A DNA stretch of 64,000 nt, taken from IMG/VR virus record IMGVR_UViG_3300013120_000738, positions 124,001-188,000 of that record, one strand, 5' to 3'. Of this stretch, positions 1 through 64,000 are shown in pieces (the first letter of the stretch is position 1; each line of letters starts with the position of its first letter). The notes under the pieces were generated by a model. That model was not told the origin of the DNA, did no database searches, and saw nothing but the letters and a program-made list of their open reading frames with translations. The stretch comes from a virus. The position numbers and the translations under genes were made by a program.

Positions 1-1211
1 AATTTATATGCGGTTTGTAGTCTTTTAGCTAGTTCGTTGAATGGTCCTATTTCATGCTTTCGTAGAACTTCTGATGGTTTTACATCTCCAAATCTCTTTT
101 GGGCTGCTTGCCATGCTTTAACATCTCTAGCTATACTCTCTGGTGTCATACCAGCTTCTTTGAGCTTTTGACCGAATTGTTCACGGACCCTATCTGAGAG
201 CACAGTAATTGCTAATTTAGCTATTCTTTCATTCTTAGCTGATTCAGTGTATTTTCCAAGTTTTTGTGCAGCGTATTTTGGATTGCTGACAAGTGTTCTA
301 AGATTTCTACCAAGTCCTTTTAGGCGATCTCCTGCACCAGATAAACGACTTCTCGCACCACCCCACAAATTCCTAAGTTTATCTCTCAATCCTGCTTCGT
401 TGATTATGATAGGTGTTCCTACCCTAGTAAACATAGATTCAACTATCAGTGGCAACTTTGTCTGAATAGTTGGATGGTCTAATAATATATCAGCTATAAA
501 TGCTGCAGCCTCTTCTGCGTATTCCGGATCACCTGTTGATCGCTTGCGTGGTGTTGGAGGATTTCTTAATCTATCTAAGACATCCCCAAGATCTGTTTCA
601 CCACGGACTCGGTCTCTTACATCTCTAGCTCTGCCACTCTCGCGACCTTCACGACCTCTTTCCAGTTCTCCTCTCAGTTCTCCGGTGAGGTTATCAAGAA
701 AGCTACTTACTAAGCCAGGTTTCTTTTCTTGTTGTTCGCCCTCGTCACCTAGATCTCCACTTACAGCATCTGGTTTTGTTACTTGCCCTCTAATATTATC
801 GAGCAATTCTTGCCGCTGTTCTGCGCCTATCGCAAATGTGTCGAATAATTCGTTCCACCATTTGGTATTATCAAATAGATTTACATCACTACTCTTTGCA
901 GCATCAAGTAGTTGTTCTACCTTCTCTGTCCCACCTCGTCCAGGAGCTACGAATTGCAATAATGAATCAAGATTACTACTCATCCCTGGTGTGAGCGATG
1001 CATTCAGTCTAGCAAGACCAGCTTTGAATAAGGAAAGGATAGCACTTTTATCGGCTTCGGATAGAACATGATCTACTGATTCGATAAATAAATTAGGAAG
1101 CGAATGCTGTACACCAGCAGATTCATTAATAGTTATATCGCGTCCAGCTAAGTAACGTAGTTGATTACTTAGAAGACAACAATTGGTATCGGTTATCGTA
1201 GATAATCTCAT
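1..1211 (-). CDS. Unknown protein, 3' end beyond the window
   Basis: An uninterrupted minus-strand frame runs from an ATG at 1211 to the left edge, about 403 codons, so the C-terminus is missing. No family is recognised. The middle third (about residues 140-210) is rich in Asp, Glu, Arg and Gly and looks flexible; the last third is basic and helical. There is only a 22 nt gap to the divergent gene at 1234. A structural or virion-internal protein is possible but unproven. Confidence 0.75.
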   Translation of the reverse strand, partial: MRLSTITDTNCCLLSNQLRYLAGRDITINESAGVQHSLPNLFIESVDHVLSEADKSAILSLFKAGLARLNASLTPGMSSNLDSLLQFVAPGRGGTEKVEQLLDAAKSSDVNLFDNTKWWNELFDTFAIGAEQRQELLDNIRGQVTKPDAVSGDLGDEGEQQEKKPGLVSSFLDNLTGELRGELERGREGRESGRARDVRDRVRGETDLGDVLDRLRNPPTPRKRSTGDPEYAEEAAAFIADILLDHPTIQTKLPLIVESMFTRVGTPIIINEAGLRDKLRNLWGGARSRLSGAGDRLKGLGRNLRTLVSNPKYAAQKLGKYTESAKNERIAKLAITVLSDRVREQFGQKLKEAGMTPESIARDVKAWQAAQKRFGDVKPSEVLRKHEIGPFNELAKRLQTAYK

Positions 1212-1233
1212 ATTCTATTTTTGAGGTAAAACA

Positions 1234-1623
1234 ATGAAGATGCCAATAATTGTAGTGTCATATGGGAATTTCGCCGACACCAAAAAACTATTCTCATATG
1301 AAGAATTTGGTGTGACAAACATGCCTGTGTTCACCAGACCAGTAATAGCTGCTCTCTTTGTAAGTTCTGCAAAAGTGGCGATGGGAGAAATCTTACAAGA
1401 TAAACCAAGATTGATGACACAATTGTGTTCGGAGGCTTCGTTTGCTATTGATATGTTTGAGACAATTGGTTCATTTCATCCTGAAATGAGGATTCAGCTA
1501 AATCCTAGACCACTAACTGAAGAAGCCTTACTAAAATTTCATAGTAGTGGTGAAGACGAAGATCCGGTCGCATATACTATAGAAGAAGCAATAGAAGCTG
1601 TTCAAGAATCAAATGGTCTATAA
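1234..1623 (+). CDS. Unknown 129 aa protein
   Basis: Starts at an ATG eight bases after a GAGGT ribosome site. It is a soluble, acidic protein with an aliphatic N-terminal strand, a central helical part and a Glu-rich tail ending in EEAIEAVQESNGL. No family is recognised. It lies head-to-head with the partial gene on its left and tail-to-tail with the sialidase-like gene on its right. Confidence 0.65.
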   Translation: MKMPIIVVSYGNFADTKKLFSYEEFGVTNMPVFTRPVIAALFVSSAKVAMGEILQDKPRLMTQLCSEASFAIDMFETIGSFHPEMRIQLNPRPLTEEALLKFHSSGEDEDPVAYTIEEAIEAVQESNGL

Positions 1624-1644
1624 TCTTCGCTACACTCGTAATAT

Positions 1645-2778
1645 TCAGGAGTCACCTTTGTATTTATACCGATAGGTTGATCTTCCTCCACTTCTATCGG
1701 TATCTCCTCCTCTACTACTTCCAAGTGCTTCTTTTGTTTCTCTAATTGCTCTTTTGTATCTTTTGTGGCTCCAGGCATAGTATTCTATCTCTTTACTGTG
1801 GTTGGTAAATGAGAAATATAGATATTGATCATCGCTGGCAAGTGATGGATAAGATCCATAGGTTTCACCAATGATCTTAATTCTAGTAGGTCTTGGTGTT
1901 GTAGATTGCCATCTTATGCTTCCAATAGTTAATTTTGTTCTTCTAGGAGATCTAGAATCGTTCCAAACAGCTATCTCTTCTCCTTGCCAGTTAATAACGT
2001 GAATAGAGTTGTTCACGTTATAAAAACCACTATCTCCAAGATGTTCCCAATTTTTAGCTACATTATCTAGTGTGCTATAGCCATGTGATTCACTATGTTC
2101 TTCACATGTCCCATAATATTGTGAATAATATTTTCTATTTCCGAAGTTTCTACAGAGTGCATTGACCATAAATTCGATTTCGCACTCTGGATCTACTGCG
2201 TGTGGTTTTACCCAGATAGTAGGCTGAATAACACCTTCTCCGAATCTTGTATATTCCTCATATTCACCATCTTGGCCAGCAAATAAAACGCAACATCTAT
2301 CAACTTCATCATATAACGGTATATAGGTTACATCACCGATCGAGATTGGTCTACAACGAGCTAATAAATGTTGATCAGGATCCGCAAGTTGCTTTGGTTC
2401 TCCAATAAGTTGTATTCCTCTCTCATACGTTATTTCCTGTATCCACAAACTACAGGTTTTCCATCGATCACCGAGAGATCGTTGTTGTTGGCGGTAGGTA
2501 GTATTAGTAATGTCTCCAAACATAGAATAGAGGAGCCAGTACCGATTACCTTCTTTCCACAATATAGGATTGCCAGTACCATTGTCAAGTTTAATGGACT
2601 TGCTAGGTCGTCTTCCAACATGTGCGATGCGTACGCTTTGGTCTTCTTGACATTCACCAGTTCCAGAATACCATGTTATCAAGGCTTGGCCTGGTTTGAA
2701 CGGACATACGCATGAGCAATGATTGAAATTATCGGCTTTTAGACGATATGTTCTTTCGATAGCTCTACGACTAAACAC
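1645..2778 (-). CDS. Sialidase-like (BNR-type) beta-propeller protein
   Basis: The protein of about 377 aa shows the spaced aromatic strands of BNR/exo-alpha-sialidase propellers: GNPILWKEGNRYWLLYSMFGD near the N-terminus, a central PTIWVKPH segment, and IAVWNDSRSPRRTKLTIGS near the C-terminus. A frame extends to a TTG at 2790, but GGAG sits six bases before the GTG at 2778, so GTG is the preferred start. No signal peptide is seen. The tail is Ser, Gly and Arg rich. It could trim or bind sialylated or similar glycans on host or virion; catalytic residues were not individually confirmed. Confidence 0.55.
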   Translation of the reverse strand: MFSRRAIERTYRLKADNFNHCSCVCPFKPGQALITWYSGTGECQEDQSVRIAHVGRRPSKSIKLDNGTGNPILWKEGNRYWLLYSMFGDITNTTYRQQQRSLGDRWKTCSLWIQEITYERGIQLIGEPKQLADPDQHLLARCRPISIGDVTYIPLYDEVDRCCVLFAGQDGEYEEYTRFGEGVIQPTIWVKPHAVDPECEIEFMVNALCRNFGNRKYYSQYYGTCEEHSESHGYSTLDNVAKNWEHLGDSGFYNVNNSIHVINWQGEEIAVWNDSRSPRRTKLTIGSIRWQSTTPRPTRIKIIGETYGSYPSLASDDQYLYFSFTNHSKEIEYYAWSHKRYKRAIRETKEALGSSRGGDTDRSGGRSTYRYKYKGDS

Positions 2779-2789
2779 AGAAATCTCCA

Positions 2790-3176
2790 ATGGATAATAA
2801 AATTATTAGTAATTGGATACGGCAAGCTCGGTATAGAGCAAAACGCGCTAATATCTACAGCGAGCTTGAAATTGAAGATGTTCAAATAATAGTTGAACAT
2901 TTTTCGAGCCGCTGTGCTTATTGTGGGGTAAAAGCTGAAACACTAGATCATCCTTTTCCATTAAAATCAAGTGCTCCCAATGTTCCAGCTAATGTGTTAC
3001 CATCCTGCAAGAAATGTAAACAAGCAAAGAAGAATAACGACATAGTTTGGTTGTTCTCGAGTGGCTTTCTCAAGAGGCCGAAGTATTTGGAATTACTAGC
3101 GTTCATGTTTGAACAGGGTGGTGGTGAGCATATTAAACAGTATGTGCGATTAGCAACAGGAATGGTTGATGACTAA
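2790..3176 (+). CDS. HNH endonuclease
   Basis: 128 aa. A CAYC zinc pair, an LDH histidine segment and an NVLPSCKKCKQAKK block in that order form a compact beta-beta-alpha metal HNH nuclease, as in phage homing or repair nucleases. The N-terminus is basic and probably binds DNA. Its start overlaps the upstream region of the divergent sialidase-like gene and no SD is visible. A truncated copy of its 3' end lies at 25385-25486 on the other strand. Confidence 0.75.
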   Translation: MDNKIISNWIRQARYRAKRANIYSELEIEDVQIIVEHFSSRCAYCGVKAETLDHPFPLKSSAPNVPANVLPSCKKCKQAKKNNDIVWLFSSGFLKRPKYLELLAFMFEQGGGEHIKQYVRLATGMVDD

Positions 3177-3426
3177 GTCACCTTATCCAGGATACCATCC
3201 AAATAATACTAGTGTTACCCATTTAGGTAATATGGCACGCAATTGTTTGGTTATAGAGTTATTATCTCTTTCCGATGAACTAGACCAAACCGAATTAGCA
3301 CTTGTTCAGGAGGCTGTAGAACTTTCTATTGATAAGTTGAAGTCTAGAATACCTTCACTAGAATCTATAAAAGTAGTCACCCCGGATAGATTTGACCCCC
3401 TCCTCAGAAATGGTCTTAGACTATAA
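3169..3426 (+). CDS. Unknown 85 aa protein, paralogue of 25135-25392
   Basis: ATG at 3169 follows AGGAATGG and overlaps the HNH stop. It begins MTKSPYPGYHPNN and ends TPDRFDPLLRNGLRL. A second copy of the same length, about 75 percent identical, is encoded on the minus strand at 25135-25392, so the gene is under coding constraint. Function is unknown. The middle is a predicted helix with regularly spaced Leu and Glu. Confidence 0.75.
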   Translation: MTKSPYPGYHPNNTSVTHLGNMARNCLVIELLSLSDELDQTELALVQEAVELSIDKLKSRIPSLESIKVVTPDRFDPLLRNGLRL

Positions 3427-3465
3427 ATTCGTCTAGATTACTCTCTAGGTATTTAAAAAAGCAGA

Positions 3466-3493
3466 ATTAACTTCTAATTCCTCGTCTGCCACA
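3466..3493 (+). promoter_or_regulatory. Two-box promoter-like motif
   Basis: ATTAAC, 15 nt, TGCCACA; lies upstream of the 254 aa gene at 3528. The inverted duplicate at 25068-25095 keeps both boxes and the spacing. Confidence 0.6.
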
Positions 3494-3527
3494 GTAGCGA
3501 AGAACTGTTCAACAATCAGGAGGAATC

Positions 3528-4292
3528 ATGAAAAACACTGGTGGTAGGACTAAATTCGCTGTGGATGGTAAGTACAGGATTATGGAATTGGAGGGTAGTG
3601 TGTCGAAGGAGGTCTTCAAAGTAGAAGCACCTCCGGACGAATCGTCTGTCGTAGCTGACAGAAAAGGCTGTATTGTCTTGATAGAGGAAGGGAGTAATCG
3701 CCGTATCAAAGTGCATTCTAGACGGGTATTTCCCACATCAATAGATGGATGTGCACCCGTTATAGGCTCTGGTGATAAATACCTTGCACTCTGCCCTGAT
3801 TGTGGTAAACCACATCAAGCTACAGCTGCGACAAAGGAAATTGTTTGTACTTGTGGGAGCTCCCACCCTACTAAATGGCTAGGAGACAAGCCAATGACCA
3901 GCGCAACTCAAGAGAAGAAAAAGAAAGCCAGCAAGCCCTCCGCCGAGAAAAAGGCAAAGCCAGTAAAGGAGCAGTTCACACCAGACATGGACGCTCTCAA
4001 GGCACTGCCGAATTGTGAACTCTGGCGGAAAGGCAACGTGAACTTCGACCATCCGGGAGTCGAAGTCCTGTCGTATTGCTTGCTGTTCGTCAACGAAGCC
4101 AGTAGCCGGAAGTACTGCTTCAACACTTACAACGGCACAACCGGCAAACGCGGTGAAAAGCTTCATACCGATGAATTCATCGCCGACGAGCCAGTAGCCG
4201 GGGCTAAGAAGGAAAGACCCTGGTACGCCGTCAAAGACGTCACCAAGACCAAAGCTAAGCTCGAAAAGGATGGTTACGAGCTGATCTCCTAG
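3528..4292 (+). CDS. Unknown 254 aa protein with zinc ribbon
   Basis: SD AGGAGGAATC lies just before the ATG. An N-terminal beta-rich half is followed by CPDCGK...CTCG (about residues 88-108), a Lys/Ala/Pro linker (about 128-148) and a C-terminal globular part. Base composition changes inside the gene: AT-rich like its neighbours up to about 3850, then clearly GC-richer with C/G third positions, which suggests a chimera. Only the promoter, SD and first codons of a second copy survive at about 25020-25050. It is followed directly by csrA. Confidence 0.7.
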
Positions 4293-4306
4293 GAAAGGAG
4301 CCTGTT

Positions 4307-4516
4307 ATGCTCGTTCTCTCAAGGAAGAAGAACGAATCAATCGTGATAAATGACAACATTACGATTGTAGTAGTTGAAGTGCGCGGGGACAAAGTTCGAC
4401 TGGGTGTTGAGGCACCCAAAGAAGTCCCCGTGCACCGCCGGGAAGTCTACGAAGCGATCAAAAAAAATGAACTCGACGAAAGACGAAAACGAGAAGAAGC
4501 CTCTGCAGGAGGATAG
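4307..4516 (+). CDS. csrA: CsrA/RsmA-family RNA-binding regulator
   Basis: A 69 aa protein starting [14 protein letters not shown], with [19 protein letters not shown] in the middle, is an almost canonical CsrA. The two RNA-contacting patches, L4 with neighbours and R44 in PVHRREV, are present, and the length is normal. CsrA dimers bind GGA in RNA hairpins, often over ribosome sites, to repress or stabilise mRNAs. SD AAAGGAG precedes the ATG. Being encoded by the phage, it may retune host metabolism or regulate phage leaders that carry GGA hairpins (see 42210-43452). Confidence 0.95.
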
Positions 4517-4769
4517 CTTAGAATATCATCTTTTCGTCCTTCGGCGGATGATCAACGAACTTCCAAATGGTATTTCATCTCTTCTCGAATCACAACTCGA
4601 TGAAGTCGTAAAAGCTATTAAAACTCGGAATCTTGCATTGTTCACATTCATTGTTGACCAATTACAAGATGTACGCCTATCAGTTCTGAATATGGAATTC
4701 GATCTCGGTGCTACCAAAAAAGAGAAGGCTGCTCTCGAAGAGCGGTTGAGAGATGAAGGACTATTATGA
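4467..4769 (+). CDS. Unknown 100 aa helical protein
   Basis: Starts inside the end of csrA in another frame (50 nt overlap); the ATG at 4467 or 4529 could be used. The sequence is helical with [23 protein letters not shown] and a Lys/Glu-rich C-terminus, probably a coiled-coil or small regulatory protein. No family is recognised. It overlaps the next gene by ATGA, so it is translationally coupled. Confidence 0.6.
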
Positions 4770-4990
4770 CATCATCACTAAAAGTCGCTGAAAGTCTGGC
4801 AGAGCTAAACAAAAAATACCCAGGACCTGCTATCTTCACTCACGAGGAAGCAGAAGTAATTGGGCGATGTTTCCAAGCTGCAATCTTTGAACACTACATG
4901 TCAAGTGAAGACAGGAATTTCCAAAGCATCGCCAGAAAACTACGAGATCATTACGGTGTAGAAATAGATGGAACGCCGAATTCTGGGTAA
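4766..4990 (+). CDS. Unknown 74 aa protein
   Basis: Start overlaps the previous stop (ATGA) and its end overlaps the aldo/keto reductase start by 23 nt. The sequence is helical and acidic with FTHEEAEVIGRCFQAAIFEHY. No family is recognised. It sits in a tight csrA operon. Confidence 0.6.
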   Translation: MTSSLKVAESLAELNKKYPGPAIFTHEEAEVIGRCFQAAIFEHYMSSEDRNFQSIARKLRDHYGVEIDGTPNSG

Positions 4991-5873
4991 GATTGGAGAC
5001 TCTGTGTCGGCCATCGGCTTTGGTGGCTCACCAATAGGATTATTTAAGACGCCACAACAAGACGTCACAAGAATCCTCAATACTCTTCTAGATAGCGGTG
5101 TCAACCTCATCGACACCGCCGCCTCCTACGAAAACTCCGAACAAGCCATCGGAAAAGCCATATCCCATCGCCGCAACGAATACTTTCTAGTCACTAAATG
5201 CGGCCCAAGACGATGGGGAGCATGGACTGACAAATATCCTAGCGAATTAGCAGACGATATTGACCGAAGCCTAGTACGGTTAAAAACTGAATATATTGAC
5301 TTACTATTACTCCATTCGTGTGATCTCGAAACACTAAAACGCTTCGAAGTTATCGAACCACTCATCAAGGCTAGAGACGCTGGTAAAGTACGTCATCTAG
5401 GATATGCTGGTGATAATGAAGCGGCTGCTTACGCAGCTCATATGCCAGATATAAGTGCTTTAGAGATCACAATAAATCTCTGCGATCACGCGAACATCAG
5501 GAATATTTTACCACTGGCCAAGAAATACAATCTAGGAGTAATCGCAAAACGACCTGTAGCTAATACGGCCTGGAAGCCACTCTATGAGCAACCACCGATA
5601 TTTCGGATATATTGTAAGGAATATAGTAGGCGGTTTGCCAGTATGAGATTAAATACCCCTATAGGGTCATGGCTAGAAACTGCCATCAGATTTACCCTAT
5701 CCCAAGATGGGGTACATACTGCTATTATTGGTACTACCAATATAGATCATGCTATATCTAATATACAAATAGCATCTAAAGGATTATTACCAGATATTAC
5801 CCTAGATAAGATATATAGAGCATTCGAAGATGCAGAATCTAAAAGTCCTGATCCATGGTTGGCGGAAACATAG
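4968..5873 (+). CDS. Aldo/keto reductase
   Basis: 301 aa, full length for the NADP-dependent AKR TIM barrel. Seen: IGFGGSPIG at the N-terminus, catalytic tetrad D49 (NLIDTAASY), Y54, K77 (LVTKCG) and H116 (LLLLHSCD), and the late cofactor-binding IIGTTNIDHAISNI. AKRs reduce sugar aldehydes or ketones; next to nucleotide-sugar epimerases it may supply or modify a deoxy-sugar, although this is inference. Such enzymes are uncommon in phages. Confidence 0.85.
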   Translation: MERRILGKIGDSVSAIGFGGSPIGLFKTPQQDVTRILNTLLDSGVNLIDTAASYENSEQAIGKAISHRRNEYFLVTKCGPRRWGAWTDKYPSELADDIDRSLVRLKTEYIDLLLLHSCDLETLKRFEVIEPLIKARDAGKVRHLGYAGDNEAAAYAAHMPDISALEITINLCDHANIRNILPLAKKYNLGVIAKRPVANTAWKPLYEQPPIFRIYCKEYSRRFASMRLNTPIGSWLETAIRFTLSQDGVHTAIIGTTNIDHAISNIQIASKGLLPDITLDKIYRAFEDAESKSPDPWLAET

Positions 5874-5999
5874 CTCCCGGCCTTTCCTTTAGCCTCCCTT
5901 GCATTCTAACCTACATATACGGCCTCCGGCCCCTCCGGCACCAAATGTCCAGAAAGACCCAAAGGAAAGCCTCCGTGTAGATATAATAGGAGGAATATT

Positions 6000-6983
6000 A
6001 TGGATTTATCACAGAAAAGAATTATAGTAACTGGTGGTCAAGGATTCCTGGGAAAACACGTATGTAGTATCCTCGAGAGACGAGGATGCAAAATCTCATC
6101 GCTCGTTAAGCAATATCATAAAGAACCCGGAGCATACGTAGTAAACGAATCGAGATTCGATCTAACGAAAGAAGAATGTATACAAGAGGTATATCATCAC
6201 GCACATCCGGAAGTAGTAATCCACCTTGCCGCAGTTGTAGGCGGTATTGGTGCTAATCGCCAGCACCCAGGTACATTCTTCTATAAGAATTTAATCATGG
6301 GTGCTATGCTTATGGAACACGCTAGACATCAAGCAGAAAAATGTGGTGTAAAAGTCGAGAAATTTGTAGCAATAGGTACTATTTGTGCATACCCAAAACA
6401 CACCCCAGTGCCATTCAAAGAAGAAGACCTCTGGAACGGGTATCCAGAAGAAACAAATGCACCATACGGACTAGCAAAGAAAATGATGTTGGTCCAGGCA
6501 CAATCATACAGACTTGAATTCGGATTTGATGCAGTTTACTTATTGCCAGTCAATCTCTACGGACCGGGTGATAATTTTAATTTAATTTCATCACATGTTA
6601 TCCCAGCACTCATCAGGAAATGTATAGAAGCTAGGGATGCTAATCAGGATTCGATAGAAGTATGGGGTACTGGAAATGCTACGAGAGAGTTTTTGTATGT
6701 AGAGGATGCTGCTAAAGCAATAATTATAGCCACTGAGGAATACGATAGTCCCGAGCCACTTAACATAGGTTCTGGTCAAGAAATTTCGATAAAAGACCTC
6801 GCAGAACTTATCAAGGAATTGACTGGCTTCAAGGGCGAATTTATATGGAATCCATCTTATCCAGATGGACAACCACGACGATGTTTAGATACAACAAGAG
6901 CTACGCAAGAACTTGGCTTCAAAGCACAAACAGATCTAAGGGAGGGCATATTAAAGACTATAGAATGGTATGAAGCTCAGTAA
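6000..6983 (+). CDS. GDP-L-fucose synthase-like epimerase/reductase (SDR)
   Basis: 327 aa. Rossmann TGGQGFLG, then [30 protein letters not shown] (Tyr-xxx-Lys), [18 protein letters not shown] and [13 protein letters not shown] match the Fcl/WcaG family that converts GDP-4-keto-6-deoxymannose to GDP-fucose. The catalytic Cys and His are kept, while the usual GSSC reads GTIC. A strong SD (AGGAGGAATATT) precedes the ATG. It is the first gene of the glycan cluster, and fucosyltransferase-like genes lie downstream. Confidence 0.85.
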
Positions 6984-7002
6984 AGATACTACAGAGGTCA
7001 AG

Positions 7003-7794
7003 ATGAAAAAGATTAAAGTATCTAGAGCATCCATCGAAAGAAAGACAATAAAGACTAAAAGGTCTGGAAATCCGCAACCAGTTCGAAAGACAGTAAAACC
7101 TCCTATACGACCGAAAGTATTAAGGAAAACACTGGCAATAAGGAAATCACCACCACTAAAACGTGATCCAGAAAGCATGTTACCTAATATATGTGTTAGG
7201 CCAGATTTTCCACTAGTAGTATCAGGTTACACAATTGATAGCCATATTGGTGATTATTATAAGCGTGCATCACACCGTTTATCAAATTCACTATTACGGT
7301 TCGATCTACCACATATAATCTTCCCTCTGAAGAGTACTGATGATTGGGCAAACAACTGTGCACTCAAACAAACACTGATATTATATGTCCTAGAGAATAT
7401 GAGATGCCCAGTACTCTGGATCGATATTGATGGAGAAGTATTCAATTTCCCAGATGCCTTTTTGAAACCTGATTTTGATATAGCATTAGTCAACTATGAC
7501 GGCCATTGGCTCACTGGAACAATGTTCCTATCACCGAAGACAACCGATTTTGTCAGGGAATGGAGAAAATTCACAAAGCCATCAGAGCCGGACGAAGTCT
7601 CATTACTACATCTTTATAATAATTCCGATAATGGATTAAAACTACGTATGTTGCCCAGAAAATACAATGAAATAGTGCATACGAGAACTGATGTATCAAG
7701 AATAATAGTTGGTCATTATATAAGAGCCGATGTGGCACCAAATAGAAAAGACGGGCAAGGAAATCCTCTAAAAGCAGTGCCCCTACCGAAGTAA
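7003..7794 (+). CDS. Nucleotide-sugar glycosyltransferase, GT-A type
   Basis: About 263 aa from the ATG at 7003, which has AGAGGT before it; the frame is open from 6970. A basic N-terminal 60 residues rich in Lys, Arg and Pro precedes a GT-A core with VLWIDIDGEVF (DxD metal site) and FLSPKTTDFVREW, as in putative nucleotide-diphospho-sugar transferases. The 3' end overlaps the convergent gene by 12 nt. Acceptor and donor are unknown. Confidence 0.65.
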   Translation: MKKIKVSRASIERKTIKTKRSGNPQPVRKTVKPPIRPKVLRKTLAIRKSPPLKRDPESMLPNICVRPDFPLVVSGYTIDSHIGDYYKRASHRLSNSLLRFDLPHIIFPLKSTDDWANNCALKQTLILYVLENMRCPVLWIDIDGEVFNFPDAFLKPDFDIALVNYDGHWLTGTMFLSPKTTDFVREWRKFTKPSEPDEVSLLHLYNNSDNGLKLRMLPRKYNEIVHTRTDVSRIIVGHYIRADVAPNRKDGQGNPLKAVPLPK

Positions 7795-8475
7795 TCTCTC
7801 CTGCAAGGTTAACTTCATTCTTCTATTCCAGTTTATCCCGTCATCTTTAGCACTATCCATTAGTGGTCTATCGACTTCATCTGCTCGCCGTTTTTTGTTT
7901 GCCCAATTTCTATGTTCAAAACAGGGCGACTTATCACGAAGATCAACCAGTAGGTCTAATTCTAATAAATTATAATATAATTCCTGGTCAGAATAATTAT
8001 GAACATAGCTTGTATGATAGATGACCCTGTTTAGGCGCTTAAGGCATCCCATCGTCATTATTGGGATAGTAACAGCCTCATTTCTATAATATCCATCTGC
8101 AACAAGAATTGCTGATGGGTCTTCTATAGTATCAATAATCCATCTATCCCAGTTCTTCGGCGGGTAAAAATCATCAGATGCTAATATTACCACATCTGTG
8201 TCAGGACCTTCAACCATGTCCGCTAGTCTCTGGCAAGAATGTGTAACTCCTTGGACATCACCAGTTACTACAACTTCTCCTACTCTTATTCGTAGTTTGT
8301 GCTCTTCGGTGTTTACACCCACTAATAATGTGTGATTATTTGGATTATGTGACATTTTTCGCCACCGAGTATAGGTGGCTTGCATCATTTCAGGTCTTTT
8401 TGTGGGCCATAAGAGATGTATCATTGCTCTCTTCTTGCGATATGCCTTAGATGTTTTGACTTGTATTATTCTCAC
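7783..8475 (-). CDS. GT2-like glycosyltransferase
   Basis: 230 aa with LLWPTKRPEMM near the N-terminus and VVILASDDFYPP, the Asp-Asp metal site of GT-A family 2 enzymes, in the middle. The GTG start overlaps the upstream methyltransferase stop (GTGA). It resembles the gene at 14697-15461 in organisation. Probable role: sugar addition in capsule, LPS or virion glycan. Confidence 0.65.
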   Translation of the reverse strand: MRIIQVKTSKAYRKKRAMIHLLWPTKRPEMMQATYTRWRKMSHNPNNHTLLVGVNTEEHKLRIRVGEVVVTGDVQGVTHSCQRLADMVEGPDTDVVILASDDFYPPKNWDRWIIDTIEDPSAILVADGYYRNEAVTIPIMTMGCLKRLNRVIYHTSYVHNYSDQELYYNLLELDLLVDLRDKSPCFEHRNWANKKRRADEVDRPLMDSAKDDGINWNRRMKLTLQERLLR

Positions 8476-9074
8476 AACGTTACTCTAAGATCAGCTTCTA
8501 CTTTCGCAATCCACCAATTATGATAATCGCCAGTGTGCACGGAGCGGAAGATTTCATCTACTGCTCTAGATACGCCAGCATTAGCCTCATGCCCGTAATC
8601 GTGGCCACTTAGAATTCCAATTTTAGAAATTTTTGGCCACCATGCAAATATGTCAGCACGAACAGCGTCATATGTATGTTTTGCATCTATATACACAAGA
8701 TCAAGTGAGCAATCGGGAAATTCTTCAGTAACTTCTGGAGAGTGTCTTTGTATAGCATCAAATCTCTCCCCAAATTGTTTCTTCATCCTATCTATAGGTG
8801 CGGTTGTTAATTTCCCTTGATTATTCTTGATATTCTCAAAATGGCGGTCGACGGACCATACTCTCACATTTGGAAATTCTATTAAAACTATTTCAGAGAG
8901 TTGGCAGCCACATGCCCCAACTTCCACAAAAGACCTCAACCCATGCTTACGAATTAACGAACAGATTACCGGTGCTGTCCGGCGATGCCCCCAACCTTTA
9001 ACAAATCGATCATCTGGGCCACGACGCTCATTCATTACCCGGTCTACAGCTTTTTGTCTTTTGAATTTATACAT
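8472..9074 (-). CDS. Class I SAM-dependent methyltransferase
   Basis: 200 aa from ATG at 9074, which has TTAGGTAG before it; an open frame further upstream overlaps the divergent gene and is not used. Motif I is FVEVGACGCQLSE; LDLVYIDAKHTYDAVRADI, then ILSGHDYGH and GVSRAVDE, follow the Methyltransf_24 pattern. Probably methylates a sugar. Only 31 nt separates it from the divergent start at 9106. Confidence 0.75.
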   Translation of the reverse strand: MYKFKRQKAVDRVMNERRGPDDRFVKGWGHRRTAPVICSLIRKHGLRSFVEVGACGCQLSEIVLIEFPNVRVWSVDRHFENIKNNQGKLTTAPIDRMKKQFGERFDAIQRHSPEVTEEFPDCSLDLVYIDAKHTYDAVRADIFAWWPKISKIGILSGHDYGHEANAGVSRAVDEIFRSVHTGDYHNWWIAKVEADLRVTL

Positions 9075-9105
9075 ATGGTATCTACCTAAGAGGGATAACT
9101 GTAAA

Positions 9106-10134
9106 ATGGCAAACCCAAAGAATTTAAGATTTGCTTTCGTCAAGCAAGAGATCCATAGTGACTTATATAATTGCCAACACGATGCTGATCCAGCTACTAA
9201 GATATTATCATCATTATCAAGAGTAGGACCAAGTGGATTATTCACTCTGTATGACGCAGATTTCTATGTGGTAAAGGTCGATAAAGCTCCAGAGTGCCAG
9301 ACATGGCAAGAAGTCAGAAAAAGAATACAAAATAGACGTAGACTAGCAGAAAGACATAAGAAATATAGCATCAGCGTGGATGATGTAAAATGGTCTGATT
9401 ATGATATAGTTATATGTCTAGATATATCCATTCCAGAACGTATAGTCAAAAAATATAGACGAACTTTGTGGTGCTATATGCCAACAGAACCATCATGTAT
9501 GGCATCGTACAAAGGACCTTTAAGAGCTAGTTACAATGCTAGATTGAACCAAGATGTTGGACGGACAATACAAACTAAATTCGGGGTGGTATGCTTTCCA
9601 TATTCGTTTATAGAGCCCGGATCATTAAAAAAATTATCCACCAACCATTCCGGCCCACAAAAGAAAGACGGTGTATTCGTAGAATATAATTGGGTACAAA
9701 CCAGTAATAAAGCTATGAAAATCAAAGGGCTAGGTCCAGTCCGTACAATAGTCCCAGCAGCAGGAAAGAGATCACAAGACCCAAATACCCCATATATTTC
9801 TGCTGTAGATCACAGGATACGCACAATAGATAGACTATGTGCCTCGAAATTCTTCCTCAAGTATGGTGGTAGAATAATTCGTGGTAATTCTATAGCAGAG
9901 GCTATGGCATGTAACGCAGTAGCTGTATGTAAACCATCACTCATAATATATAGTCAATTACTATGTAAACGAGCACGAATTAAAGGATTGGCAGAGGCGA
10001 TAGAATTTATTAAAAGTGTAGACGAAACCACTAGACAACAAATGATCAAACGACAAAACGAATTAATGTGGTCCCTATTGATCAATAGACCAATACAATC
10101 ATTAATGAACTTATTTGAGCTTAAAAGAAAATGA
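9106..10134 (+). CDS. Probable GT-B glycosyltransferase
   Basis: 342 aa from ATG at 9106 after AAGAGGGA. The C-terminal domain has GGRIIRGNSIAEAMACNAVAV, which resembles the donor-site glycine/glutamate segment of GT-B enzymes, and the N-terminal domain reads SDYDIVICLDIS. It overlaps the exostosin-like gene by ATGA. Specific sugar unknown. Confidence 0.6.
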   Translation: MANPKNLRFAFVKQEIHSDLYNCQHDADPATKILSSLSRVGPSGLFTLYDADFYVVKVDKAPECQTWQEVRKRIQNRRRLAERHKKYSISVDDVKWSDYDIVICLDISIPERIVKKYRRTLWCYMPTEPSCMASYKGPLRASYNARLNQDVGRTIQTKFGVVCFPYSFIEPGSLKKLSTNHSGPQKKDGVFVEYNWVQTSNKAMKIKGLGPVRTIVPAAGKRSQDPNTPYISAVDHRIRTIDRLCASKFFLKYGGRIIRGNSIAEAMACNAVAVCKPSLIIYSQLLCKRARIKGLAEAIEFIKSVDETTRQQMIKRQNELMWSLLINRPIQSLMNLFELKRK

Positions 10135-11090
10135 TAAAAATCTACACAGAATTCAAAGCTGTAAGAAAGAAATTACATATTGCTAGGGCTATAGCACCAT
10201 TTGCCCCTTTCGAAACTCACCACCGTGAAAAACACCCGGCCTATTTCAGAAAAGCAGACCAACTAATAACTATCACAGGTCTTAAAGACTGTGATGTTGC
10301 TATCTATCCAGAAGAATGGCAAGGTAAAAAAGATCAGCACCTCACTAAATTCGTCGATAGGGTAAGAAAAGCCGGTAAGAGAACAGTAGTATTCATGGTC
10401 CAGGACTTTCCACGCAATCCTAATGAAGGATTGGGTTCGTACAAACATCCAGATGTTATTATATTAAAAACATCATGCTACGCCAGTAAAGGCGATACAC
10501 ATGCATTATCTGCGCTACGACCAGACATGCGTGAATTTGCCGATCAGTATAAAATAAGCACTGCACCGAGAGGATGGAAAGATGTACCAACGATTGGCTT
10601 CTGCGGTCAATCCAATACTAGCTTACGATCTAGAATTGTTAAGTCGATTAGAGATAGTGGCCTTAATGATAATTTCATTATACGTCCAAGTTTTTGGGCA
10701 GGATTACCAAGGGATGCTATAATAAATCGTACAGAGAGATACCATAAAGTACGAAGAGAATTTATCCAAAATATGACTCAATCTGATTATTGTCTGTGTA
10801 TGAGAGGTGCTGGAAATTTCTCATTACGGATGTGTGAAGCTATGGCATGTTCCCGTATCCCCGTGTTTATCAATACTGATTGTGTGTTACCATATATGAA
10901 TCATATACCATGGAGAGACATAGTAGTATGGGTTGATAGACCTCGTGATGTGGTTAATGATATTAGAGAATTTCATAAGCGCACAAAACAATCTTTCCGG
11001 GAAGCTCAACAACGTTGTAGAGAGATATGGAAGGATTGGTTAAGTTTAGAGGGATATATATCGAAATTACATCTTATTTTATCAAAATAG
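10131..11090 (+). CDS. Exostosin-like glycosyltransferase
   Basis: 319 aa. The C-terminal half has YCLCMRGAGNFSLRMCEAM followed by ACSRIPVFI and PWRDIVVW, the typical exostosin (GT47-type) donor-binding segment. Starts with an ATGA overlap and ends with a 17 nt overlap with the convergent sulfotransferase-like gene. A homologous gene occurs at 16085. Confidence 0.75.
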   Translation: MIKIYTEFKAVRKKLHIARAIAPFAPFETHHREKHPAYFRKADQLITITGLKDCDVAIYPEEWQGKKDQHLTKFVDRVRKAGKRTVVFMVQDFPRNPNEGLGSYKHPDVIILKTSCYASKGDTHALSALRPDMREFADQYKISTAPRGWKDVPTIGFCGQSNTSLRSRIVKSIRDSGLNDNFIIRPSFWAGLPRDAIINRTERYHKVRREFIQNMTQSDYCLCMRGAGNFSLRMCEAMACSRIPVFINTDCVLPYMNHIPWRDIVVWVDRPRDVVNDIREFHKRTKQSFREAQQRCREIWKDWLSLEGYISKLHLILSK

Positions 11091-11652
11091 GAGGCATTGT
11101 CTCTATTCTTGTGATTAAATTCCTATAGATTCTGGTTAGAGCCTCTTGGACATGAGGCGGTTGCTTCCGCCAATCACTTTTCCTTTTCTTCCTCTCTAAC
11201 TTTAGTCTACGTCCAAAGAACTCACTTATTTCATCAAGATGATCAAACATTGTTTCGTATTTTATGAATATTATATTATTTATTTTAGCAGTTACCCAAT
11301 TATCAAAATGTTTAGACAATCTAAATTGGTCTCTGCCTTCATCTAAGAATCCTTGAAGAGTTATAGATCCTGGAATTTTAACTCCGAGGTTCAAACCATG
11401 AAGATGACAAAATTTCTTGCCATGATTTTCATGTCTAAAAAAGAATGATAATACAGAATCACGTGGGTCACCGTAAATATATCCGGATTTCTCTTGTATC
11501 TTCTTTGGTGGCACACGACGATGTTTCAGGTGCCCATGATTAGGAATACCTAATGCCCGACGCAAGGCTGTAGTACAACAACCACCATAACTATATATTT
11601 CAGACATATCCTTCTTCTTGGCCGGTACCGCAATCTCTTTATAAGTTGGCAT
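11074..11652 (-). CDS. Sulfotransferase-like protein
   Basis: About 192 aa. The pattern YGDPRDSVLSFFFR matches the 3'-phosphate-binding arginine/serine segment of PAPS sulfotransferases, and IIFIKYETMFDHLDEISEFFG matches their late helix. The 5' P-loop-like segment (GGCCTTALRRALG) is unusual. The start could be ATG 11652 or the later ATG with AAGGAT before it. Likely sulfates a glycan made by this cluster. Confidence 0.55.
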   Translation of the reverse strand: MPTYKEIAVPAKKKDMSEIYSYGGCCTTALRRALGIPNHGHLKHRRVPPKKIQEKSGYIYGDPRDSVLSFFFRHENHGKKFCHLHGLNLGVKIPGSITLQGFLDEGRDQFRLSKHFDNWVTAKINNIIFIKYETMFDHLDEISEFFGRRLKLERKKRKSDWRKQPPHVQEALTRIYRNLITRIETMPPILIK

Positions 11653-11657
11653 ATAAA

Positions 11658-12131
11658 ATGCTACCAATATACCAAGGAAACCCATACGCAATAGATGAGA
11701 ATGAATGGAATCTACTGATAGAATTCCTAAGATCGAATAATATAAGATCAGTCATTGAATTTGGCGTTGGTATCTCAACCAAATTATTTTTGGCCATGTG
11801 TAGCAGAGTAGTCTCTTACGAACATGACCAGGACTGGGCATCCAAATTTGATCATGATGTAATCCTCTATGACCCTATGAAACCAATACAGTATATCGAT
11901 GAAAAATTTGACCTCGCGTTTGTAGATGGTCCAAATGGAAAATTCAGAATTCCTGATAATTGTAGTAGGTACTATACTACGGAAGCTGCGAAAAAGCATT
12001 CTGATATAATCATAATTCATGACTCAAAACGAGATGGTGAGACAGAGACAATAAGAAGATTATTATCAGATTGGCAGAGACAAGATTTACCATCGGCAAG
12101 AGGATTGACCATATTTAGGAGAAAAGGATGA
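11658..12131 (+). CDS. SAM methyltransferase-like protein
   Basis: About 157 aa. SVIEFGVGISTKLFLA is a motif I glycine loop; VVSYEHDQDW, FDLAFVDGPNGK and IIIIHDSKRDGE follow in Rossmann order. A TTG at 11646 is an alternative start. Short for the family, a minimal catalytic core. Overlaps sqdB by ATGA. Confidence 0.65.
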   Translation: MLPIYQGNPYAIDENEWNLLIEFLRSNNIRSVIEFGVGISTKLFLAMCSRVVSYEHDQDWASKFDHDVILYDPMKPIQYIDEKFDLAFVDGPNGKFRIPDNCSRYYTTEAAKKHSDIIIIHDSKRDGETETIRRLLSDWQRQDLPSARGLTIFRRKG

Positions 12132-13315
12132 AGGTTTTTATAGCAGGTATTGATGGATATCTCGGCTGGCCACTAGCGATGCATCTCTCACAACGTGGTC
12201 ATCAAGTATCAGGTTGTGATACATTGGTCAGACGTAAATGGGTTGCGGAGATGGGAAGTGTATCTGCTATTCCTATCGCAGACTTACCAAGACGACAAAC
12301 ATTGTTCAAGGCTGCATTCAATCATCATCTCGACATACATTTATTAGATCTGACTAATTATCATCGTATAGCAGAAGTGCTAAAAAACGTAGAACCAGAC
12401 GTTATCGTGCACTTCGCTGAGATGCCATCGGCACCATATAGTATGGTAGACTTCGAACATTGTGTTTATACCCATACTAATAATATCAATGGCACACTTG
12501 TCCTACTCCACGCAATGCGAGATGTATGCCCAAATGCTCACCTATTGAAGTTAGGCACGATGGGTGAATATGGTACACCGAATGTGGATATCCCAGAAGG
12601 ATATTTCGATATCGAATATCGCGGTCGACGAGAAGTATTGCCATTCCCAAGGCAAGCTGGTAGTTGGTATCATCAAACCAAAGTCCACGATAGCCATAAC
12701 ATTATGCTTGCCTGCAGAATCTGGGGACTCAAATCCACCGATATTATGCAAGGAGTCGTATATGGTAGTGCTGATATTATGGATGAATACCCAGAACTTG
12801 CTACCAGATTTGATTTTGATCAATGCTTTGGAACGGCCATAAACCGATTTTGTATGCAGGCTGTATTGGGGATTCCAATCACACCATATGGAAAAGGAAA
12901 ACAAAAACGTGGTTTCATTCCTCTAAAGGACTCGATGCAATGTCTTACGCTGGCAGCTGAAAATCCTCCTGAAGATGGCGAATACCGCGTATTTAACCAA
13001 TTCGAAGAAGTGTATGATGTTACTACACTTGCAAATATAGTAGCTAAAGCCGCAAAAAAATTAGGACAGTCTGTTGAAATACGAAATTTAACAAACCCGA
13101 GAAAAGAACAAGAAGATCATTATTACAATCCTGATCATCGACGTTTATTAGAACTTGGGTACGAACCGACAACTGATATTGCGGCTGAAGTCCGTACGAC
13201 ATTAGCTAGATTACTTCCATATAGGGAACAATTAGAGGCGTATAAAGATGTCGTCATACCAGACATTAGATGGGACGGAACAACCAGAAGAAGCGAATAT
13301 CTACCAACATCATGA
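12128..13315 (+). CDS. sqdB: UDP-sulfoquinovose synthase
   Basis: 395 aa, full length. The match to SQD1/SqdB is very strong: AGIDGYLGWPLA (NAD), VHFAEMPSAPYSMVD, KLGTMGEYGTPNVDIPEGY, GSWYHQTKVHDSHNI (active-site Tyr-xxx-Lys), QGVVYGSA, GFIPLKDSMQC and RVFNQFEE. The enzyme makes UDP-sulfoquinovose from UDP-glucose and sulfite, the head group of sulfolipid and of some sulfonated surface glycans. In a glycosyltransferase cluster it most likely feeds a sulfonated sugar into a phage- or host-surface glycan. Confidence 0.92.
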   Translation: MKVFIAGIDGYLGWPLAMHLSQRGHQVSGCDTLVRRKWVAEMGSVSAIPIADLPRRQTLFKAAFNHHLDIHLLDLTNYHRIAEVLKNVEPDVIVHFAEMPSAPYSMVDFEHCVYTHTNNINGTLVLLHAMRDVCPNAHLLKLGTMGEYGTPNVDIPEGYFDIEYRGRREVLPFPRQAGSWYHQTKVHDSHNIMLACRIWGLKSTDIMQGVVYGSADIMDEYPELATRFDFDQCFGTAINRFCMQAVLGIPITPYGKGKQKRGFIPLKDSMQCLTLAAENPPEDGEYRVFNQFEEVYDVTTLANIVAKAAKKLGQSVEIRNLTNPRKEQEDHYYNPDHRRLLELGYEPTTDIAAEVRTTLARLLPYREQLEAYKDVVIPDIRWDGTTRRSEYLPTS

Positions 13316-13997
13316 TCTACAGGATATCGAGATCACGTTTAGAGGTAGAAAAATACGAGTATTCGACGGAGATAAACTAGGAGCTCACCTTGCAAAAGGA
13401 CGATATTATGATATAGAGAATCTTAGATTAACTAAACAATATATAGGGCCTGATACAATAGTTATAGATATTGGTGCTAATATTGGAAATCATTCTCTCT
13501 ATTATCTTATTGAATGTGGATGCAAAAACGTCCATGCATTTGAACCAGTACCAGAAACATTCGCTTTATTATTACATAATTTAAAAGATTTTAGTAATGC
13601 TTTATCGTACAATATTGGACTTAGCGATGAAGTGCGAACATATGACCATGGCGGTATAAATCCAGAACGCGTTGGCTCAACAGTATTTGCTGAATCAGAT
13701 ACTGGCACCGTATTTCAGACGCTCGATGAATATGAACTTAATGCTGGTTTTATCAAAATCGACGTAGAAGGTTTTGAACTCAATGTTTTGAAAGGTGCAT
13801 TAGAAACCATACATAGATGTAGACCAGTAATAGCTGTAGAAGTAAGAGAAACTGAAGCTATATCCGCTGGGATGGGGCAACATCTACCAGAAACTGCCGT
13901 AGTAGTTAAAGAATTTCTACTGTCTGAAGGTTACAAAATTAGAACAACTAGAACAGGTGCAACACAATTCATATGTATACCGACATCACCATCATAA
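13248..13997 (+). CDS. FkbM-family methyltransferase
   Basis: 249 aa, starting 68 nt inside sqdB in another frame. TIVIDIGANIGNHSLYYL is motif I of FkbM methyltransferases; VHAFEPVPETF and GFIKIDVEGFELNVLKG are also hallmarks. These enzymes O-methylate sugars or polyketides. Next to sqdB and glycosyltransferases, sugar methylation is likely. Confidence 0.85.
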   Translation: MSSYQTLDGTEQPEEANIYQHHDLQDIEITFRGRKIRVFDGDKLGAHLAKGRYYDIENLRLTKQYIGPDTIVIDIGANIGNHSLYYLIECGCKNVHAFEPVPETFALLLHNLKDFSNALSYNIGLSDEVRTYDHGGINPERVGSTVFAESDTGTVFQTLDEYELNAGFIKIDVEGFELNVLKGALETIHRCRPVIAVEVRETEAISAGMGQHLPETAVVVKEFLLSEGYKIRTTRTGATQFICIPTSPS

Positions 13998-14704
13998 TGT
14001 GTGTCTACAATAGACCACATTACTTACCCATTACTTTAGAAGCATTTCGGAAACAAACTGTTAAGTTTCCATTTATCATAGTCAACAATAATCCACAACT
14101 ACATGATGAATTCGCAAGAATTGTGGATCAAGCCGATATCGAACAAGTTAGCTTGGTCCATAGTGATCATAATATAGGTGGTTTCGCAAGGTACTTTACC
14201 GCACGTGATTGTGCATCAACTAAACATGTAATATTCATCGATGATGATCAAGGCATGAAGCCTACTATGATTGAACACTTAGCAGCGAATGCTGTAGATG
14301 GTATAGCAGGACTATGGTGCTTCAATTACCGAGATAGTGCTAATACCAGAGATAGAGTAACCCAAGGCAATGCACAATATGTTGGTACTGGTGGCCAAGT
14401 AGCACTACGTACGATCTTTGAGAGTGCTGGGCTCTATACGGAATTTCCAACACAACCACAACCCTTCCTCCCTAAATTAGATAGACCGTGTATGGAAGAT
14501 CTGTGGTCATCATTCTATGCACGAAACAGATTAAAATTGAAGACCGTCGCATGCGGTAAACTAGAAAAATTCGCTAAGAATTTGAATCGTGACGATAAAG
14601 GTAATTTAATCTGTGAGAACCCTGGTCATAGTAATATTACATGGAATTACAAACCAAAATTTATCAGGTGGATGAGCAAACACTTCGGTGAGAAACTTAG
14701 GTAG
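13973..14704 (+). CDS. GT2 glycosyltransferase
   Basis: 243 aa with ITIIMCVYNRPHYLPITLEAF at the N-terminus (canonical GT2 start), VSLVHSDHNIGG and HVIFIDDDQGM (metal-binding Asp cluster). Overlaps the FkbM gene by 25 nt and the convergent GT2 gene by 8 nt. Confidence 0.8.
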   Translation: MYTDITIIMCVYNRPHYLPITLEAFRKQTVKFPFIIVNNNPQLHDEFARIVDQADIEQVSLVHSDHNIGGFARYFTARDCASTKHVIFIDDDQGMKPTMIEHLAANAVDGIAGLWCFNYRDSANTRDRVTQGNAQYVGTGGQVALRTIFESAGLYTEFPTQPQPFLPKLDRPCMEDLWSSFYARNRLKLKTVACGKLEKFAKNLNRDDKGNLICENPGHSNITWNYKPKFIRWMSKHFGEKLR

Positions 14705-15461
14705 CATACCACGAAGATGCTTCATTATGCCCTTGCCGTAAATGCTTAAAACCATATGGCTCTCGTAATTTATACACTCCTCTTTTTATCTTTCTAGCTA
14801 ATTTGGCAGCTATCTTCTGCCTCTCCTCAGACCGCCTTCTATATTGGCCCTCTTCTCCCTTTAGAGCGTATCTGTATCTATATGTATTATCATTTTTTGC
14901 TTTACCGGCGTTTGGGTGCATATGTTCGAATATAACTTCTGCAAAGTAGAACCTGACATCGTACCCTAATTTATTCAATCTGTTAGCTATATCATGGACG
15001 TGCGTATCGCACCACTCTCTTAGATATCCCCTTGGTATAAAATAACCTACTTCATTGATCCATGCTCTTGACATTATTGGAAATGTCGCCAAGCCTCGGC
15101 ATTGTATCAAATCATTACCCCAGATGAAATAGAAATGATTGCCGGGATCCGGGGTCATATCATATATCGTTTTATCCCAGTCTTGTGTCCTGAAAACAGC
15201 GTCATCAGCACACATCATTACTCTGTCTGCCGTGGCTAAAGGATAACAATCCTCCCAGAGATCAGACATACATTTAGGTCTTTTCTTGGTAACTATTTTA
15301 CCGTGTTTTTGGATTACATCAGGGACTGTAGAATCATCCGCATCTAGGCGGAATATAAGTTCTACTTTATCAGGATCATGTGCTAGATCGAGGATGGAAG
15401 AAACTAGCCGTTTAATATTATTCGGCCGTTCTCTAGTCGGAATACAGATTGAGAAGTTCAT
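14697..15461 (-). CDS. GT2 glycosyltransferase
   Basis: 254 aa beginning MNFSICIPTRERPNNIKRL, with IFRLDADDS and RVMMCADDAVF. The ATG abuts the divergent ATG at 15462 within a CATATG sequence. A basic, Arg/Lys-rich C-terminal 60 residues follows HPNAGKAKNDNTYRY. Likely sugar transfer in the same glycan pathway. Confidence 0.75.
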   Translation of the reverse strand: MNFSICIPTRERPNNIKRLVSSILDLAHDPDKVELIFRLDADDSTVPDVIQKHGKIVTKKRPKCMSDLWEDCYPLATADRVMMCADDAVFRTQDWDKTIYDMTPDPGNHFYFIWGNDLIQCRGLATFPIMSRAWINEVGYFIPRGYLREWCDTHVHDIANRLNKLGYDVRFYFAEVIFEHMHPNAGKAKNDNTYRYRYALKGEEGQYRRRSEERQKIAAKLARKIKRGVYKLREPYGFKHLRQGHNEASSWYAT

Positions 15462-16088
15462 ATGAATATCTATTGTTACTATACCCAATCACATGATGTT
15501 TTCTTCAGAGAATGGTTTACAGCGACCATCCAAGATAAGTTTAAAATTGTAAGTACTAGAGACACAACCCAATATTGCAAAACAGCCAGTTACCGAACCA
15601 AAGGTTGGAGAGAAACACAAATAAAGAAAATCAAATTATGGCTAAGAGCTATTAATACTACAGACGTATTCATAGGATCCGATGTCGACATCCAATGGTT
15701 TGGTCCAACAAAGAAAGTCCTATTAAAAGAATTGGGAAAAAGAGATCTCGCTATCCAGTCATACGGAGGTGGTACTGTTTGTTCAGGATTTTTCATTTGC
15801 CGCAGTAATGAAAGAACAAAAAAGCTCTGGACAGCAGTGTTAGAAGGACTTCGTAATAACAAATCACAAGGTGAACAGGATATTTTACAAGGGCACCTGA
15901 ATAACGGGATGGTAAGGTGGACAGAACTATCAAGGAATTTATTCTGGACACCCAACAAAGAATGTGCCCTAAAAAATCTCAAGGTTCCTGATAAGGTATT
16001 GTTACATCATGCTACTTACGTAGTTGGTGTCGATGCTAAGATAAAACAGATGAAATACGTAAGAGATATCGTAAGGCAACGGAAATGA
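15462..16088 (+). CDS. Nucleotide-diphospho-sugar transferase
   Basis: 208 aa. VFIGSDVDIQWFGP is a DxD-type GT-A metal site, followed by GGTVCSGFFICRSNERTKKLW and QGEQDILQGHL, matching the nucleotide-diphospho-sugar transferase family. The gene start touches the divergent GT2 start; the end overlaps the next gene by ATGA. Confidence 0.75.
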   Translation: MNIYCYYTQSHDVFFREWFTATIQDKFKIVSTRDTTQYCKTASYRTKGWRETQIKKIKLWLRAINTTDVFIGSDVDIQWFGPTKKVLLKELGKRDLAIQSYGGGTVCSGFFICRSNERTKKLWTAVLEGLRNNKSQGEQDILQGHLNNGMVRWTELSRNLFWTPNKECALKNLKVPDKVLLHHATYVVGVDAKIKQMKYVRDIVRQRK

Positions 16089-16906
16089 TATACAAAATAC
16101 TACCAAAATTGTTCATAAAAAGAGTACCAACTGAATTAACAGCATTACAAATATTCGAAGCCAATCCAATAGATGTTCCCTATATAGCAGCACCTTGGGC
16201 TGCAATTATAAATGATGAAAGATTAGATGAAGCTCAACAACTATTAAGGTCTATGCGAATAAAGGCAGGTGCATTTACTATATGTCAACATATTTCCTAT
16301 CATAGGATAATACCAATCCTAAAAGAGCTCAATCTCAGAGCTCTGTTTACTCCACACGTCTGCAAAGATCATGCAATCAATGTCTTACCATTTCCACATA
16401 TTGCTAAGCATAGTGGAGATCCTCAAGAAAAAACCATTCATTATTCTTTTATCGGTGCTCCAACGCACCGAGTTAGAGAAGCTATATTCAAAATGCCAAA
16501 AAGGCAAGATGTTGTAATCAAGAGAAGAGGGCAATGGCATTGGGATTCAAGTCCATCAGTTATACAAGAGAATGAAGAAGAATATGTTTCTGTGCTCCGT
16601 AGATCCAGATTTTCGTTATGCCCAAGAGGCACAGGAGCTAGCACGATTAGACTTTGGGAATCATTACGAGCAGGAGCTATACCAGTAATTTTATCAGATG
16701 CTCTTCGCTTACCACGTACTGTCAACTGGCATCACTGTGTTATAAGAATCCCAGAGAAAAGAGTAGACGATGTTCATAAGGTAATTTCACATATCAGTCC
16801 GGATCACGAAGCTGAACTCAGGCAGAACTGTTACAAGGCGTATGAGTTAAATTCTGGCATAAATTTGGTTAAATGTATTAGAGTATACTTTGGAAACATA
16901 ATGTAA
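16085..16906 (+). CDS. Exostosin-like glycosyltransferase
   Basis: 273 aa. SRFSLCPRGTGASTIRLWE, then LRAGAIPVILSD, is the conserved exostosin donor segment; upstream HYSFIGAPTHRVREAI fits the same family. Coupled by ATGA to the preceding transferase and a paralogue of the gene at 10131. Confidence 0.75.
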   Translation: MIYKILPKLFIKRVPTELTALQIFEANPIDVPYIAAPWAAIINDERLDEAQQLLRSMRIKAGAFTICQHISYHRIIPILKELNLRALFTPHVCKDHAINVLPFPHIAKHSGDPQEKTIHYSFIGAPTHRVREAIFKMPKRQDVVIKRRGQWHWDSSPSVIQENEEEYVSVLRRSRFSLCPRGTGASTIRLWESLRAGAIPVILSDALRLPRTVNWHHCVIRIPEKRVDDVHKVISHISPDHEAELRQNCYKAYELNSGINLVKCIRVYFGNIM

Positions 16907-16946
16907 AAACATATCTCATCTCATATCCATTCGGACAGGTAGAGCT

Positions 16947-17177
16947 ATGTGGAGCATACAAAATGGTGCTAATCAAGTCACGCTCTTTTACAACAGACAA
17001 AGGGTTGCTGACATCTCATTCTTCACAAATCCAAAGTCGGCTAAAGACTTGGCGGCAAGAATGTTAGTATGTCTCAACCATTGTGAGCATATAAAAACAG
17101 AAGATCTTATTGAACCACCATCTTGCCACAAAGATCCTGAACAAGCTTCAGAGCCGCTGCAATTACCTGCGCCATAG
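16947..17177 (+). CDS. Small unknown protein
   Basis: 76 aa after an ACAGGTAG SD. Begins MWSIQNGANQVTLFY and has SAKDLAARMLVCLNH. The last 70 nt overlap the convergent remains of glf, and the C-terminus is Pro-rich, so the 3' part may have been acquired through the decay of glf. Moderate support only. Confidence 0.4.
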   Translation: MWSIQNGANQVTLFYNRQRVADISFFTNPKSAKDLAARMLVCLNHCEHIKTEDLIEPPSCHKDPEQASEPLQLPAP

Positions 17178-18143
17178 AATAATACTTGTAATAAGCGAGC
17201 CTACCACCAAGTATATGGTTAGGATCTATCATTCCTATATATCTTCCATATAGTTCTCTATTTTTAATATCATCGATCGGATAATACTTCTCCCTACCTT
17301 CAATCCAGTCTTGAGGATATTCCTTAGTGATAATCGTCCGAGGATTGTCCGAGAAGTCAAAATGTTTATGTTCAATAATTCTAGTATATGGGGTTTGTTC
17401 TTCAGTATAATTAACCGCAGCTACTCCTTGATAATCACCACTATGTTCTTCCTCTTCGAATCGTAGACTACGCCACTCTAATGCACCATGAGTATAACCA
17501 AAATATTCATCAATCGCTCCAGTAAATACTGTTCTATTCGCAGACGCATCAAGTCCTCTTCTATCACTAAAATAATCAACTCCCAGATGTACTGGAATAC
17601 CCTGTAGTAATCTTTCGAATATAGCAATATACCCGCCTATTGGTATCCCTTGATATTGTACATTATAATAATTATCATCATACGTGAGCCGTATAGGCAC
17701 CCTCATACCAATTGCTTTCGGTAACAATCGAGGCTCTTTTCCCCATTGTTTTTTAGTATATCCATAAAAGAAAATTTGATATATTTCCTCGCCAACTTGC
17801 GATAAAAGCCATTCTTCCAGATTGCTAGGATTATCTGTAGGCACGCGGACTTGCTCGAGTTGAGCTCGAGCTTCTCTCGGTGTGGTAACACCCCATAATT
17901 GATATAATGTTAGTAAATTTATTGGAAAGGAGTAATATATTTCCAGATTTTGTCGCTTCCAGTGTTAAATATATGTGGCCCATATTGATGTACGTGAATA
18001 CCATTCCTATTGTGTGTATAACAATTGCCACCTATATGGTTTCTTCTATCAATAACGAGAATTTTGGCCCCACGATCGGTCATCTCTCGTGCAAAGACAG
18101 ATCCAAATAGGCCCGCACCAACCACTAGATAGTCATATTTCAT
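17107..18143 (-). pseudogene. glf: UDP-galactopyranose mutase, broken by internal deletion
   Basis: The N-terminal part from ATG 18143 has the FAD dinucleotide fold YLVVGAGLFGSVFAREM, then RRNHIGGNCY and QYGPHIFNT, and stops at 17919 soon after KYITPF. The frame resumes one base over as PINLLTLYQLWGV and continues to 17107 with WGKEPRLLPK, GGYIAIFERLLQ and the FAD-binding LGGRLAYYKYYSM. Compared with the family about 25 residues are missing exactly at the frame change, so a deletion of roughly 75 nt caused the shift. The enzyme makes UDP-galactofuranose and is most likely inactive here. Confidence 0.85.
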
Positions 18144-18969
18144 GATTGCATCTGTTGTAATGTGCCGTGACGAAAATGCCTACTTGCGAGAATGGTGTGA
18201 ATGGCATTACGCTATTGGCTTCGATAGGTTATTAATTTTCGATGATCAATCCAAGGTACCATTAGCTGACACGGTACGGACATTCCCGTACTTTTTACGT
18301 GAAGTAATTGAAGTCCATAAGGTTAAAATATCTGATAATAACAGATTGCAGCTAACATATTTAAGTATCATCGTCAATCTAGGCTCAAAATATGAATGGA
18401 TTGCTTTCATTGACACAGATGAATTTATCGTACCAAAACGAGATAAAAATATAAAGACATTATTAAAACGATATAGAGCTTACGGAGGATTAGTACTCAA
18501 TTGGCAAGTTTTTGGTTCAAATGGGAGATTAACCAGAAACAAAGGTAGCCAAATAGATTCACTGATATGGAAAGCAGCTGAAGATAGCCCAGTGAACAAG
18601 CACGTTAAAAGTATAATTCAACCAAGTAAAGTAGTACTAGAACCACCTGGTACTCCACATGCATTTTCATATATAGATGGCACCTATGCTGTAAATTGCC
18701 AAAGAACTAAAGTGGATGGACCATTTTCAGATCCCCACGTAAAAATAGCCCAAATCAATCATTATTTATTGCGGTCTAGAGAAGAATATTTAGAGAAAGC
18801 ACAGCGAGCCAGACCTGATACTGGCCATTGTGTAAGAGACACAAGAGCTTTCGACAGGCACGATAAAGAGTACTCATTAGTACAAGATCTTGCTGCTTTA
18901 AAATTAAAGAAGGAATTACCCAGATTCGGATGGATGTCTATTAGGACACCACCATACTTAGGCATCTAG
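18142..18969 (+). CDS. GT92/GT2-like glycosyltransferase
   Basis: 275 aa starting MIASVVMCRDENAYLREWCE, with EWIAFIDTDEFIVP (DTDE metal site) and QINHYLLRSREEY, as in the DUF23/GT92 and Glyco_tranf_2_4 group. Its ATG overlaps the divergent glf ATG in a CATG sequence. A homologue lies on the minus strand at 23543-24367, in the inverted mosaic, again next to an RNase H gene. Confidence 0.8.
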   Translation: MIASVVMCRDENAYLREWCEWHYAIGFDRLLIFDDQSKVPLADTVRTFPYFLREVIEVHKVKISDNNRLQLTYLSIIVNLGSKYEWIAFIDTDEFIVPKRDKNIKTLLKRYRAYGGLVLNWQVFGSNGRLTRNKGSQIDSLIWKAAEDSPVNKHVKSIIQPSKVVLEPPGTPHAFSYIDGTYAVNCQRTKVDGPFSDPHVKIAQINHYLLRSREEYLEKAQRARPDTGHCVRDTRAFDRHDKEYSLVQDLAALKLKKELPRFGWMSIRTPPYLGI

Positions 18970-18989
18970 CCAAAATGTATTAATAAAGC

Positions 18990-19496
18990 ATGCCTGATAA
19001 AATAGTTATAATGTACACCGATGGTGCGTGCGAACCAAACCCAGGTCCCGGTGGGTGGGCTGCAATCCTGCAATATACCGACCCTACCGGTCATGTCCAC
19101 GAAAAAGAATTATCTGGTAACGAGGAAAAGAGCACCAACAACCGTATGGAAATTATGGGTGTCTTGGAAGGCCTGCGAGCTTTAAAAGAACCATGCCACG
19201 TCCGCGTATTCTCAGATAGCAAGTATGTTGTCAATTCTATAGGCAATTGGCATAAAGGTCAGGCAATACCCACCAAGGCTGGATGGATAGTCAATTGGAA
19301 GAATAGAGGTTGGCGACGCAAAGAAGGCCCACTCAAGAATATAGAACTTTGGAAACAGATTTGGGAAGAAGTGAAGAAACCACTTACTTTCAAAATCAAA
19401 TGGGTCAGAGGGCATGACGGTAACCCATTGAACGAGCGAGCCGATTTCCTAGCAGTAGAAGCTAGGCTAAAAATTGGGCCTATGATGGCGGACTAG
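18990..19496 (+). CDS. rnhA: Ribonuclease HI
   Basis: 168 aa. The full catalytic set is visible: D11 in MYTDGACEPNPGPGGW, E54 in NNRMEIMG, D76 in FSDSKYVVNS, H142 in RGHDGN and D152 in NERAD. It removes RNA primers or R-loops during DNA replication. A truncated copy is at 23270-23521. Confidence 0.95.
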   Translation: MPDKIVIMYTDGACEPNPGPGGWAAILQYTDPTGHVHEKELSGNEEKSTNNRMEIMGVLEGLRALKEPCHVRVFSDSKYVVNSIGNWHKGQAIPTKAGWIVNWKNRGWRRKEGPLKNIELWKQIWEEVKKPLTFKIKWVRGHDGNPLNERADFLAVEARLKIGPMMAD

Positions 19497-19502
19497 TATA
19501 AC

Positions 19503-20063
19503 CTAGCCAGTACTCCCAAATCCACCCGCTCCTCGCTCCGTCTCAGAGACCTCGGCTTCGAGAATATTTGCCCTATTAATCACTGTATGTTCAGCTTGGC
19601 ACACTCTATACCCATGAGGTACAATAATATCCTCACTAGTCCTGTTGTAGAGTGGAAGGTAGAGTTCACCACGAAAATCCGCATCAATTACGGCCGTCCC
19701 ATTAGCCATCGTTAAGCCATGTACACCCGTAGAAGACCTAACGTGGATGAAAAGAGCATGGGTGGCTGGGAATTCGACTTTGAAACCAGTCGAAACAAGA
19801 ATTGTCTCTCCGGGTCTGATAAATAGATCGCCAACATTCTCGAATGTTATTGCTGAATCGGCAGATTCAACTGATATCCTCTGACCAGTAACGGATGGGT
19901 AAAAATAATCAAACCGACATTTCTCTCCGAATCTAGAACGAGGCCTTGCACAAGGTCTTTTTAAGCATGCCGCTAGATCGAATGCGACAGATTGAGCAGT
20001 ATGATATGCTGGCACAGGTAAATCATTGCCCGACAACCGTTCCATTTTAATCCACTGAGTCAT
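19503..20063 (-). CDS. dut: dUTPase (dUTP diphosphatase)
   Basis: About 186 aa from the ATG at 20063 (ATGA overlap with the upstream gene). Motifs: FDLAAC (1), HVRSSTGVHG (2), GTAVIDADFRGEL (3), VCQAEHTVI (4) and RGAGGFGSTG (5). A loop between motifs 1 and 2 is longer than usual. It keeps uracil out of DNA and makes dUMP for thymidylate synthesis. Confidence 0.9.
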   Translation of the reverse strand: MTQWIKMERLSGNDLPVPAYHTAQSVAFDLAACLKRPCARPRSRFGEKCRFDYFYPSVTGQRISVESADSAITFENVGDLFIRPGETILVSTGFKVEFPATHALFIHVRSSTGVHGLTMANGTAVIDADFRGELYLPLYNRTSEDIIVPHGYRVCQAEHTVINRANILEAEVSETERGAGGFGSTG

Positions 20064-20269
20064 GAGTTTCCAGCCTTTCGCGCAAAGCAATTAGAAGCCC
20101 AAATAAGTTTAACAGTCCTCAGACAGCCCTTACTGTCGCAGATCTTATATTTATGATATTTACGAGTCGCTGGTTTCCCGCAATTCACGCACCCAATTCC
20201 CCTCTCCATGTTCCGGATTTGTTGTTTCGATAATAAGTCCGAATACTTCGGCTTAGGTTGTGGCGGCAT
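20060..20269 (-). CDS. Small zinc-binding protein
   Basis: 69 aa. CVNCGKPATRKYHKYKICDSKGC forms a C-x2-C/C-x4-C zinc site in a basic protein. Starts seven bases after the sulfatase stop and is coupled to dut. Probably a DNA- or RNA-binding accessory; no family recognised. Confidence 0.65.
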   Translation of the reverse strand: MPPQPKPKYSDLLSKQQIRNMERGIGCVNCGKPATRKYHKYKICDSKGCLRTVKLIWASNCFARKAGNS

Positions 20270-20275
20270 CTCTTA

Positions 20276-21559
20276 TTATCCACGATTCATATAGGGTATA
20301 ACAGGGATATGCGGATACGGTCTAGGAGTTGGATCCTCAGCAGCAATCAAAGCCCTCATTAATTTAAACCGCATCTTATTAAGGATTTTCCACCGTCGTT
20401 TACCCTCTGGCACGACTCTTAGATTTTTCTCTTCCTCAGGGTCAGTTATTAAATCAAATAAATATTCCTGAGTACCATATATCCAATATTTATAACGTGT
20501 ATCCCGTATCATTCGCAATTTAGGCTGCCAACCCATCATCGATAACACATAGTCGTTTATCGGATCACCGGTCGAAAAAGCTTCAAACAATGATCTACCT
20601 TGAGCAGCTAGTGGTATCGGCTGATCAATCATAGTTAATATAGTCGGTAATATATCAATATGTTGTACTAAGTGCTTATATCGATCAGGCTTTAACATTG
20701 GAGCCTTAATAAGTAATGGAACTCTCGTATTGCCTTCGTAAGTGTACATTCCTTTTGAGAAATGCCCATGATCTCCTAGAATATCTCCATGATCAGAAGT
20801 AAAGATTATTATCGTATCATCATCTACAGCAGCTAGCAATCGACCAATATTACTATCAATCCATGATATTCCACGATAATAAAAAGCTTTTATTTTATGC
20901 CAATCATCTGCAGTAAGAGCACCACCATCAACATCTTCACTTTCACGAGGTATATCGAATTTGATTTTACCATATAATTTATTATATGGTGGCGGAGCTG
21001 TGTATGGTGGATGGGGTCCGACATAGCTGACTACAGTAAAGTGTGGAGATCGTGCAGTTTTCAGATGCTTAATCGCTAAATCGGTAATCACCTCTTCGTG
21101 ATGAAGGCGTCGATTATTAATAGATCCATACCACCCACGCATATTCATTAGTCTATCATATTGATGTACAATCTGATAATAATCTCTTCTCCAATCTGAA
21201 GTAAAGTATGATCGCGAGAAACCAAAATGCCCCGATAATTTATGTTCATCCTGTTTTTCTGATATATGGATTTTTCCAAAATATGCTGTATTATATCCAG
21301 CATTTTGAAGATAATTGGCTATTGTATATTCATTAGTTGGTAAATCTATAGCATTTAGCCACAATCTATGAGCAGTCGGATATCGGCCGGTTAACAGAGA
21401 AGCTCTACTAGGTTGGCATTGTGGGCTCTGACAGAAAGCATTCGTACAATCAATACTACGAGCCGCTAATCTATCTAAGTGTGGTGTTTTAATCCACTTG
21501 GTTCTATATCCAACAGCATCCCATCGTTGCTGATCTGTGAGAATCAATAGTATATTCAT
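20276..21559 (-). CDS. Sulfatase (formylglycine type)
   Basis: 427 aa, close to the usual length. NILLILTDQQRWD opens with the metal Asp; the activation signature CQPSRASLLTG has C48, the residue oxidised to formylglycine; later HPPYTAP and FTSDHGDILGDHG supply metal ligands. There is no signal peptide, so it would act in the cytoplasm unless on the virion. Activity needs a host formylglycine-generating enzyme. It may release sulfate from host polysaccharide, or edit sulfated intermediates of this locus. Confidence 0.9.
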   Translation of the reverse strand: MNILLILTDQQRWDAVGYRTKWIKTPHLDRLAARSIDCTNAFCQSPQCQPSRASLLTGRYPTAHRLWLNAIDLPTNEYTIANYLQNAGYNTAYFGKIHISEKQDEHKLSGHFGFSRSYFTSDWRRDYYQIVHQYDRLMNMRGWYGSINNRRLHHEEVITDLAIKHLKTARSPHFTVVSYVGPHPPYTAPPPYNKLYGKIKFDIPRESEDVDGGALTADDWHKIKAFYYRGISWIDSNIGRLLAAVDDDTIIIFTSDHGDILGDHGHFSKGMYTYEGNTRVPLLIKAPMLKPDRYKHLVQHIDILPTILTMIDQPIPLAAQGRSLFEAFSTGDPINDYVLSMMGWQPKLRMIRDTRYKYWIYGTQEYLFDLITDPEEEKNLRVVPEGKRRWKILNKMRFKLMRALIAAEDPTPRPYPHIPVIPYMNRG

Positions 21560-21936
21560 TAGCAGGGCACAAATTGTTTAGCTGGTATTTCCGTAAGATC
21601 CAGAAAAAGCTGTACAAATACATGTTTACCTACTGATTCAACATTTATCTTAGGACGGCGAAGTAATTTTTGTATTGCTTTTATTGATCTATTAGCTCTA
21701 TCTGCCGTCCACCCATCCTCTACCATCTCCTGAGTAGTCCTTATTCTATCAGGACTAGAATAAGTATATGTTACAATCTCTCCATCAATTATCTCCCAGT
21801 TTTTCTGGACACTAGCACACGTGTAACATATAAAATCGTACGTGCGACCATCTATAAATGGTTCAGCAGCAAAGCATTTTGTTATAGCTCCTGGGTCTTG
21901 TCCACAGATAGGGCATAAATCAGGATCTTTTTTCAT
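21559..21936 (-). CDS. Zinc-binding protein, unknown
   Basis: 125 aa. LCPICGQDP and FICYTCASVQKNW form two CxxC pairs about 30 residues apart. The C-terminal part is helical and basic. The stop overlaps the sulfatase ATG (TAATG). Function unknown. Confidence 0.6.
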   Translation of the reverse strand: MKKDPDLCPICGQDPGAITKCFAAEPFIDGRTYDFICYTCASVQKNWEIIDGEIVTYTYSSPDRIRTTQEMVEDGWTADRANRSIKAIQKLLRRPKINVESVGKHVFVQLFLDLTEIPAKQFVPC

Positions 21937-22268
21937 GGATCATCCGTGTTATTAAGATAATCATCAACTACTGCAGCGAGACCTTTTACTTTAAAATTGG
22001 GATCAAGAATATTTCCTTCCCAAAGACCCATTATATGCCAATTTTTATTTGCTTGTGGTCCCATCGGTGAGAACAATCCTAACTTAAGATGCTCACCATC
22101 AATATACAGCATTAGTGGAGGATTTTCTTCTATAGTACCGAATGAACCAGGACCATACCATAAAGCAACAGATTCGCTAGGACCTGATTGATGCCTGAAT
22201 TTTGTCCAGCATAAATTGGGTACCATATCTTCTAATTCGGTTGCTATACCGCATAATAACTCAATCAT
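21933..22268 (-). CDS. Unknown protein of about 111 aa
   Basis: ATG at 22268 lies just before the stop of the upstream gene; a TTG at 22289 with GAAAGAG before it is an alternative. Contains ESVALWYGPGSFGTI and HIMGLWEGNILD. No family recognised. The ATGA overlap couples it to the zinc protein downstream. Confidence 0.6.
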   Translation of the reverse strand: MIELLCGIATELEDMVPNLCWTKFRHQSGPSESVALWYGPGSFGTIEENPPLMLYIDGEHLKLGLFSPMGPQANKNWHIMGLWEGNILDPNFKVKGLAAVVDDYLNNTDDP

Positions 22269-22623
22269 TGGCCGGACCGAATCGATCAAGCTCTTTCAAT
22301 ATCGATACCACAACCTCGAATGCTTGTATGTGATGCTCTTCCGCCTCTGAAACGAATTCATGCACTACATCTTCCGTTATAGGTGGATCGGGTTTACCAG
22401 CGACAGCACCACATTTGAGTAATAGAGAACCTATGTTCCAAACTAACTGATCACCAGTGTTCAAGATAGCAAACATTAATGGTGTACGATATCCATTATA
22501 TCGTATCGCATCAGCAATTTGCTTAATAAGCCCATCCGGGACTTCCTCGCCCCAAGTCCATATGCTGTAAACGTGTGCTGTCATAGTCTCCTCACGGGGG
22601 ACAAACACCGCCCACTCACTCAT
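22261..22623 (-). CDS. Unknown 120 aa protein
   Basis: Opens inside the stop of the upstream gene. An internal ATG at 22584, directly after GAGGAG, may be the true start. Central VWNIGSLLLKC, and a helical acidic part with VVHEFVSEAEEHH. No family recognised. Confidence 0.55.
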   Translation of the reverse strand: MSEWAVFVPREETMTAHVYSIWTWGEEVPDGLIKQIADAIRYNGYRTPLMFAILNTGDQLVWNIGSLLLKCGAVAGKPDPPITEDVVHEFVSEAEEHHIQAFEVVVSILKELDRFGPAND

Positions 22624-23122
22624 CTGGTACGGGTATGTCGGGTTGTGGTATGTTGACTTGTTCTAGGCTAGATGTTGGTTGCCTATTACTTTGATAACCA
22701 GAATATGCCTGTTGCGGTCTATATGATAGGTTAAGTGGAGCTGAAGTAATATTACCATTATTTGTATAAGTAGGTACTCTAAACCGTCTGTATACATTAG
22801 CCACAGCCATGCTTTGGACGGCTGCCATTTGCTGTTGAGCCCGCAACATCGGGTGAAGGTGCCAAGGATAGTTGCGAATCCTTTCTTGGCGGTCTAGATG
22901 TTGCTGCATATGCTTCGATCTTTTCATCTGGTCGGCCATCCATAACCTAGCAGCCTTAACACCATCGCGCTTTGCTTTTGCTAATAACCATTTCTCAGGA
23001 TCTTTCACGCCTTTGGGTACATCTTCTATGCCTAGAGGTTCAGGCATGAAGTTGTTGTAGGCATTCGGATCACCGCCAAGGGTGCATATCAGAATGAGTA
23101 TGGTCATAGTTTCACAATACAT
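22616..23122 (-). CDS. Unknown 168 aa protein, Pro/Gln-rich C-terminus
   Basis: ATG at 23122 has AGGGG nine bases before it; longer open frame upstream is antisense to a gene fragment and is not used. A short hydrophobic N-terminus (MTILILICTLGG) could be a membrane or secretion signal. The C-terminal 60 residues are low complexity, rich in Pro, Gln, Asn and Tyr. Possibly a virion or envelope protein. Confidence 0.55.
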   Translation of the reverse strand: MYCETMTILILICTLGGDPNAYNNFMPEPLGIEDVPKGVKDPEKWLLAKAKRDGVKAARLWMADQMKRSKHMQQHLDRQERIRNYPWHLHPMLRAQQQMAAVQSMAVANVYRRFRVPTYTNNGNITSAPLNLSYRPQQAYSGYQSNRQPTSSLEQVNIPQPDIPVPDE

Positions 23123-23123
23123 C

Positions 23124-23153
23124 GATTTAACCCCTAATATATTGTTTGTCATA
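23124..23153 (+). promoter_or_regulatory. Two-box promoter-like motif
   Basis: GATTTAAC, 15 nt, TGTCATA. It now drives only the truncated radical-SAM fragment at 23202; the following 15 nt also resemble the region after the motif at 26202. Confidence 0.6.
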
Positions 23154-23201
23154 AATGTATTGAGAGAGTACCCACACCGTATACTCACAGGAGGAAGGTA
23201 G

Positions 23202-23315
23202 ATGGCAAAAAGAGCAGTAGTAAGTGTAGCAAGCAGGTCCAAACTAATTACCAAATCAGGATTCAACAACTACGAATTAACAACATATTGGCTATCGGAA
23301 AAAACTCGGACATGA
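23202..23315 (+). pseudogene. 5' fragment of radical-SAM gene
   Basis: After SD AGGAGGAAGG the first 24 codons (MAKRAVVSVASRSKL...FNNY) match the start of the radical-SAM gene at 26276, keeping its promoter-like motif and SD. At about 23275 the sequence switches to the antisense of a truncated RNase H gene and soon stops. A clean recombination scar. Confidence 0.75.
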
Positions 23316-23521
23316 CATGGCTCTTTTAGGGCTCGTAATGCCTCTAAAACACCCATAATTTCCATACGGTTGTTGGTGCTTTCTTCCTCATTGCCACTTA
23401 TCTCCCTTCTGTGAACGCGACCTACACTATCTGTGTATAGCAAAATCGCTGCCCAACCACCGGGACCTGGGTTTGGTTCACAAGCACCATCAGTATAAAT
23501 TGTAATTACTTTTTCGTCCAT
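23270..23521 (-). pseudogene. Truncated RNase HI copy
   Basis: 83 aa, close to the first half of the RNase HI at 18990: TIYTDGACEPNPGPGGW, NNRMEIMG and FSDSQYVVNS are intact, then it ends at the junction with the radical-SAM fragment. Histidine and last aspartate of the active site are missing, so it is probably inactive. Confidence 0.8.
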
Positions 23522-23542
23522 AGTTTTATAATACGTCTCACA

Positions 23543-24367
23543 TTATACGCCTAAGTATGGTGTTTTAATCCGAATCCATCCTAATCTAGATAAGTTCTTT
23601 TTGAATCTTACAGCTGTTAGATCCTCTACTTGTGAGTATTCGCCATCTATCTTATCAAAAAGTGTCTTATCTTTAAATCCTTCCATATCACCTTTACCTC
23701 GAGCAACCTTTTCCATATATTCTCTTTTTGAACGAAAATAATAATGATTGATTTGAGCTACTTCTATATTCACATCAACAAACGGTCCATCCACTCTAAT
23801 TCCTTGACAATTCACTGCATGGTGACCATTCTTATAGAAGAAAAAGTGTGGACAACTTGGTATTTTTCGTTTAATTCTACCGGGTTGGATAATGCTTTTC
23901 ACATGTCTATTAACAGGATTATTTTCGGTTGCTTTCCATACTAGAGAATCTATTTGGTTTTCATCCTTATCTCTGGTCAATTTACCATTCGCACCAAACA
24001 TCTGCCAATTAATTACTAGTGCCCCATAGTTCTTATATCGTGACAATAATGTATATATATTATCATCTTGTTTTGGTATGATAAATTCATCAGTATCAAT
24101 AAATGCCATCCATTCATATTTTGGGCCTAGATTGACTACGGCACTTAGATAAACTAATAGTTGTCGACTAGCGATTGTATCACGTACTATATGGACTTCA
24201 GTCGCTTCACGTAAGACTTTAGGGAATGTTGATACTGTATCAATTAGTGGTATGTTAGAATGGTCGTCGAAAATGAGTAATTTGTCGAAGCCAATAGCAT
24301 AGTGCCACTCGCACCACTCATGCAAATAGGCATTTTCGTTGCGACACATTACAACAGCAGCTATCAT
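23543..24367 (-). CDS. GT92/GT2-like glycosyltransferase, second copy
   Basis: 274 aa, homologous along its length to 18142-18969 (start MIAAVVMCRNENAYLHEWCE, metal site EWMAFIDTDEFIIP). It has diverged but remains open, so it may still be functional. It sits between a truncated RNase H and a truncated GT4, coupled to the latter by ATGA. Confidence 0.8.
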   Translation of the reverse strand: MIAAVVMCRNENAYLHEWCEWHYAIGFDKLLIFDDHSNIPLIDTVSTFPKVLREATEVHIVRDTIASRQLLVYLSAVVNLGPKYEWMAFIDTDEFIIPKQDDNIYTLLSRYKNYGALVINWQMFGANGKLTRDKDENQIDSLVWKATENNPVNRHVKSIIQPGRIKRKIPSCPHFFFYKNGHHAVNCQGIRVDGPFVDVNIEVAQINHYYFRSKREYMEKVARGKGDMEGFKDKTLFDKIDGEYSQVEDLTAVRFKKNLSRLGWIRIKTPYLGV

Positions 24368-25032
24368 TTTATTGCTGACAATATTTTATTAGAAACTGTT
24401 GTACAGAACTTATCCCAATTACAAGACTCGACCCATTGACGTTGTTTAAGCGATTGATCTATTAATTGTTTGTTAGGCATTGATTGGACATTATGTAATA
24501 CTTCAACCATTTCTTCTACATTGGTTGGATTCAAACTCCAAAAGGGTTGATTTGGCCAATAGCCTGATTGTGGTGTGCATAACACAATCAATCCTAGGCT
24601 ACCAGCCTCGGTACATGTTGTTGGGTTTGCATCAGATATTGAGGTGTTGACAAATATGTCGGCTGTTTTACATAGGTCACTACAGAATTGTGGTGTGATA
24701 GTGGTGTATCCGTGATAGTGCACATTAGGTAGATTGACAATTGGGTTGCTTATATTACCATACATATGTAAGGTATATCGGACTCTTTTAAACAATTCAT
24801 GAAGTATTTTAATTCCCTTTTCTGGCACATCGCTTCCGATATAAGCAAAAACGCGACTACCAGGTGCATTAAATGTTTGTTTGAAGTGTGGAAAATGTAC
24901 TGTGTCTATAGCTATATCTAGTCTTGTAATTTTTGGTTTCCAGTGGGCGAATGGTGATGATTCTAAGTTGTCATACCAATATGGTCCCATAATCGAGAAA
25001 ATAAAATCTGCTTGTCTCGCTAGACCCAGTAT
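24364..25032 (-). pseudogene. GT4 glycosyltransferase, N-terminal domain lost
   Basis: Only the C-terminal GT-B domain remains: VFAYIGSDVPEKGIKIL, VHYHGYTT and TADIFVNTSISDANPTTCTEAGSLG (donor site). In-frame homologous sequence (LARQADFIFSI) precedes the ATG at 24990 until a stop at 25033, where the sequence becomes the leader of another gene. An ATG at 24990 could still give a 208 aa product. Confidence 0.7.
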
Positions 25033-25067
25033 TCATGGTTCCTCCAATGTTTAAGAGTTTTCACTCT

Positions 25068-25095
25068 TGTGGCAAGTCAGGAATTAGAAGTTAAT
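25068..25095 (-). promoter_or_regulatory. Two-box promoter-like motif (duplicate)
   Basis: ATTAAC, 15 nt, TGCCACA on the minus strand; a copy of the motif at 3466-3493, now upstream of the truncated GT4 region. Confidence 0.55.
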
Positions 25096-25134
25096 TTCTA
25101 AGTTTCAAATACCTAGAAAATAATTTAGACGAAT

Positions 25135-25392
25135 TTATAGTCTTAATCCAGTCCTCAAGAGGGGGTCAAATCTATCCGGAGTAATTACTTTTGCCGATTC
25201 CATTGAGGGTAGTCTAGACTTTAGCTTATCGACAGCATACTCAACAGCTTCCTGAACAATCGCTAGTTCTGCATCATTCAGCGGCTCGCCCAATGACAAT
25301 AGCTCTAAAGCAAAACAATTACGTGCGAGATTTCCTAAGCGAGTAACTTTGGTATTGTTGGGATGGTACCCAGGATAGGGGCTTTTAGTCAT
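25135..25392 (-). CDS. Unknown 85 aa protein, paralogue of 3169-3426
   Basis: Same length and ends as its paralogue (MTKSPYPGYHPNN to TPDRFDPLLRTGLRL), with changes mainly conservative. The flanks are copied too: an HNH 3' end on one side and the promoter plus SD on the other. Function unknown. Confidence 0.75.
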   Translation of the reverse strand: MTKSPYPGYHPNNTKVTRLGNLARNCFALELLSLGEPLNDAELAIVQEAVEYAVDKLKSRLPSMESAKVITPDRFDPLLRTGLRL

Positions 25393-25486
25393 TGACTATT
25401 CCTGTTGCTAATCGCACATATCGTTTAATATGATCACCACCATCTTGCTTAAACATGAACGCTAATAGCTCGAGATAGCGTGACTC
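25385..25486 (-). pseudogene. 3' fragment of HNH gene
   Basis: About 33 codons (LELLAFMFKQDGG...YVRLATGIVND) match the end of the HNH gene at 2790-3176. The zinc and histidine motifs are gone. A different HNH gene begins directly beyond it. Confidence 0.75.
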
Positions 25487-25488
25487 AT

Positions 25489-26181
25489 CTATACTATATG
25501 ACCATATTCCTCAATCCACCATGTAAGATACCCCGCCTCAAGAATAGTCTTTTTCTGATGGCACGACGCACATCTGACTTCACATTTTTTAATCTCTTCC
25601 ATGATTATATCTGTTTTTCGATGCCTCAATGCATGGGATATAGTAAATGATTTATCACCATTAACATGATCAAATTGTAGCTTGAGTGGGTCAGTTTCAC
25701 CGCATTCTACACATGGATGAGACAATAAATACGCCATCACAGCTCGCATATTTGATTTATATAGTCTATCACGAAATTGTTTACTACGTTCTTTATATTG
25801 ATCCTTTTTACGATTTACAGAATCCCTTTGTGCTTTTCGTTGGCATTCTATACAATATCCAGCATACTTTACGCCATTTTTTCTATACTTCTTGGCAAAT
25901 TCAATTGGCCATTCCTTTGGATCACCACACCTACAACATTTTTTAGTACATGGTTGGATATTCTGTTTTGCATTAATTTCTCTTTCTAAGCATCCACAAC
26001 TTTGAACGTCACCACTAGTCAAATGAGAGCTGCGAACATTGTGAACAGTGCCACAATCGCATATACATTCCCAAATTTTGGTTTTGTTTGGAGTACTACC
26101 GGCAACTTTTCTAGTGATTAGTCGACCATATCGCTTTTTTGCTTCCACCCGTTGATAGGATTGCCGAACTTGTTTAGGCAT
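25489..26181 (-). CDS. HNH endonuclease with N-terminal zinc domain
   Basis: 230 aa; ATG at 26181 after AGGAGGATTTTG. The N-terminal part has WECICDCGTVHNV and SCGCL, a zinc domain common in phage homing nucleases, a central CCRCGD...CIEC pair, and the C-terminal HNH core CVECGETDP, LQFDHVNGDK, VRCASCHQKK. It abuts the HNH fragment, which suggests insertion there. Confidence 0.85.
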   Translation of the reverse strand: MPKQVRQSYQRVEAKKRYGRLITRKVAGSTPNKTKIWECICDCGTVHNVRSSHLTSGDVQSCGCLEREINAKQNIQPCTKKCCRCGDPKEWPIEFAKKYRKNGVKYAGYCIECQRKAQRDSVNRKKDQYKERSKQFRDRLYKSNMRAVMAYLLSHPCVECGETDPLKLQFDHVNGDKSFTISHALRHRKTDIIMEEIKKCEVRCASCHQKKTILEAGYLTWWIEEYGHIV

Positions 26182-26201
26182 CAAAATCCTCCTATGGTTG
26201 T

Positions 26202-26229
26202 TTTAACATAGTATATTTGCTTTGTCATA
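26202..26229 (+). promoter_or_regulatory. Two-box promoter-like motif
   Basis: TTTAAC, 15 nt, TGTCATA; 46 nt upstream of the radical-SAM start. Confidence 0.6.
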
Positions 26230-26275
26230 AAGTATTAAGAAAAATAGGCTGAACCCCTACACTAAGGAGCGATGT

Positions 26276-27301
26276 ATGGCGAAACGAGCCACTCTGTCAG
26301 TTGCGAGAAGAGGTACTCTGATTAGTAAGACAGGATTCAACGGGTATGACGTTTGCCTCAACAGCTACGTCGGCTGCCAATTCGCCTGCACGTACTGCTA
26401 CGTCAGATTCTTCATCAAGGATGAGAATCTACCCTGGGGACAGTTTGTTCGCGTCAGAACACACATGAAAGACAAACTACCCAAAGAACTACAGAAAGGA
26501 CAAGTAAAGCTCGAGGACGGTTACGAAGTCGTCGGCAAGAAACGAAAAAGAAAGCACAGGACAATATTAATCCCAGACGCCCGCCTCGTCATCGGCACGA
26601 TGACAGACCCATACCAACCAGCAGAAAAGAAACACCGTATCACAAGAGAAGCACTCAAAATACTAACAAGATCAGACCTACCACACTTCCAAAAAGTAGG
26701 ACTCTTCACAAGATCTCCAGTAGTCCTCGGCGACCTCGATCTCCTCCTCAAACTACCAAGACCACGAGTACACTTCACGGTTACACCATTCCCACAAACA
26801 GTCCTGCGAGCGATAGAACCCTACTCACCCAAAACCGATAGGCGATGGAAAGTAGTAAAAGCGATGAAAGATGCAGGACTGCGAGTACACTGCAACATCT
26901 CACCGGTCATACCACAACTAAGCGAACCCTTCATACAAGAGTTCGTACAAAAGCTCATAGAGCTAGAAGTAGACGAATACTTCGTCGACCCGATGCAGCC
27001 CTACAAAGAAAGCTTCGAAGCCTTCGCGAGTGCTTGCCACAATCTACAGGGTGTGAACTGGGCTGTGATAGAAAGAACGATGACAGATAGGGATGCCTAC
27101 CTGGACTGGAAAGCAGACTTCTTCGGAGCCTGGAACGAAGAGCGAGAAAAGCACCAGAACAAGGCACAAAAGCAATTACCAATCTGGTGCGACCATGAAA
27201 ATGGTGTGTGGATCAATATGAAGACCATGCAGCAAATGAATCACTCAAGATACGGGGATGAAGCATGCCCTGGCCAATCGACGAAACCGTCAACGATCTA
27301 A
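26276..27301 (+). CDS. Radical SAM protein, spore-photoproduct-lyase-like
   Basis: 341 aa. CQFACTYCYV is the CxxxCxxC [4Fe-4S] motif; TMTDPYQPAEKK, LGDLDLLLKLP and HCNISPVIP follow the COG1533 (SplB-like) pattern. Codon use is GC-richer than its neighbours. SD AAGGAG precedes the ATG. Members act in DNA photolesion repair or unknown radical chemistry. A second copy has been reduced to a 5' fragment at 23202. Confidence 0.8.
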   Translation: MAKRATLSVARRGTLISKTGFNGYDVCLNSYVGCQFACTYCYVRFFIKDENLPWGQFVRVRTHMKDKLPKELQKGQVKLEDGYEVVGKKRKRKHRTILIPDARLVIGTMTDPYQPAEKKHRITREALKILTRSDLPHFQKVGLFTRSPVVLGDLDLLLKLPRPRVHFTVTPFPQTVLRAIEPYSPKTDRRWKVVKAMKDAGLRVHCNISPVIPQLSEPFIQEFVQKLIELEVDEYFVDPMQPYKESFEAFASACHNLQGVNWAVIERTMTDRDAYLDWKADFFGAWNEEREKHQNKAQKQLPIWCDHENGVWINMKTMQQMNHSRYGDEACPGQSTKPSTI

Positions 27302-27972
27302 CCGCCGAAGAACTCCTAAAGCAGATCACAGACGGTAAGGCCAAATGCGAGGGCACTGATGCCCTCGCATGGCCTCTTGTGAAATTAGACCGTTTTAAAT
27401 GCCAAGGCCATGGTGGTACCGCTGGAGCATCAGGATATCTTGGTTCCGGTTCCGCGAATGAGCACCATGTAGATGATTATATCAAAGAATTCGTAAGGGC
27501 TGTTATACCATTAATCGAATTCTTCGATTGGGATACACTATATAATATTATATTGGCAACCAGGAATGGCTCAAGTGATAGAGATAGATTAAAAGCTGCA
27601 CAAGAAATAGCAGCAGTGGGACCATATTACGTAATAGTAAAAGAAATCCTAGAAGAAGCTGGTTATACACTCGTAATGGACTCGAGAGAGTATCGTGATG
27701 TCTGGCTTCTAAGGGACGATTTTCAAACAGATTGCGGATTTGATGAAAAGCATTGCTTCAACACAGATCAGATGGAGCATTTCACAGGCCTTTGTATACG
27801 ATTGCAACCAGAGGGTGTCTATATAGGTGATGGTGATGGGTATCACCGAGCGTATTCTGAAAGATGCGTAAGTTATTCAGAAGTCGAGATTAAACAGCTG
27901 CCAGTAGCAATAGATAAATATATTGAAGACTGGAAGAGCGGTCTTGACTATGATGAATATAATGATATATGA
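27265..27972 (+). CDS. Unknown 235 aa protein
   Basis: Starts 37 nt inside the radical-SAM gene in another frame. N-terminal LTAEELLKQITDGKAKC, then a Gly-rich stretch (GHGGTAGASGYLGSGS), aromatic helices and an acidic C-terminus. No family recognised. Coupling suggests a partner of the radical-SAM protein. Confidence 0.6.
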   Translation: MPWPIDETVNDLTAEELLKQITDGKAKCEGTDALAWPLVKLDRFKCQGHGGTAGASGYLGSGSANEHHVDDYIKEFVRAVIPLIEFFDWDTLYNIILATRNGSSDRDRLKAAQEIAAVGPYYVIVKEILEEAGYTLVMDSREYRDVWLLRDDFQTDCGFDEKHCFNTDQMEHFTGLCIRLQPEGVYIGDGDGYHRAYSERCVSYSEVEIKQLPVAIDKYIEDWKSGLDYDEYNDI

Positions 27973-27984
27973 CCAGGAAGATTT

Positions 27985-28785
27985 ATGCCAGATTCTATTT
28001 TAAAGTATCACGGCGGAAAGCATTATCTAGCTTCTAAGATTATAGCACTAATGCCACCACATATCCATTATGTGGAACCATATTTTGGCGGCGGATCGGT
28101 TCTGCTAAAGAAAGACCCGATGAATACATCGGAGGCTATAAATGATATCAGCCTAAGTCTAACTAATTTCTGGCGAACGCTTCAAAATCCAACAGCATTT
28201 GAAGAGTTTAAGAGAAGAATAGAAGCTACCCCATTCTCACAAGTGGAATGGGCTGAGGCTGCACACGCAGTACCAAAAGAATATCTAGACATCAATGCGG
28301 CGATCAACTTCTTTATACGATGTAGACAATCATTAGCTGGAAGAGGAAGTAGCTTCGCACCCATATCCAAAACAAGAACTCGCCGTGGTATGAACGAGCA
28401 ATGTTCAGCATGGCTTAGTACAATTGATAGATTACATCCAGTCCATACTAGATTACAACGGGTATTCATATATCATGACGATGCTGTAGTAGTCATCAAA
28501 CAAAACGACAGCAAAAGGACATTATTTTATCTCGACCCAACATACCCAAGTGAAACTGTCTCCGCACCAGGTGTATATGAACACCAAATGACCACTGAAC
28601 AACACGAAGTATTGCTAGAGACTGTCGTTAAATTGAATGGTAAGGTAATACTTTCAAGTTATCCAAATGCAATGTATGATAAAGCCTTAAAAGGCTGGAA
28701 AGTAAAAGATTTCGACCTACCGAATAATGCTTCAGGTAGTAAATCTAAAAAGAGAATGGTCGAAAGAGTCTACATGAATTACTGA
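27985..28785 (+). CDS. DNA adenine methylase, Dam/D12 class
   Basis: 266 aa. ILKYHGGK (residues 5-12) and VEPYFGGGSVL (motif I, SAM) are canonical. The catalytic motif IV reads DPTY (184-187) instead of DPPY. N-terminal and target-recognition region are of normal length. It would methylate adenine-N6, perhaps to evade host restriction; the substitution may alter activity. Confidence 0.85.
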   Translation: MPDSILKYHGGKHYLASKIIALMPPHIHYVEPYFGGGSVLLKKDPMNTSEAINDISLSLTNFWRTLQNPTAFEEFKRRIEATPFSQVEWAEAAHAVPKEYLDINAAINFFIRCRQSLAGRGSSFAPISKTRTRRGMNEQCSAWLSTIDRLHPVHTRLQRVFIYHDDAVVVIKQNDSKRTLFYLDPTYPSETVSAPGVYEHQMTTEQHEVLLETVVKLNGKVILSSYPNAMYDKALKGWKVKDFDLPNNASGSKSKKRMVERVYMNY

Positions 28786-28791
28786 AATATC

Positions 28792-28960
28792 ATGCGAGTA
28801 CTACTCATCGGTAATCACGGAGCTTATCACCACGGAAGTAAACAAGTTATTAAGTATCTCCATGACGATATACTCGCATGTGGGCATAAGCCTATTGTTA
28901 AATGGTCTGCATTAGGCAAACTAGGTTTAGATCGAGAAGCAAGTGGCCAAGCACAACCTC
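28792..28960 (+). pseudogene. N-terminal fragment of a GT-B-like gene
   Basis: MRVLLIGNHGAYHHGSKQ begins like a GT-B or pyruvyl-transferase Rossmann domain, and about 55 codons look coding. Beyond about 28960 the sequence is antisense to another truncated gene, and the frame ends at 29067 without homology. Read as a fragment left by deletion. Confidence 0.5.
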
Positions 28961-29243
28961 TTCTATATGGTTTTTCACCATTTATAGAGTACATTATGAA
29001 TTTAGCTTTTGGCATACCATCTGGTAAACCATCTTCTGCTGCCCACTTCTTTGCTTTTTTTCTATAGATAATATTTGGAGAATTTACATACCATATATCA
29101 CATCTAGTCGGGCCTTCATAATAATTAATTCGTACGACAACATCATATGGTTCCAAGTCATCATTCGTCAACTCTGTTACAGCATTTCCAATAATTAGTA
29201 CGTTTTTATTTCTGCAATATTCTATTATATCATTAAGTTCCAT
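28960..29243 (-). pseudogene. N-terminal fragment of a GT29-like (sialyltransferase) gene
   Basis: From ATG 29243: KNVLIIGNAVTELTNDDL then YDVVVRINYY resembles the first conserved block of GT29/glycosyltransferase 29-like bacterial proteins. After about 95 codons it runs antisense into the facing fragment. Product probably inactive. Confidence 0.5.
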
Positions 29244-29320
29244 ATGTCTTCACTCCTGTTTCTTTCTATATTTCTTTCTATATTGTTCAATAAGATGCTT
29301 ACCACCATCAGATATTTGTA

Positions 29321-29563
29321 TCATCTCTTCAGTTCTTTTTTGAAATACTCATTATCTGGGTCTTGTACCATTTGTAATTCAAGACCACTATTATTACCAG
29401 CAGTATCTACCATTATTCCGGCACGTGGTTTTTCGCTACTACATCTTACACATGTCGTGGTATGGGGCAATACCTTAAGTCTCGCTTCTGGTATTTGTAC
29501 ACCACAGATCTCACAGTCTCTATCGCCAGTTTCTTCTTTTTCGAATTTTACAACGTAAGTCAT
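29321..29563 (-). CDS. DksA/TraR-type zinc finger protein
   Basis: 80 aa from ATG 29563 (SD GGAGG). CEICGVQIPEARLKVLPHT then CVRC is the DksA/TraR C4 zinc finger. Short members act at the RNA polymerase secondary channel in phages and plasmids. A paralogue is at 52939. Confidence 0.75.
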   Translation of the reverse strand: MTYVVKFEKEETGDRDCEICGVQIPEARLKVLPHTTTCVRCSSEKPRAGIMVDTAGNNSGLELQMVQDPDNEYFKKELKR

Positions 29564-29609
29564 TTCAGCCTCCACAATGTTAGAGATTCTTTCAATTAGA
29601 AATATTTGA

Positions 29610-29637
29610 CTTAACCTAATACCCCTCCAGTGTAACA
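29610..29637 (+). promoter_or_regulatory. Two-box promoter-like motif
   Basis: CTTAAC, 15 nt, TGTAACA; 35 nt before the 29672 start. Confidence 0.6.
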
Positions 29638-29671
29638 TGTTAAGGACAATCTAACCCCTAAGGAGTAGAAT

Positions 29672-29932
29672 ATGATTTGGGAATGTGAACCTGGAAGATT
29701 ACCATCGTTAATTGCTCAAGTCGAACAAGGTGATTTCATCGCCATGGACGGGAATATGCACTTGGTTATATTATCACGACAGGAAAGGGGTTTACTAACA
29801 GTCTACTTAGCACCAGACCCAGAAGTCGAACCAGAGCCAAAAACCGTAGTCAAAATGCAAGTTGGCCAAAACGATTTCTTCTCCGTTACACCAGTAGATA
29901 TTGAAGAAGGTCCTGACTGGCAAATGTCTTAA
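29672..29932 (+). CDS. Unknown 86 aa protein
   Basis: SD AAGGAGT. All-beta acidic sequence with LVILSRQERGLLTVYL and PEVEPEPKTVVKM. No family recognised. First gene of a small plus-strand operon. Confidence 0.65.
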   Translation: MIWECEPGRLPSLIAQVEQGDFIAMDGNMHLVILSRQERGLLTVYLAPDPEVEPEPKTVVKMQVGQNDFFSVTPVDIEEGPDWQMS

Positions 29933-29946
29933 ATACATGGCTTAAT

Positions 29947-30411
29947 ATGGCTAAAACATGTGGCGAATGCCAACTATGTTGCTTTATACTTCACGTAGAA
30001 GCTCTCAAAAAGCAAGAATGGGAACAATGCGAACACCAATGTAAACAGGGGTGCGCAATATATCCTAATCGCCCAGAAATATGCAGTAACTATCGCTGCT
30101 TATGGCTATCTGATGAATTTATCCCAGAAGAATTTCGACCAGACAAAATAGGTTGTGTGGTCGACATCCATGATACTCTAATTGGCCCAGTAGTTGTATG
30201 TCATCAGATTAAAGATGGCCAATGGAAAGAAACAGCAACCTTCCAATATATAGCCGAATTAGCAAAACGTACCGGATATTGGATATATACAACATGTAAA
30301 ACCAAAAGAGAAGCAGTCTTCCCAAAATGGGCAGCCGATCAACAAAAGCAATTTGACGCTATGATAAAAGACCGTAGCCTTGTCGAACCAGTTATGGGCC
30401 GAATGCACTAG
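29947..30411 (+). CDS. YkgJ-type cysteine-cluster protein
   Basis: 154 aa. CGECQLCC, CEHQCKQGCAIYPNRPEIC and YRCLWL form the Cys pattern of the YkgJ (CxxCxxCC) family, which binds zinc or an iron-sulfur cluster. C-terminal half lacks known motifs. Confidence 0.75.
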   Translation: MAKTCGECQLCCFILHVEALKKQEWEQCEHQCKQGCAIYPNRPEICSNYRCLWLSDEFIPEEFRPDKIGCVVDIHDTLIGPVVVCHQIKDGQWKETATFQYIAELAKRTGYWIYTTCKTKREAVFPKWAADQQKQFDAMIKDRSLVEPVMGRMH

Positions 30412-30420
30412 GAGAAACAA

Positions 30421-30639
30421 ATGTACAAATCCGGCGATCCAGTAATCGCATACCTAGGTGAAGACCGTCAAATCTATTTCAACAAACCCGGTAAAACTAT
30501 CTGCGATTTTCCAGCTAGAATAGTTCACCATGGTGATCAAAAAATCATCTTTATAACAGACACACCAGAAACATTTGATGGCGGTCAGGTCATACCACCA
30601 CCAGGATATAAAGCACAAGGTATAAAAGCCAATAAATGA
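30421..30639 (+). CDS. Unknown 72 aa protein
   Basis: SD AGGAGAAAC before the ATG. Small beta protein with VIAYLGEDRQIYF and Pro-rich end. No family recognised; operon with the YkgJ-like gene. Confidence 0.6.
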   Translation: MYKSGDPVIAYLGEDRQIYFNKPGKTICDFPARIVHHGDQKIIFITDTPETFDGGQVIPPPGYKAQGIKANK

Positions 30640-30640
30640 A

Positions 30641-31516
30641 ATGGGTACAACAAGATATGGCCGACTTGGGCACCAATTCAAGGATATAATATCAGCCATA
30701 ATAATAGCAAAAGCATTCAATATAGGCTATCTCCACACAGGATGGAAAAACGTAGGGATAGCACGCCTTAGAGAATGGGAACCATTTTTCGCAATAGGTA
30801 ACGGTGAAATATGTATACCACATATTGCTAAAAATAAATTACGTATACAATCATCATACTGGGATAAACCACCAAAAATATTAAGCACCAGAAATACACG
30901 TGAATACTTAGGATATGAACAAGTCAAAGCACTACTAGACCAATTAGATGACGGTGACATACTAAACCTCGCAAAATCAACAAGAGTAAACCACAAAGTC
31001 CTACGACAATGGGAAAATAAAGGCCTAGTGCCTGAAGGTACATATACAACATTTCGTGAAATACTGCGACAAAAATTTGAGAATTCAAGATTGGCGACAA
31101 GCACCTCAGTAGACTTCGAAAATAAAGCAAAAACAACAGTGGCAGTATATGTCAGAAGTGGGGGAAAACACGAGAACTATAAACAAAAGTCACGCCGCAA
31201 CACTCCAAAAGAACTGTATGATATAGCTATAGAAAGACTACACCAGAAATATGGTGATTTAGAAGTTAAATATTATACACAAGGACCGCTAGATAAATTA
31301 GATGGTGATTATTCAGATTGTGATATTCAAGTTTGTGACGAGAAATTTCCACAATTATATAGTGTACTTAAATCACTTATCGTGGCCGATGTTTTCATAA
31401 AAGCTAGAAGTGCAACATCTTTCCTAATTGGTATGTACCGATATGGACCAACTATAAGTCCGCGTAGTAGAAGATTAAGATTGCCAAATACTATTATCAA
31501 GCACCCAATGGCGTAA
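30641..31516 (+). CDS. Fucosyltransferase-like glycosyltransferase
   Basis: 291 aa. TRYGRLGHQFKDIISAIIIAK at the N-terminus, TVAVYVRSGG in the middle and ADVFIKARSATSFLIG at the end resemble O-/alpha-fucosyltransferase folds (HxRxGD-type loop, here YVRSGG). With the GDP-fucose-synthase-like gene at 6000 this would complete a fucose branch; inference. Confidence 0.55.
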   Translation: MGTTRYGRLGHQFKDIISAIIIAKAFNIGYLHTGWKNVGIARLREWEPFFAIGNGEICIPHIAKNKLRIQSSYWDKPPKILSTRNTREYLGYEQVKALLDQLDDGDILNLAKSTRVNHKVLRQWENKGLVPEGTYTTFREILRQKFENSRLATSTSVDFENKAKTTVAVYVRSGGKHENYKQKSRRNTPKELYDIAIERLHQKYGDLEVKYYTQGPLDKLDGDYSDCDIQVCDEKFPQLYSVLKSLIVADVFIKARSATSFLIGMYRYGPTISPRSRRLRLPNTIIKHPMA

Positions 31517-32117
31517 ATGAATAACGTCCTAATCTAATCTCTTCTGCAAATCTCTTGCGAACCATTTCTCTTAATTCATCATCATAATATGTTGAATAAT
31601 GTCTCTTTTTAGTCTGAGCAACATTGACCCTAGGTAAGTTAATTGCTCTAATCCCTATTTTCCTACAAGCCGTATTAAATCCCGCCTGAAGATTCTCGAA
31701 TTTTATAACAAAGTCAACATCGTCACCAAGTCTATGATCATCTAATGCAATAAAATATCGGGCCATTGTAAGCTTCTGGATAAGTTCTTTAAATTTCTTC
31801 CTATCAAAAGATTTCCTACCAGAATGCGGTGAAAGGTGATAGGACACCAACCGGTCCCAAGGATTTCGTATCACCGTAAATTTAAATAGACCAGCAAATA
31901 CCTTAGGCCGCAAAACATCTCTATAATAAGATAATGGAGAATGTTTTGTAGTCTTAAGCCTTCTATTTATTACTTCGAATCTATGTAATGTATCATTTGG
32001 GCCTTTCTGCACTGATTCAAGATTATCTTCTGAAAATTGTCGTAAATGATTTTGAATACTATTACCACCAGTCCTTGGTATATGGATAAAAAGAAATTTA
32101 TGCTTAAGTGACAACAT
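31497..32117 (-). CDS. Sulfotransferase (carbohydrate type)
   Basis: 206 aa. FLFIHIPRTGGNSI is the 5'-phosphosulfate loop and FTVIRNPWDRLVSYH the 3'-phosphate segment of PAPS-dependent sulfotransferase family 2. It would transfer sulfate to a sugar hydroxyl. Tandem with a second sulfotransferase, overlapping by 14 nt. Confidence 0.85.
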   Translation of the reverse strand: MLSLKHKFLFIHIPRTGGNSIQNHLRQFSEDNLESVQKGPNDTLHRFEVINRRLKTTKHSPLSYYRDVLRPKVFAGLFKFTVIRNPWDRLVSYHLSPHSGRKSFDRKKFKELIQKLTMARYFIALDDHRLGDDVDFVIKFENLQAGFNTACRKIGIRAINLPRVNVAQTKKRHYSTYYDDELREMVRKRFAEEIRLGRYSFTPLGA

Positions 32118-32775
32118 TTTCCCACATCTCTAAATCGTGTGCTAATATATTTTCAGCAATTCCCAATAATCTTTTAGTATAGTGCGTGCGCCATGGCCTA
32201 CGTTTTTTAGATCTTAAAGAATGTACTAATTTTATCTCGCCCCGCCCAAGCTTCCGCATAACAGCATTAACGCTATCATTTAAATTATCAAATGAACAAA
32301 GTGTATCAACTATTAATTGTCCATCATTATCACATACAAAATATGATTGTGTGATTGGCAAATCCTCATGAAAACAGCCTTCTAAAAACATATCGAATTT
32401 GTCGGTCTCTGCTAGATCTATAATCCTCAACATTTTATCGACGTGAATATCTAATTCATCACCGAATAACCTCCATAAGTGCTGACAACGCTTTTTCCTC
32501 ATTTCAAACCAAGTACGTCTACCTCTACCTCTCATAAAGTAGAATAGAGAGATACATCTTTGTAGAGGATTTCTAAATACGGCAAATGTCAGCTTATCAT
32601 TATAGTCACTGTGTGGTATTTGCCGCATATATTTTGCTGCGAGATGGAATCTATAGTGTGTATAACCAGATATATCCATTAGAGAGTATGCAATACTAGT
32701 GCTTGCACACTTCGGGATCATTATAAATATACAGTCTTGACATATCACAGTATATCTACAGAAACACCCCGGCAT
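32104..32775 (-). CDS. Sulfotransferase (carbohydrate type)
   Basis: About 214-223 aa. IFIMIPKCASTSIAYSL is the 5' loop and LTFAVFRNPLQRCISLF the 3' segment. The ATG at 32775 lies inside a terminator-like hairpin; a GTG at 32748 is equally plausible. Differs in sequence from the adjacent sulfotransferase, so probably acts on another position. Confidence 0.8.
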   Translation of the reverse strand: MPGCFCRYTVICQDCIFIMIPKCASTSIAYSLMDISGYTHYRFHLAAKYMRQIPHSDYNDKLTFAVFRNPLQRCISLFYFMRGRGRRTWFEMRKKRCQHLWRLFGDELDIHVDKMLRIIDLAETDKFDMFLEGCFHEDLPITQSYFVCDNDGQLIVDTLCSFDNLNDSVNAVMRKLGRGEIKLVHSLRSKKRRPWRTHYTKRLLGIAENILAHDLEMWENVVT

Positions 32776-32790
32776 TTCTACCGGGGTGTT
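32763..32790 (-). terminator. Hairpin ending the RNA gene cluster
   Basis: AACACCCCGG and CCGGGGTGTT, a 10 bp perfect stem with 8 nt loop, followed by TTTC on the minus strand. Confidence 0.6.
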
Positions 32791-32836
32791 CTGCCAGTTG
32801 CGACGTCCATCAGGAGTTGCCGATGAGCAACTTTGT

Positions 32837-32900
32837 GCCAGAGGGCTTGTGGAGCTTTAGGCACTTTGCAGAGTTTCAAAAAACAACCCTGCCCTCTGGC
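32837..32900 (-). repeat. Inverted repeat, possible structured RNA
   Basis: GCCAGAGGGC and GCCCTCTGGC form perfect 10 bp arms around 44 nt, directly downstream of tRNA-Met. A smaller GTTGC/GCAAC hairpin lies at 32816-32831. Could be a small RNA or a 3' processing structure. Confidence 0.45.
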
Positions 32901-32903
32901 GAG

Positions 32904-32972
32904 TAGCGGATCCGGGGGTCGCACCCGGCGAACCAGGCTTATGAGGCCCGATTGAGCACTGGCCCATCCGCA
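32904..32972 (-). tRNA. tRNA-Met (CAT), reduced D-arm
   Basis: Anticodon arm CGGGC-CTCATAA-GCCTG and T-arm CCGGG-TGCGACC-CCCGG are clear. The acceptor has six pairs (GCGGAT/ATCCGC) and an unpaired T1/T72, as in initiator tRNAs. The D-arm is only GGGC-CAGT-GCTC with no bases 8-9, so the gene is about 69 nt. No CCA is encoded. Confidence 0.75.
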
Positions 32973-32991
32973 TCACACACTATTTTTGAAG

Positions 32992-33065
32992 TCAGGATGG
33001 TCGGATTCGAACCGACGCTCTCGTGGTCCCAAACCACGCGGAATACCAGGCTTTCCCACATCCTG
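32992..33065 (-). tRNA. tRNA-Pro (TGG)
   Basis: Complete cloverleaf: acceptor CAGGATG/CATCCTG, anticodon arm CGTGG-TTTGGGA-CCACG, T-arm GTCGG-TTCGAAT-CCGAC, discriminator A. CCA not encoded. Confidence 0.95.
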
Positions 33066-33100
33066 AAAAACGCCCCGACCGAATACCCAATCGGCCGGGG
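33066..33100 (-). terminator. Terminator just upstream of tRNA-Pro
   Basis: Stem CCCCGGCCGA/TCGGTCGGGG with 8 nt loop followed by CGTTTTTC, which runs straight into the tRNA-Pro 5' end. It may be a processing hairpin rather than a full stop. Confidence 0.55.
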
Positions 33101-33190
33101 CTAGGTATTTCATAATCTTTTTTCAAAAATTATGGAGTCGTTCTACACCCAACTAGTTCCGTTTAATTCCCCGATTCATTCGTTACGCCC

Positions 33191-33325
33191 GCAAGTCCTG
33201 CCATTAGACGATCCCCCCTGGTAAAAAGGGCCGCGTCCTAGAGTATAGCCAGAACCGCTGGTGAGTTCCAACATGTCACTAAGACGCGGTAAGAGGGGGG
33301 AATCGGACTTGAACCGATATTTGCT
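33191..33325 (-). tRNA. Permuted tRNA-like gene B (3' half before 5' half)
   Basis: On the minus strand a T-arm ATCGG-TTCAAGT-CCGAT plus TCCCCCC (33318-33295) comes first. About 75 nt later GGGGGGA TC GTCT-AATGGCA-GGAC (33218-33195) gives the 5' acceptor and a D-arm. The acceptor pairs 7/7. TTGC (5' half) can pair GCAA (3' half) to form part of an anticodon stem. The anticodon is not resolved. The spacer carries its own stem CCGCGTC/GACGCGG followed by CCCTTTTT. Confidence 0.55.
33231..33290 (-). other. Stem-loop with U-tract between tRNA halves
   Basis: CCGCGTC and GACGCGG close a 60 nt structure with an inner CCAG/CTGG hairpin, followed by CCCTTTTT. It looks like a terminator, which would separate the two halves of the permuted tRNA B unless it is read through or is a processing signal. 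Confidence 0.5.
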
Positions 33326-33407
33326 TGGCATTGATCAGGAAACCTCGATTTGGATGCTGACAACACTTATGAGCCTAGGGCGATAGTCTAAACTTCACAG
33401 TCGCACG

Positions 33408-33480
33408 CCATAGCCTCTGCCGTTGGGCTACCCCCACAAGTTTTGGTGTGGGGGGCAGGATTTGAACCTGCAACATATGG
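33408..33480 (-). tRNA. Permuted tRNA-like gene A (3' half before 5' half)
   Basis: Minus strand order: CCATA, var TGTT, T-arm GCAGG-TTCAAAT-CCTGC, CCCCCAC, discriminator A and an encoded CCA (33446-33444); then six spacer bases; then GTGGGGG TA GCC-CAACGGCAGA-GGC and TATGG. Acceptor GTGGGGG/CCCCCAC pairs 7/7 and anticodon stem TATGG/CCATA 5/5 only if the halves are joined in reverse order. The flanks AGTCTAA (33513-33507) and TTAGACT (33391-33385) are complementary and would extend that stem. A GCA (Cys) anticodon is possible but unproven. Confidence 0.6.
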
Positions 33481-33517
33481 AGTGCATTGTTTAATCTAAA
33501 TCTAAGCCTTAGACTGG

Positions 33518-33549
33518 AAGTGGTGGAGGCGCTTCACGCCACCCCACTT
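33518..33549 (-). terminator. Hairpin after the 33549-34304 gene
   Basis: AAGTGGGGTGGCG and CGCC-T-CCACCACTT with loop TGAAG immediately after the stop codon. No clear T-tract; it may also mark the 5' end of the permuted tRNA transcript. Confidence 0.5.
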
Positions 33550-34304
33550 TACCCTTTCTTTATGGGTGCAAGCAAGTACCCGAAAATCGACTTCGCGAAC
33601 TTCTGTTGCTCCACCTCAGTAGAGTTTGCCTTCTCTCTGGCACACTTCACAGCGTCCAGAAGAGCATCAACACGATCCACCAACTCTACCTTCTTGGCAC
33701 CAGGAATCGCACCACTGAAGTTAATGACCTCCCAGTACCCAACCAACTGATCCTCCGTGAAAACCTGAACCTGAGCAGGATGCTCCTTCGTGGCCGGAGA
33801 CAACTCCTCAACTTTACGTACCTTCTTCGACTTCGTCGTCTCATGCTGCTCGGTCGCGTAGGCACCCGCATTCTCATTCCAAGTCCACGTCTCAGCCGGA
33901 TCCAGAGTCGGCAGCTTCCCAATTTGCGTACGCAAATCGATCAACTGCTTCTCCAAGAACAGCAAGTGCGTGACCGGAACACCTGGCAAGATCACCGTAC
34001 CATTCACGGCCACATCCGCCTTCGCGTCACAATTCGCGACGTCCAGGGTTGCCACCATGTCGAACAAATCCGTCAACGCGGCCTCGGTCTGCTCCAACGC
34101 AGCCACCACCGTGAATTGGACCTGCTTACGCTCCGGAGGGAAAAGATCCGTGTCGTCATCATCCTTCGGACGATACGTACGGCTGATGCCCTGCAACAAA
34201 GCCTCTTTCTGTAACTTCTTGTACGCCTCGGTCTGTCGCTTCTTCGAGCGATCCTTCAAACCGTTCGTAACCGCAATCACCTGATTCAACTGCATCTTGG
34301 CCAT
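33549..34304 (-). CDS. Unknown 251 aa phage protein
   Basis: GC-rich, C/G at third positions, unlike its AT-rich neighbours. ATG at 34304 follows AAGGAGG; longer frame to 34343 lacks an SD. N-terminal basic helix (DRSKKRQTEAYKKLQ), a central TVVAALEQTEAALTDLFDMV helix and a C-terminal Lys-rich end. No catalytic motif recognised. Such abundant-codon genes are often highly expressed. Confidence 0.7.
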   Translation of the reverse strand: MAKMQLNQVIAVTNGLKDRSKKRQTEAYKKLQKEALLQGISRTYRPKDDDDTDLFPPERKQVQFTVVAALEQTEAALTDLFDMVATLDVANCDAKADVAVNGTVILPGVPVTHLLFLEKQLIDLRTQIGKLPTLDPAETWTWNENAGAYATEQHETTKSKKVRKVEELSPATKEHPAQVQVFTEDQLVGYWEVINFSGAIPGAKKVELVDRVDALLDAVKCAREKANSTEVEQQKFAKSIFGYLLAPIKKG

Positions 34305-34395
34305 CATGTCCTCCTTCAGAACGTCGTCCAAAATCTCAACCAAAATCTGAATTTGATAGTACTACAATACATCCCAAACCCGAAGATAATTCCTA

Positions 34396-34737
34396 TCAAA
34401 AAGACTTTCCTATCGGAAGACCATCTTTGATATTACCTCCTGGGGAATGTTTAGCACGAACTCTATCAATAAGGACACCGAGAATATGCAAGTAGTTCGC
34501 ATCTCCTTCAATAGCCTCTATCTCCTCCAATTCATGAATAGTAAGAATATCTATAGGAGTAGCAGATTGAATAACATATATATCCCCATATTCCATATAC
34601 ATCCATTGCTCAATAGTACCCACACCCTCCTTATTCACAGTATATGAAATAAGGACAACCTCAGCACCAGGTACCTCTATACCAGCACTCGTCACACGAG
34701 CACTAATATGAGCACCCTTAATAGTCTTATCAATCAC
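34396..34737 (-). CDS. Unknown 113 aa protein
   Basis: GTG start overlaps the upstream stop. Beta-rich with AEVVLISYTVNKEGVG and ILTIHELEEIEAIEGD; C-terminus Gly/Lys. Last gene of the 37.3-34.4 kb minus-strand operon. No family recognised. Confidence 0.6.
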   Translation of the reverse strand: MIDKTIKGAHISARVTSAGIEVPGAEVVLISYTVNKEGVGTIEQWMYMEYGDIYVIQSATPIDILTIHELEEIEAIEGDANYLHILGVLIDRVRAKHSPGGNIKDGLPIGKSF

Positions 34738-35074
34738 CCGAAACGGCTTCAGGACTTGACTCACGCAACACCCCACCAAATTCAATCATAAGTTCGAAAA
34801 GCTCTTTAAAACAATCAGGATCGGCTATTTCCCGTATAGCTTTAAATTCGTGTCTAAGAGGTACAAGGCCCTGAGATGTATACACCATAACCTCATATTT
34901 CTTACTAATCTTGACACTACAGCAATACTTATGAGTTGTTACCGGCGTACTATCCCGCGTAAGATAGACATTAATCTCCGCCCCATTCGTGATAAGATGT
35001 ATCTCAGCATGCATATTCTCGAAAGAGGCATCTATCTCGGCCTTAAGAGCTTCTAATATTTCATGTTTATCCAC
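34730..35074 (-). CDS. Unknown protein, DPDCF family
   Basis: About 114 aa (GTG 35074, or TTG 35104). N-terminal helix KHEILEALKAEIDASF, three or four central strands, and the shared C-terminal signature IADPDCFKELFELM. Paralogous to neighbours at 36626, 36954, 37649 and, more loosely, 36000 and 35677. Confidence 0.65.
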   Translation of the reverse strand: MDKHEILEALKAEIDASFENMHAEIHLITNGAEINVYLTRDSTPVTTHKYCCSVKISKKYEVMVYTSQGLVPLRHEFKAIREIADPDCFKELFELMIEFGGVLRESSPEAVSGD

Positions 35075-35084
35075 TGTCCACGTA

Positions 35085-35690
35085 TTATCGGTCAAGTGCT
35101 TCAAGTTCCTGTATAAAATCCTTTATATCCTCATCATCAGGACTTTCTTCCTCAGCGGCCATCTCGATAGCTTTCTCCTCTAACATAACATTGCCCAATT
35201 CGCCCCCAAAGGATTCAGGATCCTCCAACTCGGTGTTCTTCGGCAGAACTCTGATATCAGAACTACCAGAAAGCAAAGAGGAAGCAAAATTTCTAGCGTC
35301 TTCCCTAGCCTTCTGTTCGACAGCATCTAATATCGCCTTACGAAATTCTAGCGTATACTTAGCTTTAGCTTCATCAATAACAGCTTTCTTTGCTGCCTCA
35401 GATGCTATTAACTTTTCCATACCCTCCTTTACAATAGCACCCATTTTCTCCTCTATCAGGACTTTGGCTCTACGTTCACATACACTAGTTATGAAGCTTC
35501 TATGACCATTACAATGGTCAACTTCATAAGCACCACTCCTCCTAGTAAGCCCCAATAAACTTAAAACAGCATTCCTCAGCATATCATCAATATGCTTAGG
35601 AAGGCCCCTGATAAACTTTGCTATTTCTGCATCAGCAATTTCATTTATCTTGGAAAGGTGTTCTGTTAACCTACTATCAACTGATTTCAT
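35085..35690 (-). CDS. Unknown 201 aa helical protein
   Basis: ATG at 35690 after GGGGATACCG. Long amphipathic helices with KAKYTLEFRKAILDAVEQK and an acidic C-terminal 50 residues (EEESPDDEDIKDFIQ). A DHCNGHRSFITSVCERRAK segment could bind metal. No family recognised. Confidence 0.65.
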   Translation of the reverse strand: MKSVDSRLTEHLSKINEIADAEIAKFIRGLPKHIDDMLRNAVLSLLGLTRRSGAYEVDHCNGHRSFITSVCERRAKVLIEEKMGAIVKEGMEKLIASEAAKKAVIDEAKAKYTLEFRKAILDAVEQKAREDARNFASSLLSGSSDIRVLPKNTELEDPESFGGELGNVMLEEKAIEMAAEEESPDDEDIKDFIQELEALDR

Positions 35691-36003
35691 CGGTATCCCC
35701 AAATTTAGTAATAGACTCCCTAATACTATTCAAAGACTCTGGGTCTTGAAGACTGTATCGTTCCTTATGCATCTTTCGATTAGGGTTCAAAAGACGTGGA
35801 TTTTTCGCAGCCTCCGCATGTGTTTTATCAGGAAAGTAAACTACTAATACATCACCATCTATCGTTATTAATATCCTCTTCTCACCAGAGATAGTTATAT
35901 CTATCCATTTCAGAATATGACCAAATCTATCTTCTTCACGGACTTGTACAGTTCCGGTCTTAAGCCATTCTTTTAGCCATTCTCTGATAGATTCATATAT
36001 CAT
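35677..36003 (-). CDS. Unknown 108 aa protein, DPDCF family (divergent)
   Basis: Helical start IREWLKEWLK, a central RILITIDGDVLVVYF strand pair, and a DPESLNSIRESI ending, related to the DPDCF signature. Overlaps both neighbours by a few bases. Confidence 0.6.
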   Translation of the reverse strand: MIYESIREWLKEWLKTGTVQVREEDRFGHILKWIDITISGEKRILITIDGDVLVVYFPDKTHAEAAKNPRLLNPNRKMHKERYSLQDPESLNSIRESITKFGDTDEIS

Positions 36004-36269
36004 CGCTTAAGAACACTAACAAGATTGTCGAAGAACTGGGGATCAGCTATATTAAACCAACAAAAATCATACATATGATATTCGCCTTTCTTATTATCAC
36101 TCTGAATATAAAAATGTACTTGAACTTGGTCATCATGCAACGATATACTAATTTTATCCCAGGACCATCGAAACAACCTATTATTATAACCTACAGCCCT
36201 ATCACCATCCACATCCCAGAACTTGCCAATATCTGACTCATGCAGAAATAATGTAATAGCCTCAAGCAT
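36000..36269 (-). CDS. Unknown 89 aa protein, DPDCF family
   Basis: Central strands KISISLHDDQVQVHF, ending IADPQFFDNLVSVLKR. Overlaps its downstream neighbour by ATGA. Function unknown. Confidence 0.6.
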   Translation of the reverse strand: MLEAITLFLHESDIGKFWDVDGDRAVGYNNRLFRWSWDKISISLHDDQVQVHFYIQSDNKKGEYHMYDFCWFNIADPQFFDNLVSVLKR

Positions 36270-36636
36270 CCTCTTCCTCCAAAGCTACACGCCTCTGCTC
36301 CTCTTCAAGTACATCCCACCAACTCATCCACCGACAAAGACCATCAGAAATAAAAGCAAAAACATTGTCAGGAAATTCCGGACAACCATATAAAAATTCC
36401 TTACGATCACGAAGTTCTGCAAAAGGATGTAAAGCTACCCCAGCATGCTCATTATTCCAAGTATTTATAACGATCCCTTCAACTATACGATCATCATCCT
36501 TACTATAACAAGGCCCAAGAATAGTAGCTTTGAAATTATACTGCTGATGCAACTTAAAACGATGAGGCAACCACAAATCCTCACACGTCTCAAAACCATC
36601 CATAATAAGCTCAAACGCCGCCTGATTAATATTCAC
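36262..36636 (-). CDS. Unknown 124 aa protein
   Basis: GTG start overlaps the upstream stop. Aromatic, with SDGLCRWMSWWDVLEEEQRR and an acidic tail. Lacks the DPDCF signature of the neighbours. No family recognised. Confidence 0.6.
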   Translation of the reverse strand: MNINQAAFELIMDGFETCEDLWLPHRFKLHQQYNFKATILGPCYSKDDDRIVEGIVINTWNNEHAGVALHPFAELRDRKEFLYGCPEFPDNVFAFISDGLCRWMSWWDVLEEEQRRVALEEEDA

Positions 36637-36964
36637 CAGTCAAATTCCTAATCCTAGCATCTAATTCCAACCCAACCTCAACGACCCTATCAGCAGCCCT
36701 CTCAAAACAATCAGGATTATCAAGCATAAAAGTCCTAACAATACGACCAACACGCCCATCAGGACCCGCCACAACAATAGCAGACGGTCCAACAAGAACA
36801 TGAGCACCTTCACAAATCAAACCAGAAGTAACCTCACCCAACCACTTTCGCCGATGTACACGAAGATCTCTACCCTCCAAGATCTCCTGCACCAAATCAT
36901 AAACACGCTCCCCCACAAAAACCTGTTCAGGATCATGAGTTATACTAGGTGGCTCATGCCTCAT
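36626..36964 (-). CDS. Unknown 112 aa protein, DPDCF family
   Basis: ATG at 36964 after GGGAGGATTAT. Helix RVYDLVQEILEG, central VLVGPSAIVVAGPDGR, then LDNPDCFERAADRVVEV. Part of the same operon. Confidence 0.65.
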   Translation of the reverse strand: MRHEPPSITHDPEQVFVGERVYDLVQEILEGRDLRVHRRKWLGEVTSGLICEGAHVLVGPSAIVVAGPDGRVGRIVRTFMLDNPDCFERAADRVVEVGLELDARIRNLTGEY

Positions 36965-37277
36965 ATAATCCTCCCGGCGAGAGTTTCTTGCCTGTCTTAA
37001 CACCAATTTCCTTCGCAGTCACCCTCTCATATATCTGCTGCAAAGAATTCGGATCAGATAAATCAATAGAATATGTGATAGTATACTGATACTTGCTTCG
37101 CCCATTCGGGTCCATAACAATCTCACACTCACCATGTATTATCGTAATTATTATATAATATTTCTCAGACTGATGAGCAATATACGGCCTAGCATCCGTC
37201 CCCGCAGGAGTATAAATATTAAACTGAACCCCACGCTCAGCCAAATATTGCCTAATTGCCTGTAAAAATTCTATCAT
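36954..37277 (-). CDS. Unknown 107 aa protein, DPDCF family, first in operon
   Basis: Starts MIEFLQAIRQYLAERG; central YYIIITIIHGECEIVM; LSDPNSLQQIYERV signature. The ATG is only eight bases after the TGTCACA box, so the mRNA may be nearly leaderless; a TTG at 37292 would lie inside the box. Confidence 0.6.
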   Translation of the reverse strand: MIEFLQAIRQYLAERGVQFNIYTPAGTDARPYIAHQSEKYYIIITIIHGECEIVMDPNGRSKYQYTITYSIDLSDPNSLQQIYERVTAKEIGVKTGKKLSPGGLYEA

Positions 37278-37284
37278 ACGAACC

Positions 37285-37312
37285 TGTGACAAAAATAAAC
37301 TATGAAGTTAAG
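37285..37312 (-). promoter_or_regulatory. Two-box promoter-like motif
   Basis: CTTAAC, 15 nt, TGTCACA; heads the 37.3-34.4 kb operon and overlaps the start of the divergent gene at 37302. Confidence 0.6.
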
Positions 37313-37652
37313 AACAATTCTAGAACTAGGAACGGCCGGTGACACAGGACTAGGTCCAGAAGACCTAGATCCAGTCGCACAAGCACACAAACAAAGACAA
37401 CAAGAACTACGAGACCTCGACGAATTCCCATTCATGCCCGGCGGCCCCGGCCCACACTACAGAGGATACACCATAGAACAACACTACAACAGCGGCCCAG
37501 GAGCATTCACCTTCGCCCACGAAGACTTCGACGGAGGACCCTGGGAAGCAGGCGGACCACCAATGGACCCCCGACACGGTACCGCAACATCAATAGAAGA
37601 CGCCATAGAACAAATCGACGAAATAGAACTAGAACTAGAAGATGACTTCTAA
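37302..37652 (+). CDS. Unknown 116 aa acidic protein
   Basis: Plus-strand gene inside a minus-strand region. Gly/Pro/Asp-rich middle (MPGGPGPHYRGY, FDGGPWEAGGPPMDP) and acidic C-terminus IDEIELELEDDF. No SD visible. Probably an unstructured or structural accessory protein. Confidence 0.5.
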   Translation: MKLRTILELGTAGDTGLGPEDLDPVAQAHKQRQQELRDLDEFPFMPGGPGPHYRGYTIEQHYNSGPGAFTFAHEDFDGGPWEAGGPPMDPRHGTATSIEDAIEQIDEIELELEDDF

Positions 37653-38005
37653 GGCACATCCCAACACTTACGCTTCCCCCTACCTCTAGGACCACCAGAA
37701 GCCTCCCAAGCCTCTTGTGTGGCCTTACGATGCCTTAGAAATTTCCTAAGATAATCAAAACAATCAGGATCAGTAAGCGGCCAAGACCTTCCACCAGTCT
37801 GATGCATATTATGAGCAACTAAACAACCATCCTTAATATGGATTTTGACACTGGTAGCAGATCCAAGATCACCAATAGCAACATGTAAAGCCACAGTTTC
37901 CTTATTAGTAGGATACGGTACCACACCACTATCCACAGCCCTATGGACCCTATATCCCCACCCACGAATCTCAGTAGCCAAACTCTCAAGCAGTTCGTGG
38001 ACCAT
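37649..38005 (-). CDS. Unknown 118 aa protein, DPDCF family
   Basis: From ATG 38005. Helix MVHELLESLATEIRGWGY, strands TSVKIHIKDGCLVAH, and LTDPDCFDYLRKFL; then a basic Gly/Arg tail absent in other members. Same helix-sheet-DPDCF layout. Confidence 0.65.
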   Translation of the reverse strand: MVHELLESLATEIRGWGYRVHRAVDSGVVPYPTNKETVALHVAIGDLGSATSVKIHIKDGCLVAHNMHQTGGRSWPLTDPDCFDYLRKFLRHRKATQEAWEASGGPRGRGKRKCWDVP

Positions 38006-38285
38006 CAAACCGCTTCCCACTAATATTAAAAACCTCAACCAAACTATCCGACAAAGAAGACAACAAAGGCCTCAAATCAGAATCCACAACCCCACAAGAC
38101 CTCAACCAATCCCGAATAGACTCAGCACTCTCAGCATTCAAATTAAACACCGCACGATAAGGCGTATCCGCCTCATCACGATCCAAACGACCCCTCGCCT
38201 CCTCCTCAGTATTTCCAAAACATACAATAATAAGGTGTTGCTCAATCTGATCAAGCGCCAAACCAACCCAACAAGACTCACTCAT
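37986..38285 (-). CDS. Unknown 99 aa protein
   Basis: Beta-alpha protein with HLIIVCFGNTEEEARGR and SAESIRDWLRSCGV. No clear DPDCF motif. Overlaps both neighbours. Confidence 0.6.
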   Translation of the reverse strand: MSESCWVGLALDQIEQHLIIVCFGNTEEEARGRLDRDEADTPYRAVFNLNAESAESIRDWLRSCGVVDSDLRPLLSSLSDSLVEVFNISGKRFDGPRTA

Positions 38286-38878
38286 ATCACAAACCCTCCA
38301 GATATACGCCTCGCTAATACATCCCCATCAAAATCACCACCATCACTAACTGGGCAAATATCAGAATTGCTCTCAAAATCGCACCAATGCGGCGGAAAAC
38401 CAATAGACAACTTCAAACCATGCGAAGCATAAGCAGCCACCGTACAAAACATACTCTTACTAGTAACAAGCACAGCAGCATTCACAAGATTCTCCATCGT
38501 CCTAACAGGATCACCACCAGCACACAAACCAATCCTATACTTCATCAAAGGCTCAATATCCTCCACAGACCCATCAGTATAGACCTCAATAGGAATCGCA
38601 GGATTCACATCCCTCACCTGCTCTAATACCTTACAATAATACTCAATCCCTACCCACCTACAAGCATAACTAGAAGTAATATCATCCCTACGCACATGCA
38701 CCGCCACCACATTCCGCAACTTCCTCCTACCCATGTAAACCTCACCAACAGTCCTATACACCTCCCAATCAGTCCTGTTCCCACCAACATCACTTGGATG
38801 AGCAGTCCACCCTATATGCTTAATAGACTGCATAATCTCCCAACTAATCGCATTGAATATATCTGTCGGACTAAGCAT
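38282..38878 (-). CDS. Fucosyltransferase-like glycosyltransferase
   Basis: 198 aa. VVAVHVRRDDI and IPIEVYTDGSVEDIEPL followed by LVTSKSMFCTVAAYASHG resemble the donor domain of GT-B fucosyltransferases (HxRRxD loop). Shorter than full enzymes. Start overlaps the upstream stop (TAATG) with SD AGGAAG. Confidence 0.5.
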   Translation of the reverse strand: MLSPTDIFNAISWEIMQSIKHIGWTAHPSDVGGNRTDWEVYRTVGEVYMGRRKLRNVVAVHVRRDDITSSYACRWVGIEYYCKVLEQVRDVNPAIPIEVYTDGSVEDIEPLMKYRIGLCAGGDPVRTMENLVNAAVLVTSKSMFCTVAAYASHGLKLSIGFPPHWCDFESNSDICPVSDGGDFDGDVLARRISGGFVI

Positions 38879-39087
38879 TAGAACTTCCTGCCAGTCAATC
38901 GACGCTTCAAATGACGGATAATATTATGAGCATCCGCATGCGTCAAATCATCCAAATCATAACCAGTCCTCTCAAGGACACTATCACGCAATTCCGCATC
39001 ACCCAAGCACTGGTAATGGAACTTTGTCTTGCGAAACAAATCACGACAGTACTGCACTTGCTTCTCAGTAGCCATTTTCTCGCACAT
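38878..39087 (-). CDS. Unknown 69 aa basic protein
   Basis: ATG at 39087 after TGAGGAG. ATEKQVQYCRDLFRKTKF then LTHADAHNIIRHLKRR: two helices with a likely nucleic-acid-binding basic C-terminus. No family recognised. Confidence 0.6.
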   Translation of the reverse strand: MCEKMATEKQVQYCRDLFRKTKFHYQCLGDAELRDSVLERTGYDLDDLTHADAHNIIRHLKRRLTGRKF

Positions 39088-39128
39088 GGGGCAACTCCTC
39101 AAAAAGAAATACGGGTCCTCCTAGGACT

Positions 39129-39157
39129 TGTTACAAAATCGGGTCCCACCGTTAAAT
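39129..39157 (-). promoter_or_regulatory. Two-box promoter-like motif
   Basis: ATTTAAC, 15 nt, TGTAACA; upstream of 38878-39087. Marks the edge between AT-rich and GC-rich parts. Confidence 0.6.
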
Positions 39158-39334
39158 TTGTAAAGACCCCCACCCTAGGGGTAAGGCCTCGTGCACGGAA
39201 AATACTTGTCAAGTCCTATAGTCATCCGGCAATAGGTGGGTAGTATTCTCCCGTACACTACCAACACTTAGATGCGTCTATTCGAGGAGAATTCCCCTTG
39301 GAGTACGCATTCGGCCGGTGGCTCCTGCCGTCCC

Positions 39335-39364
39335 GATTTCACCGAATGCCACCGGTTTGTCACA
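39335..39364 (+). promoter_or_regulatory. Two-box promoter-like motif, upstream copy
   Basis: GATTTCAC, 15 nt, TGTCACA. First of two tandem copies before the 39521 gene; overlapping inverted repeats GCATTCGG/CCGAATGC and CCGGTGG/CCACCGG enclose box one. Confidence 0.6.
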
Positions 39365-39424
39365 GTGGGATGGCGGGAGGCGACGCGAGCCACCCGCCAG
39401 CGGACGGACCGGCGGACGCCAGCC

Positions 39425-39454
39425 GATTTCACGCGGCACACGCGGTCTGTCACA
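39425..39454 (+). promoter_or_regulatory. Two-box promoter-like motif, proximal copy
   Basis: GATTTCAC, 15 nt, TGTCACA; 67 nt before the 39521 start. Between this and the upstream copy lies a GGCGGG/CCCGCC hairpin. No gene is seen in 39158-39520 apart from these signals. Confidence 0.65.
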
Positions 39455-39520
39455 GGAACGCGGAGAGCGACGAGCATCGTCGCCCGCACAACACCACTTT
39501 TTTCTCAGAAGGAGTGCATT

Positions 39521-39721
39521 ATGCACAAGAAGGCCATCGCAGCTCTCGTGGACAGCATCGTGAAGCGCGTCGTCGCCAAGGCCAACGAGGGCGACACGTC
39601 CGAGGAACCGGCCCTCGAAGAGGCCGAAGCCCGCACCCTCGTGGGTATCCACCTGCGGAAGAACGCGTCCGCCATCGTGGACTCGATCTGCGGCGTCGAG
39701 GAGACCGAGGACGGCAACTAG
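39521..39721 (+). CDS. MHKKAIA-family small protein, copy 1
   Basis: 66 aa after SD AGAAGGAG. MHKKAIAALVDSIVKRVVAK, acidic EEPALEEAEARTLVGI, LRKNASAIVDSICGVEE. Two near-identical paralogues at 41295 and 44686. Helical and highly charged; function unknown. Followed by a strong terminator. Confidence 0.8.
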   Translation: MHKKAIAALVDSIVKRVVAKANEGDTSEEPALEEAEARTLVGIHLRKNASAIVDSICGVEETEDGN

Positions 39722-39744
39722 TCGCAGCACCCGGCTCCATCAAG

Positions 39745-39777
39745 GGCGGGTCGCCATCTGGGCGATCCGCCTTTTTT
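39745..39777 (+). terminator. Intrinsic terminator
   Basis: GGCGG-G-TCGCC / GGCGATCCGCC stem with short loop then six T; right after the 39521 gene. Confidence 0.9.
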
Positions 39778-39802
39778 CATGCGCCGATATTCCTTTGTCA
39801 CA
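39775..39802 (+). promoter_or_regulatory. Two-box promoter-like motif
   Basis: TTTCAT, 15 nt, TGTCACA; box one overlaps the T-tract of the preceding terminator. Drives 39836. Confidence 0.55.
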
Positions 39803-39805
39803 GTG

Positions 39806-39832
39806 AAGTATGGTTCACTGTCTCTATCTGGA
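39806..39832 (+). repeat. 27 bp direct repeat, copy 1
   Basis: Identical to 42276-42302. Here it is untranslated leader just after the promoter; in the other copy it is coding. Confidence 0.8.
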
Positions 39833-39835
39833 GGA

Positions 39836-40039
39836 ATGCGTTATGCTCACGTCCACCGATGTCAAGGCCGTCCCATTGAACGAGGATGGGTGGCCGGATA
39901 CAAGACATATGTGCCGGATCTTTGCCGCGTCTGCAGTGCGGCTTTCTACGCTGAGAATGAGCGTAGGTTGCGGGAGATCCCCGATGAGAATCGCGAGTAT
40001 CAAGCCCAGTATGCTCATGCATGTGGCTATCGCGACTAG
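39836..40039 (+). CDS. Unknown 67 aa protein
   Basis: Frame chosen by codon third-position G/C; ATG follows GGAGGA closely, and another ATG eight bases on opens a longer but poorer frame. Contains CRVCSAAFYAENERR, perhaps half a zinc site. No family recognised. Confidence 0.55.
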   Translation: MRYAHVHRCQGRPIERGWVAGYKTYVPDLCRVCSAAFYAENERRLREIPDENREYQAQYAHACGYRD

Positions 40040-40062
40040 TAATTCCCCAATTGGAAATTTTT

Positions 40063-40069
40063 TGTCACA
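40063..40069 (+). promoter_or_regulatory. TGTCACA box, weak upstream partner
   Basis: Second box only; the position expected for the first box reads ATTCCC. Followed by a TTTCC/GGAAA hairpin at 40081-40097 and then a large hairpin, with no convincing gene (at most 23 codons from ATG 40097). Confidence 0.35.
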
Positions 40070-40104
40070 GTCTCTCTGGGAATTTCCAACTTGGAAATGC
40101 GAGT

Positions 40105-40135
40105 GGGGCCAAGGGTTTCATCGCCCCTTGGCCCC
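40105..40135. terminator. Hairpin between convergent genes
   Basis: GGGGCCAAGGG and CCCCTTGGCCCC with an 8 nt loop, between the plus gene at 39836 and the minus gene at 40165. Outer GCGAG/CTCGC extends it. No T-tract. Confidence 0.55.
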
Positions 40136-40164
40136 ATCCTCGCACGGCGGAGAGACTGTCTCAT

Positions 40165-40211
40165 TTAGCCCCGCATTCGGCATCGATCCGCCATCCAATT
40201 GTTTGACGCTG
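40165..40211. repeat. 47 bp direct repeat, copy 1
   Basis: Identical to 63062-63108. In the other copy it encodes QRQTIGWRIDAECGA; here that frame is not used. Confidence 0.85.
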
Positions 40212-40470
40212 CAGTAGATGTGTTCGACCGTGCCATCGGGGTTTCTGATCGCGATCCGGGGATTTCCTGATTGGAAAACCCTGAAGGTGTGAGTTTGATG
40301 CCTTGATGGCCCAATTCTTTGGCCCAATCGCTCAAAGCACGCGGTTGCATGCCTTCTACGGCTCTGGTGGCGGTCTCGACGGTCTCGCCGCGTTGTACGA
40401 CCAGCTCCAGGACTATCAGCCGTACAAGTGAACTGTACGTGATGCTGGCGATGAGTGGCTTGTCTGCCAT
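40165..40470 (-). CDS. Unknown 101 aa protein
   Basis: SD GGGAGGATT before ATG 40470. Helical start SLVRLIVLELVVQRGETVE, then EGMQPRALSDWAKELG; the last 16 codons come from a 47 bp repeat shared with 63062-63108, so the C-terminus may have been replaced. No family recognised. Confidence 0.55.
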   Translation of the reverse strand: MADKPLIASITYSSLVRLIVLELVVQRGETVETATRAVEGMQPRALSDWAKELGHQGIKLTPSGFSNQEIPGSRSETPMARSNTSTAASNNWMADRCRMRG

Positions 40471-40600
40471 GGGGTGAATCCTCCCGGCGATTTCCTAGCA
40501 GGAAACGCGTATAAACAGGAGCGGGGTGCCGAGGATGTGGCTGCGAGCCTATGACGCTGCCAGTCGAACCTCGACACCCCGCGAGCGGAGAGACTGATTC

Positions 40601-40702
40601 CTATTGGAGCCACCAGGCTCCCTGCGGGGTCGACGTCAAGATGAACGTGCTGAACGCTGCGGACGCGACCGCGTAGGCCAGTACAACCAAAACAAACCGC
40701 AT
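40601..40702 (-). CDS. Small membrane or secreted peptide
   Basis: 33 aa from ATG 40702 (SD GCGGAGAA). FVLVVLAYAVASAAFSTFIL is a single transmembrane helix or signal peptide; the rest is STPQGAWWLQ. Promoter motif and a terminator-like hairpin lie upstream. Size fits holin-like or membrane-stress peptides, but function is unknown. Confidence 0.55.
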   Translation of the reverse strand: MRFVLVVLAYAVASAAFSTFILTSTPQGAWWLQ

Positions 40703-40725
40703 GATCTTTCTCCGCGAAGTGTGTG

Positions 40726-40759
40726 AAAAAATGGCCGGGTCGCGACGAGCGACCCGACC
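40726..40759 (-). terminator. Terminator-like hairpin in the leader of 40601-40702
   Basis: GGTCGGGTCGC and GCGACCCGGCC then ATTTTTT on the minus strand, placed between promoter motif and gene; candidate attenuator. Confidence 0.7.
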
Positions 40760-40790
40760 GCTCGAAAGGAGATTGACTCGTACACTATCC

Positions 40791-40819
40791 TGTGACGAAC
40801 CGATCCACAAGGTGAAATC
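40791..40819 (-). promoter_or_regulatory. Two-box promoter-like motif
   Basis: ATTTCAC with CGTCACA (first base of box two changed); upstream of the 33 aa membrane peptide. Confidence 0.55.
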
Positions 40820-40826
40820 CGCCAGA

Positions 40827-41039
40827 TCACCGCATCGAGATGATCTCGCGGACTTGGCCGTACTCCAGGAGTGGTGGCAGCTCGTACGTGCTGCTCGAGG
40901 GACGCGGCTGGCAGTGCTGCGTCAGCTCGTCGTACGATTCCACTCCCAGATAGTAGCGAGCCGCGATGATGCACATTTTGTGCGACCAGTTCGCGTGGAC
41001 TTCTCGCAGCCGGTGAACCATCTGCAAAAACGTCTCCAT
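40827..41039 (-). CDS. Unknown 70 aa protein
   Basis: SD GAGGAGGGA. METFLQMVHRLREVHANWSH then IIAARYYLGVESYDEL; helical. No family recognised. Confidence 0.65.
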   Translation of the reverse strand: METFLQMVHRLREVHANWSHKMCIIAARYYLGVESYDELTQHCQPRPSSSTYELPPLLEYGQVREIISMR

Positions 41040-41093
41040 GTCTCTCCCTCCTCGAAAATAGTCCTCTTGCCGGTTATCTTCCGGCTGTCCGTT

Positions 41094-41121
41094 TGTGACA
41101 GACCGGTCCGAGGAGTGAAAC
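41094..41121 (-). promoter_or_regulatory. Two-box promoter-like motif
   Basis: GTTTCAC, 15 nt, TGTCACA; upstream of 40827-41039. Confidence 0.6.
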
Positions 41122-41190
41122 TGGCTTTGGAGTTCTTGAATGGATATTTTCGGGCTTTGGTCGCATTCAGACCACCGACCGGCAGCGGCC

Positions 41191-41220
41191 GATTTCACGC
41201 GGGGCCACCGGCTTGTCACA
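41191..41220 (+). promoter_or_regulatory. Two-box promoter-like motif
   Basis: GATTTCAC, 15 nt, TGTCACA; 75 nt before MHKKAIA copy 2. Confidence 0.65.
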
Positions 41221-41294
41221 GTGGGGCAGCGGAGAGAGGCGGCGGTGGTCGTCGCCGACCCGCACCACACCACTCTTTTTTCGGAGGTGCAGAC

Positions 41295-41480
41295 ATGCAC
41301 AAGAAAGCCATCGCAGCCCTGCTCGAGTCTCTGGTCAAGCGCGTCGTCGCCAAGGCGAACGAGGCGGAGTGCGGCGACGAGCCCGCACTCGAGGAGGCGG
41401 AAGCCCGCACTCTCGTGGGGATCTGGCTCCGCAAGAACGCGGGGAAGGTCGTGAACGAGATCTGCGACGTCGAGGACTGA
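41295..41480 (+). CDS. MHKKAIA-family small protein, copy 2
   Basis: 61 aa. Same layout as copy 1 with four fewer C-terminal residues (LRKNAGKVVNEICDVED). The leader also carries the CACCAC...TTTTTT stretch seen before copy 1. Stop codon lies in the next promoter motif. Confidence 0.8.
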   Translation: MHKKAIAALLESLVKRVVAKANEAECGDEPALEEAEARTLVGIWLRKNAGKVVNEICDVED

Positions 41481-41507
41481 TTTCACGCGAGTGATCGGTC
41501 TGTCACA
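41479..41507 (+). promoter_or_regulatory. Two-box promoter-like motif
   Basis: GATTTCAC, 14 nt, TGTCACA; overlaps the TGA of copy 2 and precedes 41562. Confidence 0.65.
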
Positions 41508-41510
41508 TGG

Positions 41511-41543
41511 CGTTGGGAGCACGGGGCTCCCAACGCTCCTTTT
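41511..41543 (+). terminator. Terminator-like hairpin in the leader of 41562
   Basis: CGTTGGGAGC / GCTCCCAACG then CTCCTTTT, four bases after the TGTCACA box. Could attenuate the gene or end upstream readthrough. Confidence 0.65.
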
Positions 41544-41561
41544 GTCTTTGGAGAGACTCAC

Positions 41562-41834
41562 ATGTCGTACGAACCCGACACAAGCCACTTGTCGCACGAG
41601 TGGCTCGGCATCGACCAGAAGGCGGCCGACGAAGGCGAAGCTGAAAAGCGATCCTTCCGATCCGTCACGAAGGTCGGCGAGCGGTACAAGAAACCGCGTG
41701 GCAAAAATGGCCGCACCCCGGCAGCACGGGCCAAGGCCGAAAAGAAAGAGGCGAAGCTCTCGAAAGAGGCGGAAGCCCTCGCGAGAGAGGCACGGCTCCG
41801 CAAGATGATCAACCGCATCTTGTCGAGCGACTAG
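41562..41834 (+). CDS. Unknown 90 aa charged protein
   Basis: SD GGAGAGA. Starts MSYEPDTSHLSHEWLGID; then KPRGKNGRTPAARAKAEKKE, a Lys/Ala/Glu-rich helix ending in RKMINRILSSD. Likely nucleic-acid binding or coiled coil. Followed by a terminator. Confidence 0.7.
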   Translation: MSYEPDTSHLSHEWLGIDQKAADEGEAEKRSFRSVTKVGERYKKPRGKNGRTPAARAKAEKKEAKLSKEAEALAREARLRKMINRILSSD

Positions 41835-41849
41835 GTCTCTCCTCACACC

Positions 41850-41887
41850 GAGCAGGCCGCTTGGGGTCATCCCTGGGCGGCCTGCTC
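41850..41887 (+). terminator. Intrinsic terminator
   Basis: GAGCAGGCCGC / GCGGCCTGCTC with a 16 nt loop just after the 41562 gene; weak T-tract. Confidence 0.7.
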
Positions 41888-41927
41888 ACTTATGCGCGTC
41901 CATTTCCACACAGGAAACGCCCCAAAT

Positions 41928-42059
41928 GTGCTACAGGACATAAGTTTCTTGCTGGGCCATATCGAAGAGTTCTTGGCGGTTCTCCAGCTGAATGTGTTGT
42001 TCCGAAAATGTTTGAGCGAACCCAGAACATATCTAGATGTGTTCCTCGAAGGAGCCTAA
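41928..42059 (+). CDS. Small protein, 43 aa
   Basis: GTG start after a TTTCC/CAGGAAA hairpin-type ribosome site (41901-41918). The frame reads LQDISFLLGHIEEFLAVLQ and ends YLDVFLEGA; amphipathic helix. No family recognised; real coding status uncertain. 42060-42150 shows no gene. Confidence 0.4.
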   Translation: MLQDISFLLGHIEEFLAVLQLNVLFRKCLSEPRTYLDVFLEGA

Positions 42060-42150
42060 ATCTTCTGTCTGACGCATTCAGAATCTTCAGATATATCCAT
42101 TCTAGAGGAGAATTTTCCTTGAGTGGGCATATCTGGCGGTTCTGAACGTG

Positions 42151-42179
42151 CTTTCACGCTTGTATGGCCGTCTGTAACA
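42151..42179 (+). promoter_or_regulatory. Two-box promoter-like motif
   Basis: CTTTCAC, 15 nt, TGTAACA; before 42235. Confidence 0.6.
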
Positions 42180-42209
42180 GTATTGAAAGGGGAGGACAGG
42201 CCTTCCCGC

Positions 42210-42226
42210 AATTTCCAACCAGGAAA
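42210..42226 (+). promoter_or_regulatory. RBS hairpin TTTCC-AACCA-GGAAA
   Basis: The SD AGGAAAGGA of the 42235 gene forms the 3' arm. A GGGGAGG/CCTTCCC hairpin lies just upstream, giving two stacked hairpins in a short leader. Candidate CsrA target. Confidence 0.55.
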
Positions 42227-42234
42227 GGAGTGCT

Positions 42235-42537
42235 ATGAAAAAGCGAATAGTGGAGGTGCTGGCGTGGGACGAGATAAGTATGGTTCACTGTCTCTATCTG
42301 GATGCATGCGACGCCAGAATCGTGAACGAGGACGACGAAGGCGAGCTGGCTCTGGAGATCAACGCGGATGATGCCACCATCGAGGCCTTCCTGCGGCGTC
42401 TCTGGCACGACGACGAGGACGAGCCGGGCTGGACAGTGGCCAAGATATCTCGCGGAGAGGCCACGATCACCGTAGAGTGGCGGAGCGACCGCAACCACCT
42501 CGCCGTGAACACGCTGATGTTTGGGCCGTACGCCTAG
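42235..42537 (+). CDS. Unknown 100 aa protein
   Basis: MKKRIVEVLAWDEISMVHCLYLD then acidic helix and a C-terminal sheet (TITVEWRSDRNHLAV). Contains the 27 bp repeat in frame (SMVHCLYLD). No family recognised. Terminator follows. Confidence 0.7.
   Translation: MKKRIVEVLAWDEISMVHCLYLDACDARIVNEDDEGELALEINADDATIEAFLRRLWHDDEDEPGWTVAKISRGEATITVEWRSDRNHLAVNTLMFGPYA
42276..42302 (+). repeat. 27 bp direct repeat, copy 2
   Basis: Identical to 39806-39832; coding here. Confidence 0.8.
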
Positions 42538-42550
42538 AAGTCTCGAATAT

Positions 42551-42590
42551 GCCCACCCAAAAGAATTTATTTCTGTGGGTGGGCTTCTTT
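42551..42590 (+). terminator. Intrinsic terminator
   Basis: GCCCACC / GGTGGGC stem then TTCTTT after the 42235 gene. Confidence 0.8.
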
Positions 42591-42606
42591 GTGGATTTCG
42601 GGCGTG

Positions 42607-42635
42607 CTTTCACGTCCGTCTAGTCGTCTGTCACA
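42607..42635 (+). promoter_or_regulatory. Two-box promoter-like motif
   Basis: CTTTCAC, 15 nt, TGTCACA; before 42680. Confidence 0.65.
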
Positions 42636-42654
42636 CCAGAGGAGTAATCCCCTG

Positions 42655-42670
42655 AATTTCCAACCAGGAA
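42655..42670 (+). promoter_or_regulatory. RBS hairpin TTTCC-AACCA-GGAAA
   Basis: Same 16 nt element as at 42210; carries the SD of the 42680 gene. An AGGAG/CCCCT pairing lies upstream in the leader. Confidence 0.55.
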
Positions 42671-42679
42671 AGGACGAAC

Positions 42680-42955
42680 ATGAAGACATGGCAGACTGGA
42701 CAAAGAGTCCGAATCCGTTGCACTGATCGCGGCAAAGTAATAGCCCGCGACGAGGATCCCGTTTACTTGATCTGTGGGACTCACTCAACTCGAGGAATGT
42801 GGTTGAGCGTCGAGGATGACACATATGACGGCTACACGGCCGACGTAATCGTCCACGACGACACAAGCGGCGACGCAGACGACCCCACGTACCGCGTCGT
42901 ACTGCAGGACAGCCGAGGTTCTCTGAGCCCCCGCGTCGTTCTGGTCGCGGCTTAA
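42680..42955 (+). CDS. Unknown 91 aa protein
   Basis: Small beta-barrel-like protein: WQTGQRVRIRCTDRGKVIA, PVYLICGTHSTRGMWLSV, an acidic middle and a C-terminal VVLVAA strand. Resembles OB or SH3-like folds by pattern only. Stop overlaps the next promoter box. Confidence 0.65.
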   Translation: MKTWQTGQRVRIRCTDRGKVIARDEDPVYLICGTHSTRGMWLSVEDDTYDGYTADVIVHDDTSGDADDPTYRVVLQDSRGSLSPRVVLVAA

Positions 42956-42978
42956 CGCACACACTACCGTTTGTCACA
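42951..42978 (+). promoter_or_regulatory. Two-box promoter-like motif
   Basis: CTTAAC, 15 nt, TGTCACA; TAA of the previous gene lies in box one. Before 43036. Confidence 0.65.
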
Positions 42979-43008
42979 CCAGGAGAGAGGGGAGGAAAGA
43001 CCTCCCCG

Positions 43009-43025
43009 AATTTCCAACCAGGAAA
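43009..43025 (+). promoter_or_regulatory. RBS hairpin TTTCC-AACCA-GGAAA
   Basis: SD of 43036 lies in the 3' arm; preceded by a GGGGAGG-AAAGA-CCTCCCC hairpin. Confidence 0.55.
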
Positions 43026-43035
43026 GGAATAGCCA

Positions 43036-43377
43036 ATGGCGGAGACAAAATCACTGGAGCTCCCAATCGAGGACTCGTACGTCCCAAGTGCTGGAGAGCT
43101 CAACAACTTCGTGTACTTGGTCTGCAAGTACACAGTCAACTGGGGCATGCGGGCCTGTGACCTGCAAGTCTGTCTGATGATGGCTGGCGGAGCCGAAGAG
43201 ATCAAAGGCAATGCAGGACTCACCAAGCTCTGTGAAGTGACCTGCGAGTACTTGTGGGATCACGTCTGCGGTGAGCCCGAGGAACCGACCACCGACCAAC
43301 TCTTCGACCACATCAAAGAGGGCCTGCAGGCCTGGTACAAGAACAGCACGCCAGAAGAAAGGGCCGCAACCGAATAA
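43036..43377 (+). CDS. Unknown 113 aa protein
   Basis: MAETKSLELPIEDSYV, then helices with five Cys (VCKYTVNWGMRACDLQVC, TKLCEVTCEYLWDHVC) and an acidic end. The cysteines suggest metal binding. No family recognised. Confidence 0.65.
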   Translation: MAETKSLELPIEDSYVPSAGELNNFVYLVCKYTVNWGMRACDLQVCLMMAGGAEEIKGNAGLTKLCEVTCEYLWDHVCGEPEEPTTDQLFDHIKEGLQAWYKNSTPEERAATE

Positions 43378-43401
43378 ACGCGGCCGATATTGCTTGTCAC
43401 A
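43374..43401 (+). promoter_or_regulatory. Two-box promoter-like motif
   Basis: ATAAAC, 15 nt, TGTCACA; overlaps the stop of 43036-43377, before 43463. Confidence 0.55.
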
Positions 43402-43435
43402 CGTCCTTGGGGCGGGGATTATCCTCGTCCCAAGG

Positions 43436-43452
43436 ATTTCCAAGCAGGAAAG
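43436..43452 (+). promoter_or_regulatory. RBS hairpin TTTCC-AAGCA-GGAAA
   Basis: Carries the ribosome site of 43463. A CCTTGGG/CCCAAGG stem precedes it. Confidence 0.5.
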
Positions 43453-43462
43453 CGAGAGACAG

Positions 43463-43642
43463 ATGATCTTTGTGATCCGAGACAACACCAACGCATGCTT
43501 GCTGACCGGCACGCGTGTCGTCGAAGCCGACGACGAACGAACAGCATGGGAGCACGTCGCCAAATCCTGGCCATTGCCCCCATACAACCAGAGAGACGAC
43601 TGCGAGTATCAAATTGTCCCCCAACCAGTGGAGAAGGCATGA
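43463..43642 (+). CDS. Unknown 59 aa protein
   Basis: MIFVIRDNTNACLLTGTRVV then AWEHVAKSWPLPPYNQ. Small alpha-beta protein; no family recognised. Coupled to the next gene by ATGA. Confidence 0.6.
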   Translation: MIFVIRDNTNACLLTGTRVVEADDERTAWEHVAKSWPLPPYNQRDDCEYQIVPQPVEKA

Positions 43643-43857
43643 AAGCTGAAACACGACCAGGAATCATTACCAGCAGCCCAGATGACGCCGATTGCTTCGA
43701 TTGGCTCAGTGATGGCTGGTATCAAATATCTATCCGGCACACACCGGAAGCTCAAGCACTCATGGCGAAAGCCAAGAGCTGCATCGAAGATGGCGAGGAC
43801 GTACCAGACGTGATCAGAAGACTGGAAGAGGCTGGCTTCGTCGTCTCCCGCCAATAG
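43639..43857 (+). CDS. Unknown 72 aa protein
   Basis: Contains SPDDADCFDWLSDGWYQISI and a helical Glu-rich end. No family recognised. Last plus-strand gene before the convergent junction. Confidence 0.6.
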   Translation: MKAETRPGIITSSPDDADCFDWLSDGWYQISIRHTPEAQALMAKAKSCIEDGEDVPDVIRRLEEAGFVVSRQ

Positions 43858-43887
43858 TCCCCTAGATTTCCCAGCAGGAAACGCATT

Positions 43888-43911
43888 GAGCCCCGGCTGC
43901 CGCCGGGGCTC
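43888..43911. terminator. Bidirectional terminator
   Basis: GAGCCCCGGC / GCCGGGGCTC between convergent genes. A TTTCC-CAGCA-GGAAA element at 43867-43883 precedes it but has no gene after it. Confidence 0.8.
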
Positions 43912-43921
43912 TTCAAATGCG

Positions 43922-44611
43922 CTATTCGCCGCAGTAAGCTTTGGCGGCGTCGAAGGCCTCTTCTTCGGATTTGGGTTCGCGATTGAATACCACGAAGAGA
44001 CGATGATTGGGTATTGGAGAATCTGGCCACGCACCCCAATAGCGGCAGACTCCCTCGTCGTACTGCGGCACCGAGTCCGCGTCGTGAACGTCCTCGGAGC
44101 AGATCGAGGCCATTACCTGGAGCTCCCCATCGGGGTTCGTCGTCAAGTCGACGATGTACGGTCCAAGGAGGTCTTCCTTGTCGAAGCCGTCTCTCAGAGC
44201 GTGTTCATCCAACGTCGCGTTGTCCACGATGTGGCCAGCAAAGATGTGTTGTTTCTCAGGCCAGCCGTAGACCGACGTGTTGCTCGTGGAGGTAATCACA
44301 TCCGTCAGATAGTTGTGGCCTTCCTCCAAACGAACATGACAGGGAGTGTCAAGAGACCAAAGAAGCTCGGAGAATTCCTGGGATTCTTCTACACTGAGCC
44401 GATTGCCCTTGAATATCGGGTACCCCAGCTCGTCAAATCCTCTCGAGATCATATACTGGAGGTCTTGAGCTTTGGGTTGGCCTGCCCAGATTTCTTTGGT
44501 GCTGATGATGCGTCCGTCGTCGAGTTCGATGGCTTGCAGCTGTGCTCGGCAGGTTGTGCCGTCGTATTTGCAGTTCTCGTAGACGCGGAGATAGAGTTTG
44601 GTCGCTTTCAA
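43922..44611 (-). CDS. Unknown 229 aa protein
   Basis: TTG start at 44611 chosen because AAGGAGAAAG lies just before it. Beta-rich: TKLYLRVYENCKYDG, LQAIELDDGRIISTKE, PNHRLFVVFNREPKSEEEA. No family recognised. GC-rich third positions support coding. Confidence 0.65.
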   Translation of the reverse strand: MKATKLYLRVYENCKYDGTTCRAQLQAIELDDGRIISTKEIWAGQPKAQDLQYMISRGFDELGYPIFKGNRLSVEESQEFSELLWSLDTPCHVRLEEGHNYLTDVITSTSNTSVYGWPEKQHIFAGHIVDNATLDEHALRDGFDKEDLLGPYIVDLTTNPDGELQVMASICSEDVHDADSVPQYDEGVCRYWGAWPDSPIPNHRLFVVFNREPKSEEEAFDAAKAYCGE

Positions 44612-44638
44612 GTGCTTTCTCCTTATGCACATGCCGAA

Positions 44639-44665
44639 GGGGGCGGCCCTCTCGGACCGCCCCCC
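44639..44665 (-). terminator. Hairpin after MHKKAIA copy 3
   Basis: GGGGGCGGTCC / GGGCCGCCCCC then TTC, between copy 3 and the 43922 gene. Confidence 0.65.
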
Positions 44666-44685
44666 GTTCGCACACACCACGCGGA

Positions 44686-44880
44686 CTAGCTCTCGTCGAC
44701 GTCCTCGACGCCGCACACGGAGTCAACGATGGTTCCGGCGTTCTTGCGGAGGTAGATGCCCACGAGCGTGCGGGCTTCGGCTTCCTCCAACGCGGGCTCT
44801 TCGCTCTCGGCCTCGTTGGCCTTCGCCACGACGCGCTTCACAATGCTGTCCACCAAATTCGCGATTGCCTTCTTGTGCAT
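44686..44880 (-). CDS. MHKKAIA-family small protein, copy 3
   Basis: 64 aa, on the opposite strand from copies 1 and 2. Starts MHKKAIANLVDSIVKRVVAK; ends LRKNAGTIVDSVCGVEDVDES. SD AGAGGAG. The leader repeats the CTTTTTCAGAGGAG pattern of the other copies. Confidence 0.8.
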   Translation of the reverse strand: MHKKAIANLVDSIVKRVVAKANEAESEEPALEEAEARTLVGIYLRKNAGTIVDSVCGVEDVDES

Positions 44881-44947
44881 GTCTGCACTCCTCTGAAAAA
44901 GCGTTGCGTGTGTGTGGGTCGCCAACGCTGGCTCCCCTCTACTCCAC

Positions 44948-44975
44948 TGTGACAAGCCGCCACCGGGAGTTAAAT
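44948..44975 (-). promoter_or_regulatory. Two-box promoter-like motif
   Basis: ATTTAAC, 15 nt, TGTCACA; before MHKKAIA copy 3. Confidence 0.65.
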
Positions 44976-45167
44976 CGACGATCGCCGCCTTCGCAGCATT
45001 TGAAGGGCCGTATACTGCTGTGTGTCCTCTTCCGACGCGGCTTGTGACTTCTCCAAGCGTCCGCCACATCGAGGACATCGCGGCTGTGCAGCCCTTCTCC
45101 ATTCCTTGTGCAAGACTTTGGACTTGCGTCCACAATCGGCACAAAAACCATAGGTCCAACTTGCCAT
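44970..45167 (-). CDS. Zinc-ribbon protein, 65 aa
   Basis: FCADCGRKSKV and RCPRCGGRLEKS are two CxxC pairs about 18 residues apart, then a Gln/Arg-rich tail. SD GGAGTCTT. Probably nucleic-acid binding. Confidence 0.7.
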   Translation of the reverse strand: MASWTYGFCADCGRKSKVLHKEWRRAAQPRCPRCGGRLEKSQAASEEDTQQYTALQMLRRRRSSI

Positions 45168-45209
45168 TGCTAAGACTCCAGATATTGGGGGTATTTCTCA
45201 TGCCTTTCT

Positions 45210-45236
45210 GTGACAGACCACCCGCTGGGGTTAACT
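45210..45236 (-). promoter_or_regulatory. Two-box promoter-like motif
   Basis: GTTAAC, 14 nt, TGTCACA; before 44970-45167. Confidence 0.6.
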
Positions 45237-45578
45237 CTCCGCGATGATACTTTGCACGAGTTCTTTGAGTTCACGCGGCTTCATCGTCTGCAACAAGTAC
45301 TCGGCTTGATCGCTGATCCCAGCGTTGTTGATGCTCGCAGCTTCGGCACCCTTCGCATCGTGGACGTGCTCATCGAGTAAGTTTTGGTCGTCGGCATCCT
45401 CGACGATTGCCGCGATCTCCTCGATTGTTTGGGGATCCGGCCGATCCAGGCGATCAGGGATCTCTACCATCTCCACTAGACCCTCATCAGGACTCAATGC
45501 GTCGCCGATGTTGCCGGGATACGCGGTTTCGTCAGAGATAACGCCGACTAGGCGTCCGTCGTAGTATAGTGCGTACAT
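45231..45578 (-). CDS. Unknown 115 aa acidic protein
   Basis: SD GGAGGAAGC. MYALYYDGRLVGVISDETAYPGN then a Glu/Asp-rich helical middle and KPRELKELVQSIIAES. No family recognised. Confidence 0.65.
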   Translation of the reverse strand: MYALYYDGRLVGVISDETAYPGNIGDALSPDEGLVEMVEIPDRLDRPDPQTIEEIAAIVEDADDQNLLDEHVHDAKGAEAASINNAGISDQAEYLLQTMKPRELKELVQSIIAES

Positions 45579-45598
45579 TTTGCTTCCTCCTACCGGTC

Positions 45599-45626
45599 TG
45601 TGACAGATCGACCCTAGCGGTGAATA
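45599..45626 (-). promoter_or_regulatory. Two-box promoter-like motif
   Basis: ATTCAC with TGTCACA; overlaps the end of the 45614 gene. Confidence 0.6.
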
Positions 45627-45820
45627 CGATCCTCTCGCCAAATGATCACCCAAGACTCCTTTCGGTCATGCGAGACCTTCGGTGGATCCCTTTTAGCCAC
45701 GGATATAATTCCCTTCGCTGGGATCTCATTGTCCTTTATAGCGTTCCGCAGATGCTTCTCGAATTCGGCTTCTGGCAGGACATAGAATTCCACCGAGTGG
45801 ATATCAAGATGGTCATTCAT
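45614..45820 (-). CDS. Unknown 68 aa protein
   Basis: SD GGAGTAAGCC. VEFYVLPEAEFEKHLRNAI, then ESWVIIWREDRIHR. No family recognised. Confidence 0.6.
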   Translation of the reverse strand: MNDHLDIHSVEFYVLPEAEFEKHLRNAIKDNEIPAKGIISVAKRDPPKVSHDRKESWVIIWREDRIHR

Positions 45821-45823
45821 GGC

Positions 45824-46021
45824 TTACTCCGCGATCTGGCGAGCCCGTGTTTCACACGCGGCCTCATAAATGCGTTGGTAGAATAATTGTACTTCCGGAT
45901 CAGAAGACTGTTCGAGGGTTTTGGCCTTCTCCATTGCACACGCACCGTGCGTGATCTCGGGGTTGCCGACGATCTGGCTTGTGTCGCCTACAGGTTCACG
46001 GCACACGCTGCATACACGCAC
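45824..46021 (-). CDS. Unknown 65 aa protein
   Basis: GTG at 46021 chosen because AAGGAGGAAATCGC directly precedes it; the SD sits in an ATTCC-AAGGA-GGAAAT hairpin (46024-46039). CSVCREPVGD near the start may be half a zinc site. Confidence 0.6.
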   Translation of the reverse strand: MRVCSVCREPVGDTSQIVGNPEITHGACAMEKAKTLEQSSDPEVQLFYQRIYEAACETRARQIAE

Positions 46022-46059
46022 GCGATTTCCTCCTTGGAATATGGCCCACCACAATAATA

Positions 46060-46317
46060 CTACCCACCCGCGTGCTCGCACGCGTCCGCGATTTCCTCCC
46101 TGGAAATCCGATAGATCAAATGTGTGCCACAATCCTCAGTGAATTGAATAGTCTCGTCCTCTTGCAGACCCACGGCCAAGGCAATCCCATAGATCACTTG
46201 GGACTCGTCCAACATGGGGCAAGCACCGATTTGAATGAGCTTCCGGCCATCATCACATCGATATATGGGGAATTGCCCATTCTCTTCTTGCTTGCTAACG
46301 TAAATCAGTAATGCCAT
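46060..46317 (-). CDS. Unknown 85 aa protein
   Basis: Beta-rich MALLIYVSKQEENGQFPIY; ends IYRISREEIADACEHAGG. The ISREEIA codons contain an ATTTCC-N5-GGAAAT element (46091-46108) matching the one inside 51751-52350 (ISMEEIA). Confidence 0.6.
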   Translation of the reverse strand: MALLIYVSKQEENGQFPIYRCDDGRKLIQIGACPMLDESQVIYGIALAVGLQEDETIQFTEDCGTHLIYRISREEIADACEHAGG

Positions 46318-46469
46318 TTGTCGTCTTCCGTTTCGTCGTCAACCTGGAGCTCGGCGTTATCCGCCGGAAAGTCTCCGTTCCGTGTCACGTCCTCGATCGT
46401 GTGTTCAACGGCAGCACGCGGTGCATCCGTGAACGTCAAAACGACTGTGTAGTCTCCGCCCTTCGGCAT
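46305..46469 (-). CDS. Small 54 aa acidic protein
   Basis: ATG 46469 after AAGGAATG. MPKGGDYTVVLTFTDAPRAA then an acidic end ELQVDDETEDDKWHY. Overlaps the next start; coding supported by gene spacing and G/C third positions. Confidence 0.55.
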   Translation of the reverse strand: MPKGGDYTVVLTFTDAPRAAVEHTIEDVTRNGDFPADNAELQVDDETEDDKWHY

Positions 46470-46472
46470 TTC

Positions 46473-46742
46473 TCATTCCTTCTTCCAGAGGCCATCATCG
46501 CCTTGTACCCAGCCATGCCCGACGCTCGGACGCGGCCACAGTGTTTTAATCGTGAACTCAGTCCGCCAAAGATACCCAACTCTCGTCGGGCGTGTGTCGG
46601 ACCGTGTAGAGATGCGAAAGCCCTCGTCTTCGCCTTTGCAGCCGTGAGCGTAAGCGTGTCTGTCGCCCTCGACGATGTACAGATTGCTGGTGGCTCCGAG
46701 AGCTTTGGCACGGCTGACGCTTGCTTCTACTGCGTTTCTCAC
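46473..46742 (-). CDS. Unknown 89 aa protein
   Basis: GTG start with AGGAGAAACAC. ATSNLYIVEGDRHAYAHGCKG then VGYLWRTEFTIKTLW. No family recognised. A CGGGG/CCCCG hairpin precedes the SD. Confidence 0.65.
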   Translation of the reverse strand: MRNAVEASVSRAKALGATSNLYIVEGDRHAYAHGCKGEDEGFRISTRSDTRPTRVGYLWRTEFTIKTLWPRPSVGHGWVQGDDGLWKKE

Positions 46743-46784
46743 GTGTTTCTCCTACGCTGTGGTGGTCGGGGAACTCGCCCCCGT

Positions 46785-46988
46785 TCACCATTTCTTAAAG
46801 ACGTATGGCTTCCCGACCTCGTCCCCATCGAGTTCATCGGGATCACAATCCGAAAGATCTTCCTCCGCTGTCAGTTCAAGGTCGAACTTTTCAGCAGTAC
46901 AAAGATCACCATCGATGAGCAAAACCTTAGCATCCTCGGCTGGCGGCAAATTCGCAAAATACGTAGCTGCTTCTGCGTTCGTCATCAT
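46785..46988 (-). CDS. Unknown 67 aa acidic protein
   Basis: SD TAGGAGAAA. NAEAATYFANLPPAEDAKVLL then LTAEEDLSDCDPDELDGDE. Very acidic; could be a DNA-mimic or regulatory peptide, untested. Confidence 0.6.
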   Translation of the reverse strand: MMTNAEAATYFANLPPAEDAKVLLIDGDLCTAEKFDLELTAEEDLSDCDPDELDGDEVGKPYVFKKW

Positions 46989-47003
46989 TTTCTCCTACGT
47001 TGT

Positions 47004-47031
47004 GGGGGCCGGGGAACTCGCCCCGGCCCCC
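47004..47031 (-). terminator. Strong hairpin before 46988 gene
   Basis: GGGGGCCGGGG / CCCCGGCCCCC with loop CGAGTT, followed by ACAACGTAGGAG. No T-tract; may be an mRNA stabiliser or terminator. Confidence 0.5.
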
Positions 47032-47050
47032 GTCCGGCACCCCCAGGTCT

Positions 47051-47527
47051 TTACAGCCCTTCTGGATGCAAACTGTCTTTCAATGGCTCGCAGAATTCCG
47101 TACGGATCTCCATGAGGATTTTGCCGAGGTGGTTTTGGCCCTTGACGTGGCTGCATCCCTCGCAAGAGCAGACTCCCCAGAAGTCGTCGTGCCAGTTGTT
47201 GCCCTCGACAAGCTCCGCGTCCTCCGTCTGTGCCAGACGCTCCCAGAGATCCGGATTCCGCTTGAATTTGTCGCGGATGATCTCCCGCATGACGTCGATT
47301 TTGATGGCGTCCCACTCAGGACGCAAGGTGACGCGGCGGCCTGCCCGTTTGGCTTGGCCGGGCGTCGAGCAATCCTGGATGCCGTGTCGCTCTTCGATGT
47401 CCGTGGTCTTGGCCGCTTGAAATGCGTGCTCGCTCGAACTGAAGATCATGCCCTCGAAATGGACTTCGCACGGGTGGAAGTTGCTCAAGAATTTGTTGCT
47501 GCCCTTGAAGCTTTTGATGGCTTCCAT
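47051..47527 (-). CDS. NADAR-family protein (YbiA-like)
   Basis: 158 aa; SD GGAGAGACG. FKGSNKFLSNFHPCEVHFEG, FSSSEHAFQAAKT, WDAIKIDVMREIIRDKF and LVEGNNWHDDFWGVC then GQNHLGKILMEIR match the NADAR/DUF1768 fold along its whole length. Known members hydrolyse N-glycosidic bonds in ADP-ribose-related or riboflavin-pathway compounds. In a phage a role against ADP-ribosylation or NAD-based defence is plausible but inferred. Confidence 0.9.
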   Translation of the reverse strand: MEAIKSFKGSNKFLSNFHPCEVHFEGMIFSSSEHAFQAAKTTDIEERHGIQDCSTPGQAKRAGRRVTLRPEWDAIKIDVMREIIRDKFKRNPDLWERLAQTEDAELVEGNNWHDDFWGVCSCEGCSHVKGQNHLGKILMEIRTEFCEPLKDSLHPEGL

Positions 47528-47582
47528 TCGTCTCTCCTTTGCCTGGGGGTTCTGGGGACGCGAACCGTCCCCTTCACCCCAC

Positions 47583-47610
47583 TGTGACAAACGTCGGCCT
47601 CCGAGTTAAA
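47583..47610 (-). promoter_or_regulatory. Two-box promoter-like motif
   Basis: GTTTAAC, 15 nt, TGTCACA; heads the NADAR operon. A GGGGAC/GTCCCC hairpin follows in the leader. Confidence 0.65.
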
Positions 47611-47896
47611 CCCTGCAGGTCATTTGCCTCTTCAGTTCACGACCCCGCTCAGGTGTGCAAAAACCACCGTCCTTGAGTTGCCGCTGGAGGATTGCCGCCT
47701 CCCGCGTCGGCATCGGAATACTCACGAATACTGGTCGACTATCGGTCCAAATGACGAGGCAAACTTCCTCATTGCACTTCGGACATTCTTTTGGCGGCGT
47801 CCCAGCCGTCCAATGAACGGTAAGAGTTTTATGCTCGTTGTAGAGCTGGTCACACTGGTTACAAAACCACCGACCGCCAGGCATAGTGTGGATCAC
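47606..47896 (-). CDS. Zinc-binding protein, 96 aa
   Basis: GTG at 47896 after CGGAGG. WFCNQCDQLY and CPKCNEEVC give a two-knuckle zinc site; C-terminal Arg/Gln-rich helix. No family recognised. Confidence 0.65.
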   Translation of the reverse strand: MIHTMPGGRWFCNQCDQLYNEHKTLTVHWTAGTPPKECPKCNEEVCLVIWTDSRPVFVSIPMPTREAAILQRQLKDGGFCTPERGRELKRQMTCRV

Positions 47897-47938
47897 TGGG
47901 GGAGCCTCCGATAAAAACTCCCTAATCAAAGATAAAGT

Positions 47939-48337
47939 ATGACTACCAAAATTTGTAGCCGTTGTAATACCTTAACTCCAATCGAGGAATTCCCATTAAA
48001 GTACAACAAAAATCATCCTACTGCTAGAAAATCACACTGTAAAACATGTGAATACAAACGAATTAGAGAAAAACACCAAAAGCACAAAGCAGAGTTTAAA
48101 AAACGTGCTATTGAGTACTTGGGTGGTAAATGCTCTAATCCGTCATGCCCAATTTCTTCGCTCAACCTTCCAATTGAGATTCTTGACTTTCACCACAAAG
48201 GCGATAAAGATTCTTGTATCTCAACATTACTTAGCAAAAACACAACATGGACAACCATCAAAAAAGAATTAGATAAATGCGTCTTGTTATGTGTTCTATG
48301 CCATCGCCTTGAGCATTTAAAAGTCGGGCGGGTCTAA
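47939..48337 (+). CDS. HNH endonuclease in AT-rich island
   Basis: 132 aa. ICSRCNTLTP, CKTC, GKCSNPSC, ILDFHHKGDK and VLLCVLCHRLEH form the zinc-HNH layout of recombination or homing nucleases. It is AT-rich, on the plus strand, and lies alone among GC-rich minus-strand genes, with its own terminator and no two-box motif: a recent insertion. Confidence 0.85.
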   Translation: MTTKICSRCNTLTPIEEFPLKYNKNHPTARKSHCKTCEYKRIREKHQKHKAEFKKRAIEYLGGKCSNPSCPISSLNLPIEILDFHHKGDKDSCISTLLSKNTTWTTIKKELDKCVLLCVLCHRLEHLKVGRV

Positions 48338-48363
48338 GGGTGACATCCCCTTAGACCCTTTTT
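48330..48363 (+). terminator. Intrinsic terminator of HNH gene
   Basis: GGGTCTAAGGG / CCCCTTAGACCC then TTTTTG; stem begins within the last codons. Confidence 0.85.
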
Positions 48364-48401
48364 GTCTCCTGCACACAGAAACAAAACCCGACTCGGAGAG
48401 A

Positions 48402-49295
48402 TCAGGACTCTTCCATACGCATGATGTAATCCATCTCCGCTTCCAACTCCTCCACCGGCGACAAGTCCGCGTAAGGATTCGTCGGCTCCGGAACCGTCGC
48501 CACCGGCACATCCCGCGTCAACGGACCTGCCGGGACCGAATCCTGCCACCGCTCCGCGTCCGTCGCCCCAACCAATACCTCCGGATGATCCGCGACAAAC
48601 TCCCGAGTCTCGGCCGCGTTCGGATACCAGGCCCGATAGTTGCTGGCACAGGTCTTGCCGCAGCCCGCGATCTTGGACTGGGCTTGAGTGAGAGCACTCC
48701 AGCAGTAGCAGCACATCCCGGCCTCTTTGCCGATCTCGCTGATGGCCTTCGCGGGATCCTCAGCGATCCGTCGCAGCAAATCCACCACGTCCTGACCGCA
48801 CTCGTTACGCTTCTCGAAGGTACCGGTCGGCTGAATCCAGCCAAAGAAGTCACCCTCGCCGAATCGGTGGGATTCCGCCACCGAGACGCAACCCTTGTTG
48901 CGGGAGCGGGGACCTGCCAGCTTGAGCGTGAACTTGGTCCCGTTCAGATCGATGCGGACTTGGGGATTCTTGAGGCCAGCCCCGCCAGCGTCGCGGCGTG
49001 CTCGGCATTGCTCCATGTGGTCGACGATCGTCTCCATGCCGGTGATCGCCTCGGGCTTGCGATCCGCCAGAAGCGGCTGATCGACCTGGAAGACAAAGAA
49101 ATGAGCCCAAGCGGCCTGATTGGGGAACCATTGGTGGTACTTGGCGTACTTGGCCAGCAGAGTGCCGCCGTATTCGTACGCGAAGTTGCTCTTGAGCGAG
49201 CCCGCCCTGTGGTATTTCGCCAACCGGCGAGCCACTTCAGCATCCTCGTGGGGGCTCTCGAACTCTCCGAAATTCTTGACCTTGTAAGTCGTCAT
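48402..49295 (-). CDS. Unknown 297 aa protein with cysteine cluster
   Basis: SD AGGAGAGAT. N-terminal FGEFESPHEDAEVARRLAKY, central VRIDLNGTKFTLKL, then CCYCWSALTQ...GCGKTCASNYR (about residues 210-240), which resembles the Cys signature of DUF6011-type phage domains. C-terminus acidic. Probably nucleic-acid related. Confidence 0.6.
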   Translation of the reverse strand: MTTYKVKNFGEFESPHEDAEVARRLAKYHRAGSLKSNFAYEYGGTLLAKYAKYHQWFPNQAAWAHFFVFQVDQPLLADRKPEAITGMETIVDHMEQCRARRDAGGAGLKNPQVRIDLNGTKFTLKLAGPRSRNKGCVSVAESHRFGEGDFFGWIQPTGTFEKRNECGQDVVDLLRRIAEDPAKAISEIGKEAGMCCYCWSALTQAQSKIAGCGKTCASNYRAWYPNAAETREFVADHPEVLVGATDAERWQDSVPAGPLTRDVPVATVPEPTNPYADLSPVEELEAEMDYIMRMEES

Positions 49296-49310
49296 CCGAT
49301 CTCTCCTGAT

Positions 49311-49336
49311 AAAAAAGGGTTTCCTGATCAACCCTT
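49311..49336 (-). terminator. Terminator-like hairpin in the leader of 48402-49295
   Basis: AAGGGTT / AACCCTT then TTTTTT, starting at the TGTCACA box and ending before the SD; candidate attenuator. Confidence 0.65.
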
Positions 49337-49363
49337 TGTGACAGACCATCCCCAGGAGTTAAT
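49337..49363 (-). promoter_or_regulatory. Two-box promoter-like motif
   Basis: AATTAAC, 14 nt, TGTCACA; before 48402-49295. Confidence 0.65.
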
Positions 49364-49367
49364 TCGG

Positions 49368-49616
49368 CTAGGCTACATCTCTAGCCACAATATGGCATTC
49401 AACGCCACTGGGCAGCCGAACGACTGCACCCTTTTGCGTCAAAGCAATTACTGGGACAGGTTCGTCCCATTTGTACCCGTGTTTTCTCAAATACCAAGGA
49501 TTAATTTGACCGAGCCCATAGCCCGATATAAGTCGGACTTGACGCGGCTTACCGGGTATTCCCCAGTATTCTACCGCATGTTTGAACATCTCGCGGATTG
49601 TGTCAGCTCGGGACAC
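49368..49616 (-). CDS. Unknown 82 aa protein
   Basis: GTG start after GGAAGGGATA. MSRADTIREMFKHAVEYWG then beta-rich VPVIALTQKGAVVRLPSGVE. No family recognised. Confidence 0.6.
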   Translation of the reverse strand: MSRADTIREMFKHAVEYWGIPGKPRQVRLISGYGLGQINPWYLRKHGYKWDEPVPVIALTQKGAVVRLPSGVECHIVARDVA

Positions 49617-49619
49617 GGA

Positions 49620-49865
49620 TTATATCCCTTCCAGAGCATCGAATGCTTCCGCGAAAGCCACCAACAGGCTCTCTTCGTCGTCGGGCGTCTCTTCGATGAA
49701 GGCCTCGATCGTCTCGACCGCGACCGGCTCGAATTCGCCCCTGTAAATGCGGGCCATCTCCTCGCCGAAGGCCTGATGACAGTGCTTGTGCATCATGTCG
49801 CTGCCGAAGGCGATACCATCCGTGACGCGTTCGTCACAATACGGGCAAACAAGTACTTGCTCCAT
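49620..49865 (-). CDS. Unknown 81 aa zinc-type protein
   Basis: SD AGGGAGAGA. LVCPYCDERVTDG and HKHCHQAF suggest a single zinc site; acidic C-terminal helix. No family recognised. Confidence 0.65.
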   Translation of the reverse strand: MEQVLVCPYCDERVTDGIAFGSDMMHKHCHQAFGEEMARIYRGEFEPVAVETIEAFIEETPDDEESLLVAFAEAFDALEGI

Positions 49866-49901
49866 GATTCTCTCCCTGTGAGCAAAAGATAGAAACCTCT
49901 G

Positions 49902-50105
49902 TCACTTGCTTGTGGCAGAGGAATCATCGGGAGTGAAATTCGCAAGATCGGGATCGACGAGACGCGTGCACGCGCAGTGCTGGCTCTCGGTGGAGTTGGC
50001 GTCCTTGATGCGGCCGTCGATGATGAGAACGGAGCAGGGTGTGCCCCACGGCGTCCAGCCCTTGGCCCAAGTGATAGTAGGTTGCTGCTGTCCTTTTGAT
50101 ATCAT
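49902..50105 (-). CDS. Unknown 67 aa protein
   Basis: SD GGAGGGATAG. ITWAKGWTPWGTPCSVLII then DANSTESQHCACTRLVDPD. No family recognised. Confidence 0.6.
   Translation of the reverse strand: MISKGQQQPTITWAKGWTPWGTPCSVLIIDGRIKDANSTESQHCACTRLVDPDLANFTPDDSSATSK
49911..49938 (-). promoter_or_regulatory. Two-box promoter-like motif
   Basis: ATTTCAC, 15 nt, TGCCACA; inside the end of 49902-50105, before 49620-49865. Confidence 0.6.
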
Positions 50106-50126
50106 GACTATCCCTCCTTGGCCCCT

Positions 50127-50154
50127 TGTGACCAAGCCCCGCTCAGGGGTAAAT
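50127..50154 (-). promoter_or_regulatory. Two-box promoter-like motif
   Basis: ATTTACC with GGTCACA (both boxes one base off); before 49902-50105. Confidence 0.5.
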
Positions 50155-50197
50155 CCTAGGGATAGCCCTTTGATCGAGCGTTTAGAACAGCCTCCCT

Positions 50198-50635
50198 CTA
50201 TTCTATCTTTGGGTAGCCGTCGTAGTCCTCGTAATCCGCCGGGAAGATGTCAGGACGTGCTTCTAGGAGATCATCCCACGTCGCGTCCGGATTCTCCTCG
50301 ACGACCGGTACAACGGCAGCATCCCAAATCTCGTCGACCAACTCCTCGGTATCCATCCTAGTTAAAGGAGCAACGCCATCCATCAACATACCATGAAGCT
50401 CTTCACGAAGATCGCTAGCTTTCATCCAGGTCAGACGCATAGCATGCCAACGACCAAGAATACAAGCGAGCTCGTGCTTGAGATCGTTGTCGACGACGCA
50501 ATCCTTGAACTCTTTCGCAGATATGTCGTACTCTCTCACGATACGGAGCGGATACCGCTTGACCAGACCCCGAGCGTATTCGAGAATCTGGTCTTTGGTC
50601 ACTTCGAGTTCAGATAGGAGTAATTTCTGCTTCAC
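50198..50635 (-). CDS. Unknown 145 aa protein
   Basis: GTG 50635 after GTGGAGGGCTGAC, coupled to the upstream stop. Helical: LLSELEVTKDQILEYARGL, DLKHELACILGRWHAM, DTEELVDEIWDAA. Acidic C-terminus. No family recognised. Confidence 0.65.
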   Translation of the reverse strand: MKQKLLLSELEVTKDQILEYARGLVKRYPLRIVREYDISAKEFKDCVVDNDLKHELACILGRWHAMRLTWMKASDLREELHGMLMDGVAPLTRMDTEELVDEIWDAAVVPVVEENPDATWDDLLEARPDIFPADYEDYDGYPKIE

Positions 50636-50636
50636 G

Positions 50637-51065
50637 TCAGCCCTCCACGGTCTGATAGAATTGCTCGGACTCGATCTCCTCTTCCTCGAGGCGTTTCTCA
50701 ATGAGCTGCTGATCCGTGGCACCGGCCGCGATCGCCTTCCGGTACGCGGCGGCGGCCTGATACAGCCACTCCCACACTTTCAACTGTCCGGTCCGCTCAT
50801 AAGGTGTGCTGACCTCTTCGTCGTCCAAGACGTCCTCGGCCGCGTACTGCAAAGCACTGAGCTCGGCCTGAGCCTTCTCCAAGTCCTCGTGCAGGTCCTG
50901 GATGGTCTTCTGAGCGTCCCGAAACCAGAATTCGAGGGCACCGAAGGCAAAGACGTACTCGCTCGTTCCGAACTCGTCCTCGGCCTTCTTCGCCTTGCCG
51001 TCCTCGACAAGAGCGTCGGGATCGACGGCCAAGACTTTCTTCATCCTCTCGCTATACCACACCAT
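50637..51065 (-). CDS. Unknown 142 aa coiled-coil protein
   Basis: SD AGGAGAGAC. Central KTIQDLHEDLEKAQAELSAL is a coiled coil; C-terminus Glu-rich (EKRLEEEEIESEQF). No family recognised. Confidence 0.65.
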   Translation of the reverse strand: MVWYSERMKKVLAVDPDALVEDGKAKKAEDEFGTSEYVFAFGALEFWFRDAQKTIQDLHEDLEKAQAELSALQYAAEDVLDDEEVSTPYERTGQLKVWEWLYQAAAAYRKAIAAGATDQQLIEKRLEEEEIESEQFYQTVEG

Positions 51066-51107
51066 CGCGTCTCTCCTGATAAGAGTGTAGAACCGCCATT
51101 GGTGTAC

Positions 51108-51134
51108 TGTGACAGACCGCGACGCGAAGTGAAA
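51108..51134 (-). promoter_or_regulatory. Two-box promoter-like motif
   Basis: ATTTCAC, 14 nt, TGTCACA; before 50637-51065. A GCAGGT/ACCTGC hairpin lies between here and the upstream gene. Confidence 0.65.
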
Positions 51135-51212
51135 TCAAGGGCGGCTCACCTCCCATGGGCCTGTTGCAGGTGCGACCTGCTCACCACAACGAGTCTGTTG
51201 CCGCCATCGATC

Positions 51213-51491
51213 CTAGTCACGCGGGAAGAATTGATCCGCAATCCGCTGCAACAGGATCTCGTCGTCCGTCAAGATGAACAACGAGTGCACGTGGCCATCG
51301 TCGTAGAACGAAACGTGAGCCTCCTGATCGTCGGCCTTGACCAACATACCGCACAAGCCCTCGCTGTCGTCGACCTCAACGACCGTCAACTCGCCAGAGG
51401 CGGAATCGATGCATCCGAGCGGTAACAGTGTCACATCGCAACCATCGGCTTCCAAACGCTCCACAATACCCAGAATCTTGTCGCTTGCCAT
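51213..51491 (-). CDS. Unknown 92 aa protein
   Basis: KILGIVERLEADGCDVTLL then LTVVEVDDSEGLCGMLV and VHSLFILTDDEILLQ. Alpha-beta fold; no family recognised. Confidence 0.65.
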   Translation of the reverse strand: MASDKILGIVERLEADGCDVTLLPLGCIDSASGELTVVEVDDSEGLCGMLVKADDQEAHVSFYDDGHVHSLFILTDDEILLQRIADQFFPRD

Positions 51492-51540
51492 ATCACCAAG
51501 CTCCTCGTGTTGAAGTAATACTACCGATCCTAAAGCCGCT

Positions 51541-51569
51541 TGTGACAGACAATACCCCGGATGGTAAAT
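51541..51569 (-). promoter_or_regulatory. Two-box promoter-like motif
   Basis: ATTTACC, 15 nt, TGTCACA; before 51213-51491. Confidence 0.6.
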
Positions 51570-51788
51570 CTAGCCGAATAATCCGCCACCGGTCGGCTGA
51601 TTGTCCTTCGCGAATTGGCAGGCCTCCTCGTAGATGGCCGGGAGCTCATGGTCCTCGGAATAGCTCCAACCTTTCACAGAGACCGGGGTTAAACCACACT
51701 TGTTCGTGACACCGACATGTCTGATGTCGGGCGTGACAATCACATCCAACTTACCCACTTTCGTCGAGTGAGGTATCCTTTCGCTCAT
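51570..51788 (-). CDS. Unknown 72 aa protein
   Basis: ATG 51788 after AAAGGGAAT. VGKLDVIVTPDIRHVGVTN then ELPAIYEEACQFAKDN. No family recognised. Confidence 0.6.
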   Translation of the reverse strand: MSERIPHSTKVGKLDVIVTPDIRHVGVTNKCGLTPVSVKGWSYSEDHELPAIYEEACQFAKDNQPTGGGLFG

Positions 51789-52350
51789 GCGATTCCCTTT
51801 CTGGAACAAGACCGTACTTTGCGAGTACATCGGTCATGTGTTGAATGTAATCGGCCCCGCTCACCGGCTTATCAAGATTGTAAAATTCATTCCCATCAAC
51901 CAGGTCAAGAAATAACCCGTCGCGTGCATGGTGTACAATCTCAAGGAGTCCTTCCACGCTCACCGCTTCCACACGCCCCACGCGTACGCTCGCGATTTCC
52001 TCCATGGAAATCGGCTGGACATTAACATGGTATCTATACTCCCCAGTACAAGCACTTCCGGCCATGTAACCGGAATTCTCTTCAAAGGAGAGACCAGAGG
52101 CATCCCAGTTACCATCGGACGACTCAAAATCAACCCAAGGATGTTGCGGTGTCCACTGTTTCGCAATCAACTTCTTGCAGTCATCAGCAGTACACCGGAG
52201 CCAAGCGTTGTCCTCATACGACTCACCACAGAGCCAAAGAACAAGAGCTGCGATCGGCGTTTCAGCCTCAATAGTCTCGTCGGCCTGTAGAGTAGGATCC
52301 CCCATAGTATCCTCATGCCGAACCAAGCAGGTCAACCGCCATTTATTCAT
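51751..52350 (-). CDS. Unknown 199 aa protein
   Basis: SD GGGGGAC. MNKWRLTCLVRHEDTMGD, middle VDFESSDGNWDASGLSFEE, and VQPISMEEIASVRVG, whose codons hold a palindromic ATTTCC-N5-GGAAAT element (51990-52009). C-terminus overlaps the next gene by 38 nt. No family recognised. Confidence 0.65.
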   Translation of the reverse strand: MNKWRLTCLVRHEDTMGDPTLQADETIEAETPIAALVLWLCGESYEDNAWLRCTADDCKKLIAKQWTPQHPWVDFESSDGNWDASGLSFEENSGYMAGSACTGEYRYHVNVQPISMEEIASVRVGRVEAVSVEGLLEIVHHARDGLFLDLVDGNEFYNLDKPVSGADYIQHMTDVLAKYGLVPERESHERKDTSLDESG

Positions 52351-52525
52351 GCTTGTCCCCCCAACGCGTCTGAGTCCTTATGAATTCAACGATCGTGTCG
52401 GGGCAGTTCTCCAACTGCCCAACAATCGTACGAAGGTCAGGCAAATCAAGGCCCTTCAAGTTCTCCTGTGCCGCCTTCAAGAGCTCAACAATTCCTGGTC
52501 GCCTCGGGTCGGAGCGTCCAACCAC
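52343..52525 (-). CDS. Unknown 60 aa protein
   Basis: GTG start, within the upstream gene's end. IVELLKAAQENLKGLDL then LENCPDTIVEFIRTQ; helical. No family recognised; an internal TTG start is possible. Confidence 0.5.
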   Translation of the reverse strand: MVGRSDPRRPGIVELLKAAQENLKGLDLPDLRTIVGQLENCPDTIVEFIRTQTRWGDKHE

Positions 52526-52938
52526 CCAACCATCGCCTCAAGAGCCGTACTGATGTCCGCCATCGCCTCAAGAGCCGTACTGATGTCCGCTCGAGACAGC
52601 AACTCGGTAACCCGCGACAAGTCCTCAAGATTCATCTTGCCGAGGATTTTCGTGATCTGGCGGGTGGTGTTCAGTCTCGCGGCGTACTCGTCGGCTGCGG
52701 TTTTGGAGAGGAATACCGTGTACTCATCTTCGAGTTCCGGCTTGGTGCCACGAATGAGGCTGTAGAAAGCCTTGAGATCGTATTCGGCTGATGTCGCCGC
52801 ACCTGTCTTCGGTTCGCAGACGACGTACAGAATGTCGACTGGGCGGGAGTATAATTCCTCCCAGTCGGCTACCGACTCGCGAAGTACTCGAAATTCGTCT
52901 GCGACTTTACGTTGGTCTCGGAGTTCTTGGGATAGCAT
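52477..52938 (-). CDS. Unknown 153 aa protein with tandem decapeptide
   Basis: DILYVVCEPKTGAATS, YTVFLSKTAADEYAARL, then two exact ADISTALEAM repeats from a 30 bp tandem duplication. No family recognised. Stop abuts the DksA-like start region. Confidence 0.65.
   Translation of the reverse strand: MLSQELRDQRKVADEFRVLRESVADWEELYSRPVDILYVVCEPKTGAATSAEYDLKAFYSLIRGTKPELEDEYTVFLSKTAADEYAARLNTTRQITKILGKMNLEDLSRVTELLSRADISTALEAMADISTALEAMVGWLDAPTRGDQELLSS
52531..52590. repeat. 30 bp perfect tandem repeat, two units
   Basis: 52531-52560 and 52561-52590 are identical and in frame within the 52477-52938 gene; a recent slippage or a length-variable site. Confidence 0.95.
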
Positions 52939-53157
52939 TTACCTGCTCCTTAGGTGGGCTCGCTTTGCGAGTCTTTGGGCCTCGGGATCGTCAGGGATCA
53001 TCATGAGGGTCGCGGCACAGCCCTTGCTTGCGGTGCCGATCATATAACCCGTTTGTTTTGTCGCTGTGCTACAGCTTACGCATGTGGTTGTCTCCGGCAG
53101 TGCTTCGAGTCGTGCGGCGGGGATCGGCTCCCCGCAGGCCTCGCAGTTTCTCTCCAT
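52939..53157 (-). CDS. DksA/TraR-type zinc finger protein
   Basis: 72 aa. CEACGEPIPAARLEALPETTTC then VSCSTA is the C4 zinc finger of DksA/TraR. Paralogue of 29321-29563. Possibly modulates RNA polymerase. Confidence 0.8.
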   Translation of the reverse strand: MERNCEACGEPIPAARLEALPETTTCVSCSTATKQTGYMIGTASKGCAATLMMIPDDPEAQRLAKRAHLRSR

Positions 53158-53192
53158 CGCTCTCTCCTGTGGATAGGGTTCTTCTGCCCGCT

Positions 53193-53220
53193 TGTGACAG
53201 GGGAATCCCCAGGAGTTAAT
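53193..53220 (-). promoter_or_regulatory. Two-box promoter-like motif
   Basis: TATTAAC, 15 nt, TGTCACA; before the DksA-like gene. Confidence 0.65.
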
Positions 53221-53221
53221 A

Positions 53222-53512
53222 CTAGCTAAGGGCTATCTCTCGGATGTCGTTCTTAATGAATGTGAGGAAGATGTGGCTGTCATTACCCGCGTCGGCGTCG
53301 GTAACTTCCAGGTCTCCCCATGGGGCTTCCGCTTCCTTGATCACGATGTCGTCCGCCTCAGACCCGTCGAAAGTCCTCATAAAGTACGCGACGAGGAGCG
53401 GATCTCGCTCAATGGGATCATCGGGGACGAATAATAGGGTTTCGTCCGGCCTTGATGGGCAATTCTGGCACTCCACATAAGCAACAACGATCGCGAATTT
53501 GCCTTTTTGCAT
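53222..53512 (-). CDS. Unknown 96 aa protein
   Basis: ATG 53512 after TTTGGAGAC. FAIVVAYVECQNCPSRPDE then LLVAYFMRTFDGSEADD and IFLTFIKNDIREIALS. A CxxC is present. No family recognised. Confidence 0.65.
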   Translation of the reverse strand: MQKGKFAIVVAYVECQNCPSRPDETLLFVPDDPIERDPLLVAYFMRTFDGSEADDIVIKEAEAPWGDLEVTDADAGNDSHIFLTFIKNDIREIALS

Positions 53513-53533
53513 GTTTTTGTCTCCAAAGAAACA

Positions 53534-53563
53534 CCGGGATGATGGGTGCACCCACCATCCCGG
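53534..53563 (-). terminator. Hairpin just before the SD of 53222-53512
   Basis: CCGGGATGGTGGGTG / CACCCATCATCCCGG then TGTTTCTTT on the minus strand. 53564-53865 shows no convincing gene. Confidence 0.6.
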
Positions 53564-53865
53564 CTGGATAACCGATTCTCGATGTCCTAGACTACCGACT
53601 ACTCATCGCCAGCGGCCAGCGGGGGCGTGCATCTGACGCAGCCCGCTCGGCGGAAATCAGGCTCCTAGCCAGTAGCGTCAACAAATCACCAAATCTCGAT
53701 CATCCTATCCTCCATCTGTGAAAAGCGGCGGGGCGGCCCCTGGTACGTGCTGTGACGCCTCCCAGGAGCCGCCAGGGCGACGACCCCGGCCTAGGGAAAG
53801 CTTACTCTGTCACCCCCGCTCCGCCACATGCGAATCTAAAGGGTTCCGACCATGTGCACGAGTAC

Positions 53866-54054
53866 TTACCCAAACCCACGCAAAGACGCCCAACCGGGCA
53901 GCAACGCTAGAGCCAAAGTGGAAGCACGAAAAACCGTGCACACGGTCTGAACTCGAGTCTTACATCGCGGCGGCCGACTGGCGGGATCGTCGCAACAACC
54001 TTTGACGACTCCCGCCAGCGACGCAACCGCGATAATGATAATCAGTCCGTGCAA
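53866..54054 (-). CDS. Possible small membrane protein
   Basis: TTG at 54054 with GGAGGGACAAGTT before it. GLIIIIAVASLAGVVKGCC is a transmembrane helix or lipoprotein-like signal; the rest is basic and Cys-containing. A two-box motif precedes it. An opposing 32-codon plus-strand frame (53852-53950, MCTSTYPNPRKDAQPG) overlaps it; only one is likely real. Confidence 0.4.
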   Translation of the reverse strand: MHGLIIIIAVASLAGVVKGCCDDPASRPPRCKTRVQTVCTVFRASTLALALLPGWASLRGFG

Positions 54055-54076
54055 AACTTGTCCCTCCTCAACCCAC

Positions 54077-54103
54077 TGTGACCAACCATCCCCAGGGATT
54101 AAA
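54077..54103 (-). promoter_or_regulatory. Two-box promoter-like motif
   Basis: GTTTAAT with GGTCACA; overlaps the stop of the HNH gene and precedes 53866-54054. Confidence 0.5.
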
Positions 54104-54578
54104 CTCCTAAATCAGCTATCCGATGATGATACGGACAAAGCAAAAGCGTTTTATCATGATCTAAAGGATCATCACCAAAATGATGCATATCAACCATTCG
54201 TCGGTCACCCTTTAAATCCAAATCACAACCAGACGGATGTTGGCAGACAATACCAAATTTAGTTAAAAGCTCATCTTTCTTGATCATGTGCTCCCGACGA
54301 TTTTTGGTTTGTCTCTTCTGCCTTTCCACACCAGTAAACTCGAAATCTCTCTTACACTTTTTGTCGCAGAAGTTATTCTTACACCGTTTGACTTGTGAAG
54401 GAATTCTCTCAAGTTCCTTCCCACAAGTTGCACAGCAAACCACAATCTTCCCGCTGCTACGTAAAGAATTACCATGTTTTGCCGTGCAACTAAGCGAACA
54501 GAATCTAGCTCTCCCTCGCTTTAAATCTGCTGGTCTTGCGTCAAACTCGACGCCACATTGTTCACATTTTGTTTTCAT
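54099..54578 (-). CDS. HNH endonuclease with zinc ribbons
   Basis: 159 aa from ATG 54578 after GGTGGAAGCG. CEQCGVEFDARPADLKRGR...CSLSC, CATCGKELERIP...CDKKC are two repeated zinc units, then VDMHHFGDDPLDHDKTLLLCPYHHR is the HNH core. AT-rich relative to its neighbours, so probably acquired. A CGCTTCCAC/GTGGAAGCG inverted repeat lies at its start (54579-54618). Confidence 0.85.
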   Translation of the reverse strand: MKTKCEQCGVEFDARPADLKRGRARFCSLSCTAKHGNSLRSSGKIVVCCATCGKELERIPSQVKRCKNNFCDKKCKRDFEFTGVERQKRQTKNRREHMIKKDELLTKFGIVCQHPSGCDLDLKGDRRMVDMHHFGDDPLDHDKTLLLCPYHHRIADLGV

Positions 54579-54696
54579 CGCTTCCACCTCCACTTTATTT
54601 TTGATGGAAGTGGAAGCGACAACAGTGGAGATGTCGCCATCGAAGGCGAGTCCAGTGTCTTTGCTGACCAATCCCACAGGGTCTTGCTGAGGCAAT

Positions 54697-55053
54697 TTAC
54701 TGCGGCGAGCTACCACGCTCAGATTCGTCACTCGGAGACCTGTCGATACCTGTCATCCCCTCCTCTTCGAAGCCAGCATCATCCGGCTCCCACTGAAACG
54801 AAAAATCCTCATACTCCCAGTCACCAGCAATACCACCGGCACGGGCTCGATCAACAACAGCGTGAATTTGAGGACCTAATTCCTCATCCCACTCAATACG
54901 CGGATCAAGCGACTGAATTTCTCGCCTCTTCATCGCCTCCATCGTCGCATCATAGTCCTCGAACCGGAAGGTCCCATAGACTGTGCGAGTGTCGCCGTTA
55001 GACGCTCGGTATCGCTTGGAGACGCGACGCTCGTAAGGGTTGTCGCTTGGCAC
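54697..55053 (-). CDS. Unknown 118 aa acidic protein
   Basis: GTG start after AAGGAGGAAG. RASNGDTRTVYGTFRFEDYD then very acidic with EYEDFSFQWEPDDAGFEEE. No family recognised. Overlaps the upstream gene by 56 nt. Confidence 0.6.
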   Translation of the reverse strand: MPSDNPYERRVSKRYRASNGDTRTVYGTFRFEDYDATMEAMKRREIQSLDPRIEWDEELGPQIHAVVDRARAGGIAGDWEYEDFSFQWEPDDAGFEEEGMTGIDRSPSDESERGSSPQ

Positions 55054-55264
55054 TTACTTCCTCCTTCCAACGCTTAATGCAATCCAAGCAAGCACCCTCG
55101 ACGTCGGGATCGATCCAGAACACAAATTCGAGCTCCTCATCGTCCGTCACCAGTGCTTGCGGGATTGTGCCGTGACAATCCGGATATAGGTGCCAGTAGC
55201 CGTCCAAGCCGACGTATCGGCCATCCTCAACGATCTTCTGGCTCAAACTACCCATCCAAGACAT
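54998..55264 (-). CDS. Unknown 88 aa protein
   Basis: YVGLDGYWHLYPDCHG then LEFVFWIDPDVEGACLDC; possible zinc site, basic C-terminus. SD GAGGACAAG. No family recognised. Confidence 0.6.
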   Translation of the reverse strand: MSWMGSLSQKIVEDGRYVGLDGYWHLYPDCHGTIPQALVTDDEELEFVFWIDPDVEGACLDCIKRWKEEVSAKRQPLRASRLQAIPSV

Positions 55265-55285
55265 GCTCTTGTCCTCCTGCCCACC

Positions 55286-55313
55286 TGTGACGAACCCACC
55301 GTCAGAGGTAAAT
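55286..55313 (-). promoter_or_regulatory. Two-box promoter-like motif
   Basis: ATTTACC with CGTCACA; before 54998-55264. Confidence 0.55.
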
Positions 55314-55513
55314 TAACGATAGTTCGCCGAACAGCCACCAATACTGTCGATGAACTGGTGCTCTACACCGCCATTCCGAGCAGTGATAACCGCATTACTG
55401 ACCGATCCCGGCCGCGACGGACGAGCCAAAAAACGACACTTCGGACGACACTTCGGACACTCCGAATGTTCTTTAAAGTCAAACTGTGTCCCACAATGCT
55501 GACACTCGATCAT
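55313..55513 (-). CDS. Zinc-ribbon protein, 66 aa
   Basis: ATG 55513 after AAAAGGAGAATT. MIECQHCGTQFDFKEHSECPKC opens with two CxxC pairs; a basic C-terminal part follows. Possibly DNA binding. Confidence 0.7.
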   Translation of the reverse strand: MIECQHCGTQFDFKEHSECPKCRPKCRFLARPSRPGSVSNAVITARNGGVEHQFIDSIGGCSANYR

Positions 55514-55560
55514 GATAATTCTCCTTTTGAAGGGACGCCAAGGTTGGCTATCTGACCGCT

Positions 55561-55578
55561 GCCACAAGTACTTGTGGC
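55561..55578. repeat. 18 bp perfect palindrome
   Basis: GCCACAAGTACTTGTGGC, between the zinc-ribbon and DUF932 genes; possible protein operator or hairpin. Confidence 0.8.
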
Positions 55579-55644
55579 CAGTGCTAAAGAGCTGGCCCGC
55601 TCCCTGCCACCTTTATCGCGCGTTACCAACCCTGGCGTCCGCTC

Positions 55645-55676
55645 AAAAGAATGGCCGGGGGCTTTCGCCCCCGGCC
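55645..55676 (-). terminator. Intrinsic terminator after DUF932 gene
   Basis: GGCCGGGGGC / GCCCCCGGCC with loop GAAA then ATTCTTTT on the minus strand. Confidence 0.85.
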
Positions 55677-55691
55677 CAGAACATCACACCC

Positions 55692-56915
55692 TTAGTTCTG
55701 TGCGTGATCCGAACCCGTCAGGCCCGCACCCATCTTCGCCGTCACCAAGAAGTCCGAGAAATCCTCGAACTTCTCCTTGGTGCCCTCCATGTCGTACTCG
55801 CCGCTGATCAGCGAGCCAACCCACGCGTTCAGGCGTCGGGAACCCTCCGTGCTGGCGTAATGCGTCGCCACTTCCGTCGCGAAGTTGATGCTGTCGTAGA
55901 CCGTCGCCTTGGTCGGGAGGGTCTTCTGTCGCTTGTGCGACAAAGCATCGAGATTGGCCAGCCCATACAGGTGACTCGTGTCCCCCGTCATCGTGTGAAA
56001 GGCCTTGATAACCGGCGAGCCGATCACATCCGTATCCTCGCCCAACGAGGACTGTGCACGACCTTCCGGCGTCGACAACGCCCAACCCTGGAGTCCAGGG
56101 GACTTCTTCAAGGACGGCTCGTCCACGCCGACGATCTGCTTGTTGGCGTGCAGCTTCACGAGCAACTGGTAGAGCATGTTGCTCTCGTAGACCGACGCCC
56201 AGGACGTCGTAGCCGCTTCCATCCGCTGGCGGAGAGCCGCGTAGCCCTCGTCGTTGCCGAAACCATCCAAGGCCCGTGTGATCGCCGGAGTGACATCCTC
56301 CCCACCCTTGCCGATGCTCAACTGGCTGCGGAACGCCTTGGCGAATCCGATCATGCCATTCGAGCAGATCTGGCGAAGCAGCGAGAGGTAGATGTTCGGG
56401 CTCCCGTACCCGTCGACGGGCGTCCTCATGAGAAAACGATTCGAGAACATGTCGCCCGCGACGTCGAAGTTATTCGAGCCAGTTCGGGGCGTGTGGGTGG
56501 ACTCCACGATGCCGTCGTGGTAGCCGATCTCCTGCCCATGGTATCGTTCGAGCAGATCCACGATGTCGTCGAAGCCCACGACCGGCCGCGTCGGCATGCT
56601 GGCGGCCCGCAAAGTCGTCTTGCCGGTCTGCTGATCCTTCTCGATGCAGACACGCAAGCGATCGTTCTGCTCCCGCTCCGCGATGCGGTTGAAAACCTCA
56701 TCGTGATCGAAGTACTTGAAGCAGTTCGAACCGATGCCGAAACGAGCGAAGAGACTCGTCCAGAACCGGTCGGACGGCTGGTGCTTCTCGTCCTGCACGA
56801 CCACGCCCGTCACGGTCTTGCGACCGGACTTCGCGTCTGTCTCCTGTTCCACGACGATGTCATTGATCGGCGTGATCCGGTAGTCGAACGAGTAGCGTTC
56901 GGTGAGAGAAGTAGT
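55692..56915 (-). CDS. DUF932-family phage protein
   Basis: 407 aa from ATG 56915. TSLTERYSFDYRITPINDIVVEQ, RLRVCIEKDQQTGKTTLRA, QEIGYHDGIVESTHTPRTGSNNF, NRFLMRTPVDGYGSPNIYLSLLRQICSNGMIGFAKAF and a C-terminal SLISGEYDMEGTKEKFEDFSDF fit the DUF932 family carried by many phages and plasmids, usually near replication or recombination genes. Molecular role is unknown. Confidence 0.7.
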   Translation of the reverse strand, partial: TTSLTERYSFDYRITPINDIVVEQETDAKSGRKTVTGVVVQDEKHQPSDRFWTSLFARFGIGSNCFKYFDHDEVFNRIAEREQNDRLRVCIEKDQQTGKTTLRAASMPTRPVVGFDDIVDLLERYHGQEIGYHDGIVESTHTPRTGSNNFDVAGDMFSNRFLMRTPVDGYGSPNIYLSLLRQICSNGMIGFAKAFRSQLSIGKGGEDVTPAITRALDGFGNDEGYAALRQRMEAATTSWASVYESNMLYQLLVKLHANKQIVGVDEPSLKKSPGLQGWALSTPEGRAQSSLGEDTDVIGSPVIKAFHTMTGDTSHLYGLANLDALSHKRQKTLPTKATVYDSINFATEVATHYASTEGSRRLNAWVGSLISGEYDMEGTKEKFEDFSDFLVTAKMGAGLTGSDHAQN

Positions 56916-56945
56916 CATAGGTCTGAAACCTCCGAAAAAGGGTGT

Positions 56946-56968
56946 GAAAAATGTGGGGGATTGCCCCC
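56946..56968 (-). terminator. Hairpin in the leader of the DUF932 gene
   Basis: GGGGG-CAAT-CCCCC then ACATTTTTC, between promoter motif and start. Confidence 0.55.
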
Positions 56969-56979
56969 GTCCAGTATCC

Positions 56980-57007
56980 TGTGACCAACCCATACTAGGC
57001 GGTTAAA
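56980..57007 (-). promoter_or_regulatory. Two-box promoter-like motif
   Basis: ATTTAAC, 15 nt, GGTCACA; overlaps the stop of the 42 aa gene at 57003. Confidence 0.6.
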
Positions 57008-57131
57008 TCCAGGGGACTATTGGGCGATTATCGCGGCCACCAGTCGTACAAACGCTAGGACTAATCCCAAATGCCAAAACGGCCAAACCATAATGTTCGT
57101 ACCTATGGGTCACCAACCGATAATCCCCCAT
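57003..57131 (-). CDS. Small 42 aa protein
   Basis: ATG 57131 follows GAAAGGGGT. MGDYRLVTHRYEHYGLAVLA then FGISPSVCTTGGRDN. Its TAA lies in the next promoter box, the usual arrangement in this region, which supports it. Function unknown. Confidence 0.45.
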   Translation of the reverse strand: MGDYRLVTHRYEHYGLAVLAFGISPSVCTTGGRDNRPIVPWI

Positions 57132-57159
57132 ACCCCTTTCAAATACGTTCGGACAGAAT

Positions 57160-57180
57160 CCCCAGGATTATCCCCTGGGG
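57160..57180 (-). terminator. Hairpin after 57182-57490
   Basis: CCCCAGGGG-ATAA-TCCTGGGG-type stem directly after the stop; no T-tract. Confidence 0.5.
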
Positions 57181-57181
57181 C

Positions 57182-57490
57182 TCACCCCAAATTCTCCTCG
57201 ATCGCGATGAAAATGTCTTCGAGATCGAACCCATCGTTGATCTGGCAATCATCCTCCCAGACGTCGTCCGGACTCTCGACCGGATGAGGACCATAAAAGA
57301 AGGTCTCGTCGCCAGCATTCCTCGCCACAAAAAAGCTGGCAAGGACTACCCCATCTTCCTCAAGATGATAAAGAAGGGCATGCCGAGGATTCTCGCTGAG
57401 GTACTCGAACAGCTCGTCGAGAGACCTTTGCTGGCGATTATCCTCGAACACGCCACTATCTTCGCCAAACGAACACAAATACGTTGTCAC
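57182..57490 (-). CDS. Unknown 102 aa protein
   Basis: GTG 57490 after AAGGAGCAAGACA. TTYLCSFGEDSGVFEDN, SLDELFEYLSENPRHALLYHL, then an acidic FDLEDIFIAIEENLG. No family recognised. Confidence 0.65.
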   Translation of the reverse strand: MTTYLCSFGEDSGVFEDNRQQRSLDELFEYLSENPRHALLYHLEEDGVVLASFFVARNAGDETFFYGPHPVESPDDVWEDDCQINDGFDLEDIFIAIEENLG

Positions 57491-57567
57491 TGTCTTGCTC
57501 CTTGATAGAAGAAACTGGCGACGCCCAAGACCACCCTGGACGCCGCCAGCCCCAAGCACAGGATACG

Positions 57568-58734
57568 CTAGAAGCGAAGCCGCCTCGCCTTCTTGTCCTT
57601 CCGGTTGAGAATGAACTGAGGCATCTCAACCGGTGTGGTAGCGATAGCAATCCTCGCCTGATTGTTGATCTCCTGCAGATGCGGATTCACCCGCAAAGTC
57701 CGCCACTCGCTCTCCTGCCAGAGATACTGCTGCTCCGGCATCGCAGTCCGAATCATCGGCCAGCGAGTATTCTTCGACTGAACCACCTGCTTGTGGCCCA
57801 ATCCTGAATACTGCCGGAACACCCGACCACTCATTTGCATCGTCGGACCCTTCCCCGAATCCCTCACCCACGCCGTAGCCAACGAAGGCTCATCAAAACC
57901 CTCCGTCAAGACCATGCAATTAATGAGACAAGGAATGTCGCCAGCCCGAAACGCCTGAAGTTTGTCCTCAGTCACCTTCGGCTCTCCACCGCGTACGACG
58001 TCGCTGACGATCCCTCGCTTCTGGAAGAGGTTGTGTAGCTCAAAACACTGCTCCAACTCCAGAAAGTAGAAGATCGACTTGCCCCAGCGATCCGGCTCAG
58101 CACAATAGAAATCGCAAATGGTCTCCGGATCCCACTTCGGGATCGAGAAATGGTGGTACTTGCTGAGGAAGCCATCCTGAATCAACTGATGGATACCCGC
58201 GTCCTTGATGACCTTCGAGAAGCAAAGCTTCATGCTGTCGGTCCGAAAGGGCGTCGCAGTCAGCCCAAGAACGAAGTCCGGCTCAATCGTGTTGTGCAAG
58301 TGAGTGCACGAGCTTGCGGCGTCGTGTTGTGCTTCGTCTATTATCATGAGGACCTTCTTACCGGCCTGTTTGGCGGCCAGAAGCTTCTCAGGATAACGAT
58401 CGAACATCGACGTCGGGTGAAAATCCTGTAGGTCGATACCCTTCTGTGTGTTCTCGCGGCCAACCTGTCCAAGAAGGTTCCGCCGCATCGCCACCCAGCC
58501 CGTAACAAGATCAGGGAACTGAGAGCGGAGAACTTTCGCCAGAACGAGCCCCATGATGGACTTGCCGCTGCCGGTGGGACTCTCCACCATCACCGACTGC
58601 ACAGCCGGTTCGATCTCGTCGGCACCGTTCACATACTTGCCAGTGAACATGTCCACAGCTTTACCAACGATCCGACGCTGGTAGGGGCGTGGCTCCACAC
58701 CTGTGCCGCTAATCGCGGCCTCGATCCGTTTCAT
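57568..58734 (-). CDS. SF2 DEAD/DEAH-box-type helicase
   Basis: 388 aa. Q-motif region PRPYQRRIV, Walker A ESPTGSGKS (51-59), IIDEAQH (131-137, DEAQ), LGLTATPFR, VLTEGFDEPS, and QMSGRVFRQ (motif VI) are all in order, as in UvsW/RadD-like phage helicases. Uses ATP to remodel DNA or RNA in replication or repair. SD AGGAGAC. Confidence 0.92.
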   Translation of the reverse strand: MKRIEAAISGTGVEPRPYQRRIVGKAVDMFTGKYVNGADEIEPAVQSVMVESPTGSGKSIMGLVLAKVLRSQFPDLVTGWVAMRRNLLGQVGRENTQKGIDLQDFHPTSMFDRYPEKLLAAKQAGKKVLMIIDEAQHDAASSCTHLHNTIEPDFVLGLTATPFRTDSMKLCFSKVIKDAGIHQLIQDGFLSKYHHFSIPKWDPETICDFYCAEPDRWGKSIFYFLELEQCFELHNLFQKRGIVSDVVRGGEPKVTEDKLQAFRAGDIPCLINCMVLTEGFDEPSLATAWVRDSGKGPTMQMSGRVFRQYSGLGHKQVVQSKNTRWPMIRTAMPEQQYLWQESEWRTLRVNPHLQEINNQARIAIATTPVEMPQFILNRKDKKARRLRF

Positions 58735-58780
58735 AGCTGTCTCCTGTGCTTGGAATACACGAACTTATCCTGTGTACTCC

Positions 58781-58809
58781 TGTGACGAGCAACCCCCCAG
58801 GAGGTAAAT
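58781..58809 (-). promoter_or_regulatory. Two-box promoter-like motif
   Basis: ATTTACC with CGTCACA; before the helicase gene and overlapping the next gene's stop. Confidence 0.55.
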
Positions 58810-58997
58810 CAAGCAGCCCAAGCCCAACGAATACTAGTCGTCGCGTCCTTACCATTCGAAGGATGATATACCGTATACCAACCCTTCACAACAGCGACAA
58901 CAATGAAACCCCTGTACGGACCTTCCTCGATCGTGTCGTCGACCTTGTACCTAGCTCCAGACAAAATGATGTCCCCCCAATTCCTCGATACGGTCAT
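58809..58997 (-). CDS. Unknown 62 aa protein
   Basis: Small beta protein: WGDIILSGARYKVDDTIEEG then FIVVAVVKGWYTVYHPS. Overlaps the upstream gene by 47 nt. No family recognised. Confidence 0.55.
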   Translation of the reverse strand: MTVSRNWGDIILSGARYKVDDTIEEGPYRGFIVVAVVKGWYTVYHPSNGKDATTSIRWAWAA

Positions 58998-59355
58998 GGA
59001 TGGCCTTCACCCATTCGTAATCATTGGCCGTCCCAACATACGGAACGGCATCCCGAAAGATGATCAGACGACGCAACTCCTCATCGAAAGCAGGTACCAC
59101 AAACGAAGCTCCCCAGTTATAGACGAGCTCCCCGTCCCACTCCCAAATGACGCAGCCCCGATCATCCTCCTTGTACAAGTTGATCTTGCCGAGCCAACAT
59201 GTACCGTGATGTTCCTTCATCGCGGCAATGAGTTCCCGGTTAGTGTCATTGAGGACATCATCGGCCTCCGCTGGACAAAATCCACCACCCTGGCGGACAG
59301 AGTTCATGAAGGCCCGAAGATGCCTCTTCTTTGCCGCTGCCAACGTCGTTGTCAT
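58951..59355 (-). CDS. Unknown 134 aa protein
   Basis: TTLAAAKKRHLRAFMNSVRQ, then CWLGKINLYKEDDRGCVIW, EWVKAIHDRIEELGG. Alpha-beta; no family recognised. Start just after the stop of a 39 aa gene. Confidence 0.6.
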   Translation of the reverse strand: MTTTLAAAKKRHLRAFMNSVRQGGGFCPAEADDVLNDTNRELIAAMKEHHGTCWLGKINLYKEDDRGCVIWEWDGELVYNWGASFVVPAFDEELRRLIIFRDAVPYVGTANDYEWVKAIHDRIEELGGHHFVWS

Positions 59356-59356
59356 G

Positions 59357-59476
59357 TCAGTCGTCCCCTAAACCATAATCGTCGATATCTGAAGTGAAAG
59401 ACCCAGTATGGCTCCTATGCGGACAATCCAAACAATCGTTAATCACAATAACCTTCGCTCGTGGCGACAATACCAT
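59357..59476 (-). CDS. Small 39 aa protein
   Basis: ATG 59476 after GGGGAGGACATT. MVLSPRAKVIVINDCLDCPH then an acidic tail TSDIDDYGLGDD. CLDC could be half a zinc site. First gene after a promoter motif and one base from the next gene's ATG. Confidence 0.6.
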   Translation of the reverse strand: MVLSPRAKVIVINDCLDCPHRSHTGSFTSDIDDYGLGDD

Positions 59477-59494
59477 AATGTCCTCCCCGAACCC

Positions 59495-59521
59495 TGTGAC
59501 AGACAATCCCCAGGAGTTAAG
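59495..59521 (-). promoter_or_regulatory. Two-box promoter-like motif
   Basis: CTTAAC, 14 nt, TGTCACA; before the 39 aa gene. Confidence 0.65.
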
Positions 59522-59789
59522 TCCTCGGAACTACCCCATACGCTCTCTTGCGATACAAATCCTTATACCGAAGCGTCGCAAAAGTCTGAGCGATCCCGTC
59601 CCGCAACCGACGCTTCATCCGATTCGCCTGGCCCACAGTCAAAATCGCCTCAGAAAAATCACCACTACAAATATTGCGATCCTTCGTAAGTTCATCAATA
59701 CCCTCATTGACCAGATCCATCACATCATCAAAAAGATGCTCCCGGATCTCCTCTACCTGTTGCATCGTCACTGGCTTTATTCTTGGCAC
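59517..59789 (-). CDS. Unknown 90 aa helical protein
   Basis: GTG start with GAGGAGGATATT. VTMQQVEEIREHLFDDVMD then LTVGQANRMKRRLRDGIAQ. Basic second half; no family recognised. Confidence 0.65.
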   Translation of the reverse strand: MPRIKPVTMQQVEEIREHLFDDVMDLVNEGIDELTKDRNICSGDFSEAILTVGQANRMKRRLRDGIAQTFATLRYKDLYRKRAYGVVPRT

Positions 59790-60043
59790 AATATCCTCCT
59801 CAATCTATCAGGATTTCCAGAAGTCGTAAAAACAAATGACGACCTAGTCGCCCTAGATCCAGTCGGTGTCACCCGCAAAACCGTATACTCCTCTTCATTG
59901 TACACCAACGTACCATGATCAGGAGCATAAACAATAAGGTCAGAATCAGGATTCTCCACCCGATCAGACACAGCCCAAAGCAAAGTACCATCAGTACCAC
60001 TTATAGGTTGCTCAATCAAGTGATAGAAATGAAGATCAGTCAC
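59777..60043 (-). CDS. Unknown 88 aa protein
   Basis: YHLIEQPISGTDGTLLWAV then YAPDHGTLVYNEEEYTVLRV, ending SGNPDRLRRILCQE, a possible distant relative of the DPDCF family. Abuts the endonuclease gene. Confidence 0.6.
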   Translation of the reverse strand: MTDLHFYHLIEQPISGTDGTLLWAVSDRVENPDSDLIVYAPDHGTLVYNEEEYTVLRVTPTGSRATRSSFVFTTSGNPDRLRRILCQE

Positions 60044-60700
60044 TTAAGACTCCAAGTATTCAGCAGCAGCTCTAAGCCGTTCTGGATTATCACCAAAAAG
60101 GCCTATACCACTATTACAATTCGAGCACAATAAACCACGATATTTGCCAGTTTTATGACAATGATCAATATGAAATGATGGACCAGTCGGTGATTTACAA
60201 ATCTCACAAGTAGTACCCACCATTTCAGCTATTTCGAGGGCTTTTTCATTCGGCACACCCATTTTCTTACAACGACGAAGGATATGCTGTCGCTTATGAG
60301 CGGCACCAGTACAGTGCTTACAAGTAGATCTTCTACCATCATAACTATACTTGCTCTTCCAAAAATCCGTTAATGGTAGCTGACATTTACATTTGGTACA
60401 AACACGCTTACCATCTGAAAGAGTAATCGCATGCCGGTGGCACTTTATACAAATAGAAGCTTTAGATGATTTCCGACCACCACATTGCGGACAAACATCC
60501 CTACCAGTACGAAGTTTTATATCAGTGCATTTTCTACATTGCTTCGCACGTTTGCTCTTACGAGCACCACAAGAGCATAAATCATACCGATTAGCTTGTG
60601 TTTGTGCTTTAGTTAATTGTTGTTCAACCTTCCTACAACCACCACACTGTTTGGCACGTCTATCCTTTTGCTTACCACACTTTGGGCATTTGTCTTTCAT
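60044..60700 (-). CDS. Endonuclease VII-like HNH nuclease with zinc ribbons
   Basis: 218 aa. Five CxxC zinc units in the N-terminal 120 residues (CPKCGK, CGGCRK, CRKC, CPQCGG, CTKCKC) precede CEICKSPTG...HIDHCHKTGKYRGLLC then NCNSGIGLFGDN, the recombination endonuclease VII fold. AT-rich, so probably a recent arrival. ATGA overlap with the GHKL gene. Confidence 0.85.
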   Translation of the reverse strand: MKDKCPKCGKQKDRRAKQCGGCRKVEQQLTKAQTQANRYDLCSCGARKSKRAKQCRKCTDIKLRTGRDVCPQCGGRKSSKASICIKCHRHAITLSDGKRVCTKCKCQLPLTDFWKSKYSYDGRRSTCKHCTGAAHKRQHILRRCKKMGVPNEKALEIAEMVGTTCEICKSPTGPSFHIDHCHKTGKYRGLLCSNCNSGIGLFGDNPERLRAAAEYLES

Positions 60701-62268
60701 TTGAAGCACCAATTAAATCGAGAAACATTTGCTAGTACACAACCCATGACTTCTGTATATTTACCAGCAAATCTCTCATCATGCCAAGACATCCCCAACC
60801 CATGAACAAACTCATGTGCAGCAACAGCAATAAGTTGTTTCTTCCCCTCCGACTTAAAATTCCACCGCTTCTTGAAGGACTTCGAGTAGCTGGCGTTCTG
60901 CTCAACCACCTTGCACGGGTTCAAGTAATAGACTCTCCCATAATCGCCCCGCTCATGCTGAGCAGCATCATCTTCGCTGAAAAGGAATCCTATGGAGAAT
61001 TCATCCTCGACATCGAACAACCGATGCATCTCCAGCATTATCCGACCCCAAAACCGGGCCAACTTAGTACTGTGGCTGGAGAACTCACCACTGCCCGGAT
61101 CATAGTAAGCCGGAACCTTCAAATCCGTCTCATTCTTAAGGACGAACTGATGCCCCAGGGTAGCAACCTGCCGACGCGGTACCGGCCGCACCTCATCCGA
61201 ATAAGCAGCCGCTCTGACCGGTCGGTCAGTCTCCGCCACCAAGTGGTATAGAGGATCCTGCGGTTCGTCCCCATCGACCACATCAATTCCATCCTGTGGC
61301 GACTCGACGATAGTAGGGGCAATTTGATCCTTCTCGACCCCATTAGGATACCCAGGATGCTCCCGTACTGGCTCCGGCGGAGCAACCGGCTCTGCCACCA
61401 GGTCCACTACATCCAAAGTCCGCTGATGGCAAAGCTTCGTCCCATGGTACTCCTTATACCGAGGACCACGCCGACGATCCTTCAAAGCCGAGGACTTATC
61501 AACCGCCAGCTCCGTCACAAAATCCGAGAGCTCATTGCGGTACGGATTTACCAGCCCGTCGCGGTTCGCCGTTAGTACGTCATTACTCGCACCTTTCAGC
61601 TCAACGATAACCGTCCTATCGAACCCAGTCGACTGGACGAACATCGGAATCCCCCCAATCCTGACACACAGACGGTATTTTTTCGACCGGTTGGTCCAAA
61701 CCTTACCGAAACCCAGGTCTCTTCGAGGACTACCTTTTCGGTAGGAAGTATCCAGGGTATTCCCGTCTACTTCGAGGGTACCGCTCCATTGAGCCCAGAA
61801 GGCGAACTTGCCGAAATTCTGGCGTAATTCCTCCTGCTGATCACCCTTCATGATCACGTCCGAACGCGTACCATGAAAATAGGTCTCTTCTCGCAGATCG
61901 TAATCGCCGCCACAGCCATCCGCAACCCACGACCCAGAATGGATCTTCCAAGACTTGTGGGTAAAATAGAGAAGCTCTTTAGCTTTACCGAACCCCCCGA
62001 CAGTGTGGTCAAAGTCCTTACCGGACTCACCCAGGGCTAAGAGTTTGTCGCAAAGCTCCTCGCGGCTCATGGGGGCACCGTTATTCTCGACGGTAACCCA
62101 AGTATCTCCCTCAGGAGTCAGGCCGATCTTGACCTGAATGTACATGCAACCGGGAGCATCCGTACAATTCTGGAGAATCTCCCGAACCCAAGCCCAGGTC
62201 GGATCCTCATAGTCGTTGGGGACCTTAGCAAAGAAAGAAGGCCCGATACGTACCTGATGCTGTGCCAT
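60697..62268 (-). CDS. GHKL ATPase fused to zincin-like metalloprotease
   Basis: 523 aa from ATG 62268. Residues 1-230 carry a Bergerat fold: N-box REILQNCTDAP (E30, N34, D37), VTVENNGAPMS (61-67) and lid GGFGKAKELLY (91-101). A Pro-rich linker (about 300-370) follows. The C-terminal 130 residues have VAAHEFVHGLG (H485, E486, H489), an HExxH zinc site with SWHDERF following. Such ATPase-protease fusions occur in prokaryotic conflict systems; role here unknown. Confidence 0.8.
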   Translation of the reverse strand: MAQHQVRIGPSFFAKVPNDYEDPTWAWVREILQNCTDAPGCMYIQVKIGLTPEGDTWVTVENNGAPMSREELCDKLLALGESGKDFDHTVGGFGKAKELLYFTHKSWKIHSGSWVADGCGGDYDLREETYFHGTRSDVIMKGDQQEELRQNFGKFAFWAQWSGTLEVDGNTLDTSYRKGSPRRDLGFGKVWTNRSKKYRLCVRIGGIPMFVQSTGFDRTVIVELKGASNDVLTANRDGLVNPYRNELSDFVTELAVDKSSALKDRRRGPRYKEYHGTKLCHQRTLDVVDLVAEPVAPPEPVREHPGYPNGVEKDQIAPTIVESPQDGIDVVDGDEPQDPLYHLVAETDRPVRAAAYSDEVRPVPRRQVATLGHQFVLKNETDLKVPAYYDPGSGEFSSHSTKLARFWGRIMLEMHRLFDVEDEFSIGFLFSEDDAAQHERGDYGRVYYLNPCKVVEQNASYSKSFKKRWNFKSEGKKQLIAVAAHEFVHGLGMSWHDERFAGKYTEVMGCVLANVSRFNWCFK

Positions 62269-62312
62269 CGTCGATATCTCCTGTGCTGAAGAATATACTT
62301 CCGATGACCCCA

Positions 62313-62341
62313 TGTGACGAACCCACCGCCAGAGGGTAAAT
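62313..62341 (-). promoter_or_regulatory. Two-box promoter-like motif
   Basis: ATTTACC with CGTCACA; before the GHKL gene. Confidence 0.55.
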
Positions 62342-62616
62342 TAGGGGGATTCCTCCGACAAAGCCGCCACAAGCTCCTCAGCAAACCGAAACCCGCGTTC
62401 ACGAGCTAGGACATCCGCCGTCTGGCAGTCGATTACCTCATCGTTCCAGTACAACAGCCCATCCCTCGCGGTGATCTCGACGTCCTCATCCAGAACTTCG
62501 AGGAGGGCTCGAACGTAGCCGGAATGATAGTTCCATTGCTTGCTATCATCCGGCCAACGCTCTATAGCCGCTCTCCCGATCTGCAGACGACGCTTAACCT
62601 CGTCCACAGACATCAT
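62341..62616 (-). CDS. Unknown 91 aa protein
   Basis: MMSVDEVKRRLQIGRAAIER then HSGYVRALLEVLDEDVEITA; helical, acidic end. Overlaps the next gene's stop. No family recognised. Confidence 0.6.
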   Translation of the reverse strand: MMSVDEVKRRLQIGRAAIERWPDDSKQWNYHSGYVRALLEVLDEDVEITARDGLLYWNDEVIDCQTADVLARERGFRFAEELVAALSEESP

Positions 62617-62810
62617 TGCTGGTCACCCCGCTGCTGGTAGTCCATACGAACGCGGTGCAAACGACGACCGAGTGCCACGAGTTCTTCCTCGGTCTCGCCA
62701 TCAAGCTCATGAATGAGCGAAGAAAGCAGACGAGCCATCGGAAGATTAAACGAGCACTGAACAACCCCCTGAAACACCGGGGGCACATTAAAAACCGGCT
62801 TCTGAGCCAT
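62613..62810 (-). CDS. Unknown 65 aa protein
   Basis: SD GAGGAGGTCGCT. VFQGVVQCSFNLPMARLL then HELDGETEEELVALGRRL. No family recognised. Confidence 0.6.
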   Translation of the reverse strand: MAQKPVFNVPPVFQGVVQCSFNLPMARLLSSLIHELDGETEEELVALGRRLHRVRMDYQQRGDQQ

Positions 62811-62841
62811 AGCGACCTCCTCAAGTGGATAGAAATACGAG

Positions 62842-63378
62842 TTACTCTACCGACTCTGTGGCAGAAGCAATACTCTGAAGTAAATCCACAATAGGACTCA
62901 GCATCTGCCCCAAATCATCCTTCTCATTGTCAATAAGACCCCGCAGAGCGTCCGCATACTCCCCAGCATTCTTCGAGACGCGATACCACCGACCCACAAC
63001 AGTCCTAAGGGCTAACAAGATCGAACCCTCCCCATGATAGGACTCAATAATCTCGAAGACATTAGCCCCGCATTCGGCATCGATCCGCCATCCAATTGTT
63101 TGACGCTGATGCTCGGCGAGCAACCTCCCAGCCATGTCCGATATCTCCAGGGCTTCCTTAAAATGAATCTCCCCAGGACTAAATCTCGGCTCCCTAACCC
63201 ATTTGAAGGTGGGTACGCAGGACGCAGAATCCAACCGGTTATCCCAACCTTCATCCAAAATTTTCGAGATGGCCTCTTTCTTGTCGGTAGCCCGTACCGT
63301 AATCCGGCCGATGGTACCTTCCTGATCTTGATCGTCCATCCAACCAAGATTACAAACCCACAGATCCTCGCGTGACAT
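62842..63378 (-). CDS. Unknown 178 aa protein
   Basis: Start carries an ATTTCC-AGAGA-GGAAAT hairpin with the SD in its arm (63382-63400). LWVCNLGWMDDQDQEGTIG, ATDKKEAISKIL, and RQTIGWRIDAECGANVFEI, the last encoded by the 47 bp repeat. No family recognised. Confidence 0.65.
   Translation of the reverse strand: MSREDLWVCNLGWMDDQDQEGTIGRITVRATDKKEAISKILDEGWDNRLDSASCVPTFKWVREPRFSPGEIHFKEALEISDMAGRLLAEHQRQTIGWRIDAECGANVFEIIESYHGEGSILLALRTVVGRWYRVSKNAGEYADALRGLIDNEKDDLGQMLSPIVDLLQSIASATESVE
63062..63108. repeat. 47 bp direct repeat, copy 2
   Basis: Identical to 40165-40211, here in frame within 62842-63378. Confidence 0.85.
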
Positions 63379-63381
63379 CGT

Positions 63382-63400
63382 GATTTCCTCTCTGGAAATT
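63382..63400 (-). promoter_or_regulatory. RBS hairpin ATTTCC-AGAGA-GGAAAT
   Basis: The SD of 62842-63378 (GAGAGGAAATCACG ATG) lies in the 3' arm of a perfect 6 bp stem. Confidence 0.6.
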
Positions 63401-63917
63401 AGAGGGATTTTAAGTAAGCCTGGACCTCAGGGTGCCAGTCCTCTTGAAGATCATAGAAGGGTGTGTCCGCCGCCTCAGCAGCCTGACAACCAGGATGAGT
63501 GTCATAATCAAAATCGTCGCCTTGGGGCTCCTCCCAATAATCAGAAAACCCACCCTTCGTCGACCGCATGTCCACATGCTCAAGGACACTCCGGACAAGA
63601 TCACAGACTTTCTTCGAGGCCTCGCCCATCTCAGGGAGAATATCCAAGAGCTCTGAACCGCTGTCCGAAGCGTAACCATTATCGACCCACTGGGCAAACC
63701 CACCATTTTCAACCTGATAGTTCAGATTCCCCAGCATTACCGCCCGTCTCTCAGCTACACTGAGCTCCCGAAGGAATTGGGCGTATGTCCAAGATCTTGC
63801 GACGACGTCACCAGCAGCTTTACTGGTCGCTTCGCACTTCCTCCCTTGTTCTTGCCACTTATCGTAAGCAGCGTTCATGAGTTGTTGCCAGAGGCTATTG
63901 TCATCTACCGTTGCCAT
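63399..63917 (-). CDS. DMP19-like (DUF4375) protein
   Basis: 172 aa; ATG 63917 after CGGAGGTTGAGC. LNYQVENGGFAQWVDNGYA is the NGGFxQ hallmark of DMP19/DUF4375, with LLDILPEMGEASKKV and RSVLEHVD following. The protein is acidic. DMP19 of Neisseria mimics DNA and blocks a repressor; a similar role in the phage is inference. Confidence 0.7.
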   Translation of the reverse strand: MATVDDNSLWQQLMNAAYDKWQEQGRKCEATSKAAGDVVARSWTYAQFLRELSVAERRAVMLGNLNYQVENGGFAQWVDNGYASDSGSELLDILPEMGEASKKVCDLVRSVLEHVDMRSTKGGFSDYWEEPQGDDFDYDTHPGCQAAEAADTPFYDLQEDWHPEVQAYLKSL

Positions 63918-63930
63918 GCTCAACCTCCGA

Positions 63931-63950
63931 TGATTTCCTAGCAGGAAATC
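63931..63950. repeat. GATTTCC-TAGCA-GGAAATC palindrome
   Basis: 7 bp perfect arms. No gene starts next to it within the window; another gene probably lies beyond the right edge. Confidence 0.6.
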
Positions 63951-64000
63951 CTAGTTGGCCAGATGATCCTCGTCCTGGCTCAAGTGGTTACGAAATGAAT

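What the first reader, a model, noticed from the sequence alone, without database searches (positions are those of the whole stretch)
33185..33549. Two tRNA-like genes with permuted halves
On the minus strand two T-arm/3'-acceptor halves each precede a 5'-acceptor/D-arm half. Acceptors pair 7 of 7 only in the reversed order (CCCCCAC then GTGGGGG; TCCCCCC then GGGGGGA), and for gene A the anticodon stem CCATA/TATGG also pairs 5 of 5 and an encoded CCA follows the discriminator. No linear cloverleaf can be drawn. Permuted tRNA genes are known in some algae and archaea. In a bacterial phage this would imply circularisation, trans-splicing or a permuted self-splicing intron (flanks AGTCTAA and TTAGACT are complementary).
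Basis: partly seen in the sequence, partly recalled or inferred. Interest (0 to 1): 0.9.

Follow-up and report, generated by a model that had tools for sequence, protein, structure and literature searches.

The report
Paired tRNA-mimic RNA beside DUF7873 gene
What looked like two back-to-front tRNA genes in a phage is one conserved structured RNA with two tRNA-shaped heads, encoded beside an uncharacterised protein (DUF7873) in many bacteria and phages and absent from the public RNA-family library, so it is probably an unrecognised RNA-protein partnership and not a new kind of tRNA gene.

Summary
On the minus strand, two T-arm/3'-acceptor halves each precede a 5'-acceptor/D-arm half, and both acceptors pair 7 of 7 in permuted order. 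The permuted-tRNA-gene reading is not supported. The halves are the heads of one structured RNA that follows a DUF7873 gene (Pfam PF25283, window 33549-34343). A covariance model built without this window hits it at E=3.6e-23, uniquely in 64 kb. The same layout, two tandem heads about 140-190 nt apart starting mostly 50-180 nt after the DUF7873 stop codon, recurs in Actinomycetota, Chloroflexota, Myxococcota, Planctomycetota and many phages. Head helices covary strongly (0/500 shuffles). In 121 Streptosporangiales genomes, 30 of 31 with intact DUF7873 carry the RNA beside it and none of the 86 lacking DUF7873 does. No Rfam 15 family reaches its gathering score. The nearest relative is YrlA, the bacterial Y RNA that mimics tRNA in permuted order. 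But Ro60 is absent from this virus record and from 17/30 host genomes, and the GGUUAC motif of Ro60-linked Y RNAs is absent. Best explanation: a DUF7873-RNA particle that works like a double Y RNA. RNA binding and function are inferred, not shown.

The parts
33549..34343 (-). DUF7873 (PF25283) gene, 264 aa, immediately 5' of the RNA; putative protein partner
   Evidence: Pfam E=1.3e-95; GodonK gp152 is the same family, E=2e-101; AF2 pLDDT 94
33482..33521 (-). Arm 1, 5' strand, with hexamer-periodic CTTAGA/TTTAGA motif (CUSARR array in relatives)
   Evidence: Alignment A3; MFE fold; coding reading rejected
33476..33480 (-). Anticodon-like stem of unit A, CCATA, pairs with TATGG 33412-33408
33455..33471 (-). 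Unit A T-arm
   Evidence: covariation in relatives
33448..33454 (-). Unit A acceptor-like stem, 3' strand CCCCCAC
   Evidence: 7/7 with 33437-33431; covariation
33438..33447 (-). Loop/linker ACCAAAACTT joining the acceptor-like strands of unit A; ACCA not conserved in the family
33431..33437 (-). Unit A acceptor-like stem, 5' strand GTGGGGG
33413..33428 (-). Unit A D-arm
33371..33407 (-). Arm 1, 3' strand with conserved AGACTATCGCCC (consensus CTCAGACTCTCGCTCC)
   Evidence: R1 hit to 33360-33493, 83 bits
33335..33357 (-). Arm 2, 5' strand: GCATCCAA basal, ATCGA (33349-33345) loop motif, TTTCCTGA (33342-33335) stem P2c
   Evidence: P2c 8/8 with 33174-33167 in the window; P2c own partner 4.5/6 vs 2.9 shuffled
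33302..33318 (-). Unit B T-arm
33295..33301 (-). Unit B acceptor-like stem, 3' strand TCCCCCC
   Evidence: 7/7 with 33218-33212
33219..33294 (-). Long linker of unit B with its own hairpin, closing the acceptor-like stem
   Evidence: MFE fold; linkers of varied length in relatives
33195..33218 (-). Unit B acceptor-like 5' strand (33218-33212) and D-arm (33209-33195)
33145..33174 (-). Arm 2, 3' strand: P2c TCGGGGAA, conserved TTAAAC (33166-33161), basal TTGGGTGT
33072..33101 (-). Intrinsic terminator-like hairpin ending the unit

Best explanation
Window 33521-33145 (minus strand) encodes one non-coding RNA of about 380 nt, probably co-transcribed with the DUF7873 gene and ended by the terminator at 33101-33072. 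It folds into two long irregular hairpin arms. Each arm is capped by a tRNA-like head (T-arm, acceptor-like stem closed by a loop, D-arm) whose sequence runs in permuted order because the chain enters and leaves through the anticodon position. Permutation is therefore the geometry of the RNA, not a gene to be spliced. SHOWN by computation: the layout, covarying helices, conserved flank motifs, and genomic coupling to DUF7873. INFERRED: DUF7873 binds the arms to form a particle, and the heads engage tRNA-recognising proteins (as a tether, competitor or decoy), in the way that Y RNA YrlA ties Ro60 to PNPase.
For: Model R1, built without the window, hits 33360-33493 at 83 bits, E=3.6e-23, uniquely in the window and essentially so in the virus record, where the only other match is a 17-nt T-arm piece at E=0.05. 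Covariation: 99.5% of cells paired, 12/15 pairs with two-sided changes, 107 double-change cells versus 24 shuffled, 0/500, slid controls fail. Unbiased acceptor test: 83/87 and 35/37 perfect. 69/80 bacterial loci have the layout downstream of DUF7873, 1/80 upstream; 76/80 by R1, all on the sense strand downstream. 200 Mycobacteriales: DUF7873 in 8, all 8 with R1 adjacent. 121 Streptosporangiales: 30/31 intact DUF7873 genomes have it adjacent, 0 of 86 without DUF7873. No third conserved gene. Own-partner support for arm 2. An unconstrained fold of the window gives both capped arms.
Against: No expression or binding data. DUF7873 is acidic here (pI 5.3; family median 6.2), and its confident model matches no known RNA-binding fold. 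Arm 1 sequence is conserved but shows little own-partner preference. A few DUF7873 loci (4/80) give no R1 hit at E<=1e-4. Adjacency alone could also mean a regulatory 3' UTR.
Confidence: 0.75

Rival explanations
1. Genuine permuted tRNA genes: the ends are joined through the anticodon loop (splicing, ligase or permuted ribozyme), the linker is removed and a charged tRNA results.
For: Permuted order with 7/7 acceptors and an anticodon-like stem; ACCA in unit A; loci lie inside phage tRNA arrays.
Against: No normal anticodon loop with U33 is formable in relatives (inspection); ACCA in only 20/87 and loops of mostly 6-7 nt; no intron family found; flanks form conserved arms and near-obligate coupling to DUF7873; permuted tRNA genes are reported from algae and one archaeon with BHB junctions (PMC3978253), and no 3-nt-bulge BHB is conserved here.
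Confidence: 0.04
2. A true YrlA-type Y RNA pair that partners a Ro60/Rsr protein supplied by the host.
For: YrlA is the only informative Rfam hit: E=1.1e-4 here, 7e-7 in GodonK; same permuted T/acceptor/D head.
Against: Scores of 31-38 bits against a gathering score of 69; no TROVE in G000, GodonK or Phendrix and none in 17/30 genomes with the module; several genomes have separate Ro60-adjacent YrlA hits elsewhere; GGTTAC present in 6/6 YrlA hits read but 0/86 and 0/70 here.
Confidence: 0.1
3. A cis-acting 3' UTR element that regulates DUF7873 expression or mRNA stability through tRNA-processing enzymes such as RNase P.
For: Always 3' of and in the same sense as DUF7873, followed by a terminator-like hairpin in the window; tRNA-like heads could be cut by RNase P.
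Against: Two full-size tandem heads with strong covariation and long arms exceed typical regulatory elements; in G296 DUF7873 is broken but the RNA still scores 88 bits.
Confidence: 0.1
4. Decayed tandem tRNAs in a phage tRNA array; the permuted look is the junction between neighbours.
For: tRNA arrays do place a 3' half next to a 5' half; weak R1 hits elsewhere in genomes are probably of this kind.
Against: Acceptor strands covary with each other; conserved in bacterial loci, most of them with no tRNA nearby; specific coupling to DUF7873.
Confidence: 0.01

Closest known systems
YrlA / bacterial Y RNAs (Rfam RF02553; partner Ro60/Rsr)
   Same: Permuted-order tRNA mimic (T-arm, closed acceptor-like stem, D-arm) on a long stem made of the 5' and 3' ends; encoded beside a protein gene; often in pairs (e.g. 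yrlBA)
   Different: Partner gene is DUF7873, not TROVE/Ro60; both heads in one RNA at fixed spacing; lacks GGUUAC; different arm motifs (CUSARR arrays, AUCGA / UUAAAC loop); below the Rfam gathering score
Circularly permuted tRNA genes (red and green algae, Thermofilum; PMC3978253)
   Same: Order 3' half - linker - 5' half; acceptor pairs in reverse order
   Different: No BHB junction, no anticodon loop, no conserved CCA; extended arms instead of precursor ends; fixed protein neighbour
Permuted tmRNA (Rfam RF04321)
   Same: Permuted acceptor/T-arm before the 5' acceptor strand; weak hits at E=0.3 and 0.07
   Different: Proper D-arm, no tag reading frame (hexamers are not coding), two heads; no SmpB link was tested

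Membership tests
YrlA / Ro60-type Y RNA | Encoded next to, or in a genome with, a Ro60 (TROVE) gene | tested here: not met
   No PF05731 in G000, GodonK, Phendrix; absent in 17/30 bacterial genomes with the module
YrlA / Ro60-type Y RNA | Scores above the RF02553 gathering threshold (69 bits) | tested here: not met
   30.8 bits here, 38.2 in GodonK; note that Ro60-adjacent YrlA hits in these host genomes also miss it, at about 38-60 bits
YrlA / Ro60-type Y RNA | Permuted tRNA-like head: T-arm, closed acceptor-like stem, D-arm | tested here: met
YrlA / Ro60-type Y RNA | GGUUAC stem motif seen in the YrlA hits read here | tested here: not met
   6/6 YrlA hits versus 0/86 and 0/70
YrlA / Ro60-type Y RNA | Binds Ro60/Rsr and a nuclease such as PNPase | not testable with these tools
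   needs biochemistry
Circularly permuted tRNA gene | 3' half before 5' half with pairing acceptor strands | tested here: met
Circularly permuted tRNA gene | Functional anticodon loop (7 nt, U33) after joining | tested here: not met
   by inspection, no register gives it across aligned relatives; not scored by a program
Circularly permuted tRNA gene | Processing signal at the junction (BHB motif, or a permuted self-splicing intron) | tested here: not met
   no intron family in permissive cmscan; BHB absent by inspection of the fold
Circularly permuted tRNA gene | Mature joined tRNA detected | not testable with these tools
   needs RNA sequencing
DUF7873 (PF25283) | Profile match over the gathering score | tested here: met
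   320 bits against 27
Permuted tmRNA | Tag reading frame | tested here: not met
   KLRLSL-like hexamers use AGA in 25/36 high-GC loci against 4/976 Arg codons in the neighbouring gene; frame not kept between copies

The most novel reading that the evidence does not exclude
A previously unrecognised bacterial and phage ribonucleoprotein, independent of Ro60: DUF7873 plus a two-headed tRNA-mimic RNA. It would act on tRNA-handling enzymes, and in phages perhaps shield the phage tRNA arrays by competing with host tRNA-cutting nucleases.
Probability: 0.55. Interest if true: 0.88.

Novelty: new variant of a known kind. Interest (0 to 1): 0.78.

Why it matters
tRNA mimicry in permuted order is known in bacteria mainly from the YrlA Y RNAs tied to Ro60. 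A second, larger class beside a different protein gene, with DUF7873 relatives at no fewer than 544 places in the species-level genome collection and 396 in the viral collection, gives an uncharacterised protein family a concrete hypothesis. It would extend the Y-RNA principle beyond Ro60 and offers phages a possible tool for controlling tRNA metabolism or defence. It also removes a tempting but wrong claim of permuted tRNA genes in a phage. No Rfam 15 family covers it at gathering threshold, and no held paper mentions DUF7873.

Tried and rejected
Permuted group I/II intron: no Rfam hit in permissive mode, and little room for an intron around unit A. Linear intron-containing tRNA from 5'A and 3'B: acceptors 6/7 in the window, but 5' half 1 and 3' half 2 are not complementary in relatives such as GodonK. 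tmRNA with tag / coding peptide: the hexamer arrays read as K/R-L codons, but the frame is not kept and codon usage is non-coding. Ro60 partner gene in the virus: none. A third conserved gene in the module: none found. DUF7873 function by fold: confident AF2 model but no significant PDB or BFVD match; NCBIfam and PADLOC empty; PHROGs empty. RNAalifold on the whole alignment recovers only the heads. Own-partner test for arm 1 is weak. Papers: nothing found on permuted tRNA in phages; Chen 2014 and Wang 2018 on YrlA are not held, so their content is cited through PMC7790460 and PMC8394870.

Full report
WHAT IS THERE. The window is part of a 227,725-base IMG/VR virus record. Both acceptor pairs are 7/7 in permuted order. 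ARAGORN and Rfam tRNA see neither; the best linear tRNA score is 17.9 bits against a gathering score of 29.

RELATIVES. A sensitive DNA search found the unit A junction in Gordonia phages GodonK and Phendrix, with no annotation there. GodonK has two tandem units with different acceptors (CCCCTGC/GCGGGGG and TCCGGCC/GGCCGGA) and a 5/5 anticodon-like stem in the second. The gene upstream is Pfam DUF7873 in both this virus and GodonK. DUF7873 occurs in 73 phage records. The intergenic gap after it, mostly 400-700 nt and unannotated, holds the same layout in phages of Gordonia, Rhodococcus, Arthrobacter, Pseudanabaena and Klebsiella.

IS IT CONSERVED STRUCTURE? A finder written for this purpose sees at least one permuted head within 1.2 kb downstream of DUF7873 in 69/80 bacterial loci and in 1/80 upstream. 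T-arm to T-arm spacing is 137-187 nt. Because that finder selects for pairing, I repeated the test using only T-arm and D-arm signatures: 83/87 unit-A and 35/37 unit-B acceptors pair perfectly, with 50 and 30 distinct pairs, against 5.0 and 4.3 of 7 with shuffled partners. In an alignment of 53 unit-A sequences without the window, 99.5% of cells pair, 12 of 15 pairs have two-sided changes, and no shuffle or slid control comes near. A covariance model from it hits the window at E=3.6e-23.

COUPLING TO DUF7873. In 80 bacterial loci the model matches 76, always downstream on the same strand and nowhere else in 655 kb (many of these loci were used to train the model). In 200 Mycobacteriales genomes DUF7873 is present in 8 and the RNA sits beside it in all 8; every full-length match above 45 bits is one of these. 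In 121 Streptosporangiales genomes, 30 of 31 with an intact DUF7873 have the RNA directly after it and none of the 86 without DUF7873 does. One genome with a broken DUF7873 keeps the RNA. The order names are read from the named loci that led to these genomes. No other gene is conserved nearby.

ANATOMY. Unconstrained folding of the window RNA gives two long irregular arms, each capped by a tRNA-like head, then a terminator. Arm 2 is supported by own-partner pairing: stem P2c averages 4.5/6 against 2.9 shuffled, is 8/8 in the window and differs by compensating changes in the nearest relative L016. The own arm 2 partner is the most stable in 23/70 loci. Arm 1 is sequence-conserved (CUSARR hexamers opposite CTCAGACTCTCGCTC) but shows little partner covariation. 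The hexamers are not coding: AGA fills 25/36 of the apparent Arg/Lys sites in high-GC loci although it is 4 of 976 Arg codons in the adjacent gene.

WHY NOT PERMUTED tRNA GENES. By inspection, the stem at the anticodon position continues into the arms, and no register yields a seven-base loop with U33 across relatives. The acceptor strands are usually joined by 6-7 nt, so there is no free 3' end, and ACCA occurs in 20/87. No intron or BHB junction was found. Published permuted tRNA genes come from algae and one archaeon and rely on BHB motifs (PMC3978253).

WHAT IT WORKS LIKE. Bacterial YrlA RNAs carry a tRNA-like T/acceptor/D domain on a long stem, tether Rsr (Ro60) to PNPase, and are modified by TruB and DusA (PMC8394870). 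In Salmonella YrlA lies in the rsr-yrlBA-rtcBA RNA repair operon, and a role as competitor of an anticodon nuclease has been suggested (PMC7790460). The head here is the same kind of object. Membership in the Ro60 Y RNAs fails: Ro60 is missing from the virus record, from GodonK and Phendrix and from 17/30 host genomes; the GGUUAC motif is missing; and the Rfam score is low. Several genomes with the DUF7873 RNA also have a separate Ro60-adjacent YrlA hit.

MECHANISM, WITH STATUS. Shown: one locus, two heads, conserved arms, coupling to DUF7873. Inferred: DUF7873 binds the arms; the heads present a tRNA surface to tRNA-handling proteins, either recruiting an enzyme (as YrlA does PNPase) or competing with tRNA for it. 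In phages the module often lies in tRNA arrays, which fits protection or quality control of phage tRNAs, but this is speculation. Caveats: DUF7873 is acidic, its confidently predicted fold has no significant match, and there are no expression data.

VERDICT. Observation confirmed; interpretation as permuted tRNA genes rejected; replaced by a new RNA family and probable RNP, a variant of the Y-RNA kind.

Noticed in passing
window 31497-32117 and 32104-32775 (-): Two adjacent overlapping sulfotransferase-family genes (PF03567) next to the tRNAs of the phage.
   Followed up: no
window 20276-21559 (-): Sulfatase-family gene (PF00884, E=5e-53) in the same phage window.
   Followed up: no
L004 (Ziko) and L006 (Keelan), 5' of the permuted heads: An extra linear, degenerate tRNA-like hairpin (GCAACGG...CGTTGC-ACGA) precedes the two heads in Ronaldovirus phages.
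   Followed up: no
L010 (Microcoleus phage), about 2285-2360: DUF7873 is followed here by a linear tRNA-like element; no permuted head was detected at E<=1.
   Followed up: no
G296:C14:30053-30398: DUF7873 remnant with a stop codon, but the adjacent RNA still scores 88 bits.
   Followed up: no
L121, L136, L142 (Herpetosiphon): DUF7873 present but no RNA match at E<=1e-4; either diverged or lost.
   Followed up: no
L178-L181, L185: Divergent YrlA hits near Ro60 in actinobacterial, planctomycete and Chloroflexota genomes score 39-60 bits, below the Rfam threshold; RF02553 probably under-calls these groups.
   Followed up: partly
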